A stretch of 64,000 nt of DNA from Rhizobium redzepovicii. Its GTDB lineage: Bacteria; Pseudomonadota; Alphaproteobacteria; Rhizobiales; Rhizobiaceae. The stretch is from assembly GCF_019793435.1 (NCBI RefSeq), contig NZ_JAILYH010000006.1, positions 186,001 through 250,000 of the forward strand, given 5' to 3'. The position numbers and the translations under genes were made by a program. Each line of letters starts with the position of its first letter. Position 1 is the stretch's first letter. Below are positions 1 through 64,000 of this stretch, one piece after another. A model generated the notes under the pieces. The model was not told the DNA's origin and ran no database searches. It saw only the letters and a list, made by a program, of their open reading frames with translations.

Positions 1-190
1 CGAGCACTAGCATGTAGAGGCTGAGGGTCAGTTGGATGACCTCAGGCGAGGTGCCGAGCGCCTCGGGCATCGTCGGCACGACCGGCAGATAGATGTCCAT
101 GGCAAGCGAGGCCAGGATGTCGAAAGGCGCCATCAGCAGCAAGGCTGCCGGCACGGAATAGGTCCAGCGCTGGATTTTGGAATAAGACAT
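1..190 (-). CDS. CmlA/FloR-like MFS drug efflux transporter (5' part only)
   Basis: The minus strand encodes the first 63 residues of a major facilitator protein; the rest lies left of the window. The start is the ATG at 190 (MSYSKIQRWTYS...). The opening hydrophobic segment, followed by APFDILASLAMDIYLPVVP and a conserved LGTSPEVIQLTLS stretch, resembles the N terminus of CmlA/FloR chloramphenicol exporters and the wider Bcr/CflA drug:H+ antiporters. These are 12-helix inner-membrane proteins that export drugs using the proton gradient. The DMDIYLP-type motif lies at the end of helix 1. The substrate cannot be deduced from this fragment, and many chromosomal homologues are not resistance genes. 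Confidence 0.8.
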   Translation of the reverse strand, partial: MSYSKIQRWTYSVPAALLLMAPFDILASLAMDIYLPVVPTMPEALGTSPEVIQLTLSLYMLVL

Positions 191-572
191 GGGAAAGAGA
201 CCGCTCAAATGATTTCATTCGGCGGCGATCTGTCTTTTCGTCAGGATCGGGGATTGGCCGGACAGACGCCGCAACAACAGGGCAGGGTTGTTGCGGCCTA
301 TTTGTCTGCGGACTTGGTTGTTCTCATCATGCGCCCCGGACTGCGGCTCCGCTCATTCGCGATGCCATTTGCCCCTTGTCTAGCAGCGTAGCCGGGGCTC
401 GGCAACAGAACGCTCTTCCTCCCGCGCCGCCGATACCGATAAAAGCGATGGTTTAGTCAAATTTTTTATAAAATTCATACTTGCAGAAAAATTGGCGATT
501 GCCTATGCAAGTCCGGGTTGCAGATTCGGTCCGCACAGTCAGCAAAAACATTATATTTCAGGAATATTTACA
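191..572. other. Divergent intergenic region, no gene seen
   Basis: About 380 bases separate the efflux gene (leftward) from the acyltransferase gene (rightward). An AT-rich patch at 450-495 probably holds the promoter of the acyltransferase, but I cannot pick a convincing -35/-10 pair. The open frame at 32-391 is antisense to the efflux gene for half its length and looks non-coding. Confidence 0.5.
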
Positions 573-2543
573 GTGATTTACCGAAGAGAGATTGACGGCC
601 TACGGGCGGCCGCGGTGATGCCTGTCATTCTGTTTCATGCGGGCTTCAGTTTCTTCAGCGGCGGCTTCATCGGTGTCGACGTTTTCTTCGTGATCAGCGG
701 CTTTTTGATCACCTCGATCATCCTTGAGGAGATGCGCGACGGCACCTTCTCGCTGGCGGCATTCTATGAGCGCCGCGCTCGCCGGCTCCTGCCGGCCCTG
801 TTTCTCGTCGTCCTGTGCTGTCTGCCCTTCGCCTGGCTCTGGGTCATGCCGGAGGAGTTTCGCGCCTTCTCCGACAGCCTGATTGCCACCAGTCTTTCCG
901 GCGCCAATTTCCTGTTCTGGTTCAAGAGCGGCTATTTCGCCCCGGAGGCCGGAGAGGTGCCGCTGCTCCACATCTGGAGCCTCGCCGTCGAAGAGCAGTA
1001 TTACATGTTCTTTCCGCTGCTCGTCATGGTGATGTGGAAGCGCAAGCCGAGTTGGATGGTTGCGGTCTTGGTTGCGATCGCGTGTGCCAGCCTTGTCTAC
1101 AGCGAGTGGGCCTCGCGGGTTTTTCCCTCGGCCAATTTCTATTTCCTGCCCTCGCGGGCCTGGGAATTTCTGGCCGGATCGATCTGCAGCTTGGTGCAGT
1201 CGAAGGGGCAGAAGCGCGGCAGCGATCCGTTGTCGCTGCTGGGGTTCGGCATGATCGCCTTTTCCGTCTTTTATTTCGACGAAACCTCGCCCATTCCCTC
1301 CACGCTCGCCGTGGTTCCCGTGATCGGCGCGATGCTCGTGCTGCTCTATGCACGACAGGGAACCTGGGTGTCGGCACTGCTTTCGACCCGCGTTTTCACC
1401 ATGATCGGGCAGATCAGCTACAGCGCCTATCTCTGGCACCAGCCGCTTTTTGCCTTTGCGCGGATCCGCAGTATCGATCCGCCCCCGCTGATCGTGATGG
1501 GCGCTCTCGCCTGCCTTTCTCTTATGCTCGCCTATCTCTCCTGGCGTTTCGTCGAGCAGCCGTTCCGCCGCGGCGAGCGCCGATTGCTGCCGTCCACCCG
1601 CAGCCTGGTCGCATCCGTATCCCTGGTGCTTGCAGCCTTCATCACCTTCGGCATCTACGGCCACGACACGCGCGGCATTCCCTGGCGGCTGCCGGCGCCG
1701 ATCAAGGAATTCATGGCGGACAATGATTGGAGCAAGACCTGCCTGCTCGAGGGCTCGTCGGGCTGGGATGCGATGCCGATCGAGAACTGCATATTTAACG
1801 GCAGCCACGCCCAGACTTACGCCATCCTCGGAGATTCGCTGGCCTCGTCGCTGACACCGGCGCTGACCAAGCGCCTGGACGGAATGAATATTGGCCTGCA
1901 GCAGATCACCCACAGCTTCTGTGCGCCGGTCGCCGACGTCTCGATGGTTCCCCACCAGGCGCGCGACTGCGGCGCCTTCAACGCTGCAGCGATCGAATAT
2001 CTCGTCAAGAGCAAGGTGAAAACGGTCTTCCTCGCCGCCTCCTGGAAGATCTTTTTCGAGCAATCCCGGTACATCTTCAATGGCGAAGAAGTCGCGACAT
2101 CAGACGTGGGACAGAGGCTGAGGGATGCGTTCGACAAAACCGTCGGCGCGCTGACATCGGCCGGCATCCGCGTCATCATCGTCTATCCTCATCCGCGCGG
2201 CGACACGGAGATCGCCGCCAAGGTCGCGAAGCTGATGCACAAGGGCACCCCGGCGCCGACGATCACGATCGCCCAGGATGAATTTCTCCAGCAATCGTCG
2301 CCTTCCTACGCCTATCTCGACGATCCCAAAGACAGGCATGTCCTACGCGTCGATCCGGCCAAGATTTTCTGTGGGAGAGAGGCGGGCCGGTGCGATCTGG
2401 CGCGGGACGGCAAGACCTTCATTTCCGACAAGGTGCATTTCACCTCGGCGGGTGCGGAAGCCGTCGCCGACGAAATCCTGGTCGCTCTCAGGCAAGACGA
2501 CATAATGGATGGAAACGGCGTGGCCGCCCTTTCTTCCGACTGA
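573..2543 (+). CDS. OafA/YrhL-type acyltransferase with C-terminal SGNH domain
   Basis: This is an inner-membrane O-acyltransferase of the acyltransferase-3 family, predicted to acylate a cell-surface polysaccharide or lipopolysaccharide sugar. I place the start at GTG 573, giving 656 residues that begin MIYRREIDGLRA, the typical family start; an in-frame TTG at 492 would add 27 unlikely residues. The first 350 or so residues hold the catalytic EIDGLRA and LFHAGF motifs and about ten membrane spans (for example FIGVDVFFVISGFLIT). The C-terminal 250 residues form a periplasmic SGNH hydrolase-like domain, with a GDSL-type block (ILGDSLASSL) and a late DKVHF block that supplies the Asp-x-x-His pair. 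Such fusions modify O-antigen or exopolysaccharide. It stands alone, so its glycan substrate is unknown. Confidence 0.85.
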   Translation: MIYRREIDGLRAAAVMPVILFHAGFSFFSGGFIGVDVFFVISGFLITSIILEEMRDGTFSLAAFYERRARRLLPALFLVVLCCLPFAWLWVMPEEFRAFSDSLIATSLSGANFLFWFKSGYFAPEAGEVPLLHIWSLAVEEQYYMFFPLLVMVMWKRKPSWMVAVLVAIACASLVYSEWASRVFPSANFYFLPSRAWEFLAGSICSLVQSKGQKRGSDPLSLLGFGMIAFSVFYFDETSPIPSTLAVVPVIGAMLVLLYARQGTWVSALLSTRVFTMIGQISYSAYLWHQPLFAFARIRSIDPPPLIVMGALACLSLMLAYLSWRFVEQPFRRGERRLLPSTRSLVASVSLVLAAFITFGIYGHDTRGIPWRLPAPIKEFMADNDWSKTCLLEGSSGWDAMPIENCIFNGSHAQTYAILGDSLASSLTPALTKRLDGMNIGLQQITHSFCAPVADVSMVPHQARDCGAFNAAAIEYLVKSKVKTVFLAASWKIFFEQSRYIFNGEEVATSDVGQRLRDAFDKTVGALTSAGIRVIIVYPHPRGDTEIAAKVAKLMHKGTPAPTITIAQDEFLQQSSPSYAYLDDPKDRHVLRVDPAKIFCGREAGRCDLARDGKTFISDKVHFTSAGAEAVADEILVALRQDDIMDGNGVAALSSD

Positions 2544-2575
2544 TGCACGTCGCGATGCACGTCGCCTGGGGCGAA

Positions 2576-2606
2576 TTAAAGCGCGTCGCTATCTTTCAGA
2601 CGCGCT
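2576..2606. repeat. Rhizobial short palindromic element, copy 1
   Basis: Arms AGCGCGTC (2580-2587) and GACGCGCT (2599-2606) flank an 11-base loop. The left side reads TTAAAGCGCGTCGC, which closely matches the element at 26141-26182. It lies just after the acyltransferase gene. I recall similar TAAAGCGCGTC palindromes as common between rhizobial genes; their function is unknown. Confidence 0.55.
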
Positions 2607-2712
2607 GCTACTGTTCTTGTTTGACCGATACCGTTACCGCGGAACCGCGGTGTTTTGGCGTTCTGAAGAGCGCGCGCGGCAGTGGTTCTGCCCTTTTAAC
2701 CGATTGCAAAAC

Positions 2713-2737
2713 AAAAAGGCCGGGTTGCCCCGGCCTT
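2713..2737 (-). terminator. Rho-independent terminator of rplM-rpsI
   Basis: Read on the minus strand, an AAGGCCGGG / CCCGGCCTT stem with a short loop is followed by TTTTTG. It begins about 27 bases after the rpsI stop codon. Confidence 0.85.
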
Positions 2738-2763
2738 CGTAAAATTCCGTCTGTCCGAAGCGA

Positions 2764-3231
2764 TTAACGCTTGGAGAACTGGAACGAGCGGCGGGCCTTT
2801 GCCTTGCCGTACTTCTTGCGTTCGACGACGCGGCTGTCGCGGGTCAGGAAGCCGCCCTTCTTCAGGACCGAGCGAAGGCCCGGTTCGAAGTAGGTGAGCG
2901 CCTTGGAGAGACCGTGGCGAACGGCACCGGCCTGGCCGGAGAGACCGCCGCCGGCGACGGTTGCGACGATGTCGAACTGGCCGTCACGGGCAGCTGCAAC
3001 GATCGGCTGGCGCAGGATCATCTGCAGCACCGGACGGGCGAAATATTCCGCGAATTCCTTGCCGTTGACGATGATCTTGCCGGAGCCCGGCTTGACCCAG
3101 ACGCGGGCGACGGCGTTCTTACGCTTGCCGGTTGCGTAGGAGCGGCCGAGCGAATCGACCTTGCGGACGTGGGCCGGAGCAGCAGCTTCGGTAGCCGTGC
3201 CGAGATCCTTCAGGGAGGAGAGGTCAGCCAT
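2764..3231 (-). CDS. rpsI: 30S ribosomal protein S9
   Basis: S9 is a small-subunit ribosomal protein whose C-terminal tail reaches the P-site tRNA. The 155-residue product has the S9 core ([44 protein letters not shown]) and ends in the basic tail [11 protein letters not shown], whose terminal Lys-Arg is diagnostic. An N-terminal extension of about 25 residues is usual in alphaproteobacteria. It follows rplM by a single base, so the two form one operon, closed by the terminator at 2713-2737. Confidence 0.98.
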
Positions 3232-3232
3232 A

Positions 3233-3697
3233 TCAGGCGCTCCTTACATTCTTTTTGTTGAGCACGGCAACGTCGAGGGCGACCGGCTGCTGGGCTTCAT
3301 GGGGATGGTTGGAGCCGGCGTAGACGCGCAGGTTCTTCATCTGGCGACGGCCAAGCGGGCCGCGGGGAACCATGCGTTCGACGGCCTTTTCGAGGACGCG
3401 CTCCGGGAAGCGGCCTTCGATGATCTGGCGAGCGGTGCGTTCCTTGATGCCGCCGGCAAAGCCGGTGTGCCAGTAGTAGACCTTGTCGGAATACTTCTTG
3501 CCGGTGAAAACGACCTTGTCGGCATTGATGACGATGACGTTGTCGCCGTCGTCAACGTGGGGCGTGAAGGTTGCCTTGTGCTTGCCGCGCAGGCGCATAG
3601 CGATGATGGAAGCGAGACGGCCAACGACCAGCCCTTCGGCGTCGATGATCACCCACTTCTTCTCCACCTCTGCAGGCTTCTGGGAGAAGGTTGCCAT
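3233..3697 (-). CDS. rplM: 50S ribosomal protein L13
   Basis: L13 is an early-assembly protein of the large subunit. From the ATG at 3697 the protein has 154 residues, starting [16 protein letters not shown]. It shows the L13 blocks [30 protein letters not shown] and the signature [20 protein letters not shown]. Longer in-frame starts exist upstream but would enter the promoter region. It is the first gene of the rplM-rpsI operon. Confidence 0.98.
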
Positions 3698-3819
3698 AGT
3701 GAATACTCTCTTTTGAGACCCCTGGCCCGAGGGCTTGAAGGGCGTTTCTTGTTGCTTGGATTGACAGGCTTGCGGCATGCCAAAAAGAAAGCAGCCCGGA
3801 CAGGCTGCGTTCTGCGCGG

Positions 3820-3848
3820 TGTATAAAGGCAATGTGATAGGGGGTCAA
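3820..3848 (-). promoter_or_regulatory. Sigma-70-type promoter of rplM-rpsI
   Basis: On the minus strand TTGACC (3848-3843) and TATACA (3825-3820) are separated by exactly 17 bases, about 120 bases before the rplM start. The rest of the 3698-4025 gap holds the rplM leader, with a GC-rich hairpin near 3790-3810 (CAGCC...GGCTG), and an AT-rich tract near 3895-3925. I see no gene in it. Confidence 0.7.
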
Positions 3849-4025
3849 CATCGACTTTCCCGACGTCTGGAAAAAAGAACCAGCAAAAACAATAAGTTAG
3901 ATATATGGTATTATGTTACCTCACTTTTGTTGACTGAAGGCCGGTGCATCGGACGTTTTCACGTCGCCCGTGGCGGGCTTGAGCCTGCCGGACTTTAAGG
4001 AGCGTGCCGCGGTCGAAAGCAGCCG

Positions 4026-4904
4026 CTAACCCTCGAACGCGCGCAGGCATTTCATCATTTCGCGAAGGCCGCGGGTCAGATGTTTGTCCCGCCGCAGAAC
4101 CATGCCGAGGCGGCGCGTGAGCTTCGGCTGCAGCGATGATGTCGTCACCAGGCCGGCGCGGTCGCGCTGCACCGCCAGCCCCGGCAGGATCGACCAGCCG
4201 AGCCCGACAGCCACCAGTTCCTTGATCGCCTCGATGCTGCCGAACTCCATGGCCGGCCGGATCCGGGTGTCCGGTGCGGCCAGCCATGCGTCGATTGCCC
4301 GTCTCGTATTGCCGCCCTCGTAAAGCAAGAGCGTCCTGTCGCGCATGAAAGCGGCGTCCGGTCCGCCGTCGGGCATGCGGCTGCCGGCGGGCGCGACCGC
4401 CAGCAATTCCTCCTCGTAGAACGGTTCGATCTCAAGGTTCCGACCCGAGGCCGGTAGCGCGATGACGGCGATATCGAGGCTGTTGGCCTCCAGATCGCGC
4501 AAGACGTCGTCGGCATTGCCGATATGGACGGTGATTTCGAGGCCTGGCATGGATTTGCGGGCGGCGGAGATGGCCCGAGGAAGCAGGTGGATCGACGCGG
4601 TGCCGCCACTGCCGATGCGCACGCGACCGCTGGCGCCATCCCTGTGCGGCATCATCGCTTCCTCCGCGGCGGCCGCGTCCTGCAGCAGCCGCCTTGCGTG
4701 CGCCAACAGATCGAGGCCTGCCGCGGTCGGCTGCGCCCGCCGTCCGACGCGCTCGATCAGCCGGACGCCGAGCCGCTGTTCGAGCCCCTTGACCTGCAGG
4801 CTGACGGCCGGCTGCGTCAGCCCTTCCTTGTCGGCGGCCGCCGTGAAACTGCCGAGATCGGCAACGTGGACGAAGGTTGCGAGCTGATCCAACTTTAGCG
4901 CCAT
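4026..4904 (-). CDS. LysR-family transcriptional regulator
   Basis: This is a cytoplasmic DNA-binding regulator of 292 residues from the ATG at 4904 (MALKLDQLATFVHVAD). The N-terminal winged helix-turn-helix spans about residues 4-62 (FTAAADKEGLTQPAVSLQVKGLE, LGVRLIER), and the rest is the two-lobed effector-binding domain. An upstream in-frame ATG at 4976 would add 24 residues with no family similarity. It is divergent from the DUF1127 gene at 4999, the usual arrangement when a LysR protein controls its neighbour. The inducer is unknown; the nearby enoyl-CoA hydratase suggests an acyl-CoA or acid, which is only a guess. Confidence 0.88.
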   Translation of the reverse strand: MALKLDQLATFVHVADLGSFTAAADKEGLTQPAVSLQVKGLEQRLGVRLIERVGRRAQPTAAGLDLLAHARRLLQDAAAAEEAMMPHRDGASGRVRIGSGGTASIHLLPRAISAARKSMPGLEITVHIGNADDVLRDLEANSLDIAVIALPASGRNLEIEPFYEEELLAVAPAGSRMPDGGPDAAFMRDRTLLLYEGGNTRRAIDAWLAAPDTRIRPAMEFGSIEAIKELVAVGLGWSILPGLAVQRDRAGLVTTSSLQPKLTRRLGMVLRRDKHLTRGLREMMKCLRAFEG

Positions 4905-4998
4905 GCCAAAGAAATCCTTATGCCTCTCATAATATCCATAAGCTTCCTTCGCGGCATTCTCCAGCGCATCTTTCATCCATCGAAGAAAGGAAGACGAG

Positions 4999-5229
4999 AT
5001 GGCCCTGGAATTGAGTGAGAGACTAGAGACGCCGCACGATATCGTTCGATCGAAATTTCGCGCAACGGCGCGCTGGGGCCGGCGGCTGCTGGCGGCGGTC
5101 GAACATCGGCTGGAAAAGCGCCGCAGTCGCCGCATACTGTGCGATCTCACCGAGGACGAACTTCGCGATGTCGGCCTGACCCGTGCGCAGGCGAGGGCCG
5201 AGACAGCAAAGTCCTGGTTCTGGTCGTAA
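4999..5229 (+). CDS. DUF1127 domain protein
   Basis: This small basic protein of 76 residues has a C-terminal DUF1127 domain (about residues 40-70) with the characteristic RRILCDLTEDELRDVGLT pattern, a short helical segment rich in Arg and Leu. DUF1127 proteins are numerous in Rhizobiales; some bind RNA or affect phosphate, carbon and stress responses, but the role of this one is unknown. The start ATG follows AGGAAGACGAG, a good ribosome binding site. It is divergent from the LysR gene and lies about 95 bases upstream of the enoyl-CoA hydratase gene, so the two may be cotranscribed. Confidence 0.8.
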   Translation: MALELSERLETPHDIVRSKFRATARWGRRLLAAVEHRLEKRRSRRILCDLTEDELRDVGLTRAQARAETAKSWFWS

Positions 5230-5325
5230 CGGCTGCGGCTCAGCGGAAAGCGCTGATCCTGCTCGAAATTGCCGGCGCCTTGTGGCAATACGTCCGTCTG
5301 GAAATCGAGCGCAGGGAGCAGCATC

Positions 5326-6150
5326 ATGGCCGAAATCGTATCCTTCCCGGACGCAGGCAGGGCGGAGGGATTACTGCTCCGCTCGTTGCGCGACGGCGTG
5401 CTGCGTCTCGTGCTCAACAACCCGCCGGCCAATGCGCTGTCGATCGCGCTTCTCGAAGCGCTGATGGCCGAACTCGACAAGGCCGGATCGGACGCGAGCG
5501 TGCGCGTCCTCGTCATCGCCTCGACCGGCAATGTCTTTTCCGCCGGCCACGATCTCAAGGAACTCACCGCCCATCGTGCCGATGAAGATCAGGGAGCCGG
5601 TTTCTTCGACAAGGCCTTCCGGCTCTGCGCCGATCTGATGCTGAAAATCGCGAATCTGCCGAAGCCGGTCATCGCCGAGGTCGACGGGCTGGCGACGGCG
5701 GCCGGCTGCCAGCTCGTTGCCTCCTGCGATCTGGCGATCTGCACGGATACGTCGACATTCTGCACGCCGGGCGTCAATATCGGCCTGTTCTGTTCGACGC
5801 CGATGGTCGCTGTTACCCGGGCCGCGCATCGCAAGCAGGCGATGGAGATGCTGTTGACCGGCGAGACGATCGACGCCTCCACAGCTAAGGATTTCGGTCT
5901 CGTCAACCGCATCGTGCCGAAGCAGTATCTGGCGCAGGTCGTTGCCAAATATGCCGGCGTGATCGCCAGCAAGTCGTCTCTGACCCTGAAGATCGGTAAG
6001 GAAGCGTTCTACCGGCAGATCGAACTGCCGGTCGAGGCAGCCTATGATTATGCCGCCAAAGTGATGGTCGGCAATATGCTGACGCAGGATGCTGAGGAGG
6101 GGATCGGCGCCTTCCTCGGCAAGCGCGCCCCGGAATGGACCGGCGAGTGA
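5326..6150 (+). CDS. Enoyl-CoA hydratase/isomerase family protein, ECHDC3-like
   Basis: A crotonase-fold protein of 274 residues from the ATG at 5326, preceded by GGGAGC. Early core motifs are LNNPPANALS and the oxyanion-hole segment FSAGHDLKEL; GLATAAGCQLVASCDLAI forms the second half of the oxyanion hole. The following stretch CTPGVNIGLFCSTP is, from memory, characteristic of the mitochondrial ECHDC3 subgroup rather than of the main fatty-acid hydratases. The position of the usual second catalytic Glu is not clearly conserved, so the reaction (hydratase, isomerase or other) is uncertain. It is convergent with, and directly abuts, the EamA gene. Confidence 0.88.
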   Translation: MAEIVSFPDAGRAEGLLLRSLRDGVLRLVLNNPPANALSIALLEALMAELDKAGSDASVRVLVIASTGNVFSAGHDLKELTAHRADEDQGAGFFDKAFRLCADLMLKIANLPKPVIAEVDGLATAAGCQLVASCDLAICTDTSTFCTPGVNIGLFCSTPMVAVTRAAHRKQAMEMLLTGETIDASTAKDFGLVNRIVPKQYLAQVVAKYAGVIASKSSLTLKIGKEAFYRQIELPVEAAYDYAAKVMVGNMLTQDAEEGIGAFLGKRAPEWTGE

Positions 6151-6987
6151 TCACGCCAGTTTCAGAACCAGTCCGCCGATGGCGATGACGACGCCGGCGG
6201 CGTAGCGCCAGACACTGGCTTTTTCCTTGAAGACAGTAATCGAGATCACCAGCGCAAAGAGGATTGCGGTTTCGCGCAGGGCGGCAACGGTTGCGACCGG
6301 GACTTTCGTCATAGCCCAGAGGGCCAGCCCGTAAGACGCGATCGAGCCGGCGCCGCCGATCAGGCCGCGCCACCAGTTGCAACGGACGTGACGCGCCACG
6401 GCGATGGTGCCGCGTTGCGAAACCGCCCAGGAAAACAGCAGCACCGGCGGCAGCAGCGACATCCACAATGTGTAGGAGACCGCATTGCCGGAAAGCCGCG
6501 CGCCGATGCCGTCGACATAGGTGTAGCTGGCGATGACGCAGGCATTGGCAAGCGAGAGCATGACGGCGCGGCTGCTGCCGCGCCGAGCCTCAAGAGCAAG
6601 CGTCAGCACACCGGCGCAGATCGTCATTGTGCCGGCCAGGGCGCCGCCGGAAAGATTTTCCTTCAGGATGAAACCGCTTGTCGCGGCGATCAGCAGCGGT
6701 GCGCAGCCGCGCATCAACGGATAGACGAGACCGATATCGCCGGCCCGGTAGGCGGCGGCGACCAGCTGGAAATAGGCGAATTGCAGGATGGCCGAAGCGC
6801 CGATGAACGGCCAGGCAGAGGCTTGCGGCAGCGGCAGGAATGCCAGGAACGGTAGAGTTGAAACCGCGCCGCCGGCCGAGATCAATGCCGCATCGAGGGA
6901 TTTATCGCTTCCTGCCTTGACGATGGCGTTCCATGTCGCATGCAGCAATGCGCCGAAGAGAACGAGCAGGATGACGTCGAGCGGCAA
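6151..6987 (-). CDS. EamA/DMT-family transporter
   Basis: A predicted inner-membrane protein of 278 residues with about ten helices, arranged as the two EamA repeats of the drug/metabolite transporter superfamily. The first repeat runs from MPLDVILLVLFGALLHATWNA to about residue 135, and the second ends in SITVFKEKASVWRYAAGVVIAIGG. GLVYPLMRGCAPLL and LRETAILFALV are the usual conserved helix-end motifs. Substrates in this family range from amino acids to metabolites and cannot be read from sequence. Its stop codon abuts the stop codon of the upstream convergent gene with no spacer. Confidence 0.85.
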   Translation of the reverse strand: MPLDVILLVLFGALLHATWNAIVKAGSDKSLDAALISAGGAVSTLPFLAFLPLPQASAWPFIGASAILQFAYFQLVAAAYRAGDIGLVYPLMRGCAPLLIAATSGFILKENLSGGALAGTMTICAGVLTLALEARRGSSRAVMLSLANACVIASYTYVDGIGARLSGNAVSYTLWMSLLPPVLLFSWAVSQRGTIAVARHVRCNWWRGLIGGAGSIASYGLALWAMTKVPVATVAALRETAILFALVISITVFKEKASVWRYAAGVVIAIGGLVLKLA

Positions 6988-7462
6988 GGGAGTAAATCCG
7001 GAAAAGATGAGAGACGCTGGAAACGCCTCGCCTTGGACGTTTCAAATTCCTGAAAAGACAACTGGGATTTGCACGAAAATACACGGCAGCGGTCGCGGAC
7101 GTGTTGATGTGTCGAATAGCATTCTTTCGGCACGGGCACAATTGCGGCGCTTCGAGGCAATTTTTACGTGCGCGCGACATGCGTTCAATCCAGGCGATCC
7201 TTTCAACTATGAGATGTTTCTAATGGATACGGGAACGGAGCCCGATAGTATCGGGAACAAAAGAAGAAACCATTTGCGGGAACCCGGTAACCGACTATTC
7301 TATGATGCTGAAATATAGATATTATTCTATAACTTTGACATACTGGGATTTTAAAGCTTCTGATTGTGTAACTTTCGAAATATCGCAGCGCGGGATTGAA
7401 TGCGCGCCTTTCGCAAACGCGAAAGACGCATAGTTCCTGCGGCGGTCAGGACGGCGAAACCA
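6988..7462. other. Intergenic region, no convincing gene
   Basis: The first part is the leader and promoter region of the leftward EamA gene. The stretch 7300-7390 is strongly AT-rich with a TTGACA at 7335-7340, but I find no matching -10. The open frames here have no recognisable motifs and overlap the 3' region of the next gene. Confidence 0.4.
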
Positions 7463-7786
7463 TCAAAGTTGATAATGCGGAACGAACAGCATCCCGTCAA
7501 GGTTGTCGATGTTCTGGCAGTTCAGGACGGGACAGCGCGGATCGTCTTTCGAGGGGATATGCGTCCATTCCGCATAGTCGGTGGCATCGCAATAATTGCT
7601 GTTGCGGACATAGCGATCGTAAAGCTGCAGTCCGCGGGGAGACTGGTAACGGAAGATGACCGCACCCTGATTGTGAATGGCGGCGCGCACGCTGGCACAG
7701 CTCATGGCAAGCGGATTGTGGCGCGAGATCGCCAGCGCCGGCGATGCGGCGAGCACGAAAATGAGGGCAAGAGCGATTTTTTTCAT
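7463..7786 (-). CDS. Small secreted protein of unknown function
   Basis: I do not recognise this family. From the ATG at 7786, preceded by GAGGATGATTCG, it encodes 107 residues: a clear signal peptide (KKIALALIFVLAASPALA, cleavage near residue 20) and a mature domain of about 87 residues with four cysteines (SCASVRA, NSNYCDATD, DPRCPVLNCQ), suggesting two disulfides in the periplasm. Ser-Cys-Ala-x-Val-Arg followed by a QSPRGLQLYDRYV block suggests a compact conserved domain. It is divergent from the CoA-binding protein gene. Confidence 0.75.
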   Translation of the reverse strand: MKKIALALIFVLAASPALAISRHNPLAMSCASVRAAIHNQGAVIFRYQSPRGLQLYDRYVRNSNYCDATDYAEWTHIPSKDDPRCPVLNCQNIDNLDGMLFVPHYQL

Positions 7787-7904
7787 CGAATCATCCTCAG
7801 GAGTATCCTGTTCATATATACGGGAAAGGCGTGCAGCCGGTTTCACGGAAATGCAAAAAAACCTGCGGGCCATGCCAATCGGCTTTGCAAGTGGAGAAGC
7901 GGAC

Positions 7905-8333
7905 ATGAACCACGACAGCTATACGGATGATTATCTCACCGGAATCCTGCATTCGGTAAAGACCATCGCGCTGACCGGCGCTTCGCCCAATCCGGCCCGG
8001 CCGAGCAACGGCGTCATGGGTTATCTGCTGTCGCGCGGCTACGAAGTCATCCCCGTCAATCCGGGGCAGGCGGGCAAGCAGATCCAAGGTCGCACCGTCT
8101 ATGCCCGGCTCGCCGACATTCCCGTGCCGATCGACATGGTCGACGTTTTCCGCGCCGCCGAATATCTGGATGGGGTGGTCGAGGAGGCCTTAGCGCTGAG
8201 GCCGCTGCCGCAGATCATCTGGGCCCAGCTCGGCGTGCGTGACGACGCGGCCGCGGCAAAGGCGGAAGCGGCCGGAATCAAGGTGGTGATGAACCGCTGC
8301 CCGGCGATCGAATATCCCCGTCTCATCGCCTGA
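7905..8333 (+). CDS. YccU-like CoA-binding (Rossmann) protein
   Basis: A soluble protein of 142 residues with the CoA_binding_2 fold, beginning at ATG 7905 behind GGAGAAGCGG. Residues 18-40 (TIALTGASPNPARPSNGVMGYLLSRGY) form the nucleotide-binding loop, and VIPVNPG, VDVFR and VVMNRCPAIEYPRL are the other family landmarks. Homologues such as E. coli YccU are thought to bind coenzyme A, but the physiological role is not known. An in-frame ATG at 7851 is possible but has a poorer ribosome binding site. The gene precedes metY by about 140 bases. Confidence 0.85.
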   Translation: MNHDSYTDDYLTGILHSVKTIALTGASPNPARPSNGVMGYLLSRGYEVIPVNPGQAGKQIQGRTVYARLADIPVPIDMVDVFRAAEYLDGVVEEALALRPLPQIIWAQLGVRDDAAAAKAEAAGIKVVMNRCPAIEYPRLIA

Positions 8334-8418
8334 CCTCGTTGGCTGCTCTCGTTGCTTGAGTCGCTGTCGGCTGAGACGGATTTTCCACCGAACGCCTATG
8401 GGTTGAAACGGATCGCGA

Positions 8419-8446
8419 TTAACTTTCGTTAGCGACAGGCTATGAT
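8419..8446 (+). promoter_or_regulatory. Candidate promoter of metY
   Basis: TTAACT (8419-8424) and TATGAT (8441-8446) are 16 bases apart, about 30 bases before the metY start. The spacing and -10 are good and the -35 is weak. I looked for a SAM-II riboswitch between 8334 and 8476 and saw none. Confidence 0.4.
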
Positions 8447-8476
8447 CCTGCCCGTCAGCAACAACTGGAGGACGAC

Positions 8477-9760
8477 ATGGCCAAGAACGATCCGGGATTC
8501 AACACGTTGGCGATCCATGCCGGCGCCCAGCCCGACCCGGCGACCGGCGCGCGGGTCACGCCGATCTATCAGACGACCGCCTTTGTCTTCGATGATTCCG
8601 ATCATGCCGCCGCCCTCTTCGGCCTGCAGGCCTTCGGCAACATCTACACCCGCATCATGAACCCGACGCAGGCCGTGCTCGAGGAGCGCGTCGCAGCGCT
8701 CGAAGGCGGCACGGCAGCCCTTGCCGTCGCCTCCGGCCATGCGGCGCAGATGATCGTCTTCCACACCATCATGCGCCCCGGCGAGAATTTCATCGCCGCC
8801 AACAGGCTCTATGGCGGCTCGATCAACCAGTTCGGCCACGCCTTCGAGAATTTCGGCTGGCAGGTGCGCTGGGCCGATCCCGCCGACCCGGCAAGCTTCG
8901 AAAGCCAGATCGATGACAAGACGCGCGGCATCTTCATCGAAAGCCTGGCCAATCCCGGCGGCACCTTCGTCGATATCGCCGCCATCGCCGATGTCGCCCA
9001 TCGCAACGGCCTGCCGCTGATCGTCGACAATACGATGGCAACCCCTTATCTGATCCGCCCGATCGAGCACGGTGCCGATATCGTCGTGCATTCGCTGACG
9101 AAATTTCTCGGCGGTCACGGCAATTCCATGGGCGGCCTCATCGTCGACGGCGGCACTTTCGACTGGTCGAAATCCGGCAACTACCCGATGCTGTCGAGCC
9201 CGCGGCCGGAATATAACGGCATGGTCCTGCACGCGACCTTCGGCAATTTCGCCTTTGCGATCGCTGCCCGCGTGCTCGGCCTGCGCGATCTTGGCCCGGC
9301 AATCTCGCCCTTCAATGCCTTCCTGATCCTGACCGGCATCGAGACGCTGCCGCTGCGCATGCAGCGCCACAGCGACAATGCGATCGCCGTCGCAAAGTGG
9401 CTGAAGGCGCACAGCAAGATCGCCTGGGTCAATTATGCCGGCCTCGACGACGACCCGAACCACGTCCTGCAGCAACGCTATTCGCCGAAAGGCGCCGGTT
9501 CCGTCTTCACCTTCGGCGTCGAGGGCGGCTACGAGGCAGGCAAGACGCTGGTCGAGGGGCTGCAGCTCTTCTCCCATCTTGCCAATATCGGCGACACCCG
9601 CTCGCTGGTCATCCATCCGGCCTCGACGACGCACCGGCAGTTGAGCGACGAGCAGAAGATCGCCGCCGGCGCCGGGCCCGACGTGGTGCGCCTTTCCGTC
9701 GGCATCGAGGACGTCAAGGACATCATCGCCGATCTCGAACAGGCGCTCTCGAAAATCTGA
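8477..9760 (+). CDS. metY: O-acetylhomoserine sulfhydrylase
   Basis: A PLP enzyme of the Cys/Met metabolism (cystathionine gamma-synthase) family that makes homocysteine from O-acetylhomoserine and sulfide in methionine synthesis. The 427 residues include the family opening FNTLAIHAGAQPDP, YTRIMNPT, ALEGGTAALAVASGHAAQ, the aspartate that contacts PLP in IVDNTMATPY, and the PLP lysine in HSLTKFLGGHG. The length and the HGNSMGG stretch fit the sulfhydrylases better than the gamma-lyases. The start has GGAGGACGAC upstream. The downstream cupin gene follows after 23 bases and is likely cotranscribed. Confidence 0.92.
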   Translation: MAKNDPGFNTLAIHAGAQPDPATGARVTPIYQTTAFVFDDSDHAAALFGLQAFGNIYTRIMNPTQAVLEERVAALEGGTAALAVASGHAAQMIVFHTIMRPGENFIAANRLYGGSINQFGHAFENFGWQVRWADPADPASFESQIDDKTRGIFIESLANPGGTFVDIAAIADVAHRNGLPLIVDNTMATPYLIRPIEHGADIVVHSLTKFLGGHGNSMGGLIVDGGTFDWSKSGNYPMLSSPRPEYNGMVLHATFGNFAFAIAARVLGLRDLGPAISPFNAFLILTGIETLPLRMQRHSDNAIAVAKWLKAHSKIAWVNYAGLDDDPNHVLQQRYSPKGAGSVFTFGVEGGYEAGKTLVEGLQLFSHLANIGDTRSLVIHPASTTHRQLSDEQKIAAGAGPDVVRLSVGIEDVKDIIADLEQALSKI

Positions 9761-9783
9761 CATCGGAGAGGTCCGTGACGACC

Positions 9784-10128
9784 ATGGCAAATTTCATTCA
9801 CTTCCGCATTGACGGCGTCGAACCGGAGTTCGGCGCCCCGGAGCCCGGCCGGATCATCTCCGGCGATCCGCAATTCCGCAGCTGGAACCTGGAGGAAGCC
9901 GCAGGCGGGCTCTATTCCGGCATCTGGGAGGCGACGCCGGGCAAATGGCGGATCGTCTATGAGGAATGGGAATATTTCAGCCTGCTGTCCGGCCATTCGA
10001 TCGTGACCGAGGATGGCGGCGAGCCGATTCATCTGAAGATCGGCGACCGGATGATCTTAAGACCCGGCTTCAAAGGGACGTGGGAAGTCGTTGAAACGAC
10101 TCGCAAGGATTATGTGATCAAGGTCTAA
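9784..10128 (+). CDS. Cupin-domain protein (DUF861-like)
   Basis: A 114-residue single-domain cupin. The segment GLYSGIWEATPGKWRIVYEEWEYFSLLSG and the later GDRMILRPGFKGTWEV match the (S)-ureidoglycine-aminohydrolase/EutQ-like cupin subgroup. The usual metal-binding histidines of the first cupin motif are mostly replaced (WEY...SL), so a metal enzyme role is doubtful. It lies 23 bases after metY; a link to sulfur metabolism is only positional. Confidence 0.75.
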   Translation: MANFIHFRIDGVEPEFGAPEPGRIISGDPQFRSWNLEEAAGGLYSGIWEATPGKWRIVYEEWEYFSLLSGHSIVTEDGGEPIHLKIGDRMILRPGFKGTWEVVETTRKDYVIKV

Positions 10129-10362
10129 GTAGCGCCGGTAAATCGCCGCCGTTGACGGCGGGCCTGTCCCGATTTGCGGCGAGGGCGGCCCGTTTTTCCT
10201 CAAATGCGTGCGCCTCTTTGCCGGATAGAAAGCTTTTAACCAATCCCATTAATCCGCCCTACATTGTCAAAATGCTATATCTTGTCTGCAGCGCATAGCG
10301 GACATGATGTCTCCTGCCGTCCCCCAGACATGGCCTTGCAATTAACATTTTGCGGAATTTGC

Positions 10363-12492
10363 ATGTCGTCGACTCTTGCAGGTAGGCACGTTCGCACCCA
10401 AACGTCTTCCATCATCGCGACGACGGTCTGTTTCCTTGTCGTCGCCCTCATCCTGACCGGCTTGATGGCGCATGTCGTCGTCACGATGACCCGGTCGGCG
10501 AATGAGATCGATGATGCCAGGGCCACGCGCGCCGCCCGTGCGGCAATCGGAGCCTTTGTGGCGCGCCTGAGCGGGACGACGACTGACAATGCCATTTGGG
10601 ACGATGCCTATAGTGCAGCCTCGTCTCCGACCGCGGCCGCTTGGGCCTATGAAAATTGGGGAAAGACCAGCGAGGATTACGCGCTGTATGACGGTGCGGT
10701 CGTCATCGGCCCCGACCGCTCTTCGATCGTCTCCGCCTATGCCAAAGGCAAGCCCTTCGAGCCGAGCGCCTTTTTCGGCGAAGGCTTTTATCGGCAGATC
10801 AGAGTAGCTGCCGATCCCGCGCGGGCGCCGGTGGTCAATTTCATCAAGACCGAAAGCGGCATCGCCCTGCTCGCATCGCAGGCGATCCAGCCATACGAGG
10901 CCGCCACCGAGCTTCCGAAGCTCAGCACACTGACCTTTTACAAGGAATTTTCGCCCGAGGTTCTCGACGCACTCTCGAACGAACATGAACTGGAGGGCTT
11001 ACACCTTGAGACGAAGCCCAGGCCGGAATTTCTGAACACGCCGATTACAGACATGAAGGGGGCCGTCATCGGCTATCTCGTCTGGCCGAGCAAGGCGCCG
11101 GGAAGCACCGTGTTTCAGCAGGTGACGCCCTATGTCGCGGCCGCCGTCGCCATCCTTGCGCTGTTCCTGATCGGCGTGCTGATGGTCGGCGCGTCCGAGG
11201 CGCGGCGCCTGCGCCAATTGGCGCAAGCAGCGCTTTTCGAAGCGAGCCATGACAGCCTGAGCGGCCTGTTGAACAGACATGGTCTTCTCAACCTGTTGGA
11301 AGAGTTCGAGAGTTCGGGCTCTTCGCCGCCACGGCTTTATCTGGTCGACCTCGATGGTTTCAAGGCCGTCAACGATGCCTGGGGGCACGCGGTCGGCGAT
11401 GATTTGATCCGGCTGGTCTCGAACGCGCTGACGGCCTGCCACCCCGAAGTCGTTGCCGCGGCGCGGCTGGGAGGCGATGAATTTGCGCTGGTGCATGTTG
11501 GGTCCGCCACCTGCGAAGATATGGAGAAGACCATTCTGGCGCTGTTTGCCGAGCCCTTCAAAATCGACGGCCGGACGATCGAAGTCGGCGCAAGCATCGG
11601 AGCTGCCGCGGGCGACGCAGACATCGAGCCCTTGGAGCTTCTCCGCAGAGCGGACATGGCCCTCTATCGCGCCAAGGCCAATGGCCGAGGCCAAGCGATC
11701 GAATACGACCCCGAGCTGGACGAGGAGCGCCAGCGGGTCGCCGAACTGGAAGGCCTTTTGAAAGGCGCCATCGGCAGTGGTGCGATCGAGGCCGTTTTTC
11801 AGCCTCTCGTCTCTGCGACGACAGGCGCTGTCACCGGTTTGGAAGCGCTGGCGCGCTGGCGAACGTCGACAGGAAACATCAGCCCGGAGATTTTCATTCC
11901 TCTCGCCGAGCGGTGCGGCCTCATCGATGCGCTGGGCGTTCACATGCTGAGAACATCGATCGAGCATGCCAGGAGCTGGCCCGATCTGGCATTGTCTGTG
12001 AACGTCTCGCCAATCCAGCTCTGCAATCCGGAATTTGCCGCCGAAGTGATTTCGGTCCTGCAGGAGCTCGACTTCGATCCAAAGCGCCTGACCTTGGAGA
12101 TTACCGAAGGCGTCCTGATGACGAATCCGGATCAGGCTCGGCGGTCGATAGACCAGCTCAAGCGCGTCGGCATAAAATTCGCGCTTGATGACTTTGGCTG
12201 CGGTTATGCCAGCATTGGCGCATTGCGGCAGTTCGGGTTCGATCGCATGAAGATCGACCGCTCGCTTGTGTCCGCTCTCGATGAAGGCGCCAATGGCGCC
12301 GATGTTCTTCGGGCGACCATTTCGCTTGCCACCGCCCTGCAAATTCCCGTGACCGCTGAAGGCATCGAGAACAGCCGCCAGGCTGCGATCTTGCGAGAGG
12401 CCGGCTGCGATCAGCTTCAGGGGTATCTGATCGGCAGACCGATGTCGGCACGCGACATATCCAGCAAGCTGGAAGAACAGTCGGCCGCCTGA
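10363..12492 (+). CDS. CHASE4-GGDEF-EAL membrane c-di-GMP enzyme
   Basis: A bifunctional c-di-GMP enzyme with a periplasmic sensor. From ATG 10363 it has 709 residues; an earlier ATG at 10264 has no supporting signal. A first helix (about 18-40) and a second (about 255-280) bracket a periplasmic domain with the CHASE4-like TTDNAIWDDAY motif. The GGDEF domain keeps LGGDEF, with no RxxD inhibitory site four residues ahead. The EAL domain keeps GLEALARW, NVSP, LEITEG, DDFGCGYAS, MKIDRS, AEGIE and LQGYLIGRP, so all residues needed for phosphodiesterase activity are present. Both activities are therefore plausible. No neighbour indicates the signal sensed. Confidence 0.92.
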   Translation: MSSTLAGRHVRTQTSSIIATTVCFLVVALILTGLMAHVVVTMTRSANEIDDARATRAARAAIGAFVARLSGTTTDNAIWDDAYSAASSPTAAAWAYENWGKTSEDYALYDGAVVIGPDRSSIVSAYAKGKPFEPSAFFGEGFYRQIRVAADPARAPVVNFIKTESGIALLASQAIQPYEAATELPKLSTLTFYKEFSPEVLDALSNEHELEGLHLETKPRPEFLNTPITDMKGAVIGYLVWPSKAPGSTVFQQVTPYVAAAVAILALFLIGVLMVGASEARRLRQLAQAALFEASHDSLSGLLNRHGLLNLLEEFESSGSSPPRLYLVDLDGFKAVNDAWGHAVGDDLIRLVSNALTACHPEVVAAARLGGDEFALVHVGSATCEDMEKTILALFAEPFKIDGRTIEVGASIGAAAGDADIEPLELLRRADMALYRAKANGRGQAIEYDPELDEERQRVAELEGLLKGAIGSGAIEAVFQPLVSATTGAVTGLEALARWRTSTGNISPEIFIPLAERCGLIDALGVHMLRTSIEHARSWPDLALSVNVSPIQLCNPEFAAEVISVLQELDFDPKRLTLEITEGVLMTNPDQARRSIDQLKRVGIKFALDDFGCGYASIGALRQFGFDRMKIDRSLVSALDEGANGADVLRATISLATALQIPVTAEGIENSRQAAILREAGCDQLQGYLIGRPMSARDISSKLEEQSAA

Positions 12493-12688
12493 CGCCGTGG
12501 ATTTCGTGGCATATGCTCCGATCAGGCGTACCAACCAGCACTTTCCGCATCGATTGCCACATTTTCAGGCATGGCCGTCGCCGGGTCATGCGGCGGCTGT
12601 CTCGATAAGTTTTGTCAATCCGCGTTTTCAATCAAAAGGCTGAGGCTGCGGTATCACCGGCCGCTACGGCTGATCTGTCAGGGGTGGA

Positions 12689-13933
12689 TCACCACTGCAG
12701 ATCCAGCCGGTCAAGCCCGTGGAAATGATAGACATCCTTGACCACAGGCGTCTTCGCCAGCTTCAGACCGGAAAGCCGCTCGAAGAGGATCGGCAGCACG
12801 ATGTTGAGTTCCAGCCGCGCCAGCGGCGCGCCGATGCAGAAATGGATGCCGGCGCCGAAGGAGAGGTTCGCCGCCTCGTTGCGGTCGGGCCGGAAGGCGA
12901 GGGGATCGGTGAATTTCGCCGGATCGAGATTGGCGGCGGCGAGGACGAGGCTGACCTTGTCGCCGCGCTGGAAGGAGACGCCGTCGATTTCGGCGGGCTC
13001 CAGCGCCCAGCGCTGGAAGATGTGGACCGGCGCGCAGATGCGCAGGGTTTCCTCGACGGTGCGCTCGGTCGTCGCCTCGTCACGGAAGAGCGCAGCCGGA
13101 TCTGAGCCGCTTTCGAGGATGGTGCGCACGGAATTGCCGATCTGGTGCACGGTCGCCTCGTGCCCGGCATTGAGCAGCACGATCGTCGTCGAGATCAGCT
13201 CTTCCTCGGTGAGATACTGTCCCTTGTGCTCGGTATGGATCATGTGGGTCAGCAGGTCGTCGCGCGGCTCGGCGCGGCGCTCGGCGATCACTGTTCTGAC
13301 GTAGTCGGAAAATTCCTTCGCCGCCCGTTCGGCCTCATCCTCCTGCTCGCGCGTGCGGCCGAACATGTACATGCGGACATAGGCGTGCGACCAGGCAAGC
13401 AGCTGCGGCCCCATCTCCTCTGGAATGCCGATCATCCGGGCGATCATCGTCACCGGAATGATGTCGGCAAAGGCCGAGAGCAGCTCGACCTCGCGCTTGT
13501 CGGCGAATCCGTCGATCAGCCGGTTGGCAAGCTCGGCAAGCTCCGGCTTCATCTTCTCGACATGGCGGGAGACGAAGGCGCGGTTGACCAGCGTGCGCAG
13601 CCGCGTGTGCTCCGGCGGTTCGAGTTCGAGCAGGGAATAGCGTTCCGAGAGATCGAAACTGGCAAGGTGCGGCATCGGCTCGGCAAGGCCGAGCTCCTCG
13701 CGGCTGGCGATATGCAGGATCTGCCGACCGAAGCGGCGGTCGCGCAGCAGACCGTTCACGTGCTCGTAACCCGTGAAGAACCATTGCTTCTGCTCGGTCC
13801 AGTAGAACGTCGGACAATGGGCGTGAAGTGCGGCATAGACGGCATTCGGATCGCCATAGAAGGCCGGATTGCGGGCGTCCAGCGAGACGTGGCGGTTGGA
13901 TGAATCGATCGAGAGAAAGGGCGGTATCGTCAT
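12689..13933 (-). CDS. Cytochrome P450
   Basis: A soluble class I bacterial P450 of 414 residues, needing a ferredoxin/reductase encoded elsewhere. The haem-binding loop FGAGIHFCIGAPLAR supplies the axial Cys, EETLRI is the ExxR motif of helix K, and LEPPEHTRLR is the usual helix C block. The I-helix reads LLNAGHEATVHQ: the Thr that normally activates oxygen (AGHET/GGxDT) is Ala here, as in EryF-type enzymes where the substrate helps deliver protons. The reaction and substrate are unknown; no ferredoxin, terpene or polyketide gene lies nearby. Confidence 0.93.
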   Translation of the reverse strand: MTIPPFLSIDSSNRHVSLDARNPAFYGDPNAVYAALHAHCPTFYWTEQKQWFFTGYEHVNGLLRDRRFGRQILHIASREELGLAEPMPHLASFDLSERYSLLELEPPEHTRLRTLVNRAFVSRHVEKMKPELAELANRLIDGFADKREVELLSAFADIIPVTMIARMIGIPEEMGPQLLAWSHAYVRMYMFGRTREQEDEAERAAKEFSDYVRTVIAERRAEPRDDLLTHMIHTEHKGQYLTEEELISTTIVLLNAGHEATVHQIGNSVRTILESGSDPAALFRDEATTERTVEETLRICAPVHIFQRWALEPAEIDGVSFQRGDKVSLVLAAANLDPAKFTDPLAFRPDRNEAANLSFGAGIHFCIGAPLARLELNIVLPILFERLSGLKLAKTPVVKDVYHFHGLDRLDLQW

Positions 13934-14061
13934 GACGCGAAGGCTTAGCGGATTTGCCGGGCCTCGGAAAGATGGCGGGGCGAGGGCAAGCCGTCCTGAA
14001 ACGACGCGCCGATCGCATTAAGATCCGTGTCTAACCGTGGGGATTGACTCCGGTTTTCCGG

Positions 14062-15315
14062 TCAGCCGGCCCGCGACAGCGTGCCCATGCGCCGCAGCGC
14101 CTCGACCTGGTCGTCGACCGTCGGCACGAGTTCGCCGGCGGTGGTGCTCGGCGTTGCCGGGGCCGGGGCTGCGGCCTCGGCTTTGCCGAAGGTGACCGTG
14201 CAGTTGCGGCCAGCGCCCTTTGCGGCATAGAGCGCCCGGTCGGCGGCCGAGATCAGCTTGTCGATATTGGCTTCGAGCGAGGAGGCGAGCGCGATGCCGA
14301 TGCTGACGGTGACCGGAACGATAGCTTCGCCGGTGCTGACGGGCAGGCGGCAAAATTCGGTTCGGATCGCTTCGGCGATCGCCTCAGCTTCGGTCTGGTC
14401 GGTGACCGCGGCGAAGGCTGCGAATTCTTCGCCGCCCATGCGGCCGAAGATGCTGTTTGGAATATACTGGCGGGCCATGCGGGCGAAAGCCGTCAGCACG
14501 GCATCGCCGGACTGGTGGCCGAAACGGTCGTTGACGCGCTTGAAATGATCGAGATCGAAGAGCATCACCGCGACCTGGTGTTGCTCGTCATGGGCTTTTT
14601 CCTGGATGGCGTCGAAATAGCCGAGCAGGCCGCGGCGGTTGAGCACACCCGTCAGCGAATCAGTGAGCGTGAGGGCGCGCAGGTGCCGCTCGGAGCGCTC
14701 CATGATCAGCCGGCAAGTGAAGGCGAAGGCGATGGTGAGCAGGAAGGCGCTTGCCATGGCGGAGGCGCCGCCGAGATTGGTTGCCTCGATATCGCTTGGC
14801 AGCGTCAGCGCCATCGTCAGCGCTGAGCCGAAGCACAGGCAGCCCTGGATGACGAAGACGCCCATCAGCTTGACGCGGGTGCGCTCGCGGCGCATGTCGC
14901 CGGCGGAAACCGCCAGGGCAAGCGCCGTCGCCCCTGTCGCCGAAGCGAGGTTGTAGAGCACCACCCGGTTTGAATAGTCGCTGTTGACCCAGGGCAGGAA
15001 GACGCCAGCGAGCCAGATCGCCGGCGGCAGCAGCGCCCACCATTCGATCTTCTTGCGGTCGAGCGCCAGAAAACCCGCCACCCAGGCGCTCTGGCCGAGC
15101 AGCGCGATGGCATTGCCGATCTCAATCGACAGCAGGCTGGGGACCTGGTCGCGCAGCGCGATCATCGCAAAACCGATGCCGGTCAGCAGGAAGCCGAGGC
15201 CCCAATAGAGATAGGCCTCGTTCCGGACATTGTGGCGCCAGGCGACGAACAGCACCAAAGCGAGCGTCATGGCCTCCGAACACCAGATGGCGAGACCTGT
15301 AGCGATATTGAACAC
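14062..15315 (-). CDS. Membrane diguanylate cyclase (GGDEF)
   Basis: Predicted to make c-di-GMP from two GTP. The 417 residues begin with six or seven membrane helices (to about residue 205) that have no recognisable periplasmic domain, then TLTDSLTGVLNRRGLL opens a GGDEF domain with FDLDHFKRVNDRFGHQSGD and the active-site loop GRMGGEEF. The inhibitory RxxD site is absent (NSIFGRMGGEEF), suggesting no classical product inhibition. The last 55 residues are a low-complexity Ala/Pro tail. It is divergent from clpP across 416 bases. Confidence 0.92.
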   Translation of the reverse strand: MFNIATGLAIWCSEAMTLALVLFVAWRHNVRNEAYLYWGLGFLLTGIGFAMIALRDQVPSLLSIEIGNAIALLGQSAWVAGFLALDRKKIEWWALLPPAIWLAGVFLPWVNSDYSNRVVLYNLASATGATALALAVSAGDMRRERTRVKLMGVFVIQGCLCFGSALTMALTLPSDIEATNLGGASAMASAFLLTIAFAFTCRLIMERSERHLRALTLTDSLTGVLNRRGLLGYFDAIQEKAHDEQHQVAVMLFDLDHFKRVNDRFGHQSGDAVLTAFARMARQYIPNSIFGRMGGEEFAAFAAVTDQTEAEAIAEAIRTEFCRLPVSTGEAIVPVTVSIGIALASSLEANIDKLISAADRALYAAKGAGRNCTVTFGKAEAAAPAPATPSTTAGELVPTVDDQVEALRRMGTLSRAG

Positions 15316-15731
15316 GGCAGCAACCCCTTGCCCGTCTGTCTTATCGGGTGGCCTTGTCTGTCGGCCCCGATCTGTTGGCTTGCATCCTTGCCGAGGAAGC
15401 TCGCCACTTCCTTAATGCTGCTGCGCTGCGGTATGGTTTTTGGCGGATATCTCCCGGTAAGCTTTCCGCCGGGTAAATGTGTGTGAGCACTCTCGAATGG
15501 AGTAAGCATTCCTTCATCCTGTCATGGAGAAAAGCCGGGGAAGGCGGTGCCATAGGCTCGCCGTTAACAGGCGCTTGTTGGAAAGAGGCTACAGCCAGGG
15601 CCACCTTGCCCGCCTTCTTAACGTTATCCGCATGCGTGTCTTGAAGAGAAGGGCACGGACACTCTATGTAGGGATAAGACATTTTCTTTGATTCCCGGCG
15701 CCGGCCGGCGAGACGTTGACAAAGGACGCAC
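15316..15731. other. Divergent region between the diguanylate cyclase gene and clpP
   Basis: No gene is visible. A palindromic stretch GGATATCTCCCGG...CCGCCGGG lies near 15438-15475. The clpP leader contains the heat-shock-like promoter candidate at 15640-15667. The short open frames here lack motifs. Confidence 0.45.
15640..15667 (+). promoter_or_regulatory. Candidate heat-shock (RpoH) promoter of clpP
   Basis: CTTGAA (15640-15645) matches the RpoH -35 element, and 16 bases later CTCTAT is a partial match to an RpoH -10. It lies about 65 bases before clpP, a gene under RpoH control in many proteobacteria. Confidence 0.4.
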
Positions 15732-16361
15732 ATGAGAAACCCAGTCGATACCGCAATGGCCCTCGTGCCGATGGTCGTGGAACAGACCAACCGCGGTGAA
15801 CGCTCCTACGACATCTATTCCCGTCTGTTGAAGGAGCGCATCATCTTCCTGACCGGTGCCGTCGAAGACCATATGGCAACGCTCGTGTGCGCCCAGCTTC
15901 TCTTCCTCGAGGCCGAAAACCCGAAGAAAGAAATCGCCCTCTACATCAATTCGCCGGGCGGCGTCGTCACCGCCGGCATGGCGATCTACGACACGATGCA
16001 GTTCATCAAGCCGGCGGTTTCGACGCTCTGCATCGGCCAGGCCGCATCCATGGGCTCGCTGCTGCTGGCCGCCGGCCACAAGGATATGCGCTTCGCCACG
16101 CCGAATTCCCGCATCATGGTGCATCAGCCGTCGGGCGGCTTCCAGGGCCAGGCCTCGGACATCGAACGCCACGCCCGCGACATCCTGAAGATGAAGCGCC
16201 GCCTGAACGAGGTCTATGTCAAGCACACCGGCCGCACCTACGAGGAAGTTGAAAAGACCCTCGATCGTGACCATTTCATGGATGCGGACGAAGCCCAGGG
16301 CTGGGGCGTGATCGACAAGGTTCTGACGTCGCGCCTCGAAATGGAAGGCGAACAGGCCTAG
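15732..16361 (+). CDS. clpP: ATP-dependent Clp protease proteolytic subunit
   Basis: ClpP is the serine peptidase that forms a double heptamer and degrades substrates fed by ClpX or ClpA. The 209 residues carry the catalytic triad Ser106 (GQAASMGS), His131 (MVHQPSGG) and Asp180 (LDRDHFM). The start ATG is well placed and gives the normal ClpP length, including a short N-terminal propeptide-like segment. clpX follows after 301 bases, the classic pairing. In alphaproteobacteria ClpXP degrades cell-cycle regulators such as CtrA; the divK and pleD genes of that pathway are also in this window. Confidence 0.97.
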
Positions 16362-16378
16362 TAATTAATTGGGATGGT

Positions 16379-16442
16379 GTTTTCGTCGCCACAGTTCTAT
16401 CTCATTTGTGATCGAACAAGGCTTTCAACTGGCGACGAAGAC
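16379..16442 (+). terminator. Long hairpin in the clpP-clpX gap
   Basis: GTTTTCGTCGCCA (16379-16391) pairs with TGGCGACGAAGAC (16430-16442), 12 of 13 positions, around a 38-base loop. No clear T-run follows. It could be an attenuator, an RNA-processing site or a weak terminator. The rest of 16362-16662 shows no gene. Confidence 0.4.
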
Positions 16443-16662
16443 GCTAATAGTAGCTATTAATGCTATGTTGAAATTTTATGACATAGCATCGGCATTCGAA
16501 GGGGAATTCGTTGCCACCGGAACCCGGACATGATCGATTGGGCCCGGTTCGTAGCCCCTGAAGCCCTTCTCGGCAAAGGCTCCGGTGACGGAGTGCCGCC
16601 AGGAGCTGATTGAGTGGACCGCGATTTCGCCTTGAAATGCGGCGTGCTGGAAGGAAAGTGAT

Positions 16663-17940
16663 ATGAGCAAGGTCAGCGGCAGCAACGGCGGCGACTCCAA
16701 GAACACACTCTATTGTTCGTTCTGCGGAAAGAGCCAGCACGAAGTCCGGAAACTGATTGCCGGACCGACCGTCTTCATCTGCGATGAATGCGTCGAATTG
16801 TGCATGGACATCATCCGCGAGGAGAACAAGTCCTCGATGGTCAAGTCCCGCGACGGCGTTCCGACGCCCCAGGACATCATCAAGGTCCTCGACGAATACG
16901 TCATCGGCCAGCGGCAGGCGAAGAAGATCTTGTCGGTCGCCGTTCACAACCATTACAAGCGCCTGGCGCACGCCTCCAAGAACGGCGAAGTCGAGCTGGC
17001 GAAGTCGAACATCATGCTGGTCGGCCCGACCGGCTGCGGCAAGACCTATCTCGCCCAGACGCTCGCCCGCATCATCGACGTTCCGTTCACCATGGCCGAT
17101 GCGACGACGCTGACCGAAGCCGGTTACGTCGGCGAAGACGTCGAAAACATCATCCTCAAGCTTCTGCAGTCGGCCGACTACAATGTCGAGCGCGCCCAGC
17201 GCGGCATCGTCTATATCGACGAAGTCGACAAGATTTCGCGCAAGTCCGACAATCCGTCGATCACCCGCGACGTCTCGGGCGAGGGCGTGCAGCAGGCGCT
17301 GTTGAAGATCATGGAAGGCACGGTCGCTTCCGTTCCGCCGCAGGGCGGCCGCAAGCATCCGCAGCAGGAATTCCTCCAGGTCGACACGACCAACATCCTG
17401 TTCATCTGCGGCGGCGCCTTCGCCGGTCTCGACAAGATCATCTCCGCACGTGGCGAGAAGACCTCGATCGGCTTCGGCGCCACCGTCAAGGCCCAGGACG
17501 ACCGCCGCGTCGGCGAAGTCCTGCGCGAACTGGAGCCGGAAGACCTGGTCAAGTTCGGCCTCATCCCCGAATTCATCGGCCGTCTGCCGGTTCTGGCGAC
17601 GCTGGAGGATCTCGATGAGGATGCGCTGATCCAGATCTTGTCGGAGCCGAAGAACGCGCTGATCAAGCAGTATCAGCGCCTGTTCGAGATGGAAGACGTG
17701 GAACTGACCTTCCACGAGGATGCCCTGCGCGAAATCGCCCGCAAGGCGATCGTCCGCAAGACCGGCGCCCGGGGCCTTCGCTCGATCATGGAGAAGATCC
17801 TGCTCGACACGATGTTCGAATTGCCGACGCTGGAAGGTGTGCGCGAAGTCGTCATCTCCGAGGAAGTGGTGCGCGGTTCGGCCCGCCCGCTTTACATCTA
17901 TGCCGATCGTCAGGAAGAAAAGGCCAACGCTTCGGCGTAA
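16663..17940 (+). CDS. clpX: Clp protease ATPase subunit ClpX
   Basis: ClpX is the hexameric AAA+ unfoldase that delivers proteins to ClpP. The 425 residues start with the C4 zinc-binding domain (Cys18, Cys21, Cys40, Cys43) that binds substrates and adaptors. The AAA+ module has Walker A GPTGCGKT (121-128), Walker [11 protein letters not shown], pore-loop GYVGEDVE, and a C-terminal small domain. An RBS (AAGGAAAG) precedes the ATG. It may have its own promoter in the 301-base gap as well as reading through from clpP. Confidence 0.98.
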
Positions 17941-18361
17941 CCTTTGCGCTTTCGCACGATTATTTTGGGGGCTTGCCATCGGCGGGCCCCTTTCTATTTG
18001 AAAAACCATCCGAGGCACTGTTAGTATTCTGCCGGTGGGAACCGGAATTGACTTTGCCGATGTTGGGAAGGGGCCGATGTTGTGCAAGGAAGAGTGCTTG
18101 GCAATGATGCCGTGATTCCGTAAGCCTATTGTCGGTGCTTGTATTTTAGTCGGTTGGAAGTGGTAAGCGCCGGTCCAGCCACGCGCTTCATAGTGTTGGT
18201 GTTCCGTTGTAATAAAGCTGTCACATCCGGGGAACGCGGGCGTTAGCGTGGCTTGAAAAGCGTAGTCAGAACCTCCACTTGTAGCAACAAGTGAGAGTGC
18301 CGGCCGGTCCCAAGCGGCCGTGCAGAGAGCCCGGTAACGGGACGATGGAAAGGACTTAAAA
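17941..18361. other. Long clpX-lon intergenic region
   Basis: This 421-base gap holds no convincing open frame. It contains a tandem-like GCCGATGTTG duplication near 18056-18085, the RpoH-like promoter at 18252-18280, and a leader with a CACTTGTAGCAACAAGTG hairpin (18277-18294) before lon. Confidence 0.5.
18252..18280 (+). promoter_or_regulatory. Candidate heat-shock (RpoH) promoter of lon
   Basis: CTTGAA (18252-18257), a 17-base spacer and CCACTT (18275-18280) resemble the rhizobial RpoH pattern. It lies about 80 bases before lon, a typical heat-shock gene, which raises the credibility of the match. Confidence 0.5.
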
Positions 18362-20779
18362 ATGACGAAGAAAACGTCTGTAGCGAGCAGCACTGCCTAC
18401 CCTGTTCTGCCTTTGCGCGACATCGTGGTTTTCCCGCATATGATCGTGCCGCTGTTCGTCGGACGGGAAAAGTCGATCCGTGCGCTCGAAGAGGTCATGG
18501 GTTCCGACAAGCAGATCATGCTGGTGACGCAGATCAACGCCAGTGACGACGATCCGGATCCCTCCGCGATCCACAAGGTCGGCACCGTGGCGAACGTATT
18601 GCAGCTCTTGAAGCTGCCCGATGGCACGGTCAAGGTTCTGGTCGAAGGCCGCGCCCGCGCCGAGATCGACACCTATACCAGCCGCGAAGATTTCTATGAG
18701 GCGCTCGGCCATGTGCTTGAGGAGCCGCACGACGATCCGGTCGAGCTGGAAGCCTTGTCGCGTTCGGTCGTCTCCGAATTCGAAAGCTATGTGAAGCTCA
18801 ACAAGAAGATTTCGCCTGAGGTGGTAGGTGCCGCCAGCCAGATCGACGACTATTCCAAGCTCGCCGATACGGTCGCTTCGCATCTGTCGATCAAGATCAC
18901 CGAGAAGCAGGAGATGCTGGAAACCACCAGCGTCAAGGCCCGCCTCGAAAAGGCCCTCGGCTTCATGGAAGGCGAGATTTCGGTCCTGCAGGTCGAAAAG
19001 CGCATCCGCTCGCGCGTCAAGCGCCAGATGGAAAAGACCCAGCGCGAATACTACCTGAACGAACAGATGAAGGCGATCCAGAAGGAACTCGGCGACGGCG
19101 AAGAAGGCCGCGACGAGATGAGCGAACTGGAAGAGCGCATCGCCAAGACCAAGCTCTCCAAGGAGGCCCGTGAAAAGGCTGACGCGGAGCTGAAGAAGCT
19201 GCGCCAGATGAGCCCGATGTCGGCTGAAGCCACCGTCGTGCGCAATTATCTGGACTGGCTGCTCGGCATCCCCTGGGGCAAGAAGTCGAAGATCAAGGCC
19301 GATCTCAACAATGCCGAGAAGATCCTCGAAGCCGATCACTTCGGTCTCGACAAGGTCAAGGAGCGCATCGTCGAATATCTGGCCGTGCAGGCTCGCGCCA
19401 CCAAGATCAAGGGCCCGATCCTGTGCCTCGTCGGCCCTCCCGGTGTCGGCAAGACCTCGCTCGCCCAGTCGATCGCCAAGGCGACCGGCCGTGAGTATGT
19501 CCGCATGGCGCTCGGCGGCGTTCGTGACGAAGCCGAAATCCGCGGCCACCGCCGCACCTATATCGGCTCGATGCCCGGCAAGGTCATCCAGTCGATGAAG
19601 AAGGCGAAGAAGTCGAACCCGCTGTTCCTGCTCGACGAAATCGACAAGCTCGGCCAGGACTATCGCGGTGATCCGTCTTCGGCCCTGCTCGAGGTGCTCG
19701 ATCCGGCGCAGAACTCGACCTTCATGGATCATTACCTGGAAGTCGAATACGACCTGTCGGACGTGATGTTCATCACGACGGCGAATACGCTGAACATCCC
19801 TGCGCCGCTGATGGACCGCATGGAGATCATCCGTATCGCCGGCTACACCGAAGATGAAAAGCGCGAGATCGCCAAGCGGCATCTGCTGCCGAAGGCCATC
19901 AAGGAACATGCGTTGCAGCCGGAAGAATTCTCGGTCAGCGACGACGCTCTGATGGCGATCAGCCAGCAGTACACCCGTGAAGCCGGTGTGCGCAGCTTCG
20001 AACGTGAACTGATGAAGCTCGCCCGCAAGGCGGTCACCGAGATCATCAAGGGCAAGACGAAGTCCGTGCATGTGACGGCCGCCAACATCTCCGACTATCT
20101 GGGTGTTCCGCGCTTCCGCCATGGCGAAGCCGAGGGCGAGGATCAGGTCGGCGTTGTCACCGGCCTTGCCTGGACGGAAGTCGGCGGCGAACTGCTGACC
20201 ATCGAAGGCGTGATGATGCCGGGCAAGGGCCGCATGACGGTCACCGGCAATCTGAAGGAAGTCATGAAGGAATCGATCTCGGCGGCGGCCTCCTACGTCC
20301 GCTCGCGCGCTGTCGATTTCGGCATCGAGCCGCCGCGCTTCGACAAGAGCGACATCCACGTGCACGTGCCGGAAGGCGCGACGCCGAAGGATGGCCCCTC
20401 GGCCGGCGTCGCTATGGCGACCGCCATCGTCTCGATCATGACCGGTATCCCGGTGAACAGACACGTGGCCATGACCGGTGAAATCACCCTTCGCGGCCGT
20501 GTGCTGCCGATCGGCGGTCTCAAGGAAAAGCTGCTCGCAGCGCTTCGTGGCGGCATCAAGAAGGTGCTGATTCCGGAAGAAAACGCCAAGGACCTGGCGG
20601 AGATTCCGGACAACGTGAAGAACAGCATGGAGATCATCCCGGTGTCCCGCATGGGCGAGGTGATCAAGCATGCGCTGGTCCGGCGGCCGGAGCCGATCGA
20701 ATGGGACGGCACGGTGGAAACGCCTGTCATCACCTCGGTCGAAGGCCTCGACGAGACGGGCGCGACCATAGCGCATTGA
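18362..20779 (+). CDS. lon: ATP-dependent protease Lon
   Basis: Lon is a homohexameric cytoplasmic AAA+ serine protease for misfolded and regulatory proteins. The 805 residues show the N-terminal substrate-binding domain ([15 protein letters not shown]), a coiled-coil middle region, Walker A GPPGVGKT near residue 358, Walker [10 protein letters not shown], and the C-terminal protease domain with the Ser680 ([11 protein letters not shown]) and Lys723 (GLKEKLL) dyad. AAGGA lies 8 bases before the ATG. A strong terminator at 20822-20852 closes the unit. Confidence 0.98.
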
Positions 20780-20821
20780 GTGGCCTCGGCCACATTTATG
20801 CCCCATTGGCTGAAAAGACGG

Positions 20822-20852
20822 AAAAAGGCTGGCGAAAACGCCAGCCTTTTTT
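20822..20852 (+). terminator. Rho-independent terminator of lon
   Basis: AAGGCTGGCG / CGCCAGCCTT stem with an AAAA loop and a run of six T. It lies 43 bases after the lon stop. Confidence 0.92.
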
Positions 20853-20985
20853 GTGAAAACGTCATGTAGACGCTTGCTTTTCCTTGATTTGCAGGGCTTT
20901 TGGGTTCCCGGCGGGCCTGATGAAACCTATTCTGCGCCTAGCTTACTTTTGAGTCGTTTCGTACCATTTAGAAAGGGGTGGAAAC

Positions 20986-21261
20986 ATGAACAAGAATGAA
21001 CTCGTGTCCGCAGTCGCCGAAAAGGCAGGACTGACGAAGTCTGACGCGGCTTCCGCTGTTGACGCGGTTTTTGACGTTGTCCAGGGTGAACTCAAGAACA
21101 AGGGCGACATCCGCCTCGCAGGGTTCGGCAGCTTCACCGTTTCTCATCGTGCCGCATCGAAGGGCCGCAACCCGTCGACGGGCGCTGAAGTCGACATTCC
21201 GGCTCGCAACGTGCCGAAGTTCACGCCCGGCAAGGGCCTGAAGGACGCCGTCAACGGCTGA
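20986..21261 (+). CDS. hupB: DNA-binding protein HU (HU-beta type)
   Basis: HU is a small dimeric nucleoid protein that bends DNA. The 91 residues start MNKNELVSAVAEKAGL and contain the HU signature GFGSFTVSHRAASKGRNPSTG, with the DNA-binding arm around residues 50-75 and the intercalating proline in RNPSTG. An AGAAAGGGGTG RBS precedes the ATG. lon followed by hupB is conserved in many proteobacteria, but the terminator between them indicates separate transcription. Confidence 0.97.
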   Translation: MNKNELVSAVAEKAGLTKSDAASAVDAVFDVVQGELKNKGDIRLAGFGSFTVSHRAASKGRNPSTGAEVDIPARNVPKFTPGKGLKDAVNG

Positions 21262-21312
21262 TCTGAGATTATCCGCCAGCCGTAAACGAGACCGGCTGTG
21301 CAGGATTTGGGA

Positions 21313-21339
21313 GGGGTTCGGCTTTGCCGGACCCCTTTT
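21313..21339 (+). terminator. Rho-independent terminator of hupB
   Basis: GGGGTTCGGC / GCCGGACCCC stem with a TTT loop followed by TTTT, about 50 bases after the hupB stop. Confidence 0.88.
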
Positions 21340-21387
21340 GCTTTCGCCGCTTGCCGCATGCGGCGCATTGTTCTACGACAGAGCTGT

Positions 21388-21530
21388 TCTCAGGGCGGGG
21401 TGAAACTCCCCACCGGCGGTAAGGGTCTCGGCCCGAGCCCGCGAGCGCCTTCCCAAGCTGTCGCTTGGGAAGGGTCAGCAGATCCGGTGCGATTCCGGAG
21501 CCGACGGTCAAAGTCCGGATGGAAGAGAAT
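21388..21530 (+). promoter_or_regulatory. FMN riboswitch (RFN element)
   Basis: This stretch carries the conserved RFN core blocks in order: CAGGGCGGGGTGAAA, CCCCACCGGCGGTAA, AGCCCGCGAGC, a variable stem (CCTTCCCAAG / CTTGGGAAGG), CAGCAGATCCGGTG, ATTCCGG, CCGACGGT and AAAGTCCGGATG. It binds flavin mononucleotide and represses the downstream gene when flavin is plentiful. It lies about 90 bases before the ribN-like gene, with no obvious terminator between them, so control may be at translation or by an expression-platform fold near 21530-21615. Confidence 0.95.
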
Positions 21531-21618
21531 GAGCATGGCCGCGTGCGGGGCAGGAGACTGCCAGCGTCAGCGTGCCGTCGCTCGTTGCGTCCTGATTTAT
21601 GTTGGTCCCTGGTTTCGG

Positions 21619-22539
21619 ATGAAAGACATGAATCAGAATTCCCTTGCAGTGTCGCAGTCGCGCGCCTTTGCCGGCGCAGCTTTCATGGTGCTTGGAGGCG
21701 TGGTCTTCTCGCTCCTCAACGTCGTCACCCAGTGGCTGACGATGAAGCTCGCCTTTCCCTCGGCTTCCGCGGCCTTCTGGCAATATGCTTTCGCATTTCT
21801 GTTCTCCTTGCCCTTCCTGCGCAAATCAGGCCTTTCGGCAATGCGCACCGATTATCCCTGGCGGCATATTGTGCGCGTGATCTTTGCCGCGCTCGGCGTC
21901 GAGGCCTGGATTTCCGGCCTTGCGTCGGTGCCGATCTGGCAGGCGATCGCCCTCGTCATGACCTCGCCTTTCTTCATCATTCTCGGCGCCCGCCTGTTCC
22001 TCGGCGAACGTGTCGGTCCTGTCCGGTGGGCGGCGACCGGTGTCGGCTTTGCCGGCGCGATGATCATCCTGCAGCCATGGTCCGACAGCTTCACCTGGGC
22101 AGCCCTGCTGCCGGTGCTCTCGGCGCTGTTCTGGGGCGCCTCGTCGCTGATCACCAAGAGCCTGACCGGCATCGAAAAGCCCGAGACGATCACCGTCTGG
22201 CTGCTGGTGCTGCTGACGCCGATCAATGGCGGCCTGGCGCTCGCGGCGGGCTTTGCCGTGCCGACGGGCACCGCGCTTGCTCTCTTCCTGCTGGCCGGCC
22301 TGCTGACGGTCGTAGCGCAATACCTGCTGACCCTTGCCTATGCCAGCGCCGACGCCGCCTACGTCCAGCCCTTCGACAATCTGAAGCTGCCGTTGAATGT
22401 GCTGGCCGGCTGGCTGTTCTTCGGTTATGCGCCGGCCGGTTATCTTTGGCTCGGAGCTGCTCTCATCCTTGCCGCCTCGCTTTTCATCATGCGCGACGAG
22501 ATGCGCCGGGAAAAGGGCGGCCTGACGCAAACCGCGTGA
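21619..22539 (+). CDS. ribN: RibN-type riboflavin transporter (EamA/DMT family)
   Basis: Predicted to carry riboflavin across the inner membrane. The 306-residue protein has ten helices in two EamA repeats (for example MVLGGVVFSLLNVV and LLPVLSALFWGASSLITKSL). EamA proteins transport many substrates; the FMN riboswitch immediately upstream is what points to RibN, the riboflavin transporter known from R. leguminosarum. The start is ATG 21619 or the second ATG at 21628, which has a slightly better GGATGA ribosome binding site. Longer frames would run into the riboswitch and are rejected. Confidence 0.88.
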   Translation: MKDMNQNSLAVSQSRAFAGAAFMVLGGVVFSLLNVVTQWLTMKLAFPSASAAFWQYAFAFLFSLPFLRKSGLSAMRTDYPWRHIVRVIFAALGVEAWISGLASVPIWQAIALVMTSPFFIILGARLFLGERVGPVRWAATGVGFAGAMIILQPWSDSFTWAALLPVLSALFWGASSLITKSLTGIEKPETITVWLLVLLTPINGGLALAAGFAVPTGTALALFLLAGLLTVVAQYLLTLAYASADAAYVQPFDNLKLPLNVLAGWLFFGYAPAGYLWLGAALILAASLFIMRDEMRREKGGLTQTA

Positions 22540-22550
22540 AATGGCGGGGG

Positions 22551-22568
22551 CTGTCATGCCTCTGTCAT
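22551..22568 (+). promoter_or_regulatory. Pho box (PhoB binding site)
   Basis: Two perfect CTGTCAT half-sites (22551-22557 and 22562-22568) are separated by four bases, exactly the alphaproteobacterial PhoB pattern. The site lies 54 bases before the start of the phytase/esterase-like gene, so that gene is likely induced by phosphate starvation. Confidence 0.88.
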
Positions 22569-22585
22569 GGCAGTCCCGCAGAAAA

Positions 22586-22613
22586 CCCATGTTTCGACTA
22601 TTCGACACATGGG
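22586..22613 (+). promoter_or_regulatory. Inverted repeat over the ribosome binding site
   Basis: CCCATGTTTCGA (22586-22597) and TCGACACATGGG (22602-22613) match in 11 of 12 positions around a 4-base loop. The right arm runs into the GGGGGA ribosome binding site of the next gene (22611-22616). In RNA it could hide that site; in DNA it could be an operator. Confidence 0.55.
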
Positions 22614-22621
22614 GGATTTTC

Positions 22622-24820
22622 ATGACCATTTCATCGCGCAAGGCAGCACTTGCTGCCGTGCTTCTCGCTTCCGTTGCCTTCCCGGCCGCCGCCGAGCCGG
22701 TTTTCAACCGCATCGCCTCCTTCCCGGTCGCCCAGAACCTGCCTGCCGACAAGGACAAGCTCTCGGCGACTTCAGCCGAAATCATCACCGCGACCGACGA
22801 CGGCAACACGCTGATCTATAGCGATAGCCCGCTCGGTGCGATCGGCTTCATCGACATCACCGATGCCAAGGCCCCGAAATCAGGCGGCGCGCTGATGATG
22901 GACGGCGAGCCGACCTCGGTCACCTCGAGCGCCGGCAAGGCGCTGGTCGCCGTCAATACCTCCGAAAGCAAGGCCAAGCCCTCGGGCCGTCTGGCGATCG
23001 TCGACGTGGCGACGAAGAAGATCGAGAACACCTGCGATCTCGGCGGCCAGCCGGATTCGATCGCGCTCAACAGGGACAAGACGCTCGGCGCCATCGCGAT
23101 CGAAAACGAGCGCGACGAAGAGGTCAATGACGGCAAGATCCCGCAGATGCCGGCCGGCGATCTGGTCGTCTTCCAGCTCAAGAACGGTGCCGTCGATTGC
23201 GCCACCATCAAGCACGTGGCGCTGACCGGCCTTGCCGGCGTCGCCCCTGACGATCCGGAGCCGGAATTCGTCGCCTTTAACGGCTTGAACGAGATCGCAC
23301 TGACGCTGCAGGAAAACAACGAGATCGTCATCATCGACGCCACTACGGCTGAGGTGAAAACGCATTTCTCCGCCGGCAGCGTCGATCTTACCGGCATCGA
23401 CACCAAGCGTGACGGCGCTCTGAAATTCACCGGCGAATTGAAGGGCGTTCCGCGTGAGCCCGACGCCGTGAAGTGGCTGGACGACAACCGCCTCGTCATC
23501 GCCAACGAAGGCGATTACCAGGGCGGCTCGCGCGGTTTCACCATCTTCGACAAGACGGGCAAGCTTCTCTACGAATCGGGCGCATCCTTCGAACGCGCCG
23601 TCGCCCATATCGGCCACTATCCGGAAAGCCGTTCGGGATCGAAGGGCGTCGAGCCAGAAGGCCTCGAAGCCGCCAAGTTCGGCGACGACCAGTATTTCTT
23701 CCTGCTCGCCGAGCGCGCCTCGGTCGTCGGCGTCTTTAAAGATACCGGCGCCGATCCCGAGCTCGTGCAGCTGCTGCCATCGGGCATTTCGCCGGAAGGC
23801 GGGATCGCCATTCCCCAGCGCAACCTCTTCGCCACTGCCAACGAGCTCGACCTCGGCAAGGATGGCGGCACGCGCTCGCATGTGATGATCTATGAGCGTT
23901 CGGAAGGCGAGAAAGCCTATCCTCAGATCGTTTCCGCCGAAAAGGACGGCAATCCGATCGGCTTCGCAGCCCTATCGGGTCTCGCTGCCGTTCCCGGCAA
24001 GCCGGGCAGGCTCTATGCCGTCAGCGACAGCGTTCTCGGCTTGCAGCCGACGATCTACACGATCGATGCCAGCAAGAAGCCGGCGGTGATCACCGATGCG
24101 CTCATCGTCAAGCGCGACGGCGCCCCGGCCCAGAAGCTCGACATCGAAGGCATCGCGGTGGCCGCCGATGGCTCATTCTGGCTCGCCTCGGAAGGCTACA
24201 GCGAGCGTCTCGTCCCTCACGCCCTCTACAACGTCAACGCCAAAGGCGATATCAAGGCCGAGATCGCGCTGCCGAAGGAACTCGCCGCCAACGAAATCCG
24301 CTACGGCTTCGAAGGTGTCACCATTGTCGGCACCGGCGACGATGCCACGCTCTGGATGGCTGTCCAGCGCGAATGGGGTGACGACGAGAAGGGCTTCGTC
24401 AAGCTAGTCTCCTACAATCCGAAGAAGAAGGAATGGGGTGCCGTGCGCTATCCGCTCGACAAGACGGAAAGCGGCTGGGTCGGCCTGTCTGAAATCTCGG
24501 CGCAGGGCGACAGCGTCTACATCATCGAACGCGACAACCTCGTCGGCGACGCTGCCAAGCTGAAGAAGCTCTACAAGGTGGCGATCGCGGAGCTGAAGCC
24601 CGCCAAGCTCGGCGGCGAACTGCCGGTCGTCAAGAAAACCGAAGCCCATGACTTCCTCGGCGAACTGAAGACCACGACCAACGGTTACGTGCTCGACAAG
24701 CTCGAAGGCTTCACCTTCGACGCCTCAGGCAAGCCCTACGCCGTCACCGACAACGACGGCGTCAGCGATTCCTCCGGCGAGACGCTGTTCTTCCCGGTTG
24801 AGCTGAACGCGACGAACTGA
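22622..24820 (+). CDS. Secreted phytase/esterase-like protein
   Basis: A periplasmic or secreted protein of 732 residues with a signal peptide (KAALAAVLLASVAFPAAAEP, cleavage near residue 24). The first 400 or so residues are beta-propeller-like repeats resembling the choice-of-anchor I/alkaline-phosphatase-associated domain (EIVIIDATTAEV, PREPDAVKWLDDNRLVIANE). Residues from about 430 match the 'esterase-like activity of phytase' domain (LSGLAAVPGKPGRLYAVSDS, LDIEGIAVAADGSFWLASEG). The Pho box upstream suggests a role in releasing phosphate from organic esters. The exact substrate is unknown and no classical phytase catalytic motif was identified. Confidence 0.85.
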   Translation: MTISSRKAALAAVLLASVAFPAAAEPVFNRIASFPVAQNLPADKDKLSATSAEIITATDDGNTLIYSDSPLGAIGFIDITDAKAPKSGGALMMDGEPTSVTSSAGKALVAVNTSESKAKPSGRLAIVDVATKKIENTCDLGGQPDSIALNRDKTLGAIAIENERDEEVNDGKIPQMPAGDLVVFQLKNGAVDCATIKHVALTGLAGVAPDDPEPEFVAFNGLNEIALTLQENNEIVIIDATTAEVKTHFSAGSVDLTGIDTKRDGALKFTGELKGVPREPDAVKWLDDNRLVIANEGDYQGGSRGFTIFDKTGKLLYESGASFERAVAHIGHYPESRSGSKGVEPEGLEAAKFGDDQYFFLLAERASVVGVFKDTGADPELVQLLPSGISPEGGIAIPQRNLFATANELDLGKDGGTRSHVMIYERSEGEKAYPQIVSAEKDGNPIGFAALSGLAAVPGKPGRLYAVSDSVLGLQPTIYTIDASKKPAVITDALIVKRDGAPAQKLDIEGIAVAADGSFWLASEGYSERLVPHALYNVNAKGDIKAEIALPKELAANEIRYGFEGVTIVGTGDDATLWMAVQREWGDDEKGFVKLVSYNPKKKEWGAVRYPLDKTESGWVGLSEISAQGDSVYIIERDNLVGDAAKLKKLYKVAIAELKPAKLGGELPVVKKTEAHDFLGELKTTTNGYVLDKLEGFTFDASGKPYAVTDNDGVSDSSGETLFFPVELNATN

Positions 24821-24843
24821 GTTGGGATAAAGAGATAAAGGAA

Positions 24844-24867
24844 GAGGCCGGGCGAAAGCCCGGCCTC
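24844..24867 (+). terminator. Hairpin after the phytase-like gene
   Basis: A perfect GAGGCCGGGC / GCCCGGCCTC stem with a GAAA tetraloop, 23 bases after the stop. The T-run is poor (TGTCGTTG), so termination may be partly factor-dependent. Confidence 0.65.
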
Positions 24868-24885
24868 TGTCGTTGAATCCAAGAC

Positions 24886-25040
24886 CCCTCCCCACAAGGG
24901 GAGGGGCTAAGATGCCGCACCGCTTCACGTAAACTCCATCGTATGAATTCGTCGAACGGTAACAGCCAGCAAGACCTCTGCTTTTGGTCGCTGCCGGACA
25001 ACAGCGCCTAGTCGCTCCCCCTTATGGGGAGGGGTAGAGC
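24886..25040. repeat. GC-rich palindrome pair flanking a 100-bp spacer
   Basis: Two related palindromes, CCCCTCCCC-ACAA-GGGGAGGGG (24888-24909) and CTCCCCCTTATGGGGAGGGG (25015-25034), frame about 105 bases with no gene. This resembles the RIME/mosaic intergenic repeats described in rhizobia, but I could not match it to a named family. Confidence 0.5.
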
Positions 25041-25077
25041 GGCAGCCCACAACCCTCAAAAACAAGCAGCTCCAGCC

Positions 25078-26064
25078 CTACCAGCGCTGATGCACATGCG
25101 GGGCGATCAGCCGCTCGTAGAGCTCGCGTGTCGCCGCCATGACATCGGCCGAGAGCGGCGCAAGATCGGCTGCCGCCGCATTGGCTCTCGCCTGTTCGCC
25201 ATTGCGGGCACCGGGGATGACGACGGTGACGGCGTCGGCCATCAGGATCCACCGAAGTGCAAAGGCGGCCATGGTGGCGCCTGTGGGCACCAGCTTGCGC
25301 ACCTCCTCCACCGCCTGCAGGCCGACCTCGAAGGGCACGCCGGCAAAGGTCTCGCCGACGTCGAAGGCCTCGCCGTGACGGTTGAAATTGCGGTGGTCGT
25401 CGCTGGCAAAGTGCGTTTCCCTGGTGATCTTGCCGGAGAGCAGACCGCTGGCCAACGGCACGCGGGCGATGATCGCCACGTTCCTGCGGCGCGCCTCCTG
25501 GAAAAACAGGTGGTCGGGGCGCTGGCGGAAGATGTTGTAGATGATCTGGATGCTGACGACGCCGGGATATTCGATCGCCTTCAGCCCGTCCTCGACCTTT
25601 TCGACGCTAACGCCATAACCCCTGATCTTGCCGGCCTTCTGCAGCGCGTCGAGACCTTCGAAGACCTCCGGCTGGTAAAACACCTCGCGCGGCGGGCAGT
25701 GAAGCTGCACGAGGTCGAGGCTGTCGACGGCAAGATTCTCAAGGCTGCGGTCGATGAAGCCTTCGAGATTGGCCTTGGTATAACCTTCGGCGACATGCGG
25801 GTTGAGCCGGCGGCCCGCCTTGGTGGCGACCATCGGGCGCTGGCCGCCACGCGTCTTGAGCACGTCGGCGATGATCTTTTCCGAGCGGCCGTCGCCATAT
25901 ACGTCGGCTGTATCGATGAAGGTCATGCCGGCATCGAGTGCGGCATTCAGCGCCGCGCGTCCATCCGCTTCGCTGATATCGCCCCATGAGCCGCCGATCT
26001 GCCAGGCGCCGAAGCCGACATTGGTGACCGTGAAGGGCATGCGGCCGAAAGCATGGTGTTTCAT
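25078..26064 (-). CDS. Aldo/keto reductase
   Basis: A cytoplasmic NADPH-dependent TIM-barrel oxidoreductase of 328 residues from ATG 26064, chosen because GGGAG lies just upstream. The family catalytic residues are visible: Asp and Tyr in DTADVYGDGRSE, Lys in VATKAGRR and His in QLHCPP. IPGARNGEQARANAAA near the C terminus is the cofactor 2'-phosphate loop. It groups with the larger AKR proteins that resemble L-galactose or pyridoxal dehydrogenases; the substrate is not predictable. The gene is divergent from the cupin gene at 26315. Confidence 0.9.
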   Translation of the reverse strand: MKHHAFGRMPFTVTNVGFGAWQIGGSWGDISEADGRAALNAALDAGMTFIDTADVYGDGRSEKIIADVLKTRGGQRPMVATKAGRRLNPHVAEGYTKANLEGFIDRSLENLAVDSLDLVQLHCPPREVFYQPEVFEGLDALQKAGKIRGYGVSVEKVEDGLKAIEYPGVVSIQIIYNIFRQRPDHLFFQEARRRNVAIIARVPLASGLLSGKITRETHFASDDHRNFNRHGEAFDVGETFAGVPFEVGLQAVEEVRKLVPTGATMAAFALRWILMADAVTVVIPGARNGEQARANAAAADLAPLSADVMAATRELYERLIAPHVHQRW

Positions 26065-26140
26065 GAGAAATTCTCCCAATGCATGTTGCCCGGAAGTGTG
26101 CAGCGGTTCCGGGATAGCGACATGCGTAAAAACAGAGAAC

Positions 26141-26182
26141 TAAAGCGCATCGCATCAACCAAGTTCAATGTGACGCGCTTTA
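26141..26182. repeat. Rhizobial short palindromic element, copy 2
   Basis: TAAAGCGCATCGC (26141-26153) and GTGACGCGCTTTA (26170-26182) are inverted arms matching in 11 of 13 positions. It is related to the element at 2576-2606. Its location in the divergent gap between two genes could place it in either promoter. Confidence 0.55.
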
Positions 26183-26314
26183 GGTGATGAAAGAGATTGG
26201 CCTATCAGCCGGGCGAGGATGCGGCAATTGTCGATCCGGCCTTGATTGGTCGCCTCGATGAAATATCGTCGGATTACAAGGCTTCAACTGCAATGGAATG
26301 GAAAAGGAAAGATC

Positions 26315-26716
26315 ATGGAGATCAAACCCGCCGGCTCTCGCCCCTCGATGACGCCGCCGGCCGACTATTTCACCGGCGCTGTTCGCCAGGACCCGCTGAT
26401 GGAGCCGCCGGCACCGGCCCGGGTGAAGGCAACCTCGGTTACTTTCGAGCCCGGCGCCCGCACCGCCTGGCACACGCATCCGCTCGGCCAGACGCTGATC
26501 GTCACTTTTGGCAAGGGCCTCGCCCAGAGCTGGGGCGGGGAAATCCGCGAGATTCGCGCCGGCGACACGGTCTGGTTTTCGCCGGGCGAGAAACATTGGC
26601 ACGGCGCTGGCGAGGATACGGCGATGACGCACATCGCCATTCACGAGGCGCTGGACGGCAAGCATGTCGACTGGATGGAACAGGTCAGCGACGCGCAATA
26701 TTTCGGCAAAAGCTGA
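26315..26716 (+). CDS. Cupin-domain protein
   Basis: A 133-residue one-domain cupin from ATG 26315. The two cupin motifs are intact: [21 protein letters not shown] (metal His pair and downstream Glu/Gln position) and [17 protein letters not shown] (third His), so it should bind a divalent metal. Close relatives are annotated as (R)-mandelonitrile lyase-like or carboxymuconolactone-decarboxylase-associated cupins; the reaction here is not known. Confidence 0.85.
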
Positions 26717-27322
26717 TCAGAGCCGTTTCAGGCAATAGGAAAAATGCGCATGTGATTCGACCGTCAGAAACTCGAATTGCCAGCCGTAATCCTTGCAGAA
26801 CTTGGTGACCGCCTCGACGACGCCATAGACGATCGGCTTGACCGTGTTGCCGGTGCAGAAGTCGTGCCCGGCGATGCGCCCCGTCCGCTTCACCTTCTTT
26901 TCGCAGAGCAGCAGTTCCTGCCAGGTGAGCTCGAAGGAATGATCGGTATCGATATAGGCCCAATCGAGGAAATCGTCCTCGAATTCGGCGAGCTTTTCCA
27001 GCGACGTACCCTGCATCAGATGCAGCCGGCCGGCGTCGATCTCGGCCGCGAACTTGGTGTGGATCGTATCGAACCCGGAGCTGTAGCGGTCCATCGACCA
27101 GGGATCGATGAGGTAGAGCTGCGCTGGGCGATTCTTTTCCAGAATCTCCGCCGTATATTCGCCGAAGGCAGCCCCGACCTCGACGCCGATGCCGCCGTTC
27201 GGGATCCGGTAGAGCAGCTCGCCGCGATCCGGCAGCAGGCGGGCATTTTCCATATGATGAGCGCTGAGCGGGGTGCGCGGCATGCTCGCCCGGAGTGCCT
27301 GCCTGTCTTCACGTGTCTTCAT
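26717..27322 (-). CDS. Class I SAM-dependent methyltransferase
   Basis: A 201-residue protein from ATG 27322 with a Methyltransf_24-like Rossmann fold: GIGVEVGAAFGEYTAEIL is the SAM-binding glycine loop, QLYLIDPWSMDRY supplies the acidic residue of strand 2, and DWAYIDTDHSFELTWQEL the strand 4 region. Proteins of this kind often sit in polysaccharide-modification clusters, but no such cluster is here. Its stop codon touches the end of the convergent cupin gene. Confidence 0.8.
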   Translation of the reverse strand: MKTREDRQALRASMPRTPLSAHHMENARLLPDRGELLYRIPNGGIGVEVGAAFGEYTAEILEKNRPAQLYLIDPWSMDRYSSGFDTIHTKFAAEIDAGRLHLMQGTSLEKLAEFEDDFLDWAYIDTDHSFELTWQELLLCEKKVKRTGRIAGHDFCTGNTVKPIVYGVVEAVTKFCKDYGWQFEFLTVESHAHFSYCLKRL

Positions 27323-27485
27323 CTCTGATCTCGGGATTGCGGGCGTCTGACGGCCCTGATGCGGTCTGCGGCGAACGTAGGAGCAGCCGACCTCGATGAC
27401 AACCACATGACGGGAATTTGCTTCTTTCGAACAAATCGCTAAGTTTCACCTGTGGACTGACGAGAGCCCCGGGAGGAGCGATTTC

Positions 27486-27845
27486 ATGAGACGCATGTGG
27501 CCTGAAGAGTTCAACGCCATCATCAACGGAGCCGAGGAGGTGATGTTGGAAGCACCCGCAGAGGCCGGCGAAGCACCGCTGAATCGCAAGGCGCTGAAGG
27601 CGCGCATCAGCATGGCGGATTACGAGCGGATCTGGCCGCTGGCCGAGATGCGCTTCCGGCTTGGCGAGGAAGCCCTGGAAGGCAAGGCCATCACACTGAT
27701 CACCACCAACCCCCATTACCACTCCTGGCACCCGAAGGACGGCGGCAGCGTCGAATCCGTGTCCGACAGCGGTCGCCATTACAAGACGGATTATATCGTT
27801 GTGCACTTCCTGCTCGACGACGTGAAGGAAACATCCCCCGCCTGA
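27486..27845 (+). CDS. Conserved-looking hypothetical protein
   Basis: I do not recognise this family. The 119 residues begin MRRMWPEEFNAIINGAEEV after a GGGAGGAGC ribosome binding site. It has no signal peptide or membrane span. An acidic N-terminal half is followed by the beta-rich ITLITTNPHYHSWHPKD block with three His and two Trp, and ends YKTDYIVVHFLLDDV. Codon use matches the neighbours, so it is probably native and coding. Confidence 0.65.
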   Translation: MRRMWPEEFNAIINGAEEVMLEAPAEAGEAPLNRKALKARISMADYERIWPLAEMRFRLGEEALEGKAITLITTNPHYHSWHPKDGGSVESVSDSGRHYKTDYIVVHFLLDDVKETSPA

Positions 27846-27976
27846 TGTGCTGACCGCCGGTGCAGGCCGTAGCCCGCACCGGCGTCCTGCTAACGCCGAG
27901 TTGATTCCGACGTTGATGACAACGGCGGCGATATCGCTAAGTTGGCGAGACATATCTTATCAATTTGGAGGTTCCC

Positions 27977-28525
27977 ATGGCAGGCAATGTGCTGGATATC
28001 CCTGTCAAATCAGTGGATGGTCGTGAAACCACACTCAGCGAATACAAGGGCCGCGTGCTCCTGGTCGTCAACGTCGCCTCCAAATGCGGGCTGACCGTTC
28101 AATATGAGGGTCTCGAAAAGCTCTACGGCGAAAAGCGCGAGCGCGGCTTCGTCATCGCCGCTTTCCCCGCCAACGACTTCAAGGGTCAGGAGCCCGGCAC
28201 CGACGCCGAGATCCTCGACTTCTGCACCAGCACCTACGATGTCACTTTCCCGATTTTCTCGAAGATTTCGGTCAAGGGCGAGACCCAGCACCCGCTCTAC
28301 CGGCAACTGACCAAGTCCGGTGTGAAGACCACAGGTGACGGCCCGATGCGCGAACGCCTGAAATCCCACGGCATATCGGGCGGCGACGAGGACGACATTC
28401 TCTGGAACTTCGAAAAATTCCTGATCGGCCGCGACGGTAAAGTTGCCGCCCGATTCGCGCCTGACGTGACGGCCGATGATTCGCGGCTGGTCTCGGCGGT
28501 GGATAAAGAACTGGCGAAGGGGTGA
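27977..28525 (+). CDS. Glutathione peroxidase family protein
   Basis: A thiol peroxidase of the GPx/BtuE family, 182 residues from ATG 27977 behind GGAGG. The peroxidatic Cys is in NVASKCGLTVQYEGLEKLY (Cys, not selenocysteine). The second signature reads FPANDFKGQEPG where most family members have FPCNQF: the resolving-type Cys and the catalytic Gln are replaced by Ala and Asp, so its mechanism may differ from glutathione- or thioredoxin-dependent relatives. LWNFEKFLIGRDGKVAARF is the usual Trp-containing C-terminal block. It lies upstream of the palindromic repeats at 28568. Confidence 0.88.
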   Translation: MAGNVLDIPVKSVDGRETTLSEYKGRVLLVVNVASKCGLTVQYEGLEKLYGEKRERGFVIAAFPANDFKGQEPGTDAEILDFCTSTYDVTFPIFSKISVKGETQHPLYRQLTKSGVKTTGDGPMRERLKSHGISGGDEDDILWNFEKFLIGRDGKVAARFAPDVTADDSRLVSAVDKELAKG

Positions 28526-28567
28526 ATGGTCGGCGATGAGCCCGGCTGTCACGATTCCAGAACGCCA

Positions 28568-28685
28568 CTTCGGAATCCCGAAATTCCCCGCTTCGGGATT
28601 CCGAAATCCGCAGCGTTTCGCACGGTGTCGACAGAAAAAATCATGCAATGATTTCAATCCCGCAACCAATTTCGGGATTCCGAAG
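28568..28685. repeat. Three copies of a 14-bp near-palindrome
   Basis: TTCGGAATCCCGAA (28569-28582) and its reverse complement TTCGGGATTCCGAA (28592-28605 and 28671-28684). Copies 1 and 3 share 18 bases in opposite orientation. Copies 1 and 2 can fold into a 14-bp stem just after the peroxidase gene, which could serve as a terminator. The whole 28526-28823 gap has no convincing gene: the open frame at 28476-28766 owes its repeated FGIPK peptides to these repeats. Confidence 0.65.
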
Positions 28686-28823
28686 GGCTATATAGAGTCT
28701 GGTAGGAAGTCTGAGCCAAGGCATTTCGCCACGATCAGAAACACTGTCGCAGTCACCGAGCCATGAATGCCCTTCGGCTGCAAAACGCGCCAGGACTGCG
28801 ATGATTCGTAAAGAGGCTGAGCT

Positions 28824-29036
28824 TCAGATCCCAAGCACGGTCACAAGCGGGGGCGTAAAGTCCTTGAAGCCCACCCTCGGCCAGTCGCACCTTCTGTCAA
28901 ACCGCGTCTTTGGTTCGTGGCGCTGGCATTGCGGATTCGTTTTGAAGGCGTAACCGGGCAGGCTGACATATCTGGCGCTTGGCGCATAAAGAGCGACCGC
29001 GATGCACAGCGTCAGTGCGGAGCAGAGAGTCCTCAT
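28824..29036 (-). CDS. Small secreted protein of unknown function
   Basis: A 70-residue protein from ATG 29036, chosen because an excellent GGAGGTG ribosome binding site lies 5 bases upstream; a longer frame to 29357 would overlap the tRNA-Val gene and is rejected. The N terminus is a signal peptide (MRTLCSALTLCIAVALYAPSA). The mature part is short, basic, with two Cys (PQCQRH, RRCDWPR), and ends in FKDFTPPLVTVLGI. I do not recognise the family; periplasmic location is inferred. Confidence 0.6.
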   Translation of the reverse strand: MRTLCSALTLCIAVALYAPSARYVSLPGYAFKTNPQCQRHEPKTRFDRRCDWPRVGFKDFTPPLVTVLGI

Positions 29037-29296
29037 GGAACACCTCCAGGTGTAGCAAGCGCGGAGATTTTCCGGGCGGTGAATTCTCACACTTTTGCCC
29101 GCGCCCATCCATTCGCCCAATAGGAGGTGGCGCCGCGCCCGGAGTAGTCCGTTCTGGTGGAGTGCTGATTTCAGACGCCGCGCCGCATCGCGACCTGCCG
29201 GACGCGCCAATGGATCCAATTGGAATTCCAAATACATCACGACGCAGCTGAGACATCCCACTGCGAAAGCTGCGATTTGGCACGTAAGGGAGAAAA

Positions 29297-29372
29297 TGGT
29301 GGGCGATGAGAGACTCGAACTCCCGACATCCTCGGTGTAAACGAGGCGCTCTACCAACTGAGCTAATCGCCC
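29297..29372 (-). tRNA. tRNA-Val (anticodon TAC)
   Basis: The 76-base cloverleaf on the minus strand has acceptor GGGCGAT / ATCGCCC, D-arm GCTCAGTTGGTAGAGC, anticodon stem-loop with TAC, T-arm with GTTCGAGTC, and an encoded CCA end (29299-29297). It reads GTA codons and, through wobble, others of the Val box. Confidence 0.97.
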
Positions 29373-29414
29373 ATCGCTGACGAAGCCGGATCGGCCTGCC
29401 GCGTTGGTGGCCGT

Positions 29415-29443
29415 GATCTATGCGGATCGCGGCAAAACCGCAA
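29415..29443 (-). promoter_or_regulatory. Candidate promoter of tRNA-Val
   Basis: On the minus strand TTGCGG (29443-29438), 17 bases, then TAGATC (29420-29415), about 43 bases before the tRNA. Confidence 0.5.
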
Positions 29444-29658
29444 GAGTGTTTGTGAAGATTTTTTGATTTTTTTGGTGGCGGTCCCGCTCCTTGTGATGGC
29501 GATCGGGCGTCACCGGGCTGTGGATAAAGGGGAGGGGGCCTGTCGACGTCGACCGCGCTGCCGGCTTCGATCGGGCGTCAGTGTCGTAGTGGGTAGGGGA
29601 ATTGCCGGCCTTGCCGAAACAATTCAAACGACTGTCATGGTTTTGTCTCCAAACCTGC

Positions 29659-29687
29659 TTGACACTAAAAGACGAACCCCGTAGTTA
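29659..29687 (+). promoter_or_regulatory. Sigma-70-type promoter of the tRNA-Asp pair
   Basis: A consensus TTGACA (29659-29664), a 17-base spacer and TAGTTA (29682-29687). It lies about 70 bases before the first tRNA-Asp. The remainder of the 29373-29755 gap holds the two divergent tRNA promoters and no visible gene. Confidence 0.7.
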
Positions 29688-29755
29688 GCCGCTCATCGAA
29701 ACGGGCAGCCGTTTTGGTGAGGGTGCGAAGGCATCCGGACTGCTTGAAATGAATT

Positions 29756-29832
29756 GCGGGTGTAGCTCAGTTGGTTAGAGTGCCGGCCTGTCACGCCGGA
29801 GGTCGCGGGTTCGAGCCCCGTCACTCGCGCCA
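29756..29832 (+). tRNA. tRNA-Asp (anticodon GTC), copy 1
   Basis: A 77-base cloverleaf: acceptor GCGGGTG / CACTCGC, D-loop CAGTTGGTTAG, anticodon loop CTGTCAC (GTC), T-arm GGTTCGAGCC, discriminator G and encoded CCA. Confidence 0.97.
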
Positions 29833-29914
29833 TTTCAAGTCTTGTAGAACGCAAATGTGATTTGTCGTTTGTCCGGTTTCTTCATCCCAGCGGCCGCAAA
29901 AGGCCGATCAATGC

Positions 29915-29991
29915 GCGGGTGTAGCTCAGTCGGTTAGAGTGCCGGCCTGTCACGCCGGAGGTCGCGGGTTCGAGCCCCGTCACTCGCGCCA
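29915..29991 (+). tRNA. tRNA-Asp (anticodon GTC), copy 2
   Basis: It is identical to copy 1 except for one D-loop base (CAGTCGG instead of CAGTTGG). It starts 82 bases after copy 1 ends and is probably on the same transcript. Confidence 0.97.
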
Positions 29992-30238
29992 TTCTCTTTC
30001 GAAAGCCATGCAGTTTCCAGGGGTCAGGCATGCAGCTTGAATCGGTTTGTGTGGATTTGTCGCGACATCGTTGCATCTGCTTGATAATGTCCGCGCGCGG
30101 CGCGTCGAATTGCCTCTGTAAATCTCTTGCGCCGGGGCGTCGGCTGCGCTAACCACGGCTTGTTGCAACGCACGTTCGCTTGCCGGGCATTTGCCCAAAT
30201 GCGCCGCCTGGCGCCTCCGGCAAGCAGGGATGAACATG

Positions 30239-30604
30239 ATGACTGAACTGCTCAGTTCCTATATTCCGATCGCTATCTTCATCGCTATCGCTCTCGTTAT
30301 CGGCCTGGCGCTGCTCATTGCGCCGTTCGCCGTCGCTTTCAAAGCGCCCGATTCGGAAAAGCTCTCGGCTTACGAATGCGGCTTCAACGCGTTCGACGAC
30401 GCCCGCATGAAGTTCGACATCCGCTTCTACCTCGTGTCGATCCTCTTCATCATCTTCGACCTCGAAGTCGCCTTCCTCTTCCCCTGGGCCGTTTCCTTCG
30501 GCGCCATCGGCTGGTTCGGCTTCTGGTCCATGATGGTCTTCCTCTTCGTGCTGACCATCGGCTTTATCTATGAATGGAAAAAGGGAGCCCTGGAATGGGA
30601 GTGA
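30239..30604 (+). CDS. nuoA: NADH-quinone oxidoreductase subunit A
   Basis: A small membrane subunit of complex I (homologue of ND3). From ATG 30239 it has 121 residues, with three membrane helices and the conserved loop [43 protein letters not shown], whose Cys lies near the quinone channel. ATGs at 30230 and 30236 are also in frame behind AGGGA. It is the first gene of the nuo operon, and its end overlaps the start of nuoB by 10 bases. Confidence 0.97.
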
Positions 30605-31179
30605 CCCCTGTGAGCAATCAGCCGCTCGTCGCCCAGCAGCCGAAGGGGATCATCGATCCCGCCACAGGCAAGCCGATCGGCAGCAACGACGCATTTTTCG
30701 GCGAGATCAACAATGAGCTTGCCGACAAGGGTTTCCTCGTCACCTCGACCGACGAGCTGATCAACTGGGCCCGTACCGGCTCGCTGATGTGGATGACCTT
30801 CGGTCTGGCCTGCTGCGCCGTCGAAATGATGCAGCTGTCGATGCCGCGTTACGACGTCGAGCGCTTCGGTTTTGCGCCCCGCGCTTCGCCGCGCCAGTCC
30901 GACGTCATGATTGTCGCCGGCACGCTGACCAACAAGATGGCGCCCGCTCTGCGCAAGGTCTACGACCAGATGCCCGAGCCGCGCTACGTCATCTCGATGG
31001 GCTCCTGCGCCAATGGCGGCGGCTATTATCACTATTCCTATTCGGTGGTGCGCGGCTGCGATCGCATCGTGCCGATCGATATCTATGTGCCGGGCTGTCC
31101 CCCCACGGCAGAGGCGCTGCTCTACGGCGTGCTTCTGCTGCAGAAGAAGATCCGGCGGACCGGCACGATCGAACGCTAA
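30595..31179 (+). CDS. nuoB: NADH-quinone oxidoreductase subunit B
   Basis: The PSST subunit, which carries the terminal [4Fe-4S] cluster N2 beside the quinone site. The 194 residues include all four ligands: tandem Cys73-Cys74 ([10 protein letters not shown]), Cys138 (GSCANGGG) and Cys168 ([12 protein letters not shown]). An N-terminal extension of about 45 residues is normal in alphaproteobacteria. It starts within the nuoA coding end, consistent with translational coupling. Confidence 0.98.
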
Positions 31180-31197
31180 GGGTTAAGGACAAGGCAT

Positions 31198-31800
31198 ATG
31201 AGTGAAGCCCTGACTGAGCTTGCGTCCTACCTTGGCGAAGTGCGCGGCAATCTGATCGCCGCATCGCAGATGAAGTATGGCGAGCTGACGCTGACGACGA
31301 CGGGTGAAAACCTGATCGCGCTTCTGACCTTCCTGCGCGACGACGCCAAATGCGGTTTCGTCAACCTGATCGATATTTGCGGCGTTGACTGGCCGCAGCG
31401 CGAGCTGCGTTTCGACGTCGTCTATCACCTGCTGTCGCCGAAGCAGAATCTGCGCATCCGCGTCAAGGTCGCAACCGACGAGGATACGCCGGTTCCGTCG
31501 GCCTGCGCCGTCCATCCCGGCGCCGACTGGTTCGAGCGCGAAACCTGGGACATGTACGGCGTGCTCTTCACCGGCCATCCGGACCTGCGCCGCATCCTGA
31601 CCGACTACGGCTTCGAAGGCCATCCGCTGCGCAAGGACTTCCCGACGACCGGTTTCGTCGAGGTCCGCTACGACGACGCCGCCAAACGCGTTGTCTACGA
31701 GCCGGTCGAGTTGAAGCAGGAATTCCGCAACTTCGACTTCATGTCGCCTTGGGAGGGGACGGAGTATGTGTTGCCGGGGGATGAGAAGGCGAAGCAGTGA
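31198..31800 (+). CDS. nuoC: NADH-quinone oxidoreductase subunit C
   Basis: The 30-kDa hydrophilic subunit of the connecting arm. The 200 residues show the family signature [39 protein letters not shown]. It stands alone, not fused to NuoD as in enterobacteria. Its stop codon (31798-31800) lies inside the first 7-base repeat of the element that follows, so the C terminus may have been formed by that insertion. Confidence 0.97.
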
Positions 31801-31830
31801 GTAGTGATTAGTTGGTAGTGAATAGTGGGC
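31796..31830 (+). repeat. Left heptad array of the four-helix-bundle element
   Basis: Five consecutive 7-base units follow the pattern AGTGANT: AGTGAGT, AGTGATT, AGTTGGT, AGTGAAT and AGTGGGC. The array starts in the last codons of nuoC. It is the inverted partner of the array at 32242-32269. Confidence 0.85.
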
Positions 31831-31873
31831 AGATATTTGGGTAACGAACGGGAAAATAAGTTCCTACCGTGAT

Positions 31874-32224
31874 TTGAAAGTCTGGCAATTTGCTATCGAG
31901 CTGTCTGTCGTTTGTTATGAGGTGACGAGAACCTTCCCGCGCGAAGAGATCTATGGAATGACCAGCCAGATTAGACGATCTTCCGTTTCCGTGGCCGCGA
32001 ACATCGCGGAGGGATACGGAAGAGAAAATCGAGGTTCGTTTGCCCAATTTCTCAAGATCGCACAGGGCTCGTTGAAAGAGTTGGAGACGCATTTGATCAT
32101 CGCCGGAAGAATTGGCGTTCTTCAAGCCTCGGCCTTGGACGAATTGCTCGACCAATGCGACGAAATTGGAAAGATGCTGGGATCGCTTATCCGAAGCGTT
32201 CAGCACAGGAAAGCTGACGAATAG
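31874..32224 (+). CDS. S23/IVP-like four-helix-bundle protein
   Basis: This protein of about 116 residues belongs to the family encoded in 23S rRNA intervening sequences (IVP, 'S23') and related to the Avd protein of diversity-generating retroelements. Family marks are LKVWQFAIELS, FPREEIYGMTSQIRRSSVSVAANIAEGYGR, FAQFLKIAQGSLKELETHL and a final helix. It should form a soluble helical bundle, probably binding nucleic acid. The conserved YRDL just before LKVWQ is also encoded, but no ATG or GTG precedes it in frame before the stop at 31823; TTG 31874 is the only usual start and has no clear ribosome binding site. The gene is less GC-rich than its neighbours and uses AGA and GGA codons they avoid, which suggests transfer. 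Confidence 0.8.
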   Translation: MKVWQFAIELSVVCYEVTRTFPREEIYGMTSQIRRSSVSVAANIAEGYGRENRGSFAQFLKIAQGSLKELETHLIIAGRIGVLQASALDELLDQCDEIGKMLGSLIRSVQHRKADE

Positions 32225-32241
32225 CGAGAGTGATGAAAACT

Positions 32242-32269
32242 AATCACTGCTCACTATTCACTACTCACT
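32242..32269 (-). repeat. Right heptad array of the four-helix-bundle element
   Basis: Four units read on the minus strand: AGTGAGT, AGTGAAT, AGTGAGC and AGTGATT, plus a partial AGT. They lie 19 bases before the nuoD start codon. Together with the left array they can form a long, slippable stem enclosing the four-helix-bundle gene. Confidence 0.85.
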
Positions 32270-32287
32270 CTAAGCGAGTTAATCGCC

Positions 32288-33478
32288 ATGACCGAACATA
32301 ACGTCCGCAACTTCAACATCAATTTCGGACCGCAGCATCCGGCGGCACATGGCGTTCTTCGTCTTGTCCTGGAGCTTGACGGCGAAATTGTGGAGCGGGT
32401 TGATCCGCATATCGGCCTGTTGCATCGCGGCACCGAGAAGCTGATCGAAACCAAGACCTATCTTCAGGCCGTGCCCTATTTCGATCGTCTCGACTACGTC
32501 GCGCCGATGAACCAGGAGCATGCCTATGCGCTGGCGGTGGAAAAGCTGCTCGGCATCGAGATCCCGATTCGCGGCCAGTTGATCCGCGTTCTCTATTCGG
32601 AAATCGGCCGCATCCTCTCGCATCTTTTGAACGTCACGACGCAGGCTATGGACGTCGGCGCGCTGACGCCGCCGCTCTGGGGCTTCGAAGAGCGTGAAAA
32701 GCTGATGGTGTTTTATGAGCGCGCCAGCGGCTCGCGCATGCACGCCGCTTATGTCCGACCGGGCGGCGTCCATCAGGATCTGCCGGAACAGCTCGTCCAG
32801 GATATCGGCGACTGGTGCGATCCCTTCCTGAAGGCGCTCGACGATATCGACAATCTGTTGACCGGCAACCGCATCTTCAAACAGCGCAACGTCGATATCG
32901 GCGTCGTCTCGCTGGAGGATTGCTGGGCTTGGGGCTTCTCCGGCGTCATGGTGCGCGGGTCGGGCGCTGCCTGGGATCTGCGTCGCTCGCAGCCTTACGA
33001 ATGTTATTCCGATCTCGAATTCGACATTCCGATCGGCAAGAACGGCGACAATTACGACCGCTACCTGATCCGCATGATCGAGATGCGCCAATCGGTCCGC
33101 ATCATGAAGCAATGCGTCAACCGTCTGCTGTCGGATGCCAAAACCGGTCCCTTCTCGTCGATCGACGGCAAGGTCGTGCCGCCGAAGCGCGGTGAGATGA
33201 AGCGCTCGATGGAAGCGCTGATCCACCACTTCAAGCTCTATACCGAAGGCTACCACGTGCCGGCCGGCGAAGTTTACGCCGCGGTCGAAGCGCCGAAGGG
33301 CGAGTTCGGGGTCTATCTTGTCTCCGACGGCTCCAACAAGCCCTATCGTTGCAAGATCCGTGCGCCCGGTTATGCGCATCTGCAGGCGATGGATTTCATG
33401 TGCCGCGGCCACCAGCTTGCCGACGTCGCAGCCGTGCTCGGCTCGCTCGACATTGTCTTCGGCGAGGTGGACCGCTGA
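32288..33478 (+). CDS. nuoD: NADH-quinone oxidoreductase subunit D
   Basis: The 49-kDa subunit that forms the quinone pocket with NuoB. The 396 residues begin [26 protein letters not shown], containing the conserved HPAAHG loop of the quinone site, and end in VFGEVDR, as expected. It is a stand-alone NuoD. Its stop overlaps the ATG of the next small gene (TGATG), so the two are coupled. Confidence 0.98.
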
Positions 33479-33750
33479 TGCAGCGTCTGCCGCTTGCTGT
33501 CGTACTTCTTCTTGCGGCATCCGGGGTTTCGGCCCAGGAGACCGATACGCTCGGCACGCCGCTGGGCCGTAAGGAAGTGACGCCGCCGGCGGCGCAAACG
33601 TCCATGGGCGATCTTTTGTCCAAGGGCTATCAAATCAAGGCTGCCATTCCGAATGGCAGCAAATTCGTAGTGTTTATGCAGAAAGACCAGTCGGCCTATG
33701 CCTGCGAAATGCAGTCTTTGACCGCTTCGCGGTGTGGAACCCTAAACTGA
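33478..33750 (+). CDS. Small exported protein inside the nuo operon
   Basis: I do not recognise this 90-residue protein. It has a signal peptide ([19 protein letters not shown], cleavage before QE) and a mature part of about 70 residues with a MGDLLSKGYQIKAAIPNGSKFVVFMQKDQSAYACEM core and two Cys (ACEM, SRCG) that could form a disulfide. It starts on the nuoD stop codon, so translation is coupled to nuoD, and ends 16 bases before nuoE. Its placement suggests a periplasmic role linked to complex I assembly or membranes, which is inference. Confidence 0.72.
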   Translation: MQRLPLAVVLLLAASGVSAQETDTLGTPLGRKEVTPPAAQTSMGDLLSKGYQIKAAIPNGSKFVVFMQKDQSAYACEMQSLTASRCGTLN

Positions 33751-33766
33751 CAAGGCGTGAGGAAGA

Positions 33767-34933
33767 ATGTCCGTTCGTCGATTAGCCGAAGATCAATTTC
33801 AGCCTGCCGCATTCGCTTTCAGCGATGAAAATGCGGTCTGGGCGGACAAGACGATCCAGAAATACCCCGCCGGCCGCCAGCAGTCGGCGGTCATCCCGCT
33901 GTTGATGCGGGCACAGGAGCAGGACGGCTGGGTCACGCGCGCGGCGATCGAAAAGATCGCCGACATGCTCGATATGGCCTATATCCGGGTGCTCGAGGTC
34001 GCGACCTTCTATACGCAGTTCCAGCTGCATCCTGTCGGCACCCGCGCCCATGTCCAGGTCTGCGGTACGACGCCCTGCATGCTGCGCGGCTCGGAAGCGC
34101 TGATGTCGGTCTGCAAGAGCAAGATCCACGCCCACGCCTTCGAGCGCAATGCCGAGGGCACGCTGTCCTGGGAAGAGGTCGAATGTCTTGGCGCCTGCGT
34201 CAACGCCCCGATGGTGATGATCGGCAAGGACACCTATGAAGACCTGACGCCGGCGCGTCTCGAAGAAATCATCGATACCTTTGCCACCGGCAATGGCGCG
34301 AGCATCAGGCCCGGCACCCAGATCGACCGGATTTTCTCGGCACCCGAAGGCGGCCCAACCTCGCTGACGACGGAAGAGCCGAAGACAAGGACGCGCGCCA
34401 AGAAGGCCGATGCCGAAAGCATTTCGGCTCCGGTCGACGCCGCTCCGGTTCCGCCCTCCGAGGCTGCCCGCCCGAAGAGCACCGATGCCGAAACCAACGC
34501 CGCCCTGAAGACGCCGGCAACGGCGCCGAAGGCGGCTGCCAGGAATGCCAAGGCTGCCGAGCAGCAGCCGGTTTCCGGCACTGCGCCCGCCGAACCGGCA
34601 CCGGTGGCTGCCGCCAAGGCCGAAGCCGCCCCGGCGGCAAGGCTTGCGCTCACCGACAAGAACCGTCCGGCCGGCATCGAAAAACCCGCCGCGCCGGATG
34701 ACTTGAAGATGATCTCCGGCGTCGGCCCGAAGATCGAGGCGACGCTGAACGAAATCGGCATCTTCACCTTCTCGCAGGTCGCGGGCTGGAAGAAGGCCGA
34801 ACGCGAATGGGTCGACGGCTACCTGAACTTCCGCGGCCGCATCGAGCGCGACGACTGGGTCAAGCAGGCCAAGGCGCTCGCCAAGGGCGGCGAAGCGGAA
34901 TATATCAAGGTCTTCGGCAAGAAGCCGCGGTAA
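33767..34933 (+). CDS. nuoE: NADH-quinone oxidoreductase subunit E with helix-hairpin-helix tail
   Basis: The 24-kDa subunit that holds [2Fe-2S] cluster N1a next to NuoF. Its four ligands are Cys99, Cys104 (CGTTPCMLRG), Cys140 and Cys144 (CLGACVNAP). Typical NuoE ends near residue 175; this one has 388 residues. After an Ala/Pro/Lys-rich linker (about 195-305) comes a helix-hairpin-helix-like domain (310-375: DDLKMISGVGPKIEATL, VAGWKKAEREWVDGYL, RIERDDWVKQAKALA). The same domain ends the gene at 36251. The tail may mediate protein or nucleic-acid contacts; its function is unknown. Confidence 0.96.
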   Translation: MSVRRLAEDQFQPAAFAFSDENAVWADKTIQKYPAGRQQSAVIPLLMRAQEQDGWVTRAAIEKIADMLDMAYIRVLEVATFYTQFQLHPVGTRAHVQVCGTTPCMLRGSEALMSVCKSKIHAHAFERNAEGTLSWEEVECLGACVNAPMVMIGKDTYEDLTPARLEEIIDTFATGNGASIRPGTQIDRIFSAPEGGPTSLTTEEPKTRTRAKKADAESISAPVDAAPVPPSEAARPKSTDAETNAALKTPATAPKAAARNAKAAEQQPVSGTAPAEPAPVAAAKAEAAPAARLALTDKNRPAGIEKPAAPDDLKMISGVGPKIEATLNEIGIFTFSQVAGWKKAEREWVDGYLNFRGRIERDDWVKQAKALAKGGEAEYIKVFGKKPR

Positions 34934-34943
34934 GAGGTGAAGC

Positions 34944-36248
34944 ATGTTACAAGATAAAGACCGCATCTTTACCAACATCTACGGCCTCAAGGACAAGTCC
35001 CTGAAGGGCGCAATGAGCCGCGGCCACTGGGACGGCACCAAACAGATCCTCGAAAAGGGCCGCGACTGGATCATCAACGAGATGAAGGCCTCGGGCCTTC
35101 GCGGCCGCGGCGGCGCCGGCTTTCCCACGGGCCTGAAATGGTCCTTCATGCCGAAGGAAAGCGACGGCCGCCCGCATTACCTCGTCGTCAATGCCGACGA
35201 ATCGGAGCCCGGCACCTGCAAGGACCGCGATATCATGCGCCACGATCCGCATACGCTGATCGAAGGCTGCGTCGTCGCCAGCTTCGCCATGGGCGCCAAT
35301 GCCGCCTACATCTATGTGCGCGGCGAATATATCCGCGAGCGCGAAGCGCTGCAGGCGGCGATCGACGAATGTTATGATTACGGCCTGCTCGGCAAGAACA
35401 ACAAGCTCGGCTGGGACATGGACATCTTCGTCCATCACGGCGCAGGCGCCTATATCTGCGGCGAGGAAACCGCGCTGCTCGAAAGCCTCGAGGGCAAGAA
35501 GGGCCAGCCGCGCCTGAAGCCGCCTTTCCCGGCCAATATGGGCCTCTACGGCTGCCCGACAACTGTCAACAACGTCGAATCGATCGCCGTTGCCCCGACG
35601 ATCCTGCGCCGCGGCGCCGGCTGGTTCTCGGCCATCGGCCGCCCAAACAATGTCGGCACCAAGCTGTTCATGCTCTCCGGTCACGTCAACAAGCCGTGCA
35701 CGGTCGAAGAGGAAATGGGCATCACCTTCCGCGAACTGGTCGACCGCCATGCCGGCGGCATCCGCGGCGGCTGGGACAATCTGCTCGCCGTCATTCCGGG
35801 CGGCGCATCCTGCCCGATCGTGCCGGCCAAGGACATCATCGACTGCCCGATGGATTTCGACGGCCTGCGTGGCGTCGGCTCCTCCTTCGGCACGGCGGCC
35901 GCGATCGTCATGGACAAGTCCACCGACGTCATCAAGGCTATCGCCCGCATCTCCGCCTTCTTCAAGCATGAGAGCTGCGGCCAGTGCACGCCCTGCCGCG
36001 AAGGCACGGGCTGGATGTGGCGCGTGATGGAGCGCATGGCCAAGGGCAATGCCCAGAAGCGCGAAATCGACATGCTGTTCCAGGTGACCAAGCAGATCGA
36101 AGGCCACACCATCTGCGCGCTCGGCGATGCCGCCGCATGGCCGGTGCAGGGTTTGATCCGTAACTTCCGTCCCGAGATCGAAAAGCGCATCGACCAGTAT
36201 ACGGCAAGCGCTCTCGATCATGGCGCGGTTCTGGAGGCGGCTGAATAA
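34944..36248 (+). CDS. nuoF: NADH-quinone oxidoreductase subunit F
   Basis: The 51-kDa subunit that binds NADH and FMN and carries [4Fe-4S] cluster N3. The 434 residues include the FMN/NADH glycine loops [16 protein letters not shown] and [16 protein letters not shown], and the cluster ligands in [14 protein letters not shown] plus the later Cys of [13 protein letters not shown]. The start lies 10 bases after nuoE behind AAGAGGTG. Confidence 0.98.
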
Positions 36249-36250
36249 TC

Positions 36251-36919
36251 ATGGCGGACAACGCATCGAAGAGTGGAAAGAAGGAAGACGCCGCCGATTT
36301 CGCGGCCGGCTTCGGCCGTCTCGCCGCCGAGATGCTGGAAAATGCACGGGCAATGCCCGTGCATCCGCTGATGGCGCATCCGGCCGCCGCCTTTGCCGCT
36401 GCAACGGCGATCGGCTTCGGCCTCTCGACGCAGATGGCGGGCGCCTTCTTCGGCGCCTTCCAGAGCGCGCTGGAAACGACCGGCAAGGTCGCTGCCGCCC
36501 TCGATGATACGCCGCCGGACGAACTCACGCCCGACGTCGAGATCCGTCCGGAGAATATTCGCCCTGCCGTGAAGGTTGTCGTCAAGCCGGCGGCCGCGAA
36601 GAGGGCAGGGCCGAAATTGACGGTTGTCAGGCCGGTCAGCGAACCGGTACCGGCAAGCCAGCCGAAGCCGGCTGAGAAGGCAAAACCGGTCGCGCGAGCG
36701 AAAAAGGCCGATGATCTGAAGCTGATCGCCGGCATCGGCCCGAAGCTGGAGCAGGTGCTGAACGCCAGGGGCATTCGCAGCTTCGCCGAAATTGCCGGCT
36801 GGAACGATGAGGACATCGCCCGTCTCGACGCCGAGCTTGGCTTCAACGGCCGCATCGGTCGCGACGACTGGAGCGGCCAGGCGAAAGTTCTGGCCGGGCG
36901 GGCGCGCCGCAAGAAATGA
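36251..36919 (+). CDS. nuo-operon accessory protein with NuoE-like tail
   Basis: An unnamed 222-residue protein starting 2 bases after nuoF. Residues 1-35 are charged, about 38-75 form one hydrophobic segment (HPLMAHPAAAFAAATAIGFG), 85-150 a Pro/Ala/Lys-rich linker, and 154-215 a helix-hairpin-helix-like domain (DDLKLIAGIGPKLEQVL, IAGWNDEDIARLDAEL, RIGRDDWSGQAKVLA) closely related to the C terminus of NuoE. The domain belongs to a set annotated as 'predicted 5' DNA nuclease/flap endonuclease-like', but I see no nuclease active site. The operon position suggests an accessory complex I subunit or assembly factor. Confidence 0.82.
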   Translation: MADNASKSGKKEDAADFAAGFGRLAAEMLENARAMPVHPLMAHPAAAFAAATAIGFGLSTQMAGAFFGAFQSALETTGKVAAALDDTPPDELTPDVEIRPENIRPAVKVVVKPAAAKRAGPKLTVVRPVSEPVPASQPKPAEKAKPVARAKKADDLKLIAGIGPKLEQVLNARGIRSFAEIAGWNDEDIARLDAELGFNGRIGRDDWSGQAKVLAGRARRKK

Positions 36920-37142
36920 ACTGTCCGGCCGTGCAATCGGCCGGAAAAATGGGCAGATCGGCGGACGGGCGGGGGCCTCACGCTGCAGAAGCCGATGCGG
37001 GTTCCGGACCTGGAACACGCGACAGAGAATTTGGGCGGCATCAGATGTCGGCAGGACGAAAGATCCGGCTTGGCAATGAGACTGTTGCAAAAATAGGTTT
37101 GTTTGCCGTCATCAGGCAAACGGGAAACAGGACTGAGCGACG

Positions 37143-39224
37143 ATGGCAAAACTGAAGATTGACGGCAACGAGATCGAAGTTCCGGATCATTTCACGCTGT
37201 TGCAGGCGTGTGAGGATGCCGGTGCCGAGGTTCCGCGCTTCTGCTTCCATGAGCGCCTGTCGGTTGCCGGCAATTGCCGCATGTGCCTTGTCGAGGTGAA
37301 GGGCGGCCCGCCGAAGCCGCAGGCTTCCTGCGCCATGAGCGTACGCGACATCCGCGGCGGCCCGAACGGCGAACTTCCCGAGGTCTTCACCAACACGCCG
37401 ATGGTCAAGAAGGCCCGCGAAGGCGTGATGGAATTCCTGCTGATCAACCATCCGCTCGATTGCCCGATCTGCGACCAGGGCGGCGAATGTGACCTGCAGG
37501 ACCAGGCGATGGCCTTCGGCATCGACACCTCGCGTTACCAGGAAGACAAGCGCGCCGTCGAAGACAAGTATATCGGCCCGTTGGTCAAGACGGTGATGAA
37601 CCGCTGCATCCACTGCACGCGTTGCGTCCGCTTCACCACCGAGGTCGCCGGGATTTCCGAGCTTGGCCTGATCGGCCGCGGCGAAGATGCCGAGATCACC
37701 ACCTATCTCGAACAGGCAATGACCTCCGAACTGCAGGGCAATGTCGTCGACCTCTGCCCCGTGGGCGCGCTGACTTCCAAGCCCTTCGCCTTCACCGCGC
37801 GTCCCTGGGAATTGAACAAGACCGAATCGATCGACGTCATGGATGCCGTCGGTTCGGCGATCCGCGTCGACACCCGCGGCCGCGAAGTCATGCGTGTCCT
37901 GCCGCGCGTCAACGAGGCGATCAACGAAGAGTGGATCTCCGACAAGAGCCGCTTCATCTGGGACGGCCTGAAGACCCAGCGCCTCGACCGACCCTATGTC
38001 CGCCGCGACGGCCGCCTGCAGCCCGCCACCTGGGCTGAAGCCTTCGGCGCCATCAAGGCCGCCGTCGGCGCCACATCGGGCGACAAGATCGGCGCGATCG
38101 CGGGCGACCTTGCCTCGGTCGAGGAAATGTATGCGCTTTCCGAACTGGTGAAATCGCTCGGATCCGCTAATCTCGACTGTCGGCAGGATGGGGCGGCACT
38201 CGATCCGTCGCTCGGCCGTGCAAGCTACCTCTTCAACCCGACCATTTCCGGCATCGACCAGGCCGACGCGCTGCTGATCATCGGCGCCAATCCGCGTTTC
38301 GAGGCAGCCATCCTCAACGCCCGTATTCGCAAGCGCTGGCGCCGCGGCAAGTTCCCGATCGGCGTCATCGGCGAGCCGGGCGAACTGCGCTATAGCTATG
38401 ACTATCTAGGCGGCGGTCCGGACACGCTGAAGGATCTGGTTGACGGCGGCCACGCCTTCGCCGAGGTGCTGAAGAACGCGGCCAAGCCGATGATCATCAT
38501 CGGCCAGGGCGCGCTGTCGCGCACCGACGGCGCCGGTGTTCTCGCCAGCGCCGCCAAGCTTGCCGGTTCGGTCGGCGCAGTCGTCGAAGGCTGGAACGGC
38601 TTTGCCGTCCTCCACACCGCCGCCTCGCGCGTCGGCGGCCTCGACCTCGGCTTCGTGCCGGGTGCCAAGGGCGTCAATGCCGCCGAAATGCTGACGGCGA
38701 TGGATGTGCTCTTCCTGCTCGGCGCCGACGAACTCGATTTCACCGCCAAGAAGGCCAAGCTCACCGTCTATATCGGTTCGCATGGTGATAACGGCGCCCA
38801 TCATGCCGACGTCATCCTGCCGGCCGCAGCCTATACTGAAAAGTCCGGCACCTGGGTCAACACCGAAGGCCGCGTCCAGATGGGCAACCGCGCAGGCTTT
38901 GCGCCAGGCGACGCCCGCGAGGACTGGGCCATCATCCGCGCCCTTTCCGACGTGCTCGGCAAGAAGCTTCCCTTCGATTCGCTGAGCGAATTGCGCGTCC
39001 GGCTCTATGCCACTTTCCCGCATTTCGCCGCCATCGACGAGATCGCCGAAACCGATAGCGCCCAAATTGCCGCAGTTGCGAAAAAAGCCGGCAAGATGAA
39101 CAAGTCAGGGTTTGCGTCGCCGGTGAAAGACTTCTATTTGACGAACCCGATAGCGCGGGCCTCGGCAGTGATGGCGGAGTGCTCGGCATTGGCCCGCAAC
39201 AACTTCAAAGTCGCGGCAGAGTAA
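37143..39224 (+). CDS. nuoG: NADH-quinone oxidoreductase subunit G
   Basis: The 75-kDa peripheral-arm subunit with most of the electron-wire clusters. The 693 residues begin with the [2Fe-2S] ferredoxin fold (FCFHERLSVAGNCRMCLVEV), then the His-Cys3 cluster N5 (HPLDCPICDQGGECDLQD) and the Cys4 cluster N4 (CIHCTRCVRF). The C-terminal half is the molybdopterin-oxidoreductase-like domain without a cofactor. It follows a 223-base gap after the accessory gene, in which I see no gene or terminator. Confidence 0.98.
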   Translation: MAKLKIDGNEIEVPDHFTLLQACEDAGAEVPRFCFHERLSVAGNCRMCLVEVKGGPPKPQASCAMSVRDIRGGPNGELPEVFTNTPMVKKAREGVMEFLLINHPLDCPICDQGGECDLQDQAMAFGIDTSRYQEDKRAVEDKYIGPLVKTVMNRCIHCTRCVRFTTEVAGISELGLIGRGEDAEITTYLEQAMTSELQGNVVDLCPVGALTSKPFAFTARPWELNKTESIDVMDAVGSAIRVDTRGREVMRVLPRVNEAINEEWISDKSRFIWDGLKTQRLDRPYVRRDGRLQPATWAEAFGAIKAAVGATSGDKIGAIAGDLASVEEMYALSELVKSLGSANLDCRQDGAALDPSLGRASYLFNPTISGIDQADALLIIGANPRFEAAILNARIRKRWRRGKFPIGVIGEPGELRYSYDYLGGGPDTLKDLVDGGHAFAEVLKNAAKPMIIIGQGALSRTDGAGVLASAAKLAGSVGAVVEGWNGFAVLHTAASRVGGLDLGFVPGAKGVNAAEMLTAMDVLFLLGADELDFTAKKAKLTVYIGSHGDNGAHHADVILPAAAYTEKSGTWVNTEGRVQMGNRAGFAPGDAREDWAIIRALSDVLGKKLPFDSLSELRVRLYATFPHFAAIDEIAETDSAQIAAVAKKAGKMNKSGFASPVKDFYLTNPIARASAVMAECSALARNNFKVAAE

Positions 39225-39236
39225 GGGCAGGGGACT

Positions 39237-40280
39237 ATGGATTCTTTCTTTTCGACCTATGTCTTGCCGGCGATCATCATGATCGGTCAGTCGCTGCTGC
39301 TTCTGGTCTGCCTGCTCGTCTTCATCGCCTATGTTCTGCTCGCCGACCGCAAGATCTGGGCGGCCGTGCAGCTGCGCCGCGGCCCGAACGTCGTCGGCCC
39401 CTTCGGCCTTTTCCAGTCTTTCGCCGACCTTCTGAAATTCGTCTTCAAGGAGCCGATCATTCCGGCCGGCGCCAACAAGGCGGTGTTCCTGCTTGCCCCG
39501 CTGGTGACGGTGCTTCTGGCACTGTCCACTTGGGCGGTGGTGCCGCTTGCCGACGGCTGGGTGATTGCCAATATCAATGTCGGCATCCTCTACATCTTCG
39601 CGATTTCCTCGCTCGAGGTCTACGGCATCATCATGGGCGGCTGGGCTTCGAACTCGAAGTATCCGTTCCTCGGCGCGCTGCGTTCGGCCGCACAGATGGT
39701 GTCCTATGAAGTCTCGATCGGCTTCGTCATCGTCACCGTGCTTCTCTGCGTCGGTTCGCTGAACCTGACCGATATCGTCAATGCGCAGCATACCGGCCTC
39801 GGCACCATGCTCGGCCTGCCGGCGTCGTTCCTCGACTGGCACTGGCTGTCGCTCTTCCCGATGTTCATCATCTTCTTCATTTCGGCGCTCGCCGAAACGA
39901 ACCGTCCGCCCTTCGACCTTCCGGAAGCCGAATCGGAACTCGTTGCCGGCTTCATGGTCGAATACGGCTCCTCGCCATACATGATGTTCATGCTCGGCGA
40001 ATATGCGGCCGTCTGCCTGATGTGCTCGCTGACGACGATCCTCTTCCTCGGCGGCTGGCTGCCTCCGGTCGACATCTGGATCCTCAACTGGGTCCCGGGC
40101 ATCATCTGGTTCATGCTGAAGGCCTGCTTCGTGTTCTTCATGTTCGCGATGGTCAAGGCTTTCGTCCCGCGCTATCGCTACGACCAGCTCATGCGCCTCG
40201 GCTGGAAGGTTTTCCTGCCGCTGTCGCTCGCCATGGTCATCATCGTTGCATTCGTGCTGAAGCTGATGGGATGGGCATGA
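39237..40280 (+). CDS. nuoH: NADH-quinone oxidoreductase subunit H
   Basis: The ND1 homologue, an eight-helix membrane subunit that joins the arms and lines the quinone entry. The 347 residues contain [19 protein letters not shown] and the diagnostic loop [21 protein letters not shown]. An AGGGGA site precedes the ATG, 12 bases after nuoG. Confidence 0.98.
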
Positions 40281-40320
40281 TGACGCCCTCTCTCGTTTCC
40301 GGCAAAATTGGAGGTTGAAG

Positions 40321-40812
40321 ATGGGAAGCTTGTCCAGCTCCATCAGCTCGCTGTTCCTCAAGGAATTCTTCGGCGCGTTCTTTCTGTCGATGCGCTATTT
40401 CTTCCGCCAGAAGGCGACGATCAACTATCCCTTCGAAAAGGGACCGGTTTCCCCGCGTTTCCGTGGTGAGCATGCGCTGCGCCGCTATCCGAACGGCGAG
40501 GAACGCTGCATCGCCTGCAAACTTTGCGAGGCGATCTGTCCTGCCCAGGCCATCACCATCGAGGCCGGTCCGCGCCGCAACGACGGCACCCGCCGCACGG
40601 TGCGCTACGACATCGACATGGTGAAGTGCATCTATTGCGGCTTCTGCCAGGAAGCCTGCCCCGTCGACGCGATAGTCGAAGGGCCGAATTTCGAATTTGC
40701 GACGGAAACCCGCGAAGAGCTCTATTTCGACAAGGCGCGCCTTCTCGACAACGGAGACCGTTGGGAGCGCGAAATCGCCCGCAATATCGCGATCGACTCG
40801 CCGTACCGCTGA
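40321..40812 (+). CDS. nuoI: NADH-quinone oxidoreductase subunit I
   Basis: The TYKY subunit with clusters N6a and N6b. The 163 residues have two CxxCxxCxxxCP motifs: Cys63, 66, 69, 73 ([12 protein letters not shown]) and Cys103, 106, 109, 113 ([12 protein letters not shown]). GGAGG precedes the ATG. Confidence 0.98.
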
Positions 40813-40902
40813 TCGAGTTTTGAAATGCCGCAAGGGAGCTTTGCTGCTCCGGTCGCGGTCAATATGCACAGGAGCTTTGCCGGTCAGCCGCGCAAACTCT
40901 AT

Positions 40903-40928
40903 CGGGCAGAAAAACTCCCGGCTGCCCG
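40903..40928 (+). repeat. Hairpin in the nuoI-nuoJ gap
   Basis: CGGGCAG (40903-40909) and CTGCCCG (40922-40928) form a 7-bp stem 25 bases before nuoJ. The gap (40813-40952) also has a direct repeat GGAGCTTTGC (near 40836 and 40871). It could be an RNA-stability or processing signal within the operon. Confidence 0.4.
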
Positions 40929-40952
40929 GGGGAAGATGAAAAAGGCACCAAC

Positions 40953-41567
40953 ATGGGTCTGCAGGCTCTATTTTTCTATCTTTTCGCCTTTGTCGCGGTG
41001 GCGTCGGCGTTCATGGTCATCTGGGCGAAGAACCCGGTTCACTCGGTTCTGTTCCTGATCCTGGTGTTCTTCAACGCGGCCGGCCTCTTCCTGCTGCTCG
41101 GTGCCGAATTCCTCGCGATGATCCTGCTGGTCGTCTATGTCGGCGCCGTCGCCGTGCTCTTCCTCTTCGTGGTGATGATGCTCGATATCGACTTCACCGA
41201 GCTCAGGGCAGGGGTTCTCGAATATGCGCCGATCGGCGGCCTGATCGGGATCATTCTCGCAGCCGAGCTGATCGTCGTCATCGGCGGCAGCGTCATCTCG
41301 CCTGAGATCGCCAAATCCGTCGCCATGCCGATCCCGGCGCTCAGCGAGCGCACGAATACGGCTGCTCTCGGCGACGTGCTTTACACCAACTACGTCTATT
41401 TCTTCGAGATCGCCGGTCTGGTGCTGCTGGTCGCGATGATCGGCGCCATCGTGCTGACGCTGAGGCACCGCACCAACATCAAGCGTCAGAATATCCCGAG
41501 GCAGGTTGCCCGCACGCCCGCCACCGCCGTCGAGGTGGTGTCGGTCAAGCCCGGGCAGGGCGTCTAA
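40953..41567 (+). CDS. nuoJ: NADH-quinone oxidoreductase subunit J
   Basis: The ND6 homologue, a five-helix membrane subunit. The 204 residues include [20 protein letters not shown] and [26 protein letters not shown] with the pi-bulge helix typical of this subunit. It ends 22 bases before nuoK. Confidence 0.97.
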
Positions 41568-41589
41568 GGCAGGTCAAGGAACAAAGAAC

Positions 41590-41898
41590 ATGGTCATCGG
41601 ACTTTCCCACTACCTGACGGTCAGCGCCATCCTCTTCACGCTCGGGGTGTTCGGCATCTTCCTGAACCGGAAGAACGTCATCGTCATCCTGATGTCGGTC
41701 GAACTGATCCTGCTTTCCGTCAACATCAACATGGTCGCCTTCTCCTCCTTCCTGAACGACATCGTCGGCCAGGTTTTCGCGCTGTTCATCCTGACGGTGG
41801 CGGCTGCCGAAGCGGCGATCGGTCTTGCAATTCTCGTTGTCTTCTACCGCAACCGCGGCTCGATCGCGGTCGAAGACGTCAATATGATGAAGGGCTGA
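41590..41898 (+). CDS. nuoK: NADH-quinone oxidoreductase subunit K
   Basis: The ND4L homologue: 102 residues, three helices, with the membrane glutamates in [16 protein letters not shown] and [18 protein letters not shown] that belong to the proton path. The start at ATG 41590 gives the normal family length. Confidence 0.97.
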
Positions 41899-41905
41899 GT
41901 GGCTC

Positions 41906-43906
41906 ATGTTCCTCTATAAGGCTATCGTCTTTCTTCCCTTGATCGGTGCGATCGTCGCCGGCCTGTTCGGCCGCGCCATCGGCGCCAAGGCTTCGGAATA
42001 TGTCACCAGCGGCCTGATGATCATCGCCGCCATCCTCTCCTGGTACGTCTTCTTCACCGTCGGCATGGGCCACGGCGAAGGCGGCCCGATCAAGGTCGAG
42101 GTGCTGCGCTGGATCCAGTCCGGCGGCATCGACGTCTCCTGGTCGCTGCGCGTGGATACGCTGACCTCCGTCATGCTGATCGTCGTCAACACGGTCTCGA
42201 CGCTGGTTCACGTCTATTCGATCGGCTACATGCACACCGATCCGCATCGCCCGCGCTTCTTCGCCTATCTCTCGCTCTTCACCTTCGCCATGCTGATGCT
42301 GGTGACGGCCGACAACCTGGCGCAGATGTTTTTCGGCTGGGAAGGCGTCGGTCTTGCCTCCTATCTGCTGATCGGCTTCTGGTTCAAGAAGCCGTCGGCA
42401 ACGGCTGCGGCGATGAAGGCCTTCATCGTCAACCGCGTCGGCGACTTCGGCTTCGTGCTCGGCATTGCCGGCGTCTTCGTGCTGTTCGGTTCGATCAACT
42501 TCGACACGATTTTCGCCAATGCCTCGAACTTCGCCCCGCATGAAGGCGGCGGCGAGGCGAGCGAAGTGATCCTCAACCTCTTCGGCATGCAGCTCGACAA
42601 GGCGCATGCGCTGACCGGCGTCTGCCTGCTGCTATTCATGGGCGCCATGGGCAAGTCGGCGCAGTTCCTGCTGCACACCTGGCTCCCTGATGCCATGGAA
42701 GGCCCGACCCCGGTCTCGGCCCTCATCCATGCCGCCACCATGGTCACCGCCGGCGTCTTCCTCGTCGCCCGCATGTCGCCGCTCTTCGAACTGTCGCCGG
42801 ACGCACTCGTCGTCGTCACGGTGATCGGCGCGATCACCGCCTTCTTCGCGGCGACGGTCGGCCTGGTGCAGAACGACATCAAGCGCGTCATCGCCTATTC
42901 GACCTGCTCGCAGCTCGGCTACATGTTCGTGGCGCTCGGGGTCGGGGCCTACGGCGCGGCAATCTTCCATCTGTTCACGCACGCCTTCTTCAAGGCGCTG
43001 CTTTTCCTCTGCGCCGGCTCAGTCATCCATGCCGTCGATGGCGAGCAGGACATGCGCTACATGGGCGGGCTTTGGCCGCATATCAAAGTTACAGGCGGCC
43101 TGATGATCATCGGCACGCTGGCGATTACCGGTGTCGGCATTCCCTTCACGCCGATCGGCTTTGCCGGCTTCTTCTCCAAGGACGTGATCATCGAGGCGAC
43201 CTATGCTTCGCATTCGCCGGTCGCAGGCTTTGCCTTCTCGCTGCTGGTCATCGCGGCTCTGTTTACGAGCTTCTACTCCTGGCGCCTGATCTTCATGACC
43301 TTCTTCGGCAAGCCGCGCGCTTCGCACGAAGTGATGCACCACGTTCATGAATCGCCGCAGGTCATGCTGGTGCCGCTCTATCTCCTCGCGATCGGCGCTG
43401 TGCTTGCCGGCGTGATCTTCGAAGGTCGCTTCTACGGCGAGGAATATGCCGAGTTCTGGAAGGGCGCGCTCTTCACCGGCGCCGAGAACGAACTCGTCGA
43501 ACAGTTCCATCACGTGCCGGCGCTCGTGGGCCTGAGCCCCTTCATCGCCATGCTGCTCGGCTTCGCCCTTGCCTGGTACATGTATATCCGTTCGCCGCAG
43601 ACGCCGCGCACCCTCGCCAGGCAGCACCGGGTTCTCTATCAGTTCCTGTTGAACAAGTGGTACTTCGACGAACTCTACGATTTCCTCTTCGTCCGCACCG
43701 CCAAGGCGCTTGGCCGCTTCCTGTGGAAGAAGGGTGATGTCGGCGTCATCGACACCTACGGCCCGAACGGCGTGGCCGCCCGGGTCGTCGCCGTCACCGA
43801 CCGCGTCGTCCGCCTGCAGACCGGTTACCTCTATCACTACGCCTTCGCCATGCTGATCGGCATTGCGGCGCTTGTTACCTGGATGATGCTCGGGAGTTCC
43901 TTCTGA
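41906..43906 (+). CDS. nuoL: NADH-quinone oxidoreductase subunit L
   Basis: The distal antiporter-like proton pump (ND5). The 666 residues form about 16 helices, with [16 protein letters not shown], the pump lysine region [33 protein letters not shown], and a C-terminal lateral helix. The stop overlaps the nuoM start by one base (TGATG). Confidence 0.98.
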
Positions 43907-45417
43907 TGACCGATTGGCCTATTCTTACAACGGTCACCTTCCTGCCGCTCGTCGGCGTGGTGCTCCTGCTCTTGATGAACGGCGAGAGCGCGAGCGGCCG
44001 GAAGAACGTGCTGTGGATCTCGCTGATCACCACCGTCTTCACCTTCGTCGTCTCGCTCTTCATCTGGATCGGCTTCGACAATGCCAATCCGGGCTTCCAG
44101 ATGGTCGAGAAGCATGACTGGCTCGGCACCGGCATCGGCTATCATGTCGGCACCGACGGCATCTCCATGCTGTTCATCATTCTGTCTACCTTCCTCATGC
44201 CCTTCTGCGTGCTGGCGAGCTGGCTTTCGATCGAGAAGCGCCTGAAGGAATACATGATCGCTTTCCTCATCCTGGAAACGATGATGGTCGGCGTCTTCGT
44301 CTCGCTCGATATCGTGCTGTTCTACGTCTTCTTCGAGGCGGGCCTCATTCCGATGTTCCTGATTATCGGCGTCTGGGGCGGCAAGGACCGTGTCTATGCG
44401 AGCTACAAGTTCTTCCTTTATACGCTGCTCGGCTCGGTGCTGATGCTGCTCGCCATCATGGCGATGTACTGGCAGGCCGGCACGACCGACATTACCGCGC
44501 TGCTCGCCTATAAGTTCCCGCCGGCGCTGCAGACCTGGTTATGGCTTGCCTTCTTCGCCTCCTTTGCGGTGAAGATGCCGATGTGGCCGGTTCATACTTG
44601 GCTTCCCGATGCGCACGTTCAGGCGCCGACGGCGGGCTCGGTGATCCTGGCCGGCGTGCTCTTGAAGCTCGGCGGCTACGGTCTGATCCGCTTTTCGCTC
44701 GGCATGTTCCCGGTCGCATCCGATTATTTCGCGCCGTTCGTCTTCGCGCTGTCGGTCATCGCCATCATCTACACCTCGCTGGTGGCGATGATGCAGGACG
44801 ACATCAAGAAGCTGATCGCCTATTCCTCGGTGGCGCACATGGGCTATGTCACCATGGGCATTTTCGCCGCCAACATGCAGGGTGTTCAGGGCTCGATCTT
44901 CCAGATGCTCTCACACGGCATCGTCTCCGGCGCGCTCTTCCTCTGCGTCGGCGTCGTCTACGACCGCACCCACACCCGGGAGATCAACGCCTATGGCGGC
45001 CTCGTCAACAACATGCCGAAGTATGCCGTCGCCATGATGGTCTTCACCATGGCCAACGTCGGGCTTCCCGGCACATCGGGCTTCATCGGTGAATTCCTGA
45101 CGCTGCTGGGTGTCTTCCGGGTCAACACCTGGGTCGCGCTCTTTGCCGCCACCGGCGTCATCCTTTCGGCCGCCTATGCGCTCTGGCTTTATCGCCGGGT
45201 GATCTTCGGCGCGCTCGAGAAGGAAAAGCTGAAGGCGCTGCTCGATCTCTCCAGACGCGAACAGCTGATCCTCTACCCGCTGGTCGCACTGACCATCTTC
45301 TTCGGCGTTTACCCGGCCCCGGTCTTCGATGCGACGGCCGCCTCGGTGGATCTGCTGGTCAACAACTACACGGCCGCCGTGCACGCAGCGCAGAATATTG
45401 CGCTGTCTATGAATTGA
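43906..45417 (+). CDS. nuoM: NADH-quinone oxidoreductase subunit M
   Basis: An antiporter-like proton pump (ND4). The 503 residues contain [18 protein letters not shown] with the conserved Glu, [20 protein letters not shown] with the key Lys, and [12 protein letters not shown]. Its translation is coupled to nuoL. Confidence 0.98.
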
Positions 45418-45435
45418 TGACGGGACTTATCGGAC

Positions 45436-46881
45436 ATGACCGCTGAAACAATTCTCCTCAGTCTGCATCTTTCCGCGCCGGAGCTCATCCTCGCGGTCGG
45501 CGCCCTTGTCCTGTTGATGGTCGGCGTCTTCTCAGGCGAGCGGTCTGGCCTCGTCGTCACCGGCCTCGCCATCGTCCTGCTGCTCGCCGCCGGTCTGTGG
45601 CTGCTCTTCGTGCCGGCGGAAGGCCTTGCCTATGGCGGCGTCTACATGGCCGACGGCTTCTCGCGCTTCATGAAGCTGGTAGCGCTCATCGGTTCACTGG
45701 TTGCCCTGTTCATGACGATGGGCCATGCCAGGGAAAATCAGCTCGACAAGTTCGAGTTCCCGGTTCTGCTGGTGCTGGCGACCCTCGGCATCCTGCTGAT
45801 GATCTCGGCCAACGACCTGATCTCGCTCTATCTGGCGCTGGAACTGCAGTCGCTGGCGCTCTATGTCGTTGCCGCGATCAACCGCGACAGCCTGAAGTCG
45901 ACCGAAGCCGGTCTGAAATATTTCGTCCTCGGCGCGCTTTCCTCCGGCATGCTGCTCTACGGCATGTCGCTGGTCTACGGTTTTACCGGCCACACCCACT
46001 TCTCCGAGATCGCCCAGGCGCTTTCGGTCGAGGGTGCGCGTTCGCTCGGTCTGATCTTCGGCCTGGTCTTCATCCTCGCCGGCATCGCTTTCAAGATCTC
46101 CGCCGTTCCCTTCCATATGTGGACGCCGGATGTTTATGAAGGCGCGCCGACGCCGGTCACCGCCTTCCTGGCCGCAGCCCCCAAGGTTGCCGCCATGGCA
46201 ATGATGACCCGCATCGTCATCACTGCCTTCCAGCCGGTTCTGGCCGACTGGCAGCAGGTCGTCGTCTTCATCTCGATCGCTTCGATGCTGCTCGGCTCCT
46301 TTGCCGCGATCGGCCAGAAGAACATCAAGCGGCTGATGGCCTATTCCTCGATCGGCCACATGGGCTATGCGCTGGTCGGCCTTGCCGCCGGCAATCAGAC
46401 CGGTGTTTCCGGTGTCATGCTCTACATGGTCATCTATATGGTCATGACCCTCGGTACCTTTGCGATCATCATGTCGATGCGCCGCAAGGACGGCACCGTG
46501 GTCGAGGAGGTCAACGATCTCGCCGGCCTCTCCACCACCAACCCGTTCATGGCGGTGGTGCTGACGGCGCTGATGTTCTCGCTTGCCGGCATTCCGCCGC
46601 TCGCCGGCTTCTTCGCCAAATACTTCGTCTTCGTCGCTGCCATTGAAGCCAAGCTGTATGCGCTTGCCATCATCGGCGTTCTCGCCTCGGTCGTCGGCGC
46701 TTACTATTATCTGCGCGTCATCAAGCTGATGTGGTTCGATGAGGCGACCGGCGAATTCGCCCGCGTCTCCGGTTCGTTGCGTCTGGTCTTCGGTCTCTCC
46801 GGCCTCTTCGTCACCGCCTATGTCCTAATCGGCGGCCCGATCGGCGGCGCGGCAGAGCTGGCCGCCGCGACGCTCTTTTGA
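45436..46881 (+). CDS. nuoN: NADH-quinone oxidoreductase subunit N
   Basis: An antiporter-like proton pump (ND2), the last complex I gene. The 481 residues include [51 protein letters not shown] and [14 protein letters not shown]. The TGA stop overlaps the birA ATG by one base, so birA is part of the same operon. Confidence 0.98.
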
Positions 46882-47645
46882 TGGCTTCCGACGGACGGCG
46901 CCGGATATCGCTCGGCGATTTCAGGCACGAGGCTCTGTCGGAAACATCGTCCACCAACAGCGAATGCCTTGCCCGGGCTCGGGCGGGCGACGGCGGCAAT
47001 CTCTGGGTGACGGCCGAACGGCAGACCGGCGGACGCGGCCGCCGCGGCCGGCTCTGGGTGTCCGAACGCGGCAATCTTTACGCCTCTCTATTGCTGATCG
47101 ATCCGGCGCCGATGGAGCGCCTGAGTTCCCTGCCGCTTGCCGTCGCCGTTGCCGTGCACCAGGCGATCCGCCATGTGCTGCCGCCGGGCGCCGAGCCGCT
47201 CGAGGTCAAATGGCCGAACGACATCCTCATCGGCCGCAAGAAGACCTGCGGCATTCTCGTCGAAGGCGAGAGGCTACCGGACGGCCGTTACGCTCTGATC
47301 GTCGGCATCGGAATCAATGTTTCGGTCATGCCGGATAATCCGCTCTATCCCGTCACTTGCCTGCGTGACCATGCAAGTGCGGCGTCGCCGGAAGAACTCT
47401 TCGCCCATCTCTTCGCGGCGATGGCGGATGTGCTTGATCAATGGGACGAGGGCCGGGGCATCGCCGAGATCACAGCACTCTGGCGCGCGATCGCCTGCGG
47501 CATCGGCGAAAAGATCACGGTGAATTTGCCGGACAGATCGATTTCCGGACAATTCGCCGGAATTGATGATAATGGCTTGTTGATGCTCGATACCGGCACT
47601 GGCAGGATAATGCCCATTGCTGCCGGTGATGTGTTTTTTGGATAG
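46881..47645 (+). CDS. birA: Biotin--[acetyl-CoA-carboxylase] ligase
   Basis: Attaches biotin to carboxylase subunits through biotinyl-AMP. The 254 residues include the nucleotide loop RQTGGRGRRGRLWVS and the catalytic VKWPNDILIGRKKTCGILVE. There is no N-terminal helix-turn-helix, so it is a mono-functional ligase and not a biotin repressor. Translation begins on the nuoN stop, a linkage of nuo with birA that is common in alphaproteobacteria. Confidence 0.95.
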   Translation: MASDGRRRISLGDFRHEALSETSSTNSECLARARAGDGGNLWVTAERQTGGRGRRGRLWVSERGNLYASLLLIDPAPMERLSSLPLAVAVAVHQAIRHVLPPGAEPLEVKWPNDILIGRKKTCGILVEGERLPDGRYALIVGIGINVSVMPDNPLYPVTCLRDHASAASPEELFAHLFAAMADVLDQWDEGRGIAEITALWRAIACGIGEKITVNLPDRSISGQFAGIDDNGLLMLDTGTGRIMPIAAGDVFFG

Positions 47646-47662
47646 CGGAAAAAACGAAAATT

Positions 47663-49333
47663 ATGGCGAAACAGGACGAGTTGGTATTCCTGCCTCTGGG
47701 CGGCGTTGGCGAGATCGGCATGAATCTCGCTCTTTATGGCTACGGCCCGCCCGAGCATCGCCAATGGATCATGGTCGATTGCGGCGTCACCTTTCCCGGC
47801 CCCGACCTGCCGGGCGTCGACCTCGTGCTGCCCGATATCCGCTTCCTCGCCAGTGAGCGCAAGAATCTCAAGGCGATCATCATCACGCATGCGCATGAAG
47901 ACCACTATGGCGCGCTCGCTGATCTCTGGCCGGGCCTGAACGTGCCGGTCTATGCCTCGGGCTTTACCGCTGGTCTGCTCGAAGCCAAGCGCAATTTCGA
48001 AAAGGCCAGGATCGGCGAAGTGCCGGTGACGCCGTTCAAGGCGGGCGACACGATCAATGTCGGCCCCTTCAGCATCGAAGGCGTTGCCGTCAACCATTCG
48101 ATCCCCGAGCCGATGTCGCTGATGATCCGCACGCCGGCCGGCAATGTCATCCATACCGGCGACTGGAAGATCGACCACGAGCCCTCGCTTGGCCCCCTGA
48201 CCGATGAGACGCGGTTCCGCCAGCTCGGCGACGAGGGCGTGCTGGCGCTGATGTGCGATTCCACAAATGCGCTGCGCGACGGTGTTTCGCCCTCCGAAAA
48301 GGATGTCTCGGAAAGCCTGCGCAAGATCATCGAAGATGCCGAGGGCCGGGTGGCGATCACCACCTTCTCGTCGAATGTCGGGCGCATCCGCACCGTCGCC
48401 GAGGCGGCCGAGGCGGCTGGCCGCGAAGTGCTGCTGCTCGGCAGCTCGCTGAAGCGGGTTGTCGACGTCGCCCAGGATATCGGCCTGATGGAGGGCGTGA
48501 AACCCTTCATCTCCGAGGAAGAATACGGTTACATCCCGCGCGATAAGGTCGTCGTCATCCTGACCGGCAGCCAGGGCGAGGCACGGGCAGCGCTTGCCAA
48601 GCTCTCCCGCGACGAGATGCGCAATGTTGCCTTTGCGGCAGGCGATATCGTCGTCTTTTCCTCCCGCGCCATTCCCGGCAACGAGAAGGCGATCCAGGAC
48701 ATCAAGAACGGCCTCGTCGAGCAGGGCGTACACATCATCACCGATACCGAGGCGCTGGTTCACGTTTCCGGCCATCCCCGCCGCAACGAGCTGCAGCGGA
48801 TGTATGAGTGGACGCGGCCGAAGATCGTCGTGCCGGTGCATGGTGAGGCGACGCATCTGACGGCGCATAAGGAACTTGCCGAGCAATCCGGCATCGCCAT
48901 CGTGCCGAGGGTGCGCAACGGCGACATTCTGCGGCTGGCACCCGGCCCCGCCGAGGTGATCGGCCAGGCGCCGCATGGCCGCATCTACAAGGACGGCTCG
49001 CTGATCGGCGATTTCGACGAGATGGGGATCGGCGAGCGCAAGAAGCTCTCCTATGTTGGCCATGTCGCAGTCAGCGTCGTGCTCGACGCCCGTTATGACA
49101 TCGTCGGTGATCCCGATCTCGTTTCGATCGGCCTGCCTGTCTACGACGACGAGGGCGAAGAGATGGAAGATACGCTCTTCGATGCGGCGATCAGTGCTAT
49201 CGAAAGCATTCCGCGCGCCCGTCGCAAGGATATCGACATGGTGCAGGAGGCCGTGCGCCGCGCTATCCGCGCCTCTGCCAACCATGCCTGGGGCAAGAAG
49301 CCGATTGTCACCGCCTTCGTCACCAAGGTCTGA
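47663..49333 (+). CDS. rnj: Ribonuclease J
   Basis: A metallo-beta-lactamase/beta-CASP ribonuclease with 5'-exo and endonuclease activity, used in RNA decay and rRNA maturation in organisms such as Rhizobiales. The 556 residues begin with LVFLPLGGVGEIGMNLALYGY, have the HxHxDH metal motif HAHEDHYGALADL, and further ligands in HSIPEP and HTGDWKID. The beta-CASP blocks STNA, TFSSNVGRI and FSSRAIPGNE follow, then VPVHGEATHL. The C-terminal domain is present. It starts 17 bases after birA. Confidence 0.94.
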   Translation: MAKQDELVFLPLGGVGEIGMNLALYGYGPPEHRQWIMVDCGVTFPGPDLPGVDLVLPDIRFLASERKNLKAIIITHAHEDHYGALADLWPGLNVPVYASGFTAGLLEAKRNFEKARIGEVPVTPFKAGDTINVGPFSIEGVAVNHSIPEPMSLMIRTPAGNVIHTGDWKIDHEPSLGPLTDETRFRQLGDEGVLALMCDSTNALRDGVSPSEKDVSESLRKIIEDAEGRVAITTFSSNVGRIRTVAEAAEAAGREVLLLGSSLKRVVDVAQDIGLMEGVKPFISEEEYGYIPRDKVVVILTGSQGEARAALAKLSRDEMRNVAFAAGDIVVFSSRAIPGNEKAIQDIKNGLVEQGVHIITDTEALVHVSGHPRRNELQRMYEWTRPKIVVPVHGEATHLTAHKELAEQSGIAIVPRVRNGDILRLAPGPAEVIGQAPHGRIYKDGSLIGDFDEMGIGERKKLSYVGHVAVSVVLDARYDIVGDPDLVSIGLPVYDDEGEEMEDTLFDAAISAIESIPRARRKDIDMVQEAVRRAIRASANHAWGKKPIVTAFVTKV

Positions 49334-49335
49334 CC

Positions 49336-49740
49336 ATGCTTGGCCGGGTAAACCACATCGCCATCGCCGTTCCCGATCTGGAAGCGGCGACGGCCGCCTA
49401 TCGCGACACGCTGGGTGCTGCCGTATCGCAGCCGCAGGCTCTGCCGGAACACGGCGTCACCGTCGTCTTCGTCGAATTGCCGAACACGAAGGTCGAATTG
49501 CTGCAGCCGCTTGGGGAAACCTCGCCGATCGCAGCCTTCCTCGAAAAGAACCCGTCCGGCGGCATGCACCACATCTGTTATGAGGTGGACGATATCCTGC
49601 TTGCGCGTGATCGGCTGGTCGCGGCCGGGGCGAGGGTGCTCGGCGACGGCCAGCCGAAGACCGGCGCGCATGGCAAGCCGGTGCTTTTTCTGCATCCCAA
49701 GGATTTCTTCGGCACGCTGATCGAACTCGAACAGGCGTGA
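49336..49740 (+). CDS. mce: Methylmalonyl-CoA epimerase
   Basis: Interconverts (S)- and (R)-methylmalonyl-CoA in propionyl-CoA metabolism. The 134-residue VOC-fold protein has metal ligands in NHIAIAVPDLEAA, MHHICYEVDDI and TLIELEQA, with SGGMHHICYEV as the family signature. It begins 2 bases after the rnj stop and is cotranscribed with it. Confidence 0.94.
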   Translation: MLGRVNHIAIAVPDLEAATAAYRDTLGAAVSQPQALPEHGVTVVFVELPNTKVELLQPLGETSPIAAFLEKNPSGGMHHICYEVDDILLARDRLVAAGARVLGDGQPKTGAHGKPVLFLHPKDFFGTLIELEQA

Positions 49741-49871
49741 AGCCTGCGGCAGAATGCCCTCAAGGCGGCCAAGCGCTTCATCGGCTTTGAGTTGGCTGCC
49801 ATTCCGCCGTATAAGGGCGCCTAGCTCAAAGTGACAGAACGTCTGTCGGCGCGACACCACCGGGAACCCCA

Positions 49872-50147
49872 ATGCTCCAGATATTTCTTCAGGGATTTGC
49901 CGTCTACTTCATCATTTGGTGGATGACGCTTTTCGCTGTCCTGCCGATCGGTCTGCGCACCCAGGCCGAGGACAATGATGTCGTGCTCGGCACCGTTCCA
50001 AGCGCGCCGAGCCGCTTTCGTGCCGTCTTCACCTTTTCGCTGACGACGCTGATCTCGGCTCTGGTCTACGGCACCTGGTATGTCTGCGACACCTATTTCG
50101 GCTGGGGCTTCGATGCCCTTCCACAACTCGGGCCGAGCTTCTATTAA
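49872..50147 (+). CDS. DUF1467 family membrane protein
   Basis: A 91-residue protein with two membrane helices (LQIFLQGFAVYFIIWWMTLFAVLPIG and FTFSLTTLISALVYGTWYV) and a polar loop with the DUF1467 hallmark GLRTQAEDNDVVLGTVPSAP. The family is restricted mainly to alphaproteobacteria and typically sits next to mce, as here. The function is unknown. Confidence 0.88.
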   Translation: MLQIFLQGFAVYFIIWWMTLFAVLPIGLRTQAEDNDVVLGTVPSAPSRFRAVFTFSLTTLISALVYGTWYVCDTYFGWGFDALPQLGPSFY

Positions 50148-50316
50148 GATCAAACTTTTGCCCAAACTTTGGGCATATGTATATCATTAAAAAGCGACCT
50201 TCGTCATACCAGCGTCATGGTGTTGCGGCAAAAGAGCTGCCGTTACGGAATGAGCATCATTCCCTTACGGTAGTTGGCTGGATTTTTGGGGTCGGATGAA
50301 GCCGAAAAGCCAAAAA

Positions 50317-50341
50317 AAAACAAGGCTAAAAGCCTTGTTTT
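50317..50341 (+). terminator. Bidirectional rho-independent terminator
   Basis: AAAACAAGGCT / AGCCTTGTTTT, 11-bp perfect stem with an AAA loop. The A-run on the left and T-run on the right allow termination in both directions, but only the upstream plus-strand operon is known to need it. Confidence 0.88.
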
Positions 50342-50456
50342 AAGTATCGCGTGATCTGTAACCGTTGCCGGGGCAGCGACGAGCGCGCCTAAGATCTGAT
50401 CCTCCCAAGACTTGACCGCGAATTCGGCAAGAATTTATCCTTCCTGCCTGTTTTGT

Positions 50457-50472
50457 GAGCTAAAGCTAGCTC
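50457..50472. promoter_or_regulatory. Perfect palindrome GAGCTA-N4-TAGCTC
   Basis: Six-base arms separated by AAGC, about 65 bases upstream of the proS -35. It may be an operator or part of an RNA fold. Confidence 0.35.
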
Positions 50473-50506
50473 AAACATTGGGCTTTGTCATTAGCTTTTT
50501 TTGCAT

Positions 50507-50527
50507 TTTTGCTACACTCTAGCAAAA
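50507..50527. promoter_or_regulatory. Perfect palindrome TTTTGCTA-N5-TAGCAAAA
   Basis: Eight-base arms around CACTC, ending 9 bases before the -35 of the proS promoter. The position suits a regulator-binding site; the A/T ends also fit a short terminator. Confidence 0.4.
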
Positions 50528-50535
50528 TTTTTCTG

Positions 50536-50566
50536 TTGACAAGATTTTCGTTTAAGTCCTTATAAA
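50536..50566 (+). promoter_or_regulatory. Candidate promoter of proS
   Basis: Consensus TTGACA (50536-50541) and TATAAA (50561-50566), but with a 19-base spacer, two longer than ideal. The start codon of proS is 175 bases downstream. Confidence 0.5.
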
Positions 50567-50740
50567 CACGCGCTTTTTCATGCCCTGTCATTTTGCGGGG
50601 CCGAACATGCGCGTGCGGGAGGTTGCCGGCATCAGTTGCGGGTTTCCTTCCTGCCGCGAAGCGGCTATGAACGCTCCCGACATTAACCATTGTCTTTCGA
50701 TTCCGCCTGCTGCGGGATCTCAACTGCTTCGGAATCCGCC

Positions 50741-52063
50741 ATGCGTCTGTCCCGCTATTTCATGCCCATCCTCAAGGAAAACCCCAAGGAGGCGGAAATC
50801 GTCTCCCACCGGCTGATGCTGCGCGCCGGCATGATCCGCCAGCAGTCGCAGGGCATCTATTCCTGGCTGCCGCTCGGCAAACGCGTGCTCGACAAGGTCA
50901 ACGCCATTATTCGCGACGAGCAGAACCGGGCCGGCGCAATCGAGTTGTCCATGCCGACCCTGCAATCGGCCGAACTCTGGCAGGAAAGCGGCCGCTACGA
51001 CGCCTATGGCAAGGAGATGCTGCGCATCAAGGACCGCCAGGATCGGCCGATGCTCTATGGTCCCACCAATGAGGAGATGGTGACGGATATTTTCCGCTCC
51101 TCGGTCAAATCTTATAAGGACCTGCCGCTCAATCTCTATCACATCCAGCTGAAGTTTCGCGACGAGATCCGTCCGCGCTTCGGCACGATGCGCTCGCGCG
51201 AATTCATGATGAAGGATGCCTATTCCTTCGATCTGACGCGCGAAGGGGCGGAGCATTCCTATAACAAGATGTTCGCCGCCTATCTCAGAACCTTCGATCG
51301 GCTCGGCCTGCGCGCCATTCCGATGCGCGCCGATACCGGCCCGATCGGCGGCAATCTCAGCCACGAATTCATCATCCTCGCCGATACCGGCGAATCCGAG
51401 GTCTTCTGTCACAAGGATTTCGTCGGCTTCGATATTCCCGACGACCGCACTGATTTCGACAGCGTCGAGGGCCTGAAGTCGATCTTCGACAAGTGGACCT
51501 CGCTCTATGCGGCGACTTCGGAAATGCACGACGAGGCGGCCTTCAACGCCGTCCCCGAAGGCGAGCGCCTGTCGGCGCGCGGCATTGAGGTCGGCCACAT
51601 CTTCTATTTCGGCACGAAATATTCCGAGGCGATGGGCGCGAAAGTGCAGGGCCCCGACGGCAAGGAACACTTCGTTCACATGGGTTCCTACGGTATCGGC
51701 CCGACACGCCTTGTTCCCGCCATCATCGAAGCATCGCATGACGACAACGGAATCATCTGGCCGGCCTCGGTCGCGCCCTTCGATATCGTGGTGATCAACA
51801 TGAAGGCGGGCGATCAAGCCTGCGACGATACTTGCGAGCTGATCTATGCGGCGCTCACCAAGGCCGGCAAGGATGTGCTCTACGACGATACCGACGACCG
51901 GGCCGGCACGAAATTCGCGACCGCCGACCTGATCGGCGTACCCGTCCAGATCATCGCCGGCCCGCGCGCGGTCGCCAACGGCGAGGTCGAAGTGAAGGAC
52001 CGCAAGACTGGCGCCCGCGAAACGATGACCATCGAAGCGGCGATCAACAGGTTCGTGGCTTAA
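50741..52063 (+). CDS. proS: Proline--tRNA ligase
   Basis: A class II aminoacyl-tRNA synthetase that charges tRNA-Pro. From ATG 50741 it has 440 residues, starting [15 protein letters not shown]. Motif 2 ([26 protein letters not shown]) and motif 3 ([13 protein letters not shown]) are clear. The editing (INS) domain of the long bacterial type is missing, as usual for alphaproteobacteria. The C-terminal anticodon-binding domain ends in EAAINRFVA. It is followed closely by lolC, with 15 bases between them. Confidence 0.97.
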
Positions 52064-52078
52064 GGAAACGGAGGCGAA

Positions 52079-53383
52079 ATGGCAGAGGCAGCAGTGGACC
52101 GGAGTTCGAAATCCGGCTTGGGTCCGGCTGGCAAGCCATTTTCCACTTTCGAACGCCTCGTGGCGTGGCGCTACCTGCGCGCCCGCCGCAAGGAAGCTTT
52201 TATCTCAGTGATCGCCGGCTTTTCTTTCGTCGGCATCATGCTCGGTGTTGCGACGCTGATCATCGTCATGGCCGTCATGAACGGCTTCCGCACCGAGCTC
52301 GTCTCGCGCATCCTCGGCATCAACGGCCATATGATCGTCCAGCCGTCCGATGGCCCCTTCACCGATTATGCCGACCTTTCCAGCAGGCTCGCTGCCGTAC
52401 CGGGAGTGAAGATGGCGCTGCCTTTGGTGGAAGGCCAGGTGCTCGCCTCCGCCCAGGCCGGTGGTAGCACCGGCGCGCTGGTGCGCGGCGCCCGCGCCGA
52501 GGACCTGACCAAGCTCAAGACGATCTCCGGGAACATCAAATCCGGCGACATGGTCGGTTTTGCCTCCGGCCAGGGCGTGCTGATCGGCACCGGCATGGCC
52601 AACCAGCTCGGCCTGAGCGTCGGCGACCTCATCACTCTGACCTCGCCGGATGGTGACATTACACCGATGGGCGTCAGCCCGCGCGTTAAGTCCTATAAGA
52701 TCTCCGGCCTCTTCGAGATCGGCATGTCGGAATATGATTCTTCGATCATCTTCATGCCGCTCGAGGAAGCGCAGCTTTATTTCAATGCCGAGGGACTGGT
52801 GCAGTCGATAGAGCTTTTCGTCGATCACCCCGACGATATCGACACTCTGCGGCCCAAGGTGGAGGAAGCGGCCGGCCGCCAGATCAACCTCACCGACTGG
52901 CGCCAGCGCAACCAGACCTTCTTTTCGGCGCTGCAGGTCGAGCGCAACGTCATGTTCATGATCCTGACGCTGATCGTGCTTGTCGCGGCTCTGAACATCA
53001 TCTCCGGCCTGATCATGCTGGTGAAGGACAAGAGCAGCGATATCGCCATTCTGCGCACCATGGGCGCCAGCGCCGGCGCGATCATGCGCATCTTCTTCAT
53101 GACCGGGGCGGCGATCGGGATCGTCGGCACTGTTGCCGGCGTGCTGCTCGGCGTTCTCGTCTGCGTCAACATCGAATCCATCCGTCAGTTCTTCTCCTGG
53201 ATTTCAGGCACGGTGATCTTCAATCCGCAGGTCTATTTCCTCAGTCAGCTGCCGGCCGAGATGCAGCTCAGCGAAACGATCTCGATCGTCATCATGGCGC
53301 TGACGCTCTCCTTCATCGCGACCATCTTTCCGGCCTGGCGCGCGTCCAGGCTCGATCCGGTGCAGGCCCTGCGCTACGAATAA
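52079..53383 (+). CDS. lolC: Lipoprotein-releasing ABC transporter permease
   Basis: The membrane component that releases outer-membrane lipoproteins from the inner membrane to LolA. The 434 residues have the LolC/E layout: [21 protein letters not shown] before helix 1, a large periplasmic domain (about 70-290), and three C-terminal helices with the FtsX-type fold, ending [15 protein letters not shown]. Only one permease gene is present, so it is the fused LolC/LolE type (LolF-like) that forms a homodimer. lolD follows after 14 bases. Confidence 0.93.
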
Positions 53384-53397
53384 GGAATGCCGCCTTT

Positions 53398-54081
53398 ATG
53401 AAACGCAACGTCGTTCTCAAGCTTACCGGCGTCGAGCGCCATTACGGGCAGGGCGATACGCTGCTGCCGATCCTGAAGGGCGCGGATTTTTCGATGTCGA
53501 AGGGCGAGATCGTCGCTCTCGTCGCTCCCTCCGGCACCGGCAAATCGACCCTGCTGCATATCGCCGGCCTGTTGGAGCATCCGGACGGCGGTGAAGTCAA
53601 CATCAGCGGCCATGCCTGTGACGGCCTGAGCGATGAGAAACGCACCGCGATCCGCCGCAGCGAAATCGGCTTCGTCTACCAGTTCCACCACCTGCTGCCG
53701 GAATTTTCCGCACTTGAGAACATCATGATGCCTCAGCTAATCGCCGGGCTGTCCTGGAAGGAAGCCGGAGAGCGGGCCGGCCAGCTTCTCGATTACATGC
53801 GCATCGGCCACCGCGGCGCCCATCGCCCTGGCGAACTCTCCGGCGGCGAGCAACAGCGCGTGGCGATCGCCCGGGCCGTCGCCAATGCGCCGACCCTGCT
53901 GCTTGCCGATGAGCCGACCGGCAATCTCGACCCGGAAACGGCAAGCTACGTCTTCGATGCGCTGGAGGCGCTGGTGCGCCAGTCCGGCCTCGCGGCCCTC
54001 ATCGCCACCCACAATCACGAACTCGCCCGCCGCATGGATCGGCGTGTGACTATCTCGGATGGCAAGATCGTCGATTTCTGA
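53398..54081 (+). CDS. lolD: Lipoprotein-releasing ABC transporter ATP-binding protein
   Basis: The ATPase that powers lipoprotein release. The 227 residues carry Walker [10 protein letters not shown] (43-51), the Q-loop in [15 protein letters not shown], signature [14 protein letters not shown], Walker [13 protein letters not shown] and the H-loop ATHNHELA. The Leu-rich FHHLLPEF segment after the Q-loop is typical of LolD. Confidence 0.96.
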
Positions 54082-54089
54082 AACTGAGG

Positions 54090-54554
54090 TCAGGGGATGA
54101 CTAGCCCGCCGCGATAATCGAGCATATAGGCTTTCCGGTCATCGACCATGATGCATTCATTGCCGCTGAACCGCTCGCAGTTCCCTTCGCTGTGATCGAT
54201 GTAGCGGCCGAACGCATGATCGAATTCCATTCCGCCGAGAAAGCGCCCCTGCTGATACATGGCTGAAAGTGCCGCCTTGATCACCGCGCCGGCGGCAGCG
54301 CCGTCGATGAGCTCAGGGACAACGATCCAGCCGAAATAATTCATCACCCAGACAGGCTCCCCGGCAAACCAGACAACCTCCTGTCCCGCGAAATCGGTGC
54401 CGCCAAAGTAGCTGTCGAGATAGCGCCAGTCGCCGCACTCATAGCCGATATCGTGGGCACCCGGCCGGCAGGGCACGCGCGGCACACCGCCGCCGACATA
54501 GGTCGCAGCCTTGGCCTCCACGACGAATTCATTGAGCATTGCAATGTCGAGCAT
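54090..54554 (-). CDS. DUF5680 domain protein
   Basis: A soluble 154-residue protein from ATG 54554 (MLDIAMLNEFVVEAKAATYVGGG). The motifs ATYVGGG, YECGDWRYLDSYFGGTDFAGQEVVWFAGEPVWVMNYFG match DUF5680, a small domain found in varied bacteria, sometimes fused to helix-turn-helix domains; here it stands alone. The function is unknown. It is convergent with lolD and divergent from the short peptide gene at 54854. Confidence 0.8.
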   Translation of the reverse strand: MLDIAMLNEFVVEAKAATYVGGGVPRVPCRPGAHDIGYECGDWRYLDSYFGGTDFAGQEVVWFAGEPVWVMNYFGWIVVPELIDGAAAGAVIKAALSAMYQQGRFLGGMEFDHAFGRYIDHSEGNCERFSGNECIMVDDRKAYMLDYRGGLVIP

Positions 54555-54805
54555 ATCCCGTTCTCCTCTCGGCCGGATGCTGGCAAATATGCTGCGGCAT
54601 GTAAAGAACAGAAACAGAACAAAAACGGCAAGCAAGGCGGGTCGCTGCGAGAGGCGCACTGCCGTTTGAGTAGCCTGTCCGATCCGTCACCGATCGCGAG
54701 AGAACAGGCGCAGCCCATCGTATCGCTTGGCACTCTCATCGATTCGCGATTCGCGTCCTGGATTTTAAAACGCAAGAAAGAAGGAAAAGATTCCTGTTGA
54801 CAATG

Positions 54806-54820
54806 GAACATAAATCGAAC
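54806..54820 (+). promoter_or_regulatory. LexA (SOS) box
   Basis: GAAC-N7-GAAC, i.e. GTTC-N7-GTTC on the other strand, the alphaproteobacterial LexA operator; the flank even reads TTTGTTC on that strand. It lies just downstream of a TTGACA at 54797-54802, so it covers the spacer of a promoter, and 34 bases upstream of the 28-residue peptide. It should repress that promoter until DNA damage. Confidence 0.75.
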
Positions 54821-54853
54821 AAATTGAAAACATAACGAGTAAATGAGAGCCAA

Positions 54854-54940
54854 ATGACTGACATGATCCGTGATATCGCAGCATTCACCTCCATCGCAAT
54901 GTTCGTCGCCAGCTTCTCGCTCATCGTCATGGCGATCTAA
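54854..54940 (+). CDS. 28-residue single-span membrane peptide, likely SOS-controlled
   Basis: A short gene with ATG 54854 behind GAGAGCC and a TAA stop. The product starts MTDMIRDI (an amphipathic, charged N terminus) and the remaining 20 residues are hydrophobic (AAFTSIAMFVASFSLIV...), enough for one membrane helix, ending directly after it. A LexA box lies 34 bases upstream. In Caulobacter the 29-residue LexA-controlled membrane peptide SidA halts division by acting at the divisome; this gene has the same size, topology and control, so a similar role is my inference, not a homology claim. A strong hairpin at 54951-54975 follows, then dnaE. Confidence 0.65.
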   Translation: MTDMIRDIAAFTSIAMFVASFSLIVMAI

Positions 54941-54950
54941 AGTTTTCAGG

Positions 54951-54975
54951 GGACCGCATGGCCATCATGCGGTCC
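54951..54975 (+). terminator. Strong hairpin between the peptide gene and dnaE
   Basis: GGACCGCATG / CATGCGGTCC, 10 perfect base pairs with a GCCAT loop, 10 bases after the peptide's stop. No T-run follows, so it may stabilise the short mRNA or attenuate read-through into dnaE and not simply terminate. Confidence 0.6.
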
Positions 54976-55057
54976 GCAAGCGGGACTTGTTCTGGACATC
55001 ATCGCCCTCTATGCCGACAATGCGTCCGACTCATTCGGGTGATTGGGAAGGCATGAC

Positions 55058-58000
55058 ATGGCGGATACGGCAAAGGGTTCTACGGGCGAGGCGATCGGCG
55101 GCACGCCGGGCTTCATCCACCTGAGGGTCCACTCCGCCTATTCGCTTCTCGAAGGCGCCTTGCCGCTGAAGAAGATCCTCTACAAGGCAACCGGCGACAG
55201 CCAGCCGGCGATCGCCATCACCGATACCAACAATCTGTTCATCGCGCTGGAATTCTCCCAGAAGGCGATGGACGACGGCCTGCAGCCGATCATCGGCTGC
55301 CAGGTCTCGATCGACATGGAAGACGGGCTGGAAACGGAAAAGCGCGGCGGCCAGCAGGCGCTGGTCAAGCTGCCGTCGATCGTTCTTCTCGCCGCCACGG
55401 ATGCCGGTTACGAACGACTGGTCGATCTCGTCAGCCGCGCCTATCTCGGCGGTGAAAGCAACCAGGCTATCCATATCCGTGCCTCCTGGCTGGAGGAGGC
55501 CGGCACGGAAGGGCTGATCGCCCTGACCGGCGCCCTGACCGGGCCTGTCGACGCGGCGATCAAGGAAGGCCATCCCGCGCAGGGGGAGGCCCGGCTGCTT
55601 GTGCTGAAACGTCTCTTCGGCGACAGGCTCTACGTCGAATTGCAGCGGCACGGCACTTACGACAAACGTCACGAACAAAAGATCATCGGCCTCGCCTATA
55701 GCAATGACCTGCCGCTGGTTGCGACCAACGAGGCCTTCTTTCCGACACGCGACGATTACGACGCCCATGATGCGCTGATGGCGGTCGCCCACAATGCCAT
55801 CGTCTCCGACGACAGCCGCTTTCGCCTGACCCCGGACCATTATCTGAAGAGCCGGGCCGAGATGGCCAAGCTCTTCGCCGATCTGCCGGAAGCACTGGAA
55901 AACACGATCGAGATCGCCAAGCGCTGCTCCTTCGTGCTGAAGACGCGAAAGCCGATCCTGCCGCGCTTCACCGGCGCGACTGACGACGCCGAGGAGGCTG
56001 AACGCGCCGAGGCGAGCGAACTGCGCCGCCAGGCTGTGGAAGGGCTGGATATGCGGCTTTCGACGCTCGGCATGTCACCGGGCTACGAGGAAAAGGATTA
56101 TCGCGAGCGGCTGGATTTCGAACTCAGCGTCATCGAGCGCATGCGTTTTCCCGGTTACTTCCTGATCGTTGCCGACTTCATCAAATGGGCCAAGCAGCAC
56201 GACATTCCGGTCGGTCCCGGCCGCGGTTCGGGCGCGGGTTCCCTGGTTGCCTACGCTTTGACGATCACCGACGTCGATCCGCTGCGGTTTTCGCTGCTCT
56301 TCGAACGCTTCCTCAATCCGGAACGCGTCTCGATGCCGGACTTCGACATCGACTTCTGCCAGGACCGCCGCGAAGAGGTGATCCGCTACGTCCAGGCCAA
56401 GTATGGCCGCGAGCAGGTGGCGCAGATCATCACCTTCGGTTCGCTGCAGGCGCGCGCCGCCCTTCGTGACGTCGGCCGCGTGCTTGAGATGCCTTATGGG
56501 CAGGTCGACAAGATCTGCAAGCTGGTGCCGAACAATCCGGCCAATCCGACGCCGCTCTCCAAAGCGATCGAGGAGGAGCCGAAGCTGCAGGAGGAGGCGG
56601 CGAAGGAGCCCGTCGTCGCCCGCCTGCTCGACATTGCCCAGAAGATCGAGGGGCTTTACCGCCACGCCTCGACGCATGCCGCCGGCATCGTCATCGGCGA
56701 CCGCCCGCTTTCCAAGCTGGTGCCGATGTATCGCGATCCGCGCTCGGACATGCCGGTTACCCAGTTTAATATGAAGTGGGTGGAGCAGGCCGGCCTCGTC
56801 AAATTCGACTTCCTCGGCCTGAAGACGCTGACGGTGTTGAAGGTCGCCGTCGATTTCGTCGCCAAGCGCGGCATCAAGGTCGATCTCGCGGCCATTCCTC
56901 TCGACGACAAACCGACCTACGAGATGCTGTCGCGCGGCGAGACGGTCGGCGTGTTCCAGGTGGAAAGTGCCGGCATGCGCAAGGCGCTGATCGGCATGAA
57001 GCCGGACTGCATCGAGGACATCATCGCGCTGGTGGCGCTCTATCGCCCGGGTCCGATGGAGAACATCCCGACCTACAATGCCCGCAAGCACGGTGACGAA
57101 GAGCTGGAATCGATCCATCCGATGATCGACCACCTGCTCAAGGAAACCCAAGGGGTCATCGTCTATCAGGAACAGGTGATGCAGATCGCCCAGGTCCTGT
57201 CCGGTTACTCGCTCGGAGAGGCCGATCTTCTGCGCCGCGCCATGGGCAAGAAGATCAAGGCCGAGATGGACCAGCAGCGCGAACGCTTCGTCGTCGGCGC
57301 CGTCAAGAACGGCGTCTCGAAGCCGCAGGCCGACAATATCTTCGAACTGCTGGCGAAGTTCGCCAATTACGGCTTCAACAAGTCGCATGCCGCTGCTTAC
57401 GCGATCGTCTCCTACCAGACGGCCTATATGAAGGCGCATTATCCGGTCGAATTCCTCGCCGCCTCGATGACGCTCGACATGTCCAACACGGAAAAGGTCA
57501 ATGACTTCCGCCAGGATGCCAAGCGGCTAGGCATCGAGGTGATCGCACCCTCGGTGCAGACGTCCTTCCGCCATTTCCAGACCGGCGACAACCGCATCTA
57601 TTACGCGCTGGCCGCCCTCAAGGGCGTCGGCGAATCCGCCGTCGACCATATCGTCGAGGTGCGTGGCGACAAGCCCTTTGCCGGCATCGAGGATTTCTGC
57701 CTGCGCATCGATCCGCGCCAGGTCAACCGCCGTGTATTGGAAAGCCTGATCTTTGCCGGCGCCTTTGATTGTTTCGGCACCGATCGCGCCCAGCTTTCAG
57801 CCGGCCTCGACCGCATCCTCGGTTATGCCCAGCGCGCCCAGGAGAACAAGCTGAGCGGCCAGTCGGATATTTTCGGCAGCACGCTGACCTCGGGGCCCGA
57901 GAAGATTTCCCTTCCACCGTTTTCGCCCTGGCTTGCCTCCGAGCGGCTGCTCAAGGAATTCCAGGTGCTAGGCTTCTATCTCACCGCCCACCCGCTCGAT

Positions 58001-58555
58001 TCCTACAACAACCTCCTGCAGAAGATGCGGGTGCAGACCTTTGCCGAATTTTCCCAGGCGATCAAACAGGGCGCCTTCAATGCGCGCCTCGCCGGCACCG
58101 TCATTTCGAAGCAGGAGCGCAAGACCCGCACCGGCAACAAGATGGGCATCATCGTCTTTTCCGATTCTTCGGGCCAGTTCGAGGCGGTGCTGTTTTCGGA
58201 AATGCTCAACCAGTACCGCGACGTGCTGGAGTCGGGAAAATCCTTCGTGCTGACCGCCACCGGCGAGGAGCGGCCGGAGGGGATTGGCCTGCGCATCCAG
58301 ACGATCCAGTCGCTGGAGGAAAAGTCGCTGCAGATGCAGAAGGCGCTGCGCGTCTATATCAGAGATTCCGGGCCGCTGAAGATGGTCGCCGGCCATCTCA
58401 ACGCCAGGGGCGATGGCCTCGTTTCCTTCATCGTCATCAAGGAGGAGGGCAAACGCGAGGTGGAAGTGGCGCTGGCTGAGAAATACCGCATCACGCCGGA
58501 GATCGCCGCCGCTCTTCGCGCCGCCCCCGGTGTTGTCGATGTCGAGCTTGTCTGA
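55058..58555 (+). CDS. dnaE: DNA polymerase III subunit alpha
   Basis: The replicative polymerase of the holoenzyme. From ATG 55058 it has 1165 residues; an earlier TTG at 55043 is less likely. The N-terminal PHP domain starts FIHLRVHSAYSLLEGALPLKK. The palm domain carries the catalytic Asp residues in SMPDFDIDFCQDRREEVIRY, near residues 425-435. GPGRGSGAGSLVAYAL and RHASTHAAGIVIGD are further polymerase motifs, and the fingers, HhH and OB domains follow to the end. It is the housekeeping dnaE1 type, not the imuC-like error-prone form. The SOS box and hairpin upstream raise the possibility of damage-modulated expression. Confidence 0.97.
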   Translation: MADTAKGSTGEAIGGTPGFIHLRVHSAYSLLEGALPLKKILYKATGDSQPAIAITDTNNLFIALEFSQKAMDDGLQPIIGCQVSIDMEDGLETEKRGGQQALVKLPSIVLLAATDAGYERLVDLVSRAYLGGESNQAIHIRASWLEEAGTEGLIALTGALTGPVDAAIKEGHPAQGEARLLVLKRLFGDRLYVELQRHGTYDKRHEQKIIGLAYSNDLPLVATNEAFFPTRDDYDAHDALMAVAHNAIVSDDSRFRLTPDHYLKSRAEMAKLFADLPEALENTIEIAKRCSFVLKTRKPILPRFTGATDDAEEAERAEASELRRQAVEGLDMRLSTLGMSPGYEEKDYRERLDFELSVIERMRFPGYFLIVADFIKWAKQHDIPVGPGRGSGAGSLVAYALTITDVDPLRFSLLFERFLNPERVSMPDFDIDFCQDRREEVIRYVQAKYGREQVAQIITFGSLQARAALRDVGRVLEMPYGQVDKICKLVPNNPANPTPLSKAIEEEPKLQEEAAKEPVVARLLDIAQKIEGLYRHASTHAAGIVIGDRPLSKLVPMYRDPRSDMPVTQFNMKWVEQAGLVKFDFLGLKTLTVLKVAVDFVAKRGIKVDLAAIPLDDKPTYEMLSRGETVGVFQVESAGMRKALIGMKPDCIEDIIALVALYRPGPMENIPTYNARKHGDEELESIHPMIDHLLKETQGVIVYQEQVMQIAQVLSGYSLGEADLLRRAMGKKIKAEMDQQRERFVVGAVKNGVSKPQADNIFELLAKFANYGFNKSHAAAYAIVSYQTAYMKAHYPVEFLAASMTLDMSNTEKVNDFRQDAKRLGIEVIAPSVQTSFRHFQTGDNRIYYALAALKGVGESAVDHIVEVRGDKPFAGIEDFCLRIDPRQVNRRVLESLIFAGAFDCFGTDRAQLSAGLDRILGYAQRAQENKLSGQSDIFGSTLTSGPEKISLPPFSPWLASERLLKEFQVLGFYLTAHPLDSYNNLLQKMRVQTFAEFSQAIKQGAFNARLAGTVISKQERKTRTGNKMGIIVFSDSSGQFEAVLFSEMLNQYRDVLESGKSFVLTATGEERPEGIGLRIQTIQSLEEKSLQMQKALRVYIRDSGPLKMVAGHLNARGDGLVSFIVIKEEGKREVEVALAEKYRITPEIAAALRAAPGVVDVELV

Positions 58556-58563
58556 TCATCTCG

Positions 58564-58624
58564 GGGTGATGCACATCACCCTGGGCGATTTGATCATCCC
58601 GGGGTGATTGCGATCAACCCCGGG
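58564..58624. terminator. Tandem palindromes between dnaE and the transpeptidase gene
   Basis: GGGTGATG / CATCACCC (58564-58581) and CCCGGGGTGAT / ATCAACCCCGGG (58598-58624) lie between two convergent genes; the second overlaps the last codons of the transpeptidase gene. They are likely a shared bidirectional transcription end, though T-runs are weak. Confidence 0.5.
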
Positions 58625-59870
58625 TGATGGTGATGAAATCCGTGCCTTCGCCGGTATCCCGGCCAAGGCCGGTATCGGAGATCGTCAGCGTCGAGCCGGG
58701 TGCGATCAGCGCCTCGATCCTGTGCCGGGTCTCCTCCGGGATCGTGATGCGGTTGAGCGACCGGGCGATCGGCCTGCCGCTGACGATCGAGCTTTCCTGA
58801 TTGGTGACGCCGAGCCGCTTCATCGTCTCGCGGGAGAGATTGTTTTCGAGCGTGATGCCGAGCCAATCCGCCGAACCGGCCTTTTCATCGAGTGCATGCA
58901 GCGTGAAGAAATGCGTGCCAAGCGCCAAGCCCTGATCGGCGATCGTCACCGGCGCTTCGAAGATCGGCTTGAACGCCCGGCGCACCATGATGACGCCGTT
59001 CGGCGGCTCGCCCTTGCCTGTTGCGGCATAGACCGATTTCAGCAGCGTGTCGGAGATGAGGCTCCTGTCGCCGGCAAATTCCGCCGGCCGCAGCGTCTTG
59101 AACGCCTTGATCGCCTGCACGGTCGCCGGCCCGAGCAACCCGTCCGGAACGCCGGCGGAAAAGCCGAGCTGGTTCAGCAGCGTCTGGATGTCGATCACCG
59201 TCTCGCGCAACGTGCGGCGGGTGATCAGCATGCTGATCGGTTCGGATGGCCGCTCCGCTTCGGGCGCTGCAACCGGCGGTGCTGCCGGCATCGGCATCGC
59301 AGCCGTGTCGTTCATCGCCACCTGCACCGGCGTGCCCGGGCTGTCGGGCATCGAAGGCCGCAGTTCGACATCCGAAAGCAGAAGCATCGGCGCCGGCGCC
59401 TGCGGATGGAAAAGGGTCGGATGGTCGATCGGCTGCGGCACCACTTCGCCATCGCTGATGATGACGGGAATGCCGGGCTCGGTCATCCCGTATAGCTTTT
59501 TTGCAAAGGCGCCGGGCATGCGCACGCAGCCGTGCGAGGCCGGATAACGCGGCACGGAATTGGATTCATGCAACGCAATGCCCGACCATGTCAGCCTCTG
59601 CATGAAGGGCATTGGCGCGTTCGAATAGAGATTGGATTCGTGGTATTTCTGCTTTTCGAGCACCGAGAAGATACCGCTCGGCGTCGTATGTCCGTCCTTG
59701 CCGGTCGAGACTTTCGAGGTCGCGACGACCTCGGTGCCGTCATAGACCGCAAGCGACTGCTTGTCCTTCGAGACGATGATCTGCAGCGTGCGCGCGTCCG
59801 CGGCCAGAGCAGGGTGCACGAGTGCGGTGGCCGACAGCAAGCCGAGGCCGAAGACGAGACGCGAGAACAT
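58614..59870 (-). CDS. L,D-transpeptidase (YkuD) with peptidoglycan-binding-like domain
   Basis: A periplasmic enzyme that forms 3-3 cross-links in peptidoglycan or attaches proteins to it. From ATG 59870 it has 418 residues with a signal peptide (LLSATALVHPALA, cleavage near residue 23). The YkuD domain (about 28-150) has the catalytic set His101, His113, Cys115 and Arg117 in SHGCVRM. A Pro/Ala linker is followed by a peptidoglycan-binding-1-like repeat (IDIQTLLNQLGFSAGVPDGLLGPATVQAIKAFK). The C-terminal 130 residues have no family I recognise. An in-frame GTG at 59903 is a possible but weaker start. Confidence 0.92.
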   Translation of the reverse strand: MFSRLVFGLGLLSATALVHPALAADARTLQIIVSKDKQSLAVYDGTEVVATSKVSTGKDGHTTPSGIFSVLEKQKYHESNLYSNAPMPFMQRLTWSGIALHESNSVPRYPASHGCVRMPGAFAKKLYGMTEPGIPVIISDGEVVPQPIDHPTLFHPQAPAPMLLLSDVELRPSMPDSPGTPVQVAMNDTAAMPMPAAPPVAAPEAERPSEPISMLITRRTLRETVIDIQTLLNQLGFSAGVPDGLLGPATVQAIKAFKTLRPAEFAGDRSLISDTLLKSVYAATGKGEPPNGVIMVRRAFKPIFEAPVTIADQGLALGTHFFTLHALDEKAGSADWLGITLENNLSRETMKRLGVTNQESSIVSGRPIARSLNRITIPEETRHRIEALIAPGSTLTISDTGLGRDTGEGTDFITITRG

Positions 59871-59962
59871 GATAGCCAACCATACGCAATACTTGCCCGG
59901 CACATTATGGGACGAAGTTTAAGGAAGATTTTATAGGTCGCACGGCGCTCACGCCTCACGCT

Positions 59963-61258
59963 TTAGTGATCGCGCTTGCCGCTGCCGAAGGTGTAGCCGG
60001 TCTCGACGGTGTTCTTGCCGAACTTGTCGCGCAACTTGTCCATCGCCGCTTCGGCGGCCGCCCGCCGGCCCGATTGCCGGTCGATGAGATCGGGCGGATC
60101 GGCGCGGGCGGCATCGCCGAGATCGGTGACGCCGATGCCGATCAGCCGGAACTTCGTGCCGTCGGTTTCTTTTTCGAGAAGCTCAAGCCCGACGCGAAAG
60201 ATCCGGTCGGCAAGCTGGGTCGGGTCTTCGAGCTTGCGGTTGCGCGTGCGTAACTTGAAGTCGGCGGTCTTCATCTTCAGGACCACTGTCTGGCCGGCGA
60301 TGTCGTTTTTCTTCAGTCGCCAGGAGACCTTTTCCGAGAGATTGCGCAGGATCGGCACCAGATCGTCATAACGCCAGATATCTTCGAAGAAGGTGGTCTC
60401 CGATGAAACGCTCTTGGCCGCATCATTGAGATGCACTTCACGGTCGTCGATGCCGCGCGAAAGCCGGGCGAGCCGCTGGCCGATGCTGCCGTAGCGGCGC
60501 ATCAGGTCGTTTTCCTCCATCTGCTGCAATTGGCTAATGGTGCGGATGCCGTCCGCTTCCAGCGTCGCCGCAAAGGCCTTGCCGACGCCCCAGATCGTAG
60601 TGACCGGACGCGGCGCCAGAAACTCGACCGCTTCCTCACGCCCGATGACGGAAAAGCCGCGCGGCTTCTGCAGGTCGGAGGCGACCTTGGCGAGGAATTT
60701 GCAATAGGAAAGCCCGACCGACACGCTGATGCCGATCTCCTTTTCGACCCGGCGGGCGAATTTGGCGAGTGTACGGGCCGGCGGATCGTGATGCAGCCTC
60801 TCGGTACCGCCGAGCTCCAGGAAGGCCTCGTCGATCGACAGCGGCTGCACCAGCGGCGTCAGATCCTGCATCATGGCGCGCACCTGGCGCCCGACTCGGA
60901 CGTATTTTTCCATGTCCGGCCGGATGACGATCGCCTGAGGGCAGGCTTCCAGCGCCTTGAACATCGGCATCGCCGACCGCACGCCGTGGATGCGGGCGAT
61001 ATAGCAGGCGGTGGAGACGACGCCGCGTTTGCCGCCGCCGATAATCACAGGCTTGTCGGCAAGATCCGGATTGTCGCGTTTCTCGACGGCCGCATAGAAG
61101 GCGTCGCAATCGATATGCGCAAGCGTCAAGGCATAGAGCTCCCGATGGCGCACCAGACGCGGGCTGCCGCAGGACACGCAACGGCGCGCCTCGCCCTTCT
61201 GCTCGGCAAGGCAGTCGCGACAGAAGCCGGGTGTCTTGTCGGGCGCGGGCGTCATCAT
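59963..61258 (-). CDS. dinB: DNA polymerase IV with N-terminal zinc ribbon
   Basis: A Y-family translesion polymerase of 431 residues from ATG 61258; a GTG at 61285 behind AAGG is an alternative. Catalytic acids are Asp50 ([17 protein letters not shown]), Asp143 and Glu144 (SIDEAFLEL). Unlike the E. coli enzyme it begins with a CxxC...CxxC zinc ribbon (Cys13, 16, 27, 30: FCRDC, CVSCG). [19 protein letters not shown] is the finger motif, and the little-finger domain is complete. I see no GAAC-N7-GAAC box before it. Confidence 0.94.
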
Positions 61259-61330
61259 GAGAACAAAGGTTGAACGCCGCGACACTACGCCTTAAGCTTC
61301 CGAGTCTCAAGAGAGGCGGGAGCTTTGCCT

Positions 61331-61918
61331 ATGGATAACGATCTTCGTTTCGAACCGGTAACGGCAGAACGCTGGGACGATTTCGAAACCCTGTTCGGGC
61401 CGCAGGGTGCCTTCTACAATTGCTGGTGCCTCGCGTTGCGCCTGCCGCATGCGATCAGAACGAAGATGGCGGCCGACGAGCGCAAGGCGCATATGCACGA
61501 CCGGATCAAGGCCGGGCCGCCGCCGGGCATTCTCTGTTATGCCGGTGGCGCGCCGGTCGCCTGGGTCCAGATCGGGCCGCGCCATGACGTGCCGCAGTTC
61601 AATTCTTCGCGCACGGTCTCGCGGCCGTTGGAGGAGGGCGATGCGGACGATCCGTCGATCTGGGCCGTCAGCTGCTTCTTCCTGCTACCGCGCTTGCGCG
61701 GCAAGGGCATGAGCCATCGCCTGCTTTCCCTAGCGATCGATCACGCCCGGCGCCAGGGCGCGCGGCTGCTCGAGGCCTGTCCGATCGATCATGTGAAGCA
61801 GTCGAAATCGGTGACTCTCTGCATCGGCTCGACGGCGATCTTCGACGCGGCCGGTTTTGAGACGGTGGCTCGGCGCAAGGACGGCCGTCCGCTCATGCGG
61901 CTGGAACTGCAGGGCTGA
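61331..61918 (+). CDS. GNAT-family N-acetyltransferase
   Basis: A 195-residue acetyltransferase-like protein from ATG 61331 behind GGGAG. The SCFFLLPRLRGKGMSHRLLSLAIDHAR segment is the acetyl-CoA-binding R/Q-x-x-G-x-G/A motif, and GAPVAWVQIGPR and LLEACPID are the preceding and following strands. The WDDFETLFGPQGAFYNCWCLALRL opening is typical of a subgroup of unknown substrate. The last 26 bases overlap the convergent HAD-like gene. Confidence 0.85.
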   Translation: MDNDLRFEPVTAERWDDFETLFGPQGAFYNCWCLALRLPHAIRTKMAADERKAHMHDRIKAGPPPGILCYAGGAPVAWVQIGPRHDVPQFNSSRTVSRPLEEGDADDPSIWAVSCFFLLPRLRGKGMSHRLLSLAIDHARRQGARLLEACPIDHVKQSKSVTLCIGSTAIFDAAGFETVARRKDGRPLMRLELQG

Positions 61919-62561
61919 AAGCGCCGGCAAGGAAATGCGCCTCGATCAGCGCGGCGGCATCAGTCCAGTCGCTGACGCGGGTGATGCCGTCGGCGGCCGC
62001 CGGCGCGAAACGATGGACGGGAGAGTCGGGCATCAGGTGAATCAGCAGGCAATCGGCAACATGTTCCCTAACGGAATGCAGATTGCGCGCCATATCATCG
62101 ATGAAGACGACGGGAAGGGAGCGGCTGGCATGCAATGCGTGAACGATCGGCCCCTTAGGCTCTTCGCTGGCAAGCAGTGGAAAAAGCAGGCCGATCCGGT
62201 CGAGGAGGCGGCGGCGCTGATCCTGGAACCGCGGCTGCATGGCCGTCAGGAACAGCACGTCGGCGGCCTCAGAAAGCCGGCCGAGCGTTTCGACGACGCG
62301 ATCGAGCGGCGTCTGCCACAGCTCCTGCGCCTCGAAAAACTCCTCGATCAGTCGGCTGACCTGCTGATCCTCGATCTCCGCGCCATCCGTCTGCGAGACG
62401 ATGTTGCCGTGGAGCCGGAACGAGCGCGGCAGGAACGCATGACCCTGGCTTTCAAGAAAAAGCTGGAAGGGGCCGATGAACTGCAGCACGACATCGTCGA
62501 CGTCGCAGACGATCAGCGGCCGTTTGCCGAGCCGGATATGCGAGATATCGAGTTCCCCCAT
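61893..62561 (-). CDS. HAD-like hydrolase domain protein
   Basis: A 222-residue protein from ATG 62561. It has a HAD nucleophile motif (IVCDVDDVVLQF, DxDDV), a motif II Thr (DVLFLTAMQPRF) and motif IV acids (VVFIDDMARNLHSV). A cap-like helical insert lies between. This suggests a phosphatase, but the DVDDVV motif and the length differ from common members, and the substrate is unknown. Its end overlaps the GNAT gene in a tail-to-tail manner, and the DUF3572 gene lies just upstream. Confidence 0.75.
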   Translation of the reverse strand: MGELDISHIRLGKRPLIVCDVDDVVLQFIGPFQLFLESQGHAFLPRSFRLHGNIVSQTDGAEIEDQQVSRLIEEFFEAQELWQTPLDRVVETLGRLSEAADVLFLTAMQPRFQDQRRRLLDRIGLLFPLLASEEPKGPIVHALHASRSLPVVFIDDMARNLHSVREHVADCLLIHLMPDSPVHRFAPAAADGITRVSDWTDAAALIEAHFLAGAFSPAVPAA

Positions 62562-62572
62562 GCCGGTCACCG

Positions 62573-62881
62573 TCAATATTCCCCGGAATCGAGGCCCGGC
62601 GAAGAGAAATGCTGCCAGGCGGCAGTGACCGCTTCCGGGCTGATGCCGCTCGCCGCGCAAAAAGCCATCGCCGTCGGTTCGTGGTTCATCAGGAAATCCA
62701 TCATGCCGGCGAGAAAGCTGGGGTCGTTGACGGCGCTGCGCACCTGGCCGGGCGCGACACCGGTCAGCGCAAGAAATCGGCCGAACATGTCGGGGTCGTC
62801 GGCAAGCCAGCCGAGCACGGCGATCGCGGTCGCGTGCGGGTCGGCGGCCTGTTGTTTCGAAGTCTTGAAGTTGCTTTGCAT
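62573..62881 (-). CDS. DUF3572 domain protein
   Basis: A 102-residue soluble, helical protein. The pattern AIAVLGWLADDPDMFGRFLALTGVAPGQVR, FLAGMMDFLMNHEPTAMAFC and PEAVTAAWQHF is DUF3572. The family is largely alphaproteobacterial and is regularly found beside divK, as here (divergent, about 130 bases apart). The function is unknown. Confidence 0.87.
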   Translation of the reverse strand: MQSNFKTSKQQAADPHATAIAVLGWLADDPDMFGRFLALTGVAPGQVRSAVNDPSFLAGMMDFLMNHEPTAMAFCAASGISPEAVTAAWQHFSSPGLDSGEY

Positions 62882-63013
62882 TTCGAGGGGTAAGTTACCT
62901 TTTCTTCAACCAAATGCCGCTAGCGTGCGCTATCGGTTTCACGGAGCTCTTGTCCGCATGTGCCTTTCTCATGGGACGAACCGCTGCGCGAACGGACGTA
63001 GGGACAGCTTGTC

Positions 63014-63385
63014 ATGCCCAAACAGGTGATGATTGTAGAAGATAACGAGCTCAACATGAAGCTCTTTCGCGACCTCATCGAGGCGTCCGGCTATACCACG
63101 ATCCAGACCAGAAACGGCATGGAGGCGCTCGATCTGGCGCGCAAGCATCGCCCCGACCTCATCCTGATGGATATTCAGCTTCCCGAGGTCTCCGGCCTCG
63201 AAGTCACGAAATGGCTGAAAGAAGACGACGAGCTGCACGTGATTCCCGTCATCGCCGTCACGGCTTTCGCGATGAAGGGCGACGAGGAGCGGATCCGCCA
63301 GGGCGGCTGCGAAGCCTATGTTTCCAAGCCGATCTCGGTTCCGAAATTCATCGAGACGATCAAGACCTATCTGGGCGATGCCTGA
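63014..63385 (+). CDS. divK: Single-domain response regulator DivK
   Basis: A cytoplasmic receiver that relays phosphoryl signals controlling CtrA and cell-cycle asymmetry in alphaproteobacteria. The 123 residues show phosphoacceptor Asp53 ([10 protein letters not shown]), acidic pocket EDNELN, the Thr/Ala switch [11 protein letters not shown] and Lys105 (YVSKPIS). The [14 protein letters not shown] sequence and adjacency to pleD identify DivK rather than another small receiver. Confidence 0.95.
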
Positions 63386-63403
63386 CGCATCGGAAAGACA
63401 GCT

Positions 63404-64000
63404 ATGACTGCGCGAATACTGGTGGTTGACGATATTCCGGCCAACGTGAAGCTGCTCGAAGCGCGGCTGCTTGCGGAGTATTTCGACGTGATGACCGCGG
63501 CCGACGGCTACACGGCGCTGGCGATCTGCGAGCGGAACCAGGTCGATCTGATCCTGCTCGACATCATGATGCCCGGCATCGATGGTTTCGAGGTCTGCGA
63601 GCGGCTGAAGGCCAGCCGCAAGACCGCCCATATCCCTGTCGTCATGGTCACGGCACTTGATCAGCCGGCCGACCGCGTCCGCGGCCTGAAGGCCGGCGCC
63701 GACGATTTCCTCACCAAGCCCGTCAACGACCTTCAGCTGATTTCACGGGTGAAGAGCCTGCTGCGGCTGAAGACGTTGAGCGATGAACTGCGCATCCGCG
63801 CCGACACCGCCCATACGATGGGCATCGACGACCTCATGCGGGCAGGCGAGGGCCGTGCCGACGAGACCGGTCAGATCCTGCTCGTCGACGGCCGCGCCAA
63901 TTCGCAGGAGCGCATCATCAAGGCGCTGAAGCCCGTCGCCGACGTGCTTGCCCTTTCCGATCCGCAGGCAGCGCTCTTCGAGGCGGCCGAAAGCCCGTTC
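63404..64000 (+). CDS. pleD: Response regulator PleD (5' part)
   Basis: The first 199 residues of PleD, truncated by the window end. The first receiver has Asp53 (LILLDIMMPG) and Lys in FLTKPVNDLQL; a second, degenerate receiver begins ILLVDGRANSQERIIKALK. The diguanylate cyclase (GGDEF) domain lies beyond the window. It starts 18 bases after divK, forming an operon. In Caulobacter PleD, phosphorylated via PleC/DivJ, makes c-di-GMP during the cell-type switch. Confidence 0.93.
   Translation, partial: MTARILVVDDIPANVKLLEARLLAEYFDVMTAADGYTALAICERNQVDLILLDIMMPGIDGFEVCERLKASRKTAHIPVVMVTALDQPADRVRGLKAGADDFLTKPVNDLQLISRVKSLLRLKTLSDELRIRADTAHTMGIDDLMRAGEGRADETGQILLVDGRANSQERIIKALKPVADVLALSDPQAALFEAAESPF

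Follow-up and report, generated by a model that had tools for sequence, protein, structure and literature searches.

SidA of Caulobacter is described as a 29-residue inner-membrane protein which is induced in the SOS response and acts on FtsW (PMC4211646), and the alphaproteobacterial operator given for Caulobacter is GTTC-N7-GTTC (PMC12700426). Deletion is reported to rescue the growth of lexA-null Caulobacter (PMC12700426). AF3 models place SidA, together with YneA, ChiZ and SosA, on TM7 of FtsW; the models of SidA, ChiZ and SosA are not of high confidence, and SidA is placed on the opposite side of TM7 (PMC13396833). For rhizobia, a ribosome-profiling paper from 2023 names sORF25, located in the 5'-UTR of dnaE1 of Sinorhizobium meliloti, as one of a group of novel small ORFs and considers that part of this group may act as uORFs (PMC10117765). 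Neither LexA nor SidA appears in the main text of that paper. The initial annotation of the locus presented here, in which no description in rhizobia was known, has therefore to be qualified, since an ORF before dnaE1 is in print as one of the possible uORFs. In the literature searched, which consisted mainly of titles and the beginnings of abstracts, no relative of SidA was described outside Caulobacter, the place of SidA before dnaE was not described either, and none of the SOS division inhibitors mentioned by name came from rhizobia. The link to SidA, including the common position before dnaE, is the new point of the present analysis.

The window analysed here is a stretch of 64,000 nucleotides from Rhizobium redzepovicii. 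The locus consists of the following features:

54797..54802, plus strand: TTGACA, a -35-like element recognised from the sequence, which together with CAAATT is a possible promoter of the peptide gene
54806..54820, plus strand: candidate LexA operator GAACATAAATCGAAC, pattern GAAC-N7-GAAC, within the promoter spacer
54820-54825, plus strand: CAAATT, candidate promoter half, after a 17-base spacer from TTGACA
54845..54849, plus strand: ribosome binding site GAGAG recognised from the sequence; the site reads AATGAGAG in the window and AAGGAGAG in close relatives
54854..54940, plus strand: sidA-like gene of 28 codons, MTDMIRDIAAFTSIAMFVASFSLIVMAI, with one hydrophobic stretch, coding constraint and a profile relation to SidA
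54951..54975, plus strand: 10-bp hairpin with the stem GGACCGCATG/CATGCGGTCC, after the peptide gene and without a T run
54992..55021, plus strand: CTGGAC-N18-GACAAT, candidate dnaE promoter, conserved between hairpin and dnaE
55058..58555, plus strand: dnaE, replicative DNA polymerase III alpha subunit (Pfam DNA_pol3_alpha)

The arrangement proposed in the initial annotation, i.e. a GAAC-N7-GAAC operator at 54806-54820, TTGACA, a 28-codon frame, a 10-bp hairpin and then dnaE, is present in the sequence in all its parts. The operator precedes the gene, with 33 bases between box and ATG. As TTGACA stands 17 bases ahead of CAAATT, the operator occupies the spacer of that possible promoter. In model searches the peptide matched neither Pfam nor NCBIfam models. 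Elsewhere in the window (50312-50456, minus strand), the Alphaproteobacterial sRNA ar9 was detected (Rfam, 141.7 bits).

The 28-codon frame was present in all 25 same-genus genomes, the own genome included, and was found weakly in one of 16 genomes from other families. A relative also occurs in Rhizobium johnstonii 3841. The comparison within Rhizobium was based on 104 loci, 25 of them from the genus search and 79 from the best 80 of 184 relatives, with genomes partly shared; a 105th locus was dropped by the start-codon filter, and its sequence has both the frame (starting ATGATTGAC) and the box. From 69 distinct coding sequences, a pS of 0.354 and a pN of 0.060 were obtained (pN/pS 0.168); the pN/pS ratio averaged 0.889 over 100 column shuffles, none of which fell below 0.435. 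The variable columns were distributed over codon positions 1, 2 and 3 as 11, 5 and 27. Among the other frames, one antisense frame had a pN/pS of 0.37 and the remaining four were above 1. The frame evolves as a protein. In the initial annotation, a lack of frame conservation or of synonymous-site bias in relatives had been named as refuting the proposal; the frame is conserved and the synonymous bias is strong.

Taken alone, the strict box is at chance level. Four boxes were observed in the window against 1.85 expected, with at least four in 13 of 100 shuffles, and genome-wide counts were 92+80 (172) for the strict box and 82+77 (159) for the reversed pattern. As stand-alone evidence the box was therefore rejected; the excess over chance comes from its conservation and its conjunction with the frame. 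A strict box lies at most 120 bases from the start in 102 of the 104 Rhizobium loci. Its position is -46 to -49 in 102 of the 103 boxes counted and -38 in the remaining one, so the spacing, for which conservation in relatives had been asked beforehand, is conserved. In the order and class surveys, TTGAC starts 8-12 bases ahead of the box for 28 of the 44 boxes preceding a membrane ORF, some genomes contributing two boxes. A LexA scoring over the cut-off is encoded in the same genome, the lexA gene of which has the box GAACACATATGGAAC, 64 nt ahead of its match start. From its pattern, the GAAC-N7-GAAC element is assigned as a putative LexA operator.

Three further strict boxes are present in the window. 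GTTCTGTTTCTGTTC (54606-54620) lies 52-66 nt upstream of 54554, where a divergent DUF5680 gene probably starts, and a box at a roughly matching place recurs in several same-genus loci. GTTCAACCTTTGTTC (61261-61275) ends 2 bases ahead of an ATG of a DinB-like polymerase (Pfam IMS) on the minus strand. With boxes at the peptide gene and at the DinB-like gene, SOS-type boxes flank dnaE on both sides. The fourth box of the window is GTTCTCTATCAGTTC (43631-43645). Six loci (L032, L040, L041, L045, L046 and L053) display three consecutive GAAC half-sites with 7-base gaps before the peptide gene, corresponding to two overlapping boxes 11 bases apart.

The family search covered 151 genomes. The best 30 matches were fetched, and all 30 lie before dnaE with a strict box just upstream in 27 of them. 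Since sequence search loses such short peptides, the DNA before dnaE was read directly. In the family set, a strict box combined with a short hydrophobic ORF was found in 31 of 58 regions (34 of 58 when one mismatch was allowed), and one further copy lies just beyond the 700-base limit. The order set yielded a box with a short membrane ORF for 32 of 67 genomes, and the class set, in which most families are represented by a single genome and many genomes are small, for 8 of 88. Dinucleotide shuffles of the order and class sets (20 each) gave a mean of 0.05 and a maximum of 1 for the order and a mean of 0.0 for the class. The genomes with dnaE matches had numbered 94 in the class, 70 in the order and 61 in the family, of which 6, 3 and 3, respectively, had been dropped as own genome, contig edge, partial match or counted in another set. 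Under the counting rule, regions without a recognised copy numbered 24 of 58 in the family, 35 of 67 in the order and 80 of 88 in the class; some of these regions hold a copy with no recognisable box, such as L365 and L436, in which it precedes the dnaE match by 159 and 249 bases. The peptide gene before dnaE is common, yet far from universal. When the Rhizobiaceae-heavy profile A2 was run over the class, no distant members were recovered: 5 of 144 genomes were at E <= 0.05, one being the own genome and the other four resembling noise. At such a length sequence search fails, and the position before dnaE works.

Tryptophan occurs in the second half of 25 of the 32 order-survey peptides (W-x-[DE] in 11 of 32) and of 7 of the 31 family-set peptides (W-x-[DE] in 3 of 31), and SidA has W19 instead. 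Phage carriage was looked for and gave no match. Plasmid records were limited to one Shinella replicon of 4.6 Mb, in which no feature is annotated at that place (the gene table holds 2 features in all).

The relation to SidA was analysed with the NCBIfam model NF033228 (div_inhib_SidA). This model, which has a curated cut-off of 35 bits, gave no match to the window peptide; among the relatives it matched one of 27, at E 0.031, and none of the ten intermediates tried directly. Over 385 class genomes, the model was over the cut-off in one, with 27 at E <= 0.1, many of which are probably noise. One class peptide found by reading ahead of dnaE reached E 3.5e-4 and 20.5 bits, the cut-off being 35. 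In the family of genome G720, E <= 0.05 was obtained in 67 of 80 genomes and the cut-off was exceeded in 49 of 80, making it the only family of the class with over-cut-off matches among the genomes searched. This family is presumably Caulobacteraceae, because Caulobacter vibrioides was among the controls matching NF033228, one of which was over the cut-off. Thirty of the 49 over-cut-off SidA loci were fetched. In all 30 the next gene is a same-strand dnaE, which by extrapolation of the alignment begins 80-317 bases past the sidA match start, and a strict box lies upstream in 22. L172 of G720 resembles these loci. As dnaE directly follows in all 30, the gene that precedes dnaE is sidA itself. 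Among the second matches in these genomes, the one fetched comes from G768 and is a SidA-like frame 37 residues long (L440; 28.5 bits with NF033228, below the cut-off); it overlaps the end of an upstream frame and has neither dnaE nor a strict box in 2.5 kb, so that the neighbourhood of SidA with dnaE is not exclusive.

Profiles were then compared with hhalign, using 27 Hyphomicrobiales peptides (A2, out of 38 distinct peptides) and 23 of 26 SidA-type peptides (A3), one of which (G419) is below the cut-off. Columns 1-22 of the rhizobial profile aligned with columns 1-22 of the SidA profile, ungapped from Met1, with a probability of 88 and a P of 3.1e-6, bearing in mind that profile statistics over 22 columns are modest and that hydrophobic stretches align easily. 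The positions common to both are R6, [DE]7, A10, [FL]11, S13, [IV]14 and F17. The null for the SidA HMM consisted of 1062 membrane ORFs without a preceding box, the top two of which (L365 and L436) proved to be dnaE leaders themselves; its 99th percentile was exceeded by 49 of the 61 peptides that do not belong to the SidA family. The best intermediate, L437 from the family of the window, obtained 21.2 bits, as high as none of the 1062 nulls, and has 12 of 28 residues in common with a SidA. The window peptide obtained 7.5 bits, which 3 of 1062 nulls reach, two being dnaE leaders. The FVWM stretch is invariant in the 23 SidA-type peptides and missing from the window peptide and its relatives. 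The profiles point to homology with SidA, and the window peptide looks like a diverged branch, a distant SidA relative. The comparison with SidA, proposed initially as an analogy, is supported beyond it by the same place before dnaE (30/30 fetched) and by the alignment of the profiles.

In Rhizobium, the 48 nt behind the stop codon, represented by 80 distinct sequences, fold at an MFE <= -8 in every case (no shuffle control), and the stem sequence of the hairpin varies between clades. Between hairpin and dnaE, TGGAC is unchanged in all 24 sequences aligned, and [CT]TGGAC-N17-19-[GC]ANAAT was found in 98 of the 104 loci (no shuffle control). The CTGGAC-N18-GACAAT block looks like the promoter of dnaE itself, which argues for separate transcription units. 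In view of this block, the link between peptide and polymerase supply suggested in the initial annotation stays hypothetical. As the hairpin has no T run, read-through is possible. An ancestral alphaproteobacterial SOS unit sidA-dnaE, in which one LexA-controlled promoter would provide the division-halting peptide and also raise polymerase via hairpin read-through, is rather unlikely; if true, a single locus would couple the completion of replication to the division checkpoint throughout the class.

Several other explanations of the locus were weighed. The gene could be a cis-acting leader uORF that tunes dnaE via the following hairpin, the peptide itself being inert. Such a role would suit the immediate proximity to dnaE, which the gene precedes in all 30 loci from the family search and in all 30 SidA loci fetched, the hairpin after the gene, and the fact that S. 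meliloti sORF25 is counted among the 5'-UTR ORFs that could be uORFs (PMC10117765). However, constraint acts at the amino-acid level (pN/pS 0.17), so that the peptide sequence is not free to vary, and residues are conserved from the start Met across orders. From locus to locus, the distance to dnaE differs by hundreds of bases, dnaE is preceded by its own promoter-like block, and the LexA box is at the start of the peptide gene and not at dnaE. A mere leader function is thus very unlikely.

A single hydrophobic stretch behind an SOS-type operator would also be expected of a single-helix peptide that is under SOS control but acts on a different target in the membrane, either a depolariser like TisB or DinQ or a regulator of another membrane protein. 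TisB and DinQ are both SOS peptides of this type. For DinQ, SOS regulation and the toxicity of a single-helix peptide have been described (PMC3567139). The profile relation to SidA stops at column 22, leaving room for such a target, which is however unlikely given that the place before dnaE and the profile relation are in common with SidA. Coincidence of a random open frame with a random box might be invoked since the strict box alone occurs at chance frequency in the genome, but conservation (25/25 genomes; box in 102/104 loci), codon bias and shuffle controls have already refuted it, and its probability is negligible.

We consider it probable that the locus contains a real gene for a SidA-type peptide which is LexA-repressed, induced by DNA damage and blocks the late divisome. 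Direct support exists for the gene and its coding constraint, for the conserved operator-start layout, for a location ahead of dnaE in different orders, and for the relation to SidA at the level of profiles. LexA bound to the operator inside the promoter would keep the peptide gene off. Upon DNA damage, activated RecA would lead to cleavage of LexA and the peptide would be made. The 28 residues are predicted to insert in the inner membrane, where the peptide may bind the late divisome (FtsW and partners) as Caulobacter SidA does. Septation would then be stopped until LexA returns, and cells would be expected to filament. By analogy with SidA, the most likely action of the rhizobial peptide would be on the active state of the late divisome, which it would block.

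The locus represents a concrete candidate for an SOS division inhibitor in a model genus and provides a simple rule for finding others, i.e. a LexA box and a helix of 24-38 residues before dnaE. It also raises the question why a checkpoint peptide stays beside the gene of the replicative polymerase.

Among known systems, YneA, SosA and ChiZ are likewise SOS-controlled one-helix membrane division inhibitors with a late divisome target; they come from other phyla, YneA and ChiZ have LysM domains, and a sequence relation is not claimed. DidA of Caulobacter is also a small single-helix division inhibitor but has 71 residues, is SOS-independent (DriD) and targets FtsN (PMC4211646). In a related genus, the 5'-UTR of dnaE1 also holds a small ORF, sORF25 of S. 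meliloti, in print as a possible uORF; from its position we infer that it belongs to the same peptide family. In contrast to SidA of Caulobacter crescentus, the window peptide has no NF033228 match, lacks W19-M20 and has an acidic D3, and its activity is predicted only. Both peptides nevertheless have nearly the same length (28 residues here, 29 in SidA) and one hydrophobic stretch, with R6-[DE]7, A10, [FL]11, S13, [IV]14 and F17 at the same positions, and both genes are preceded closely by a LexA-type box and lie directly before dnaE on the same strand.
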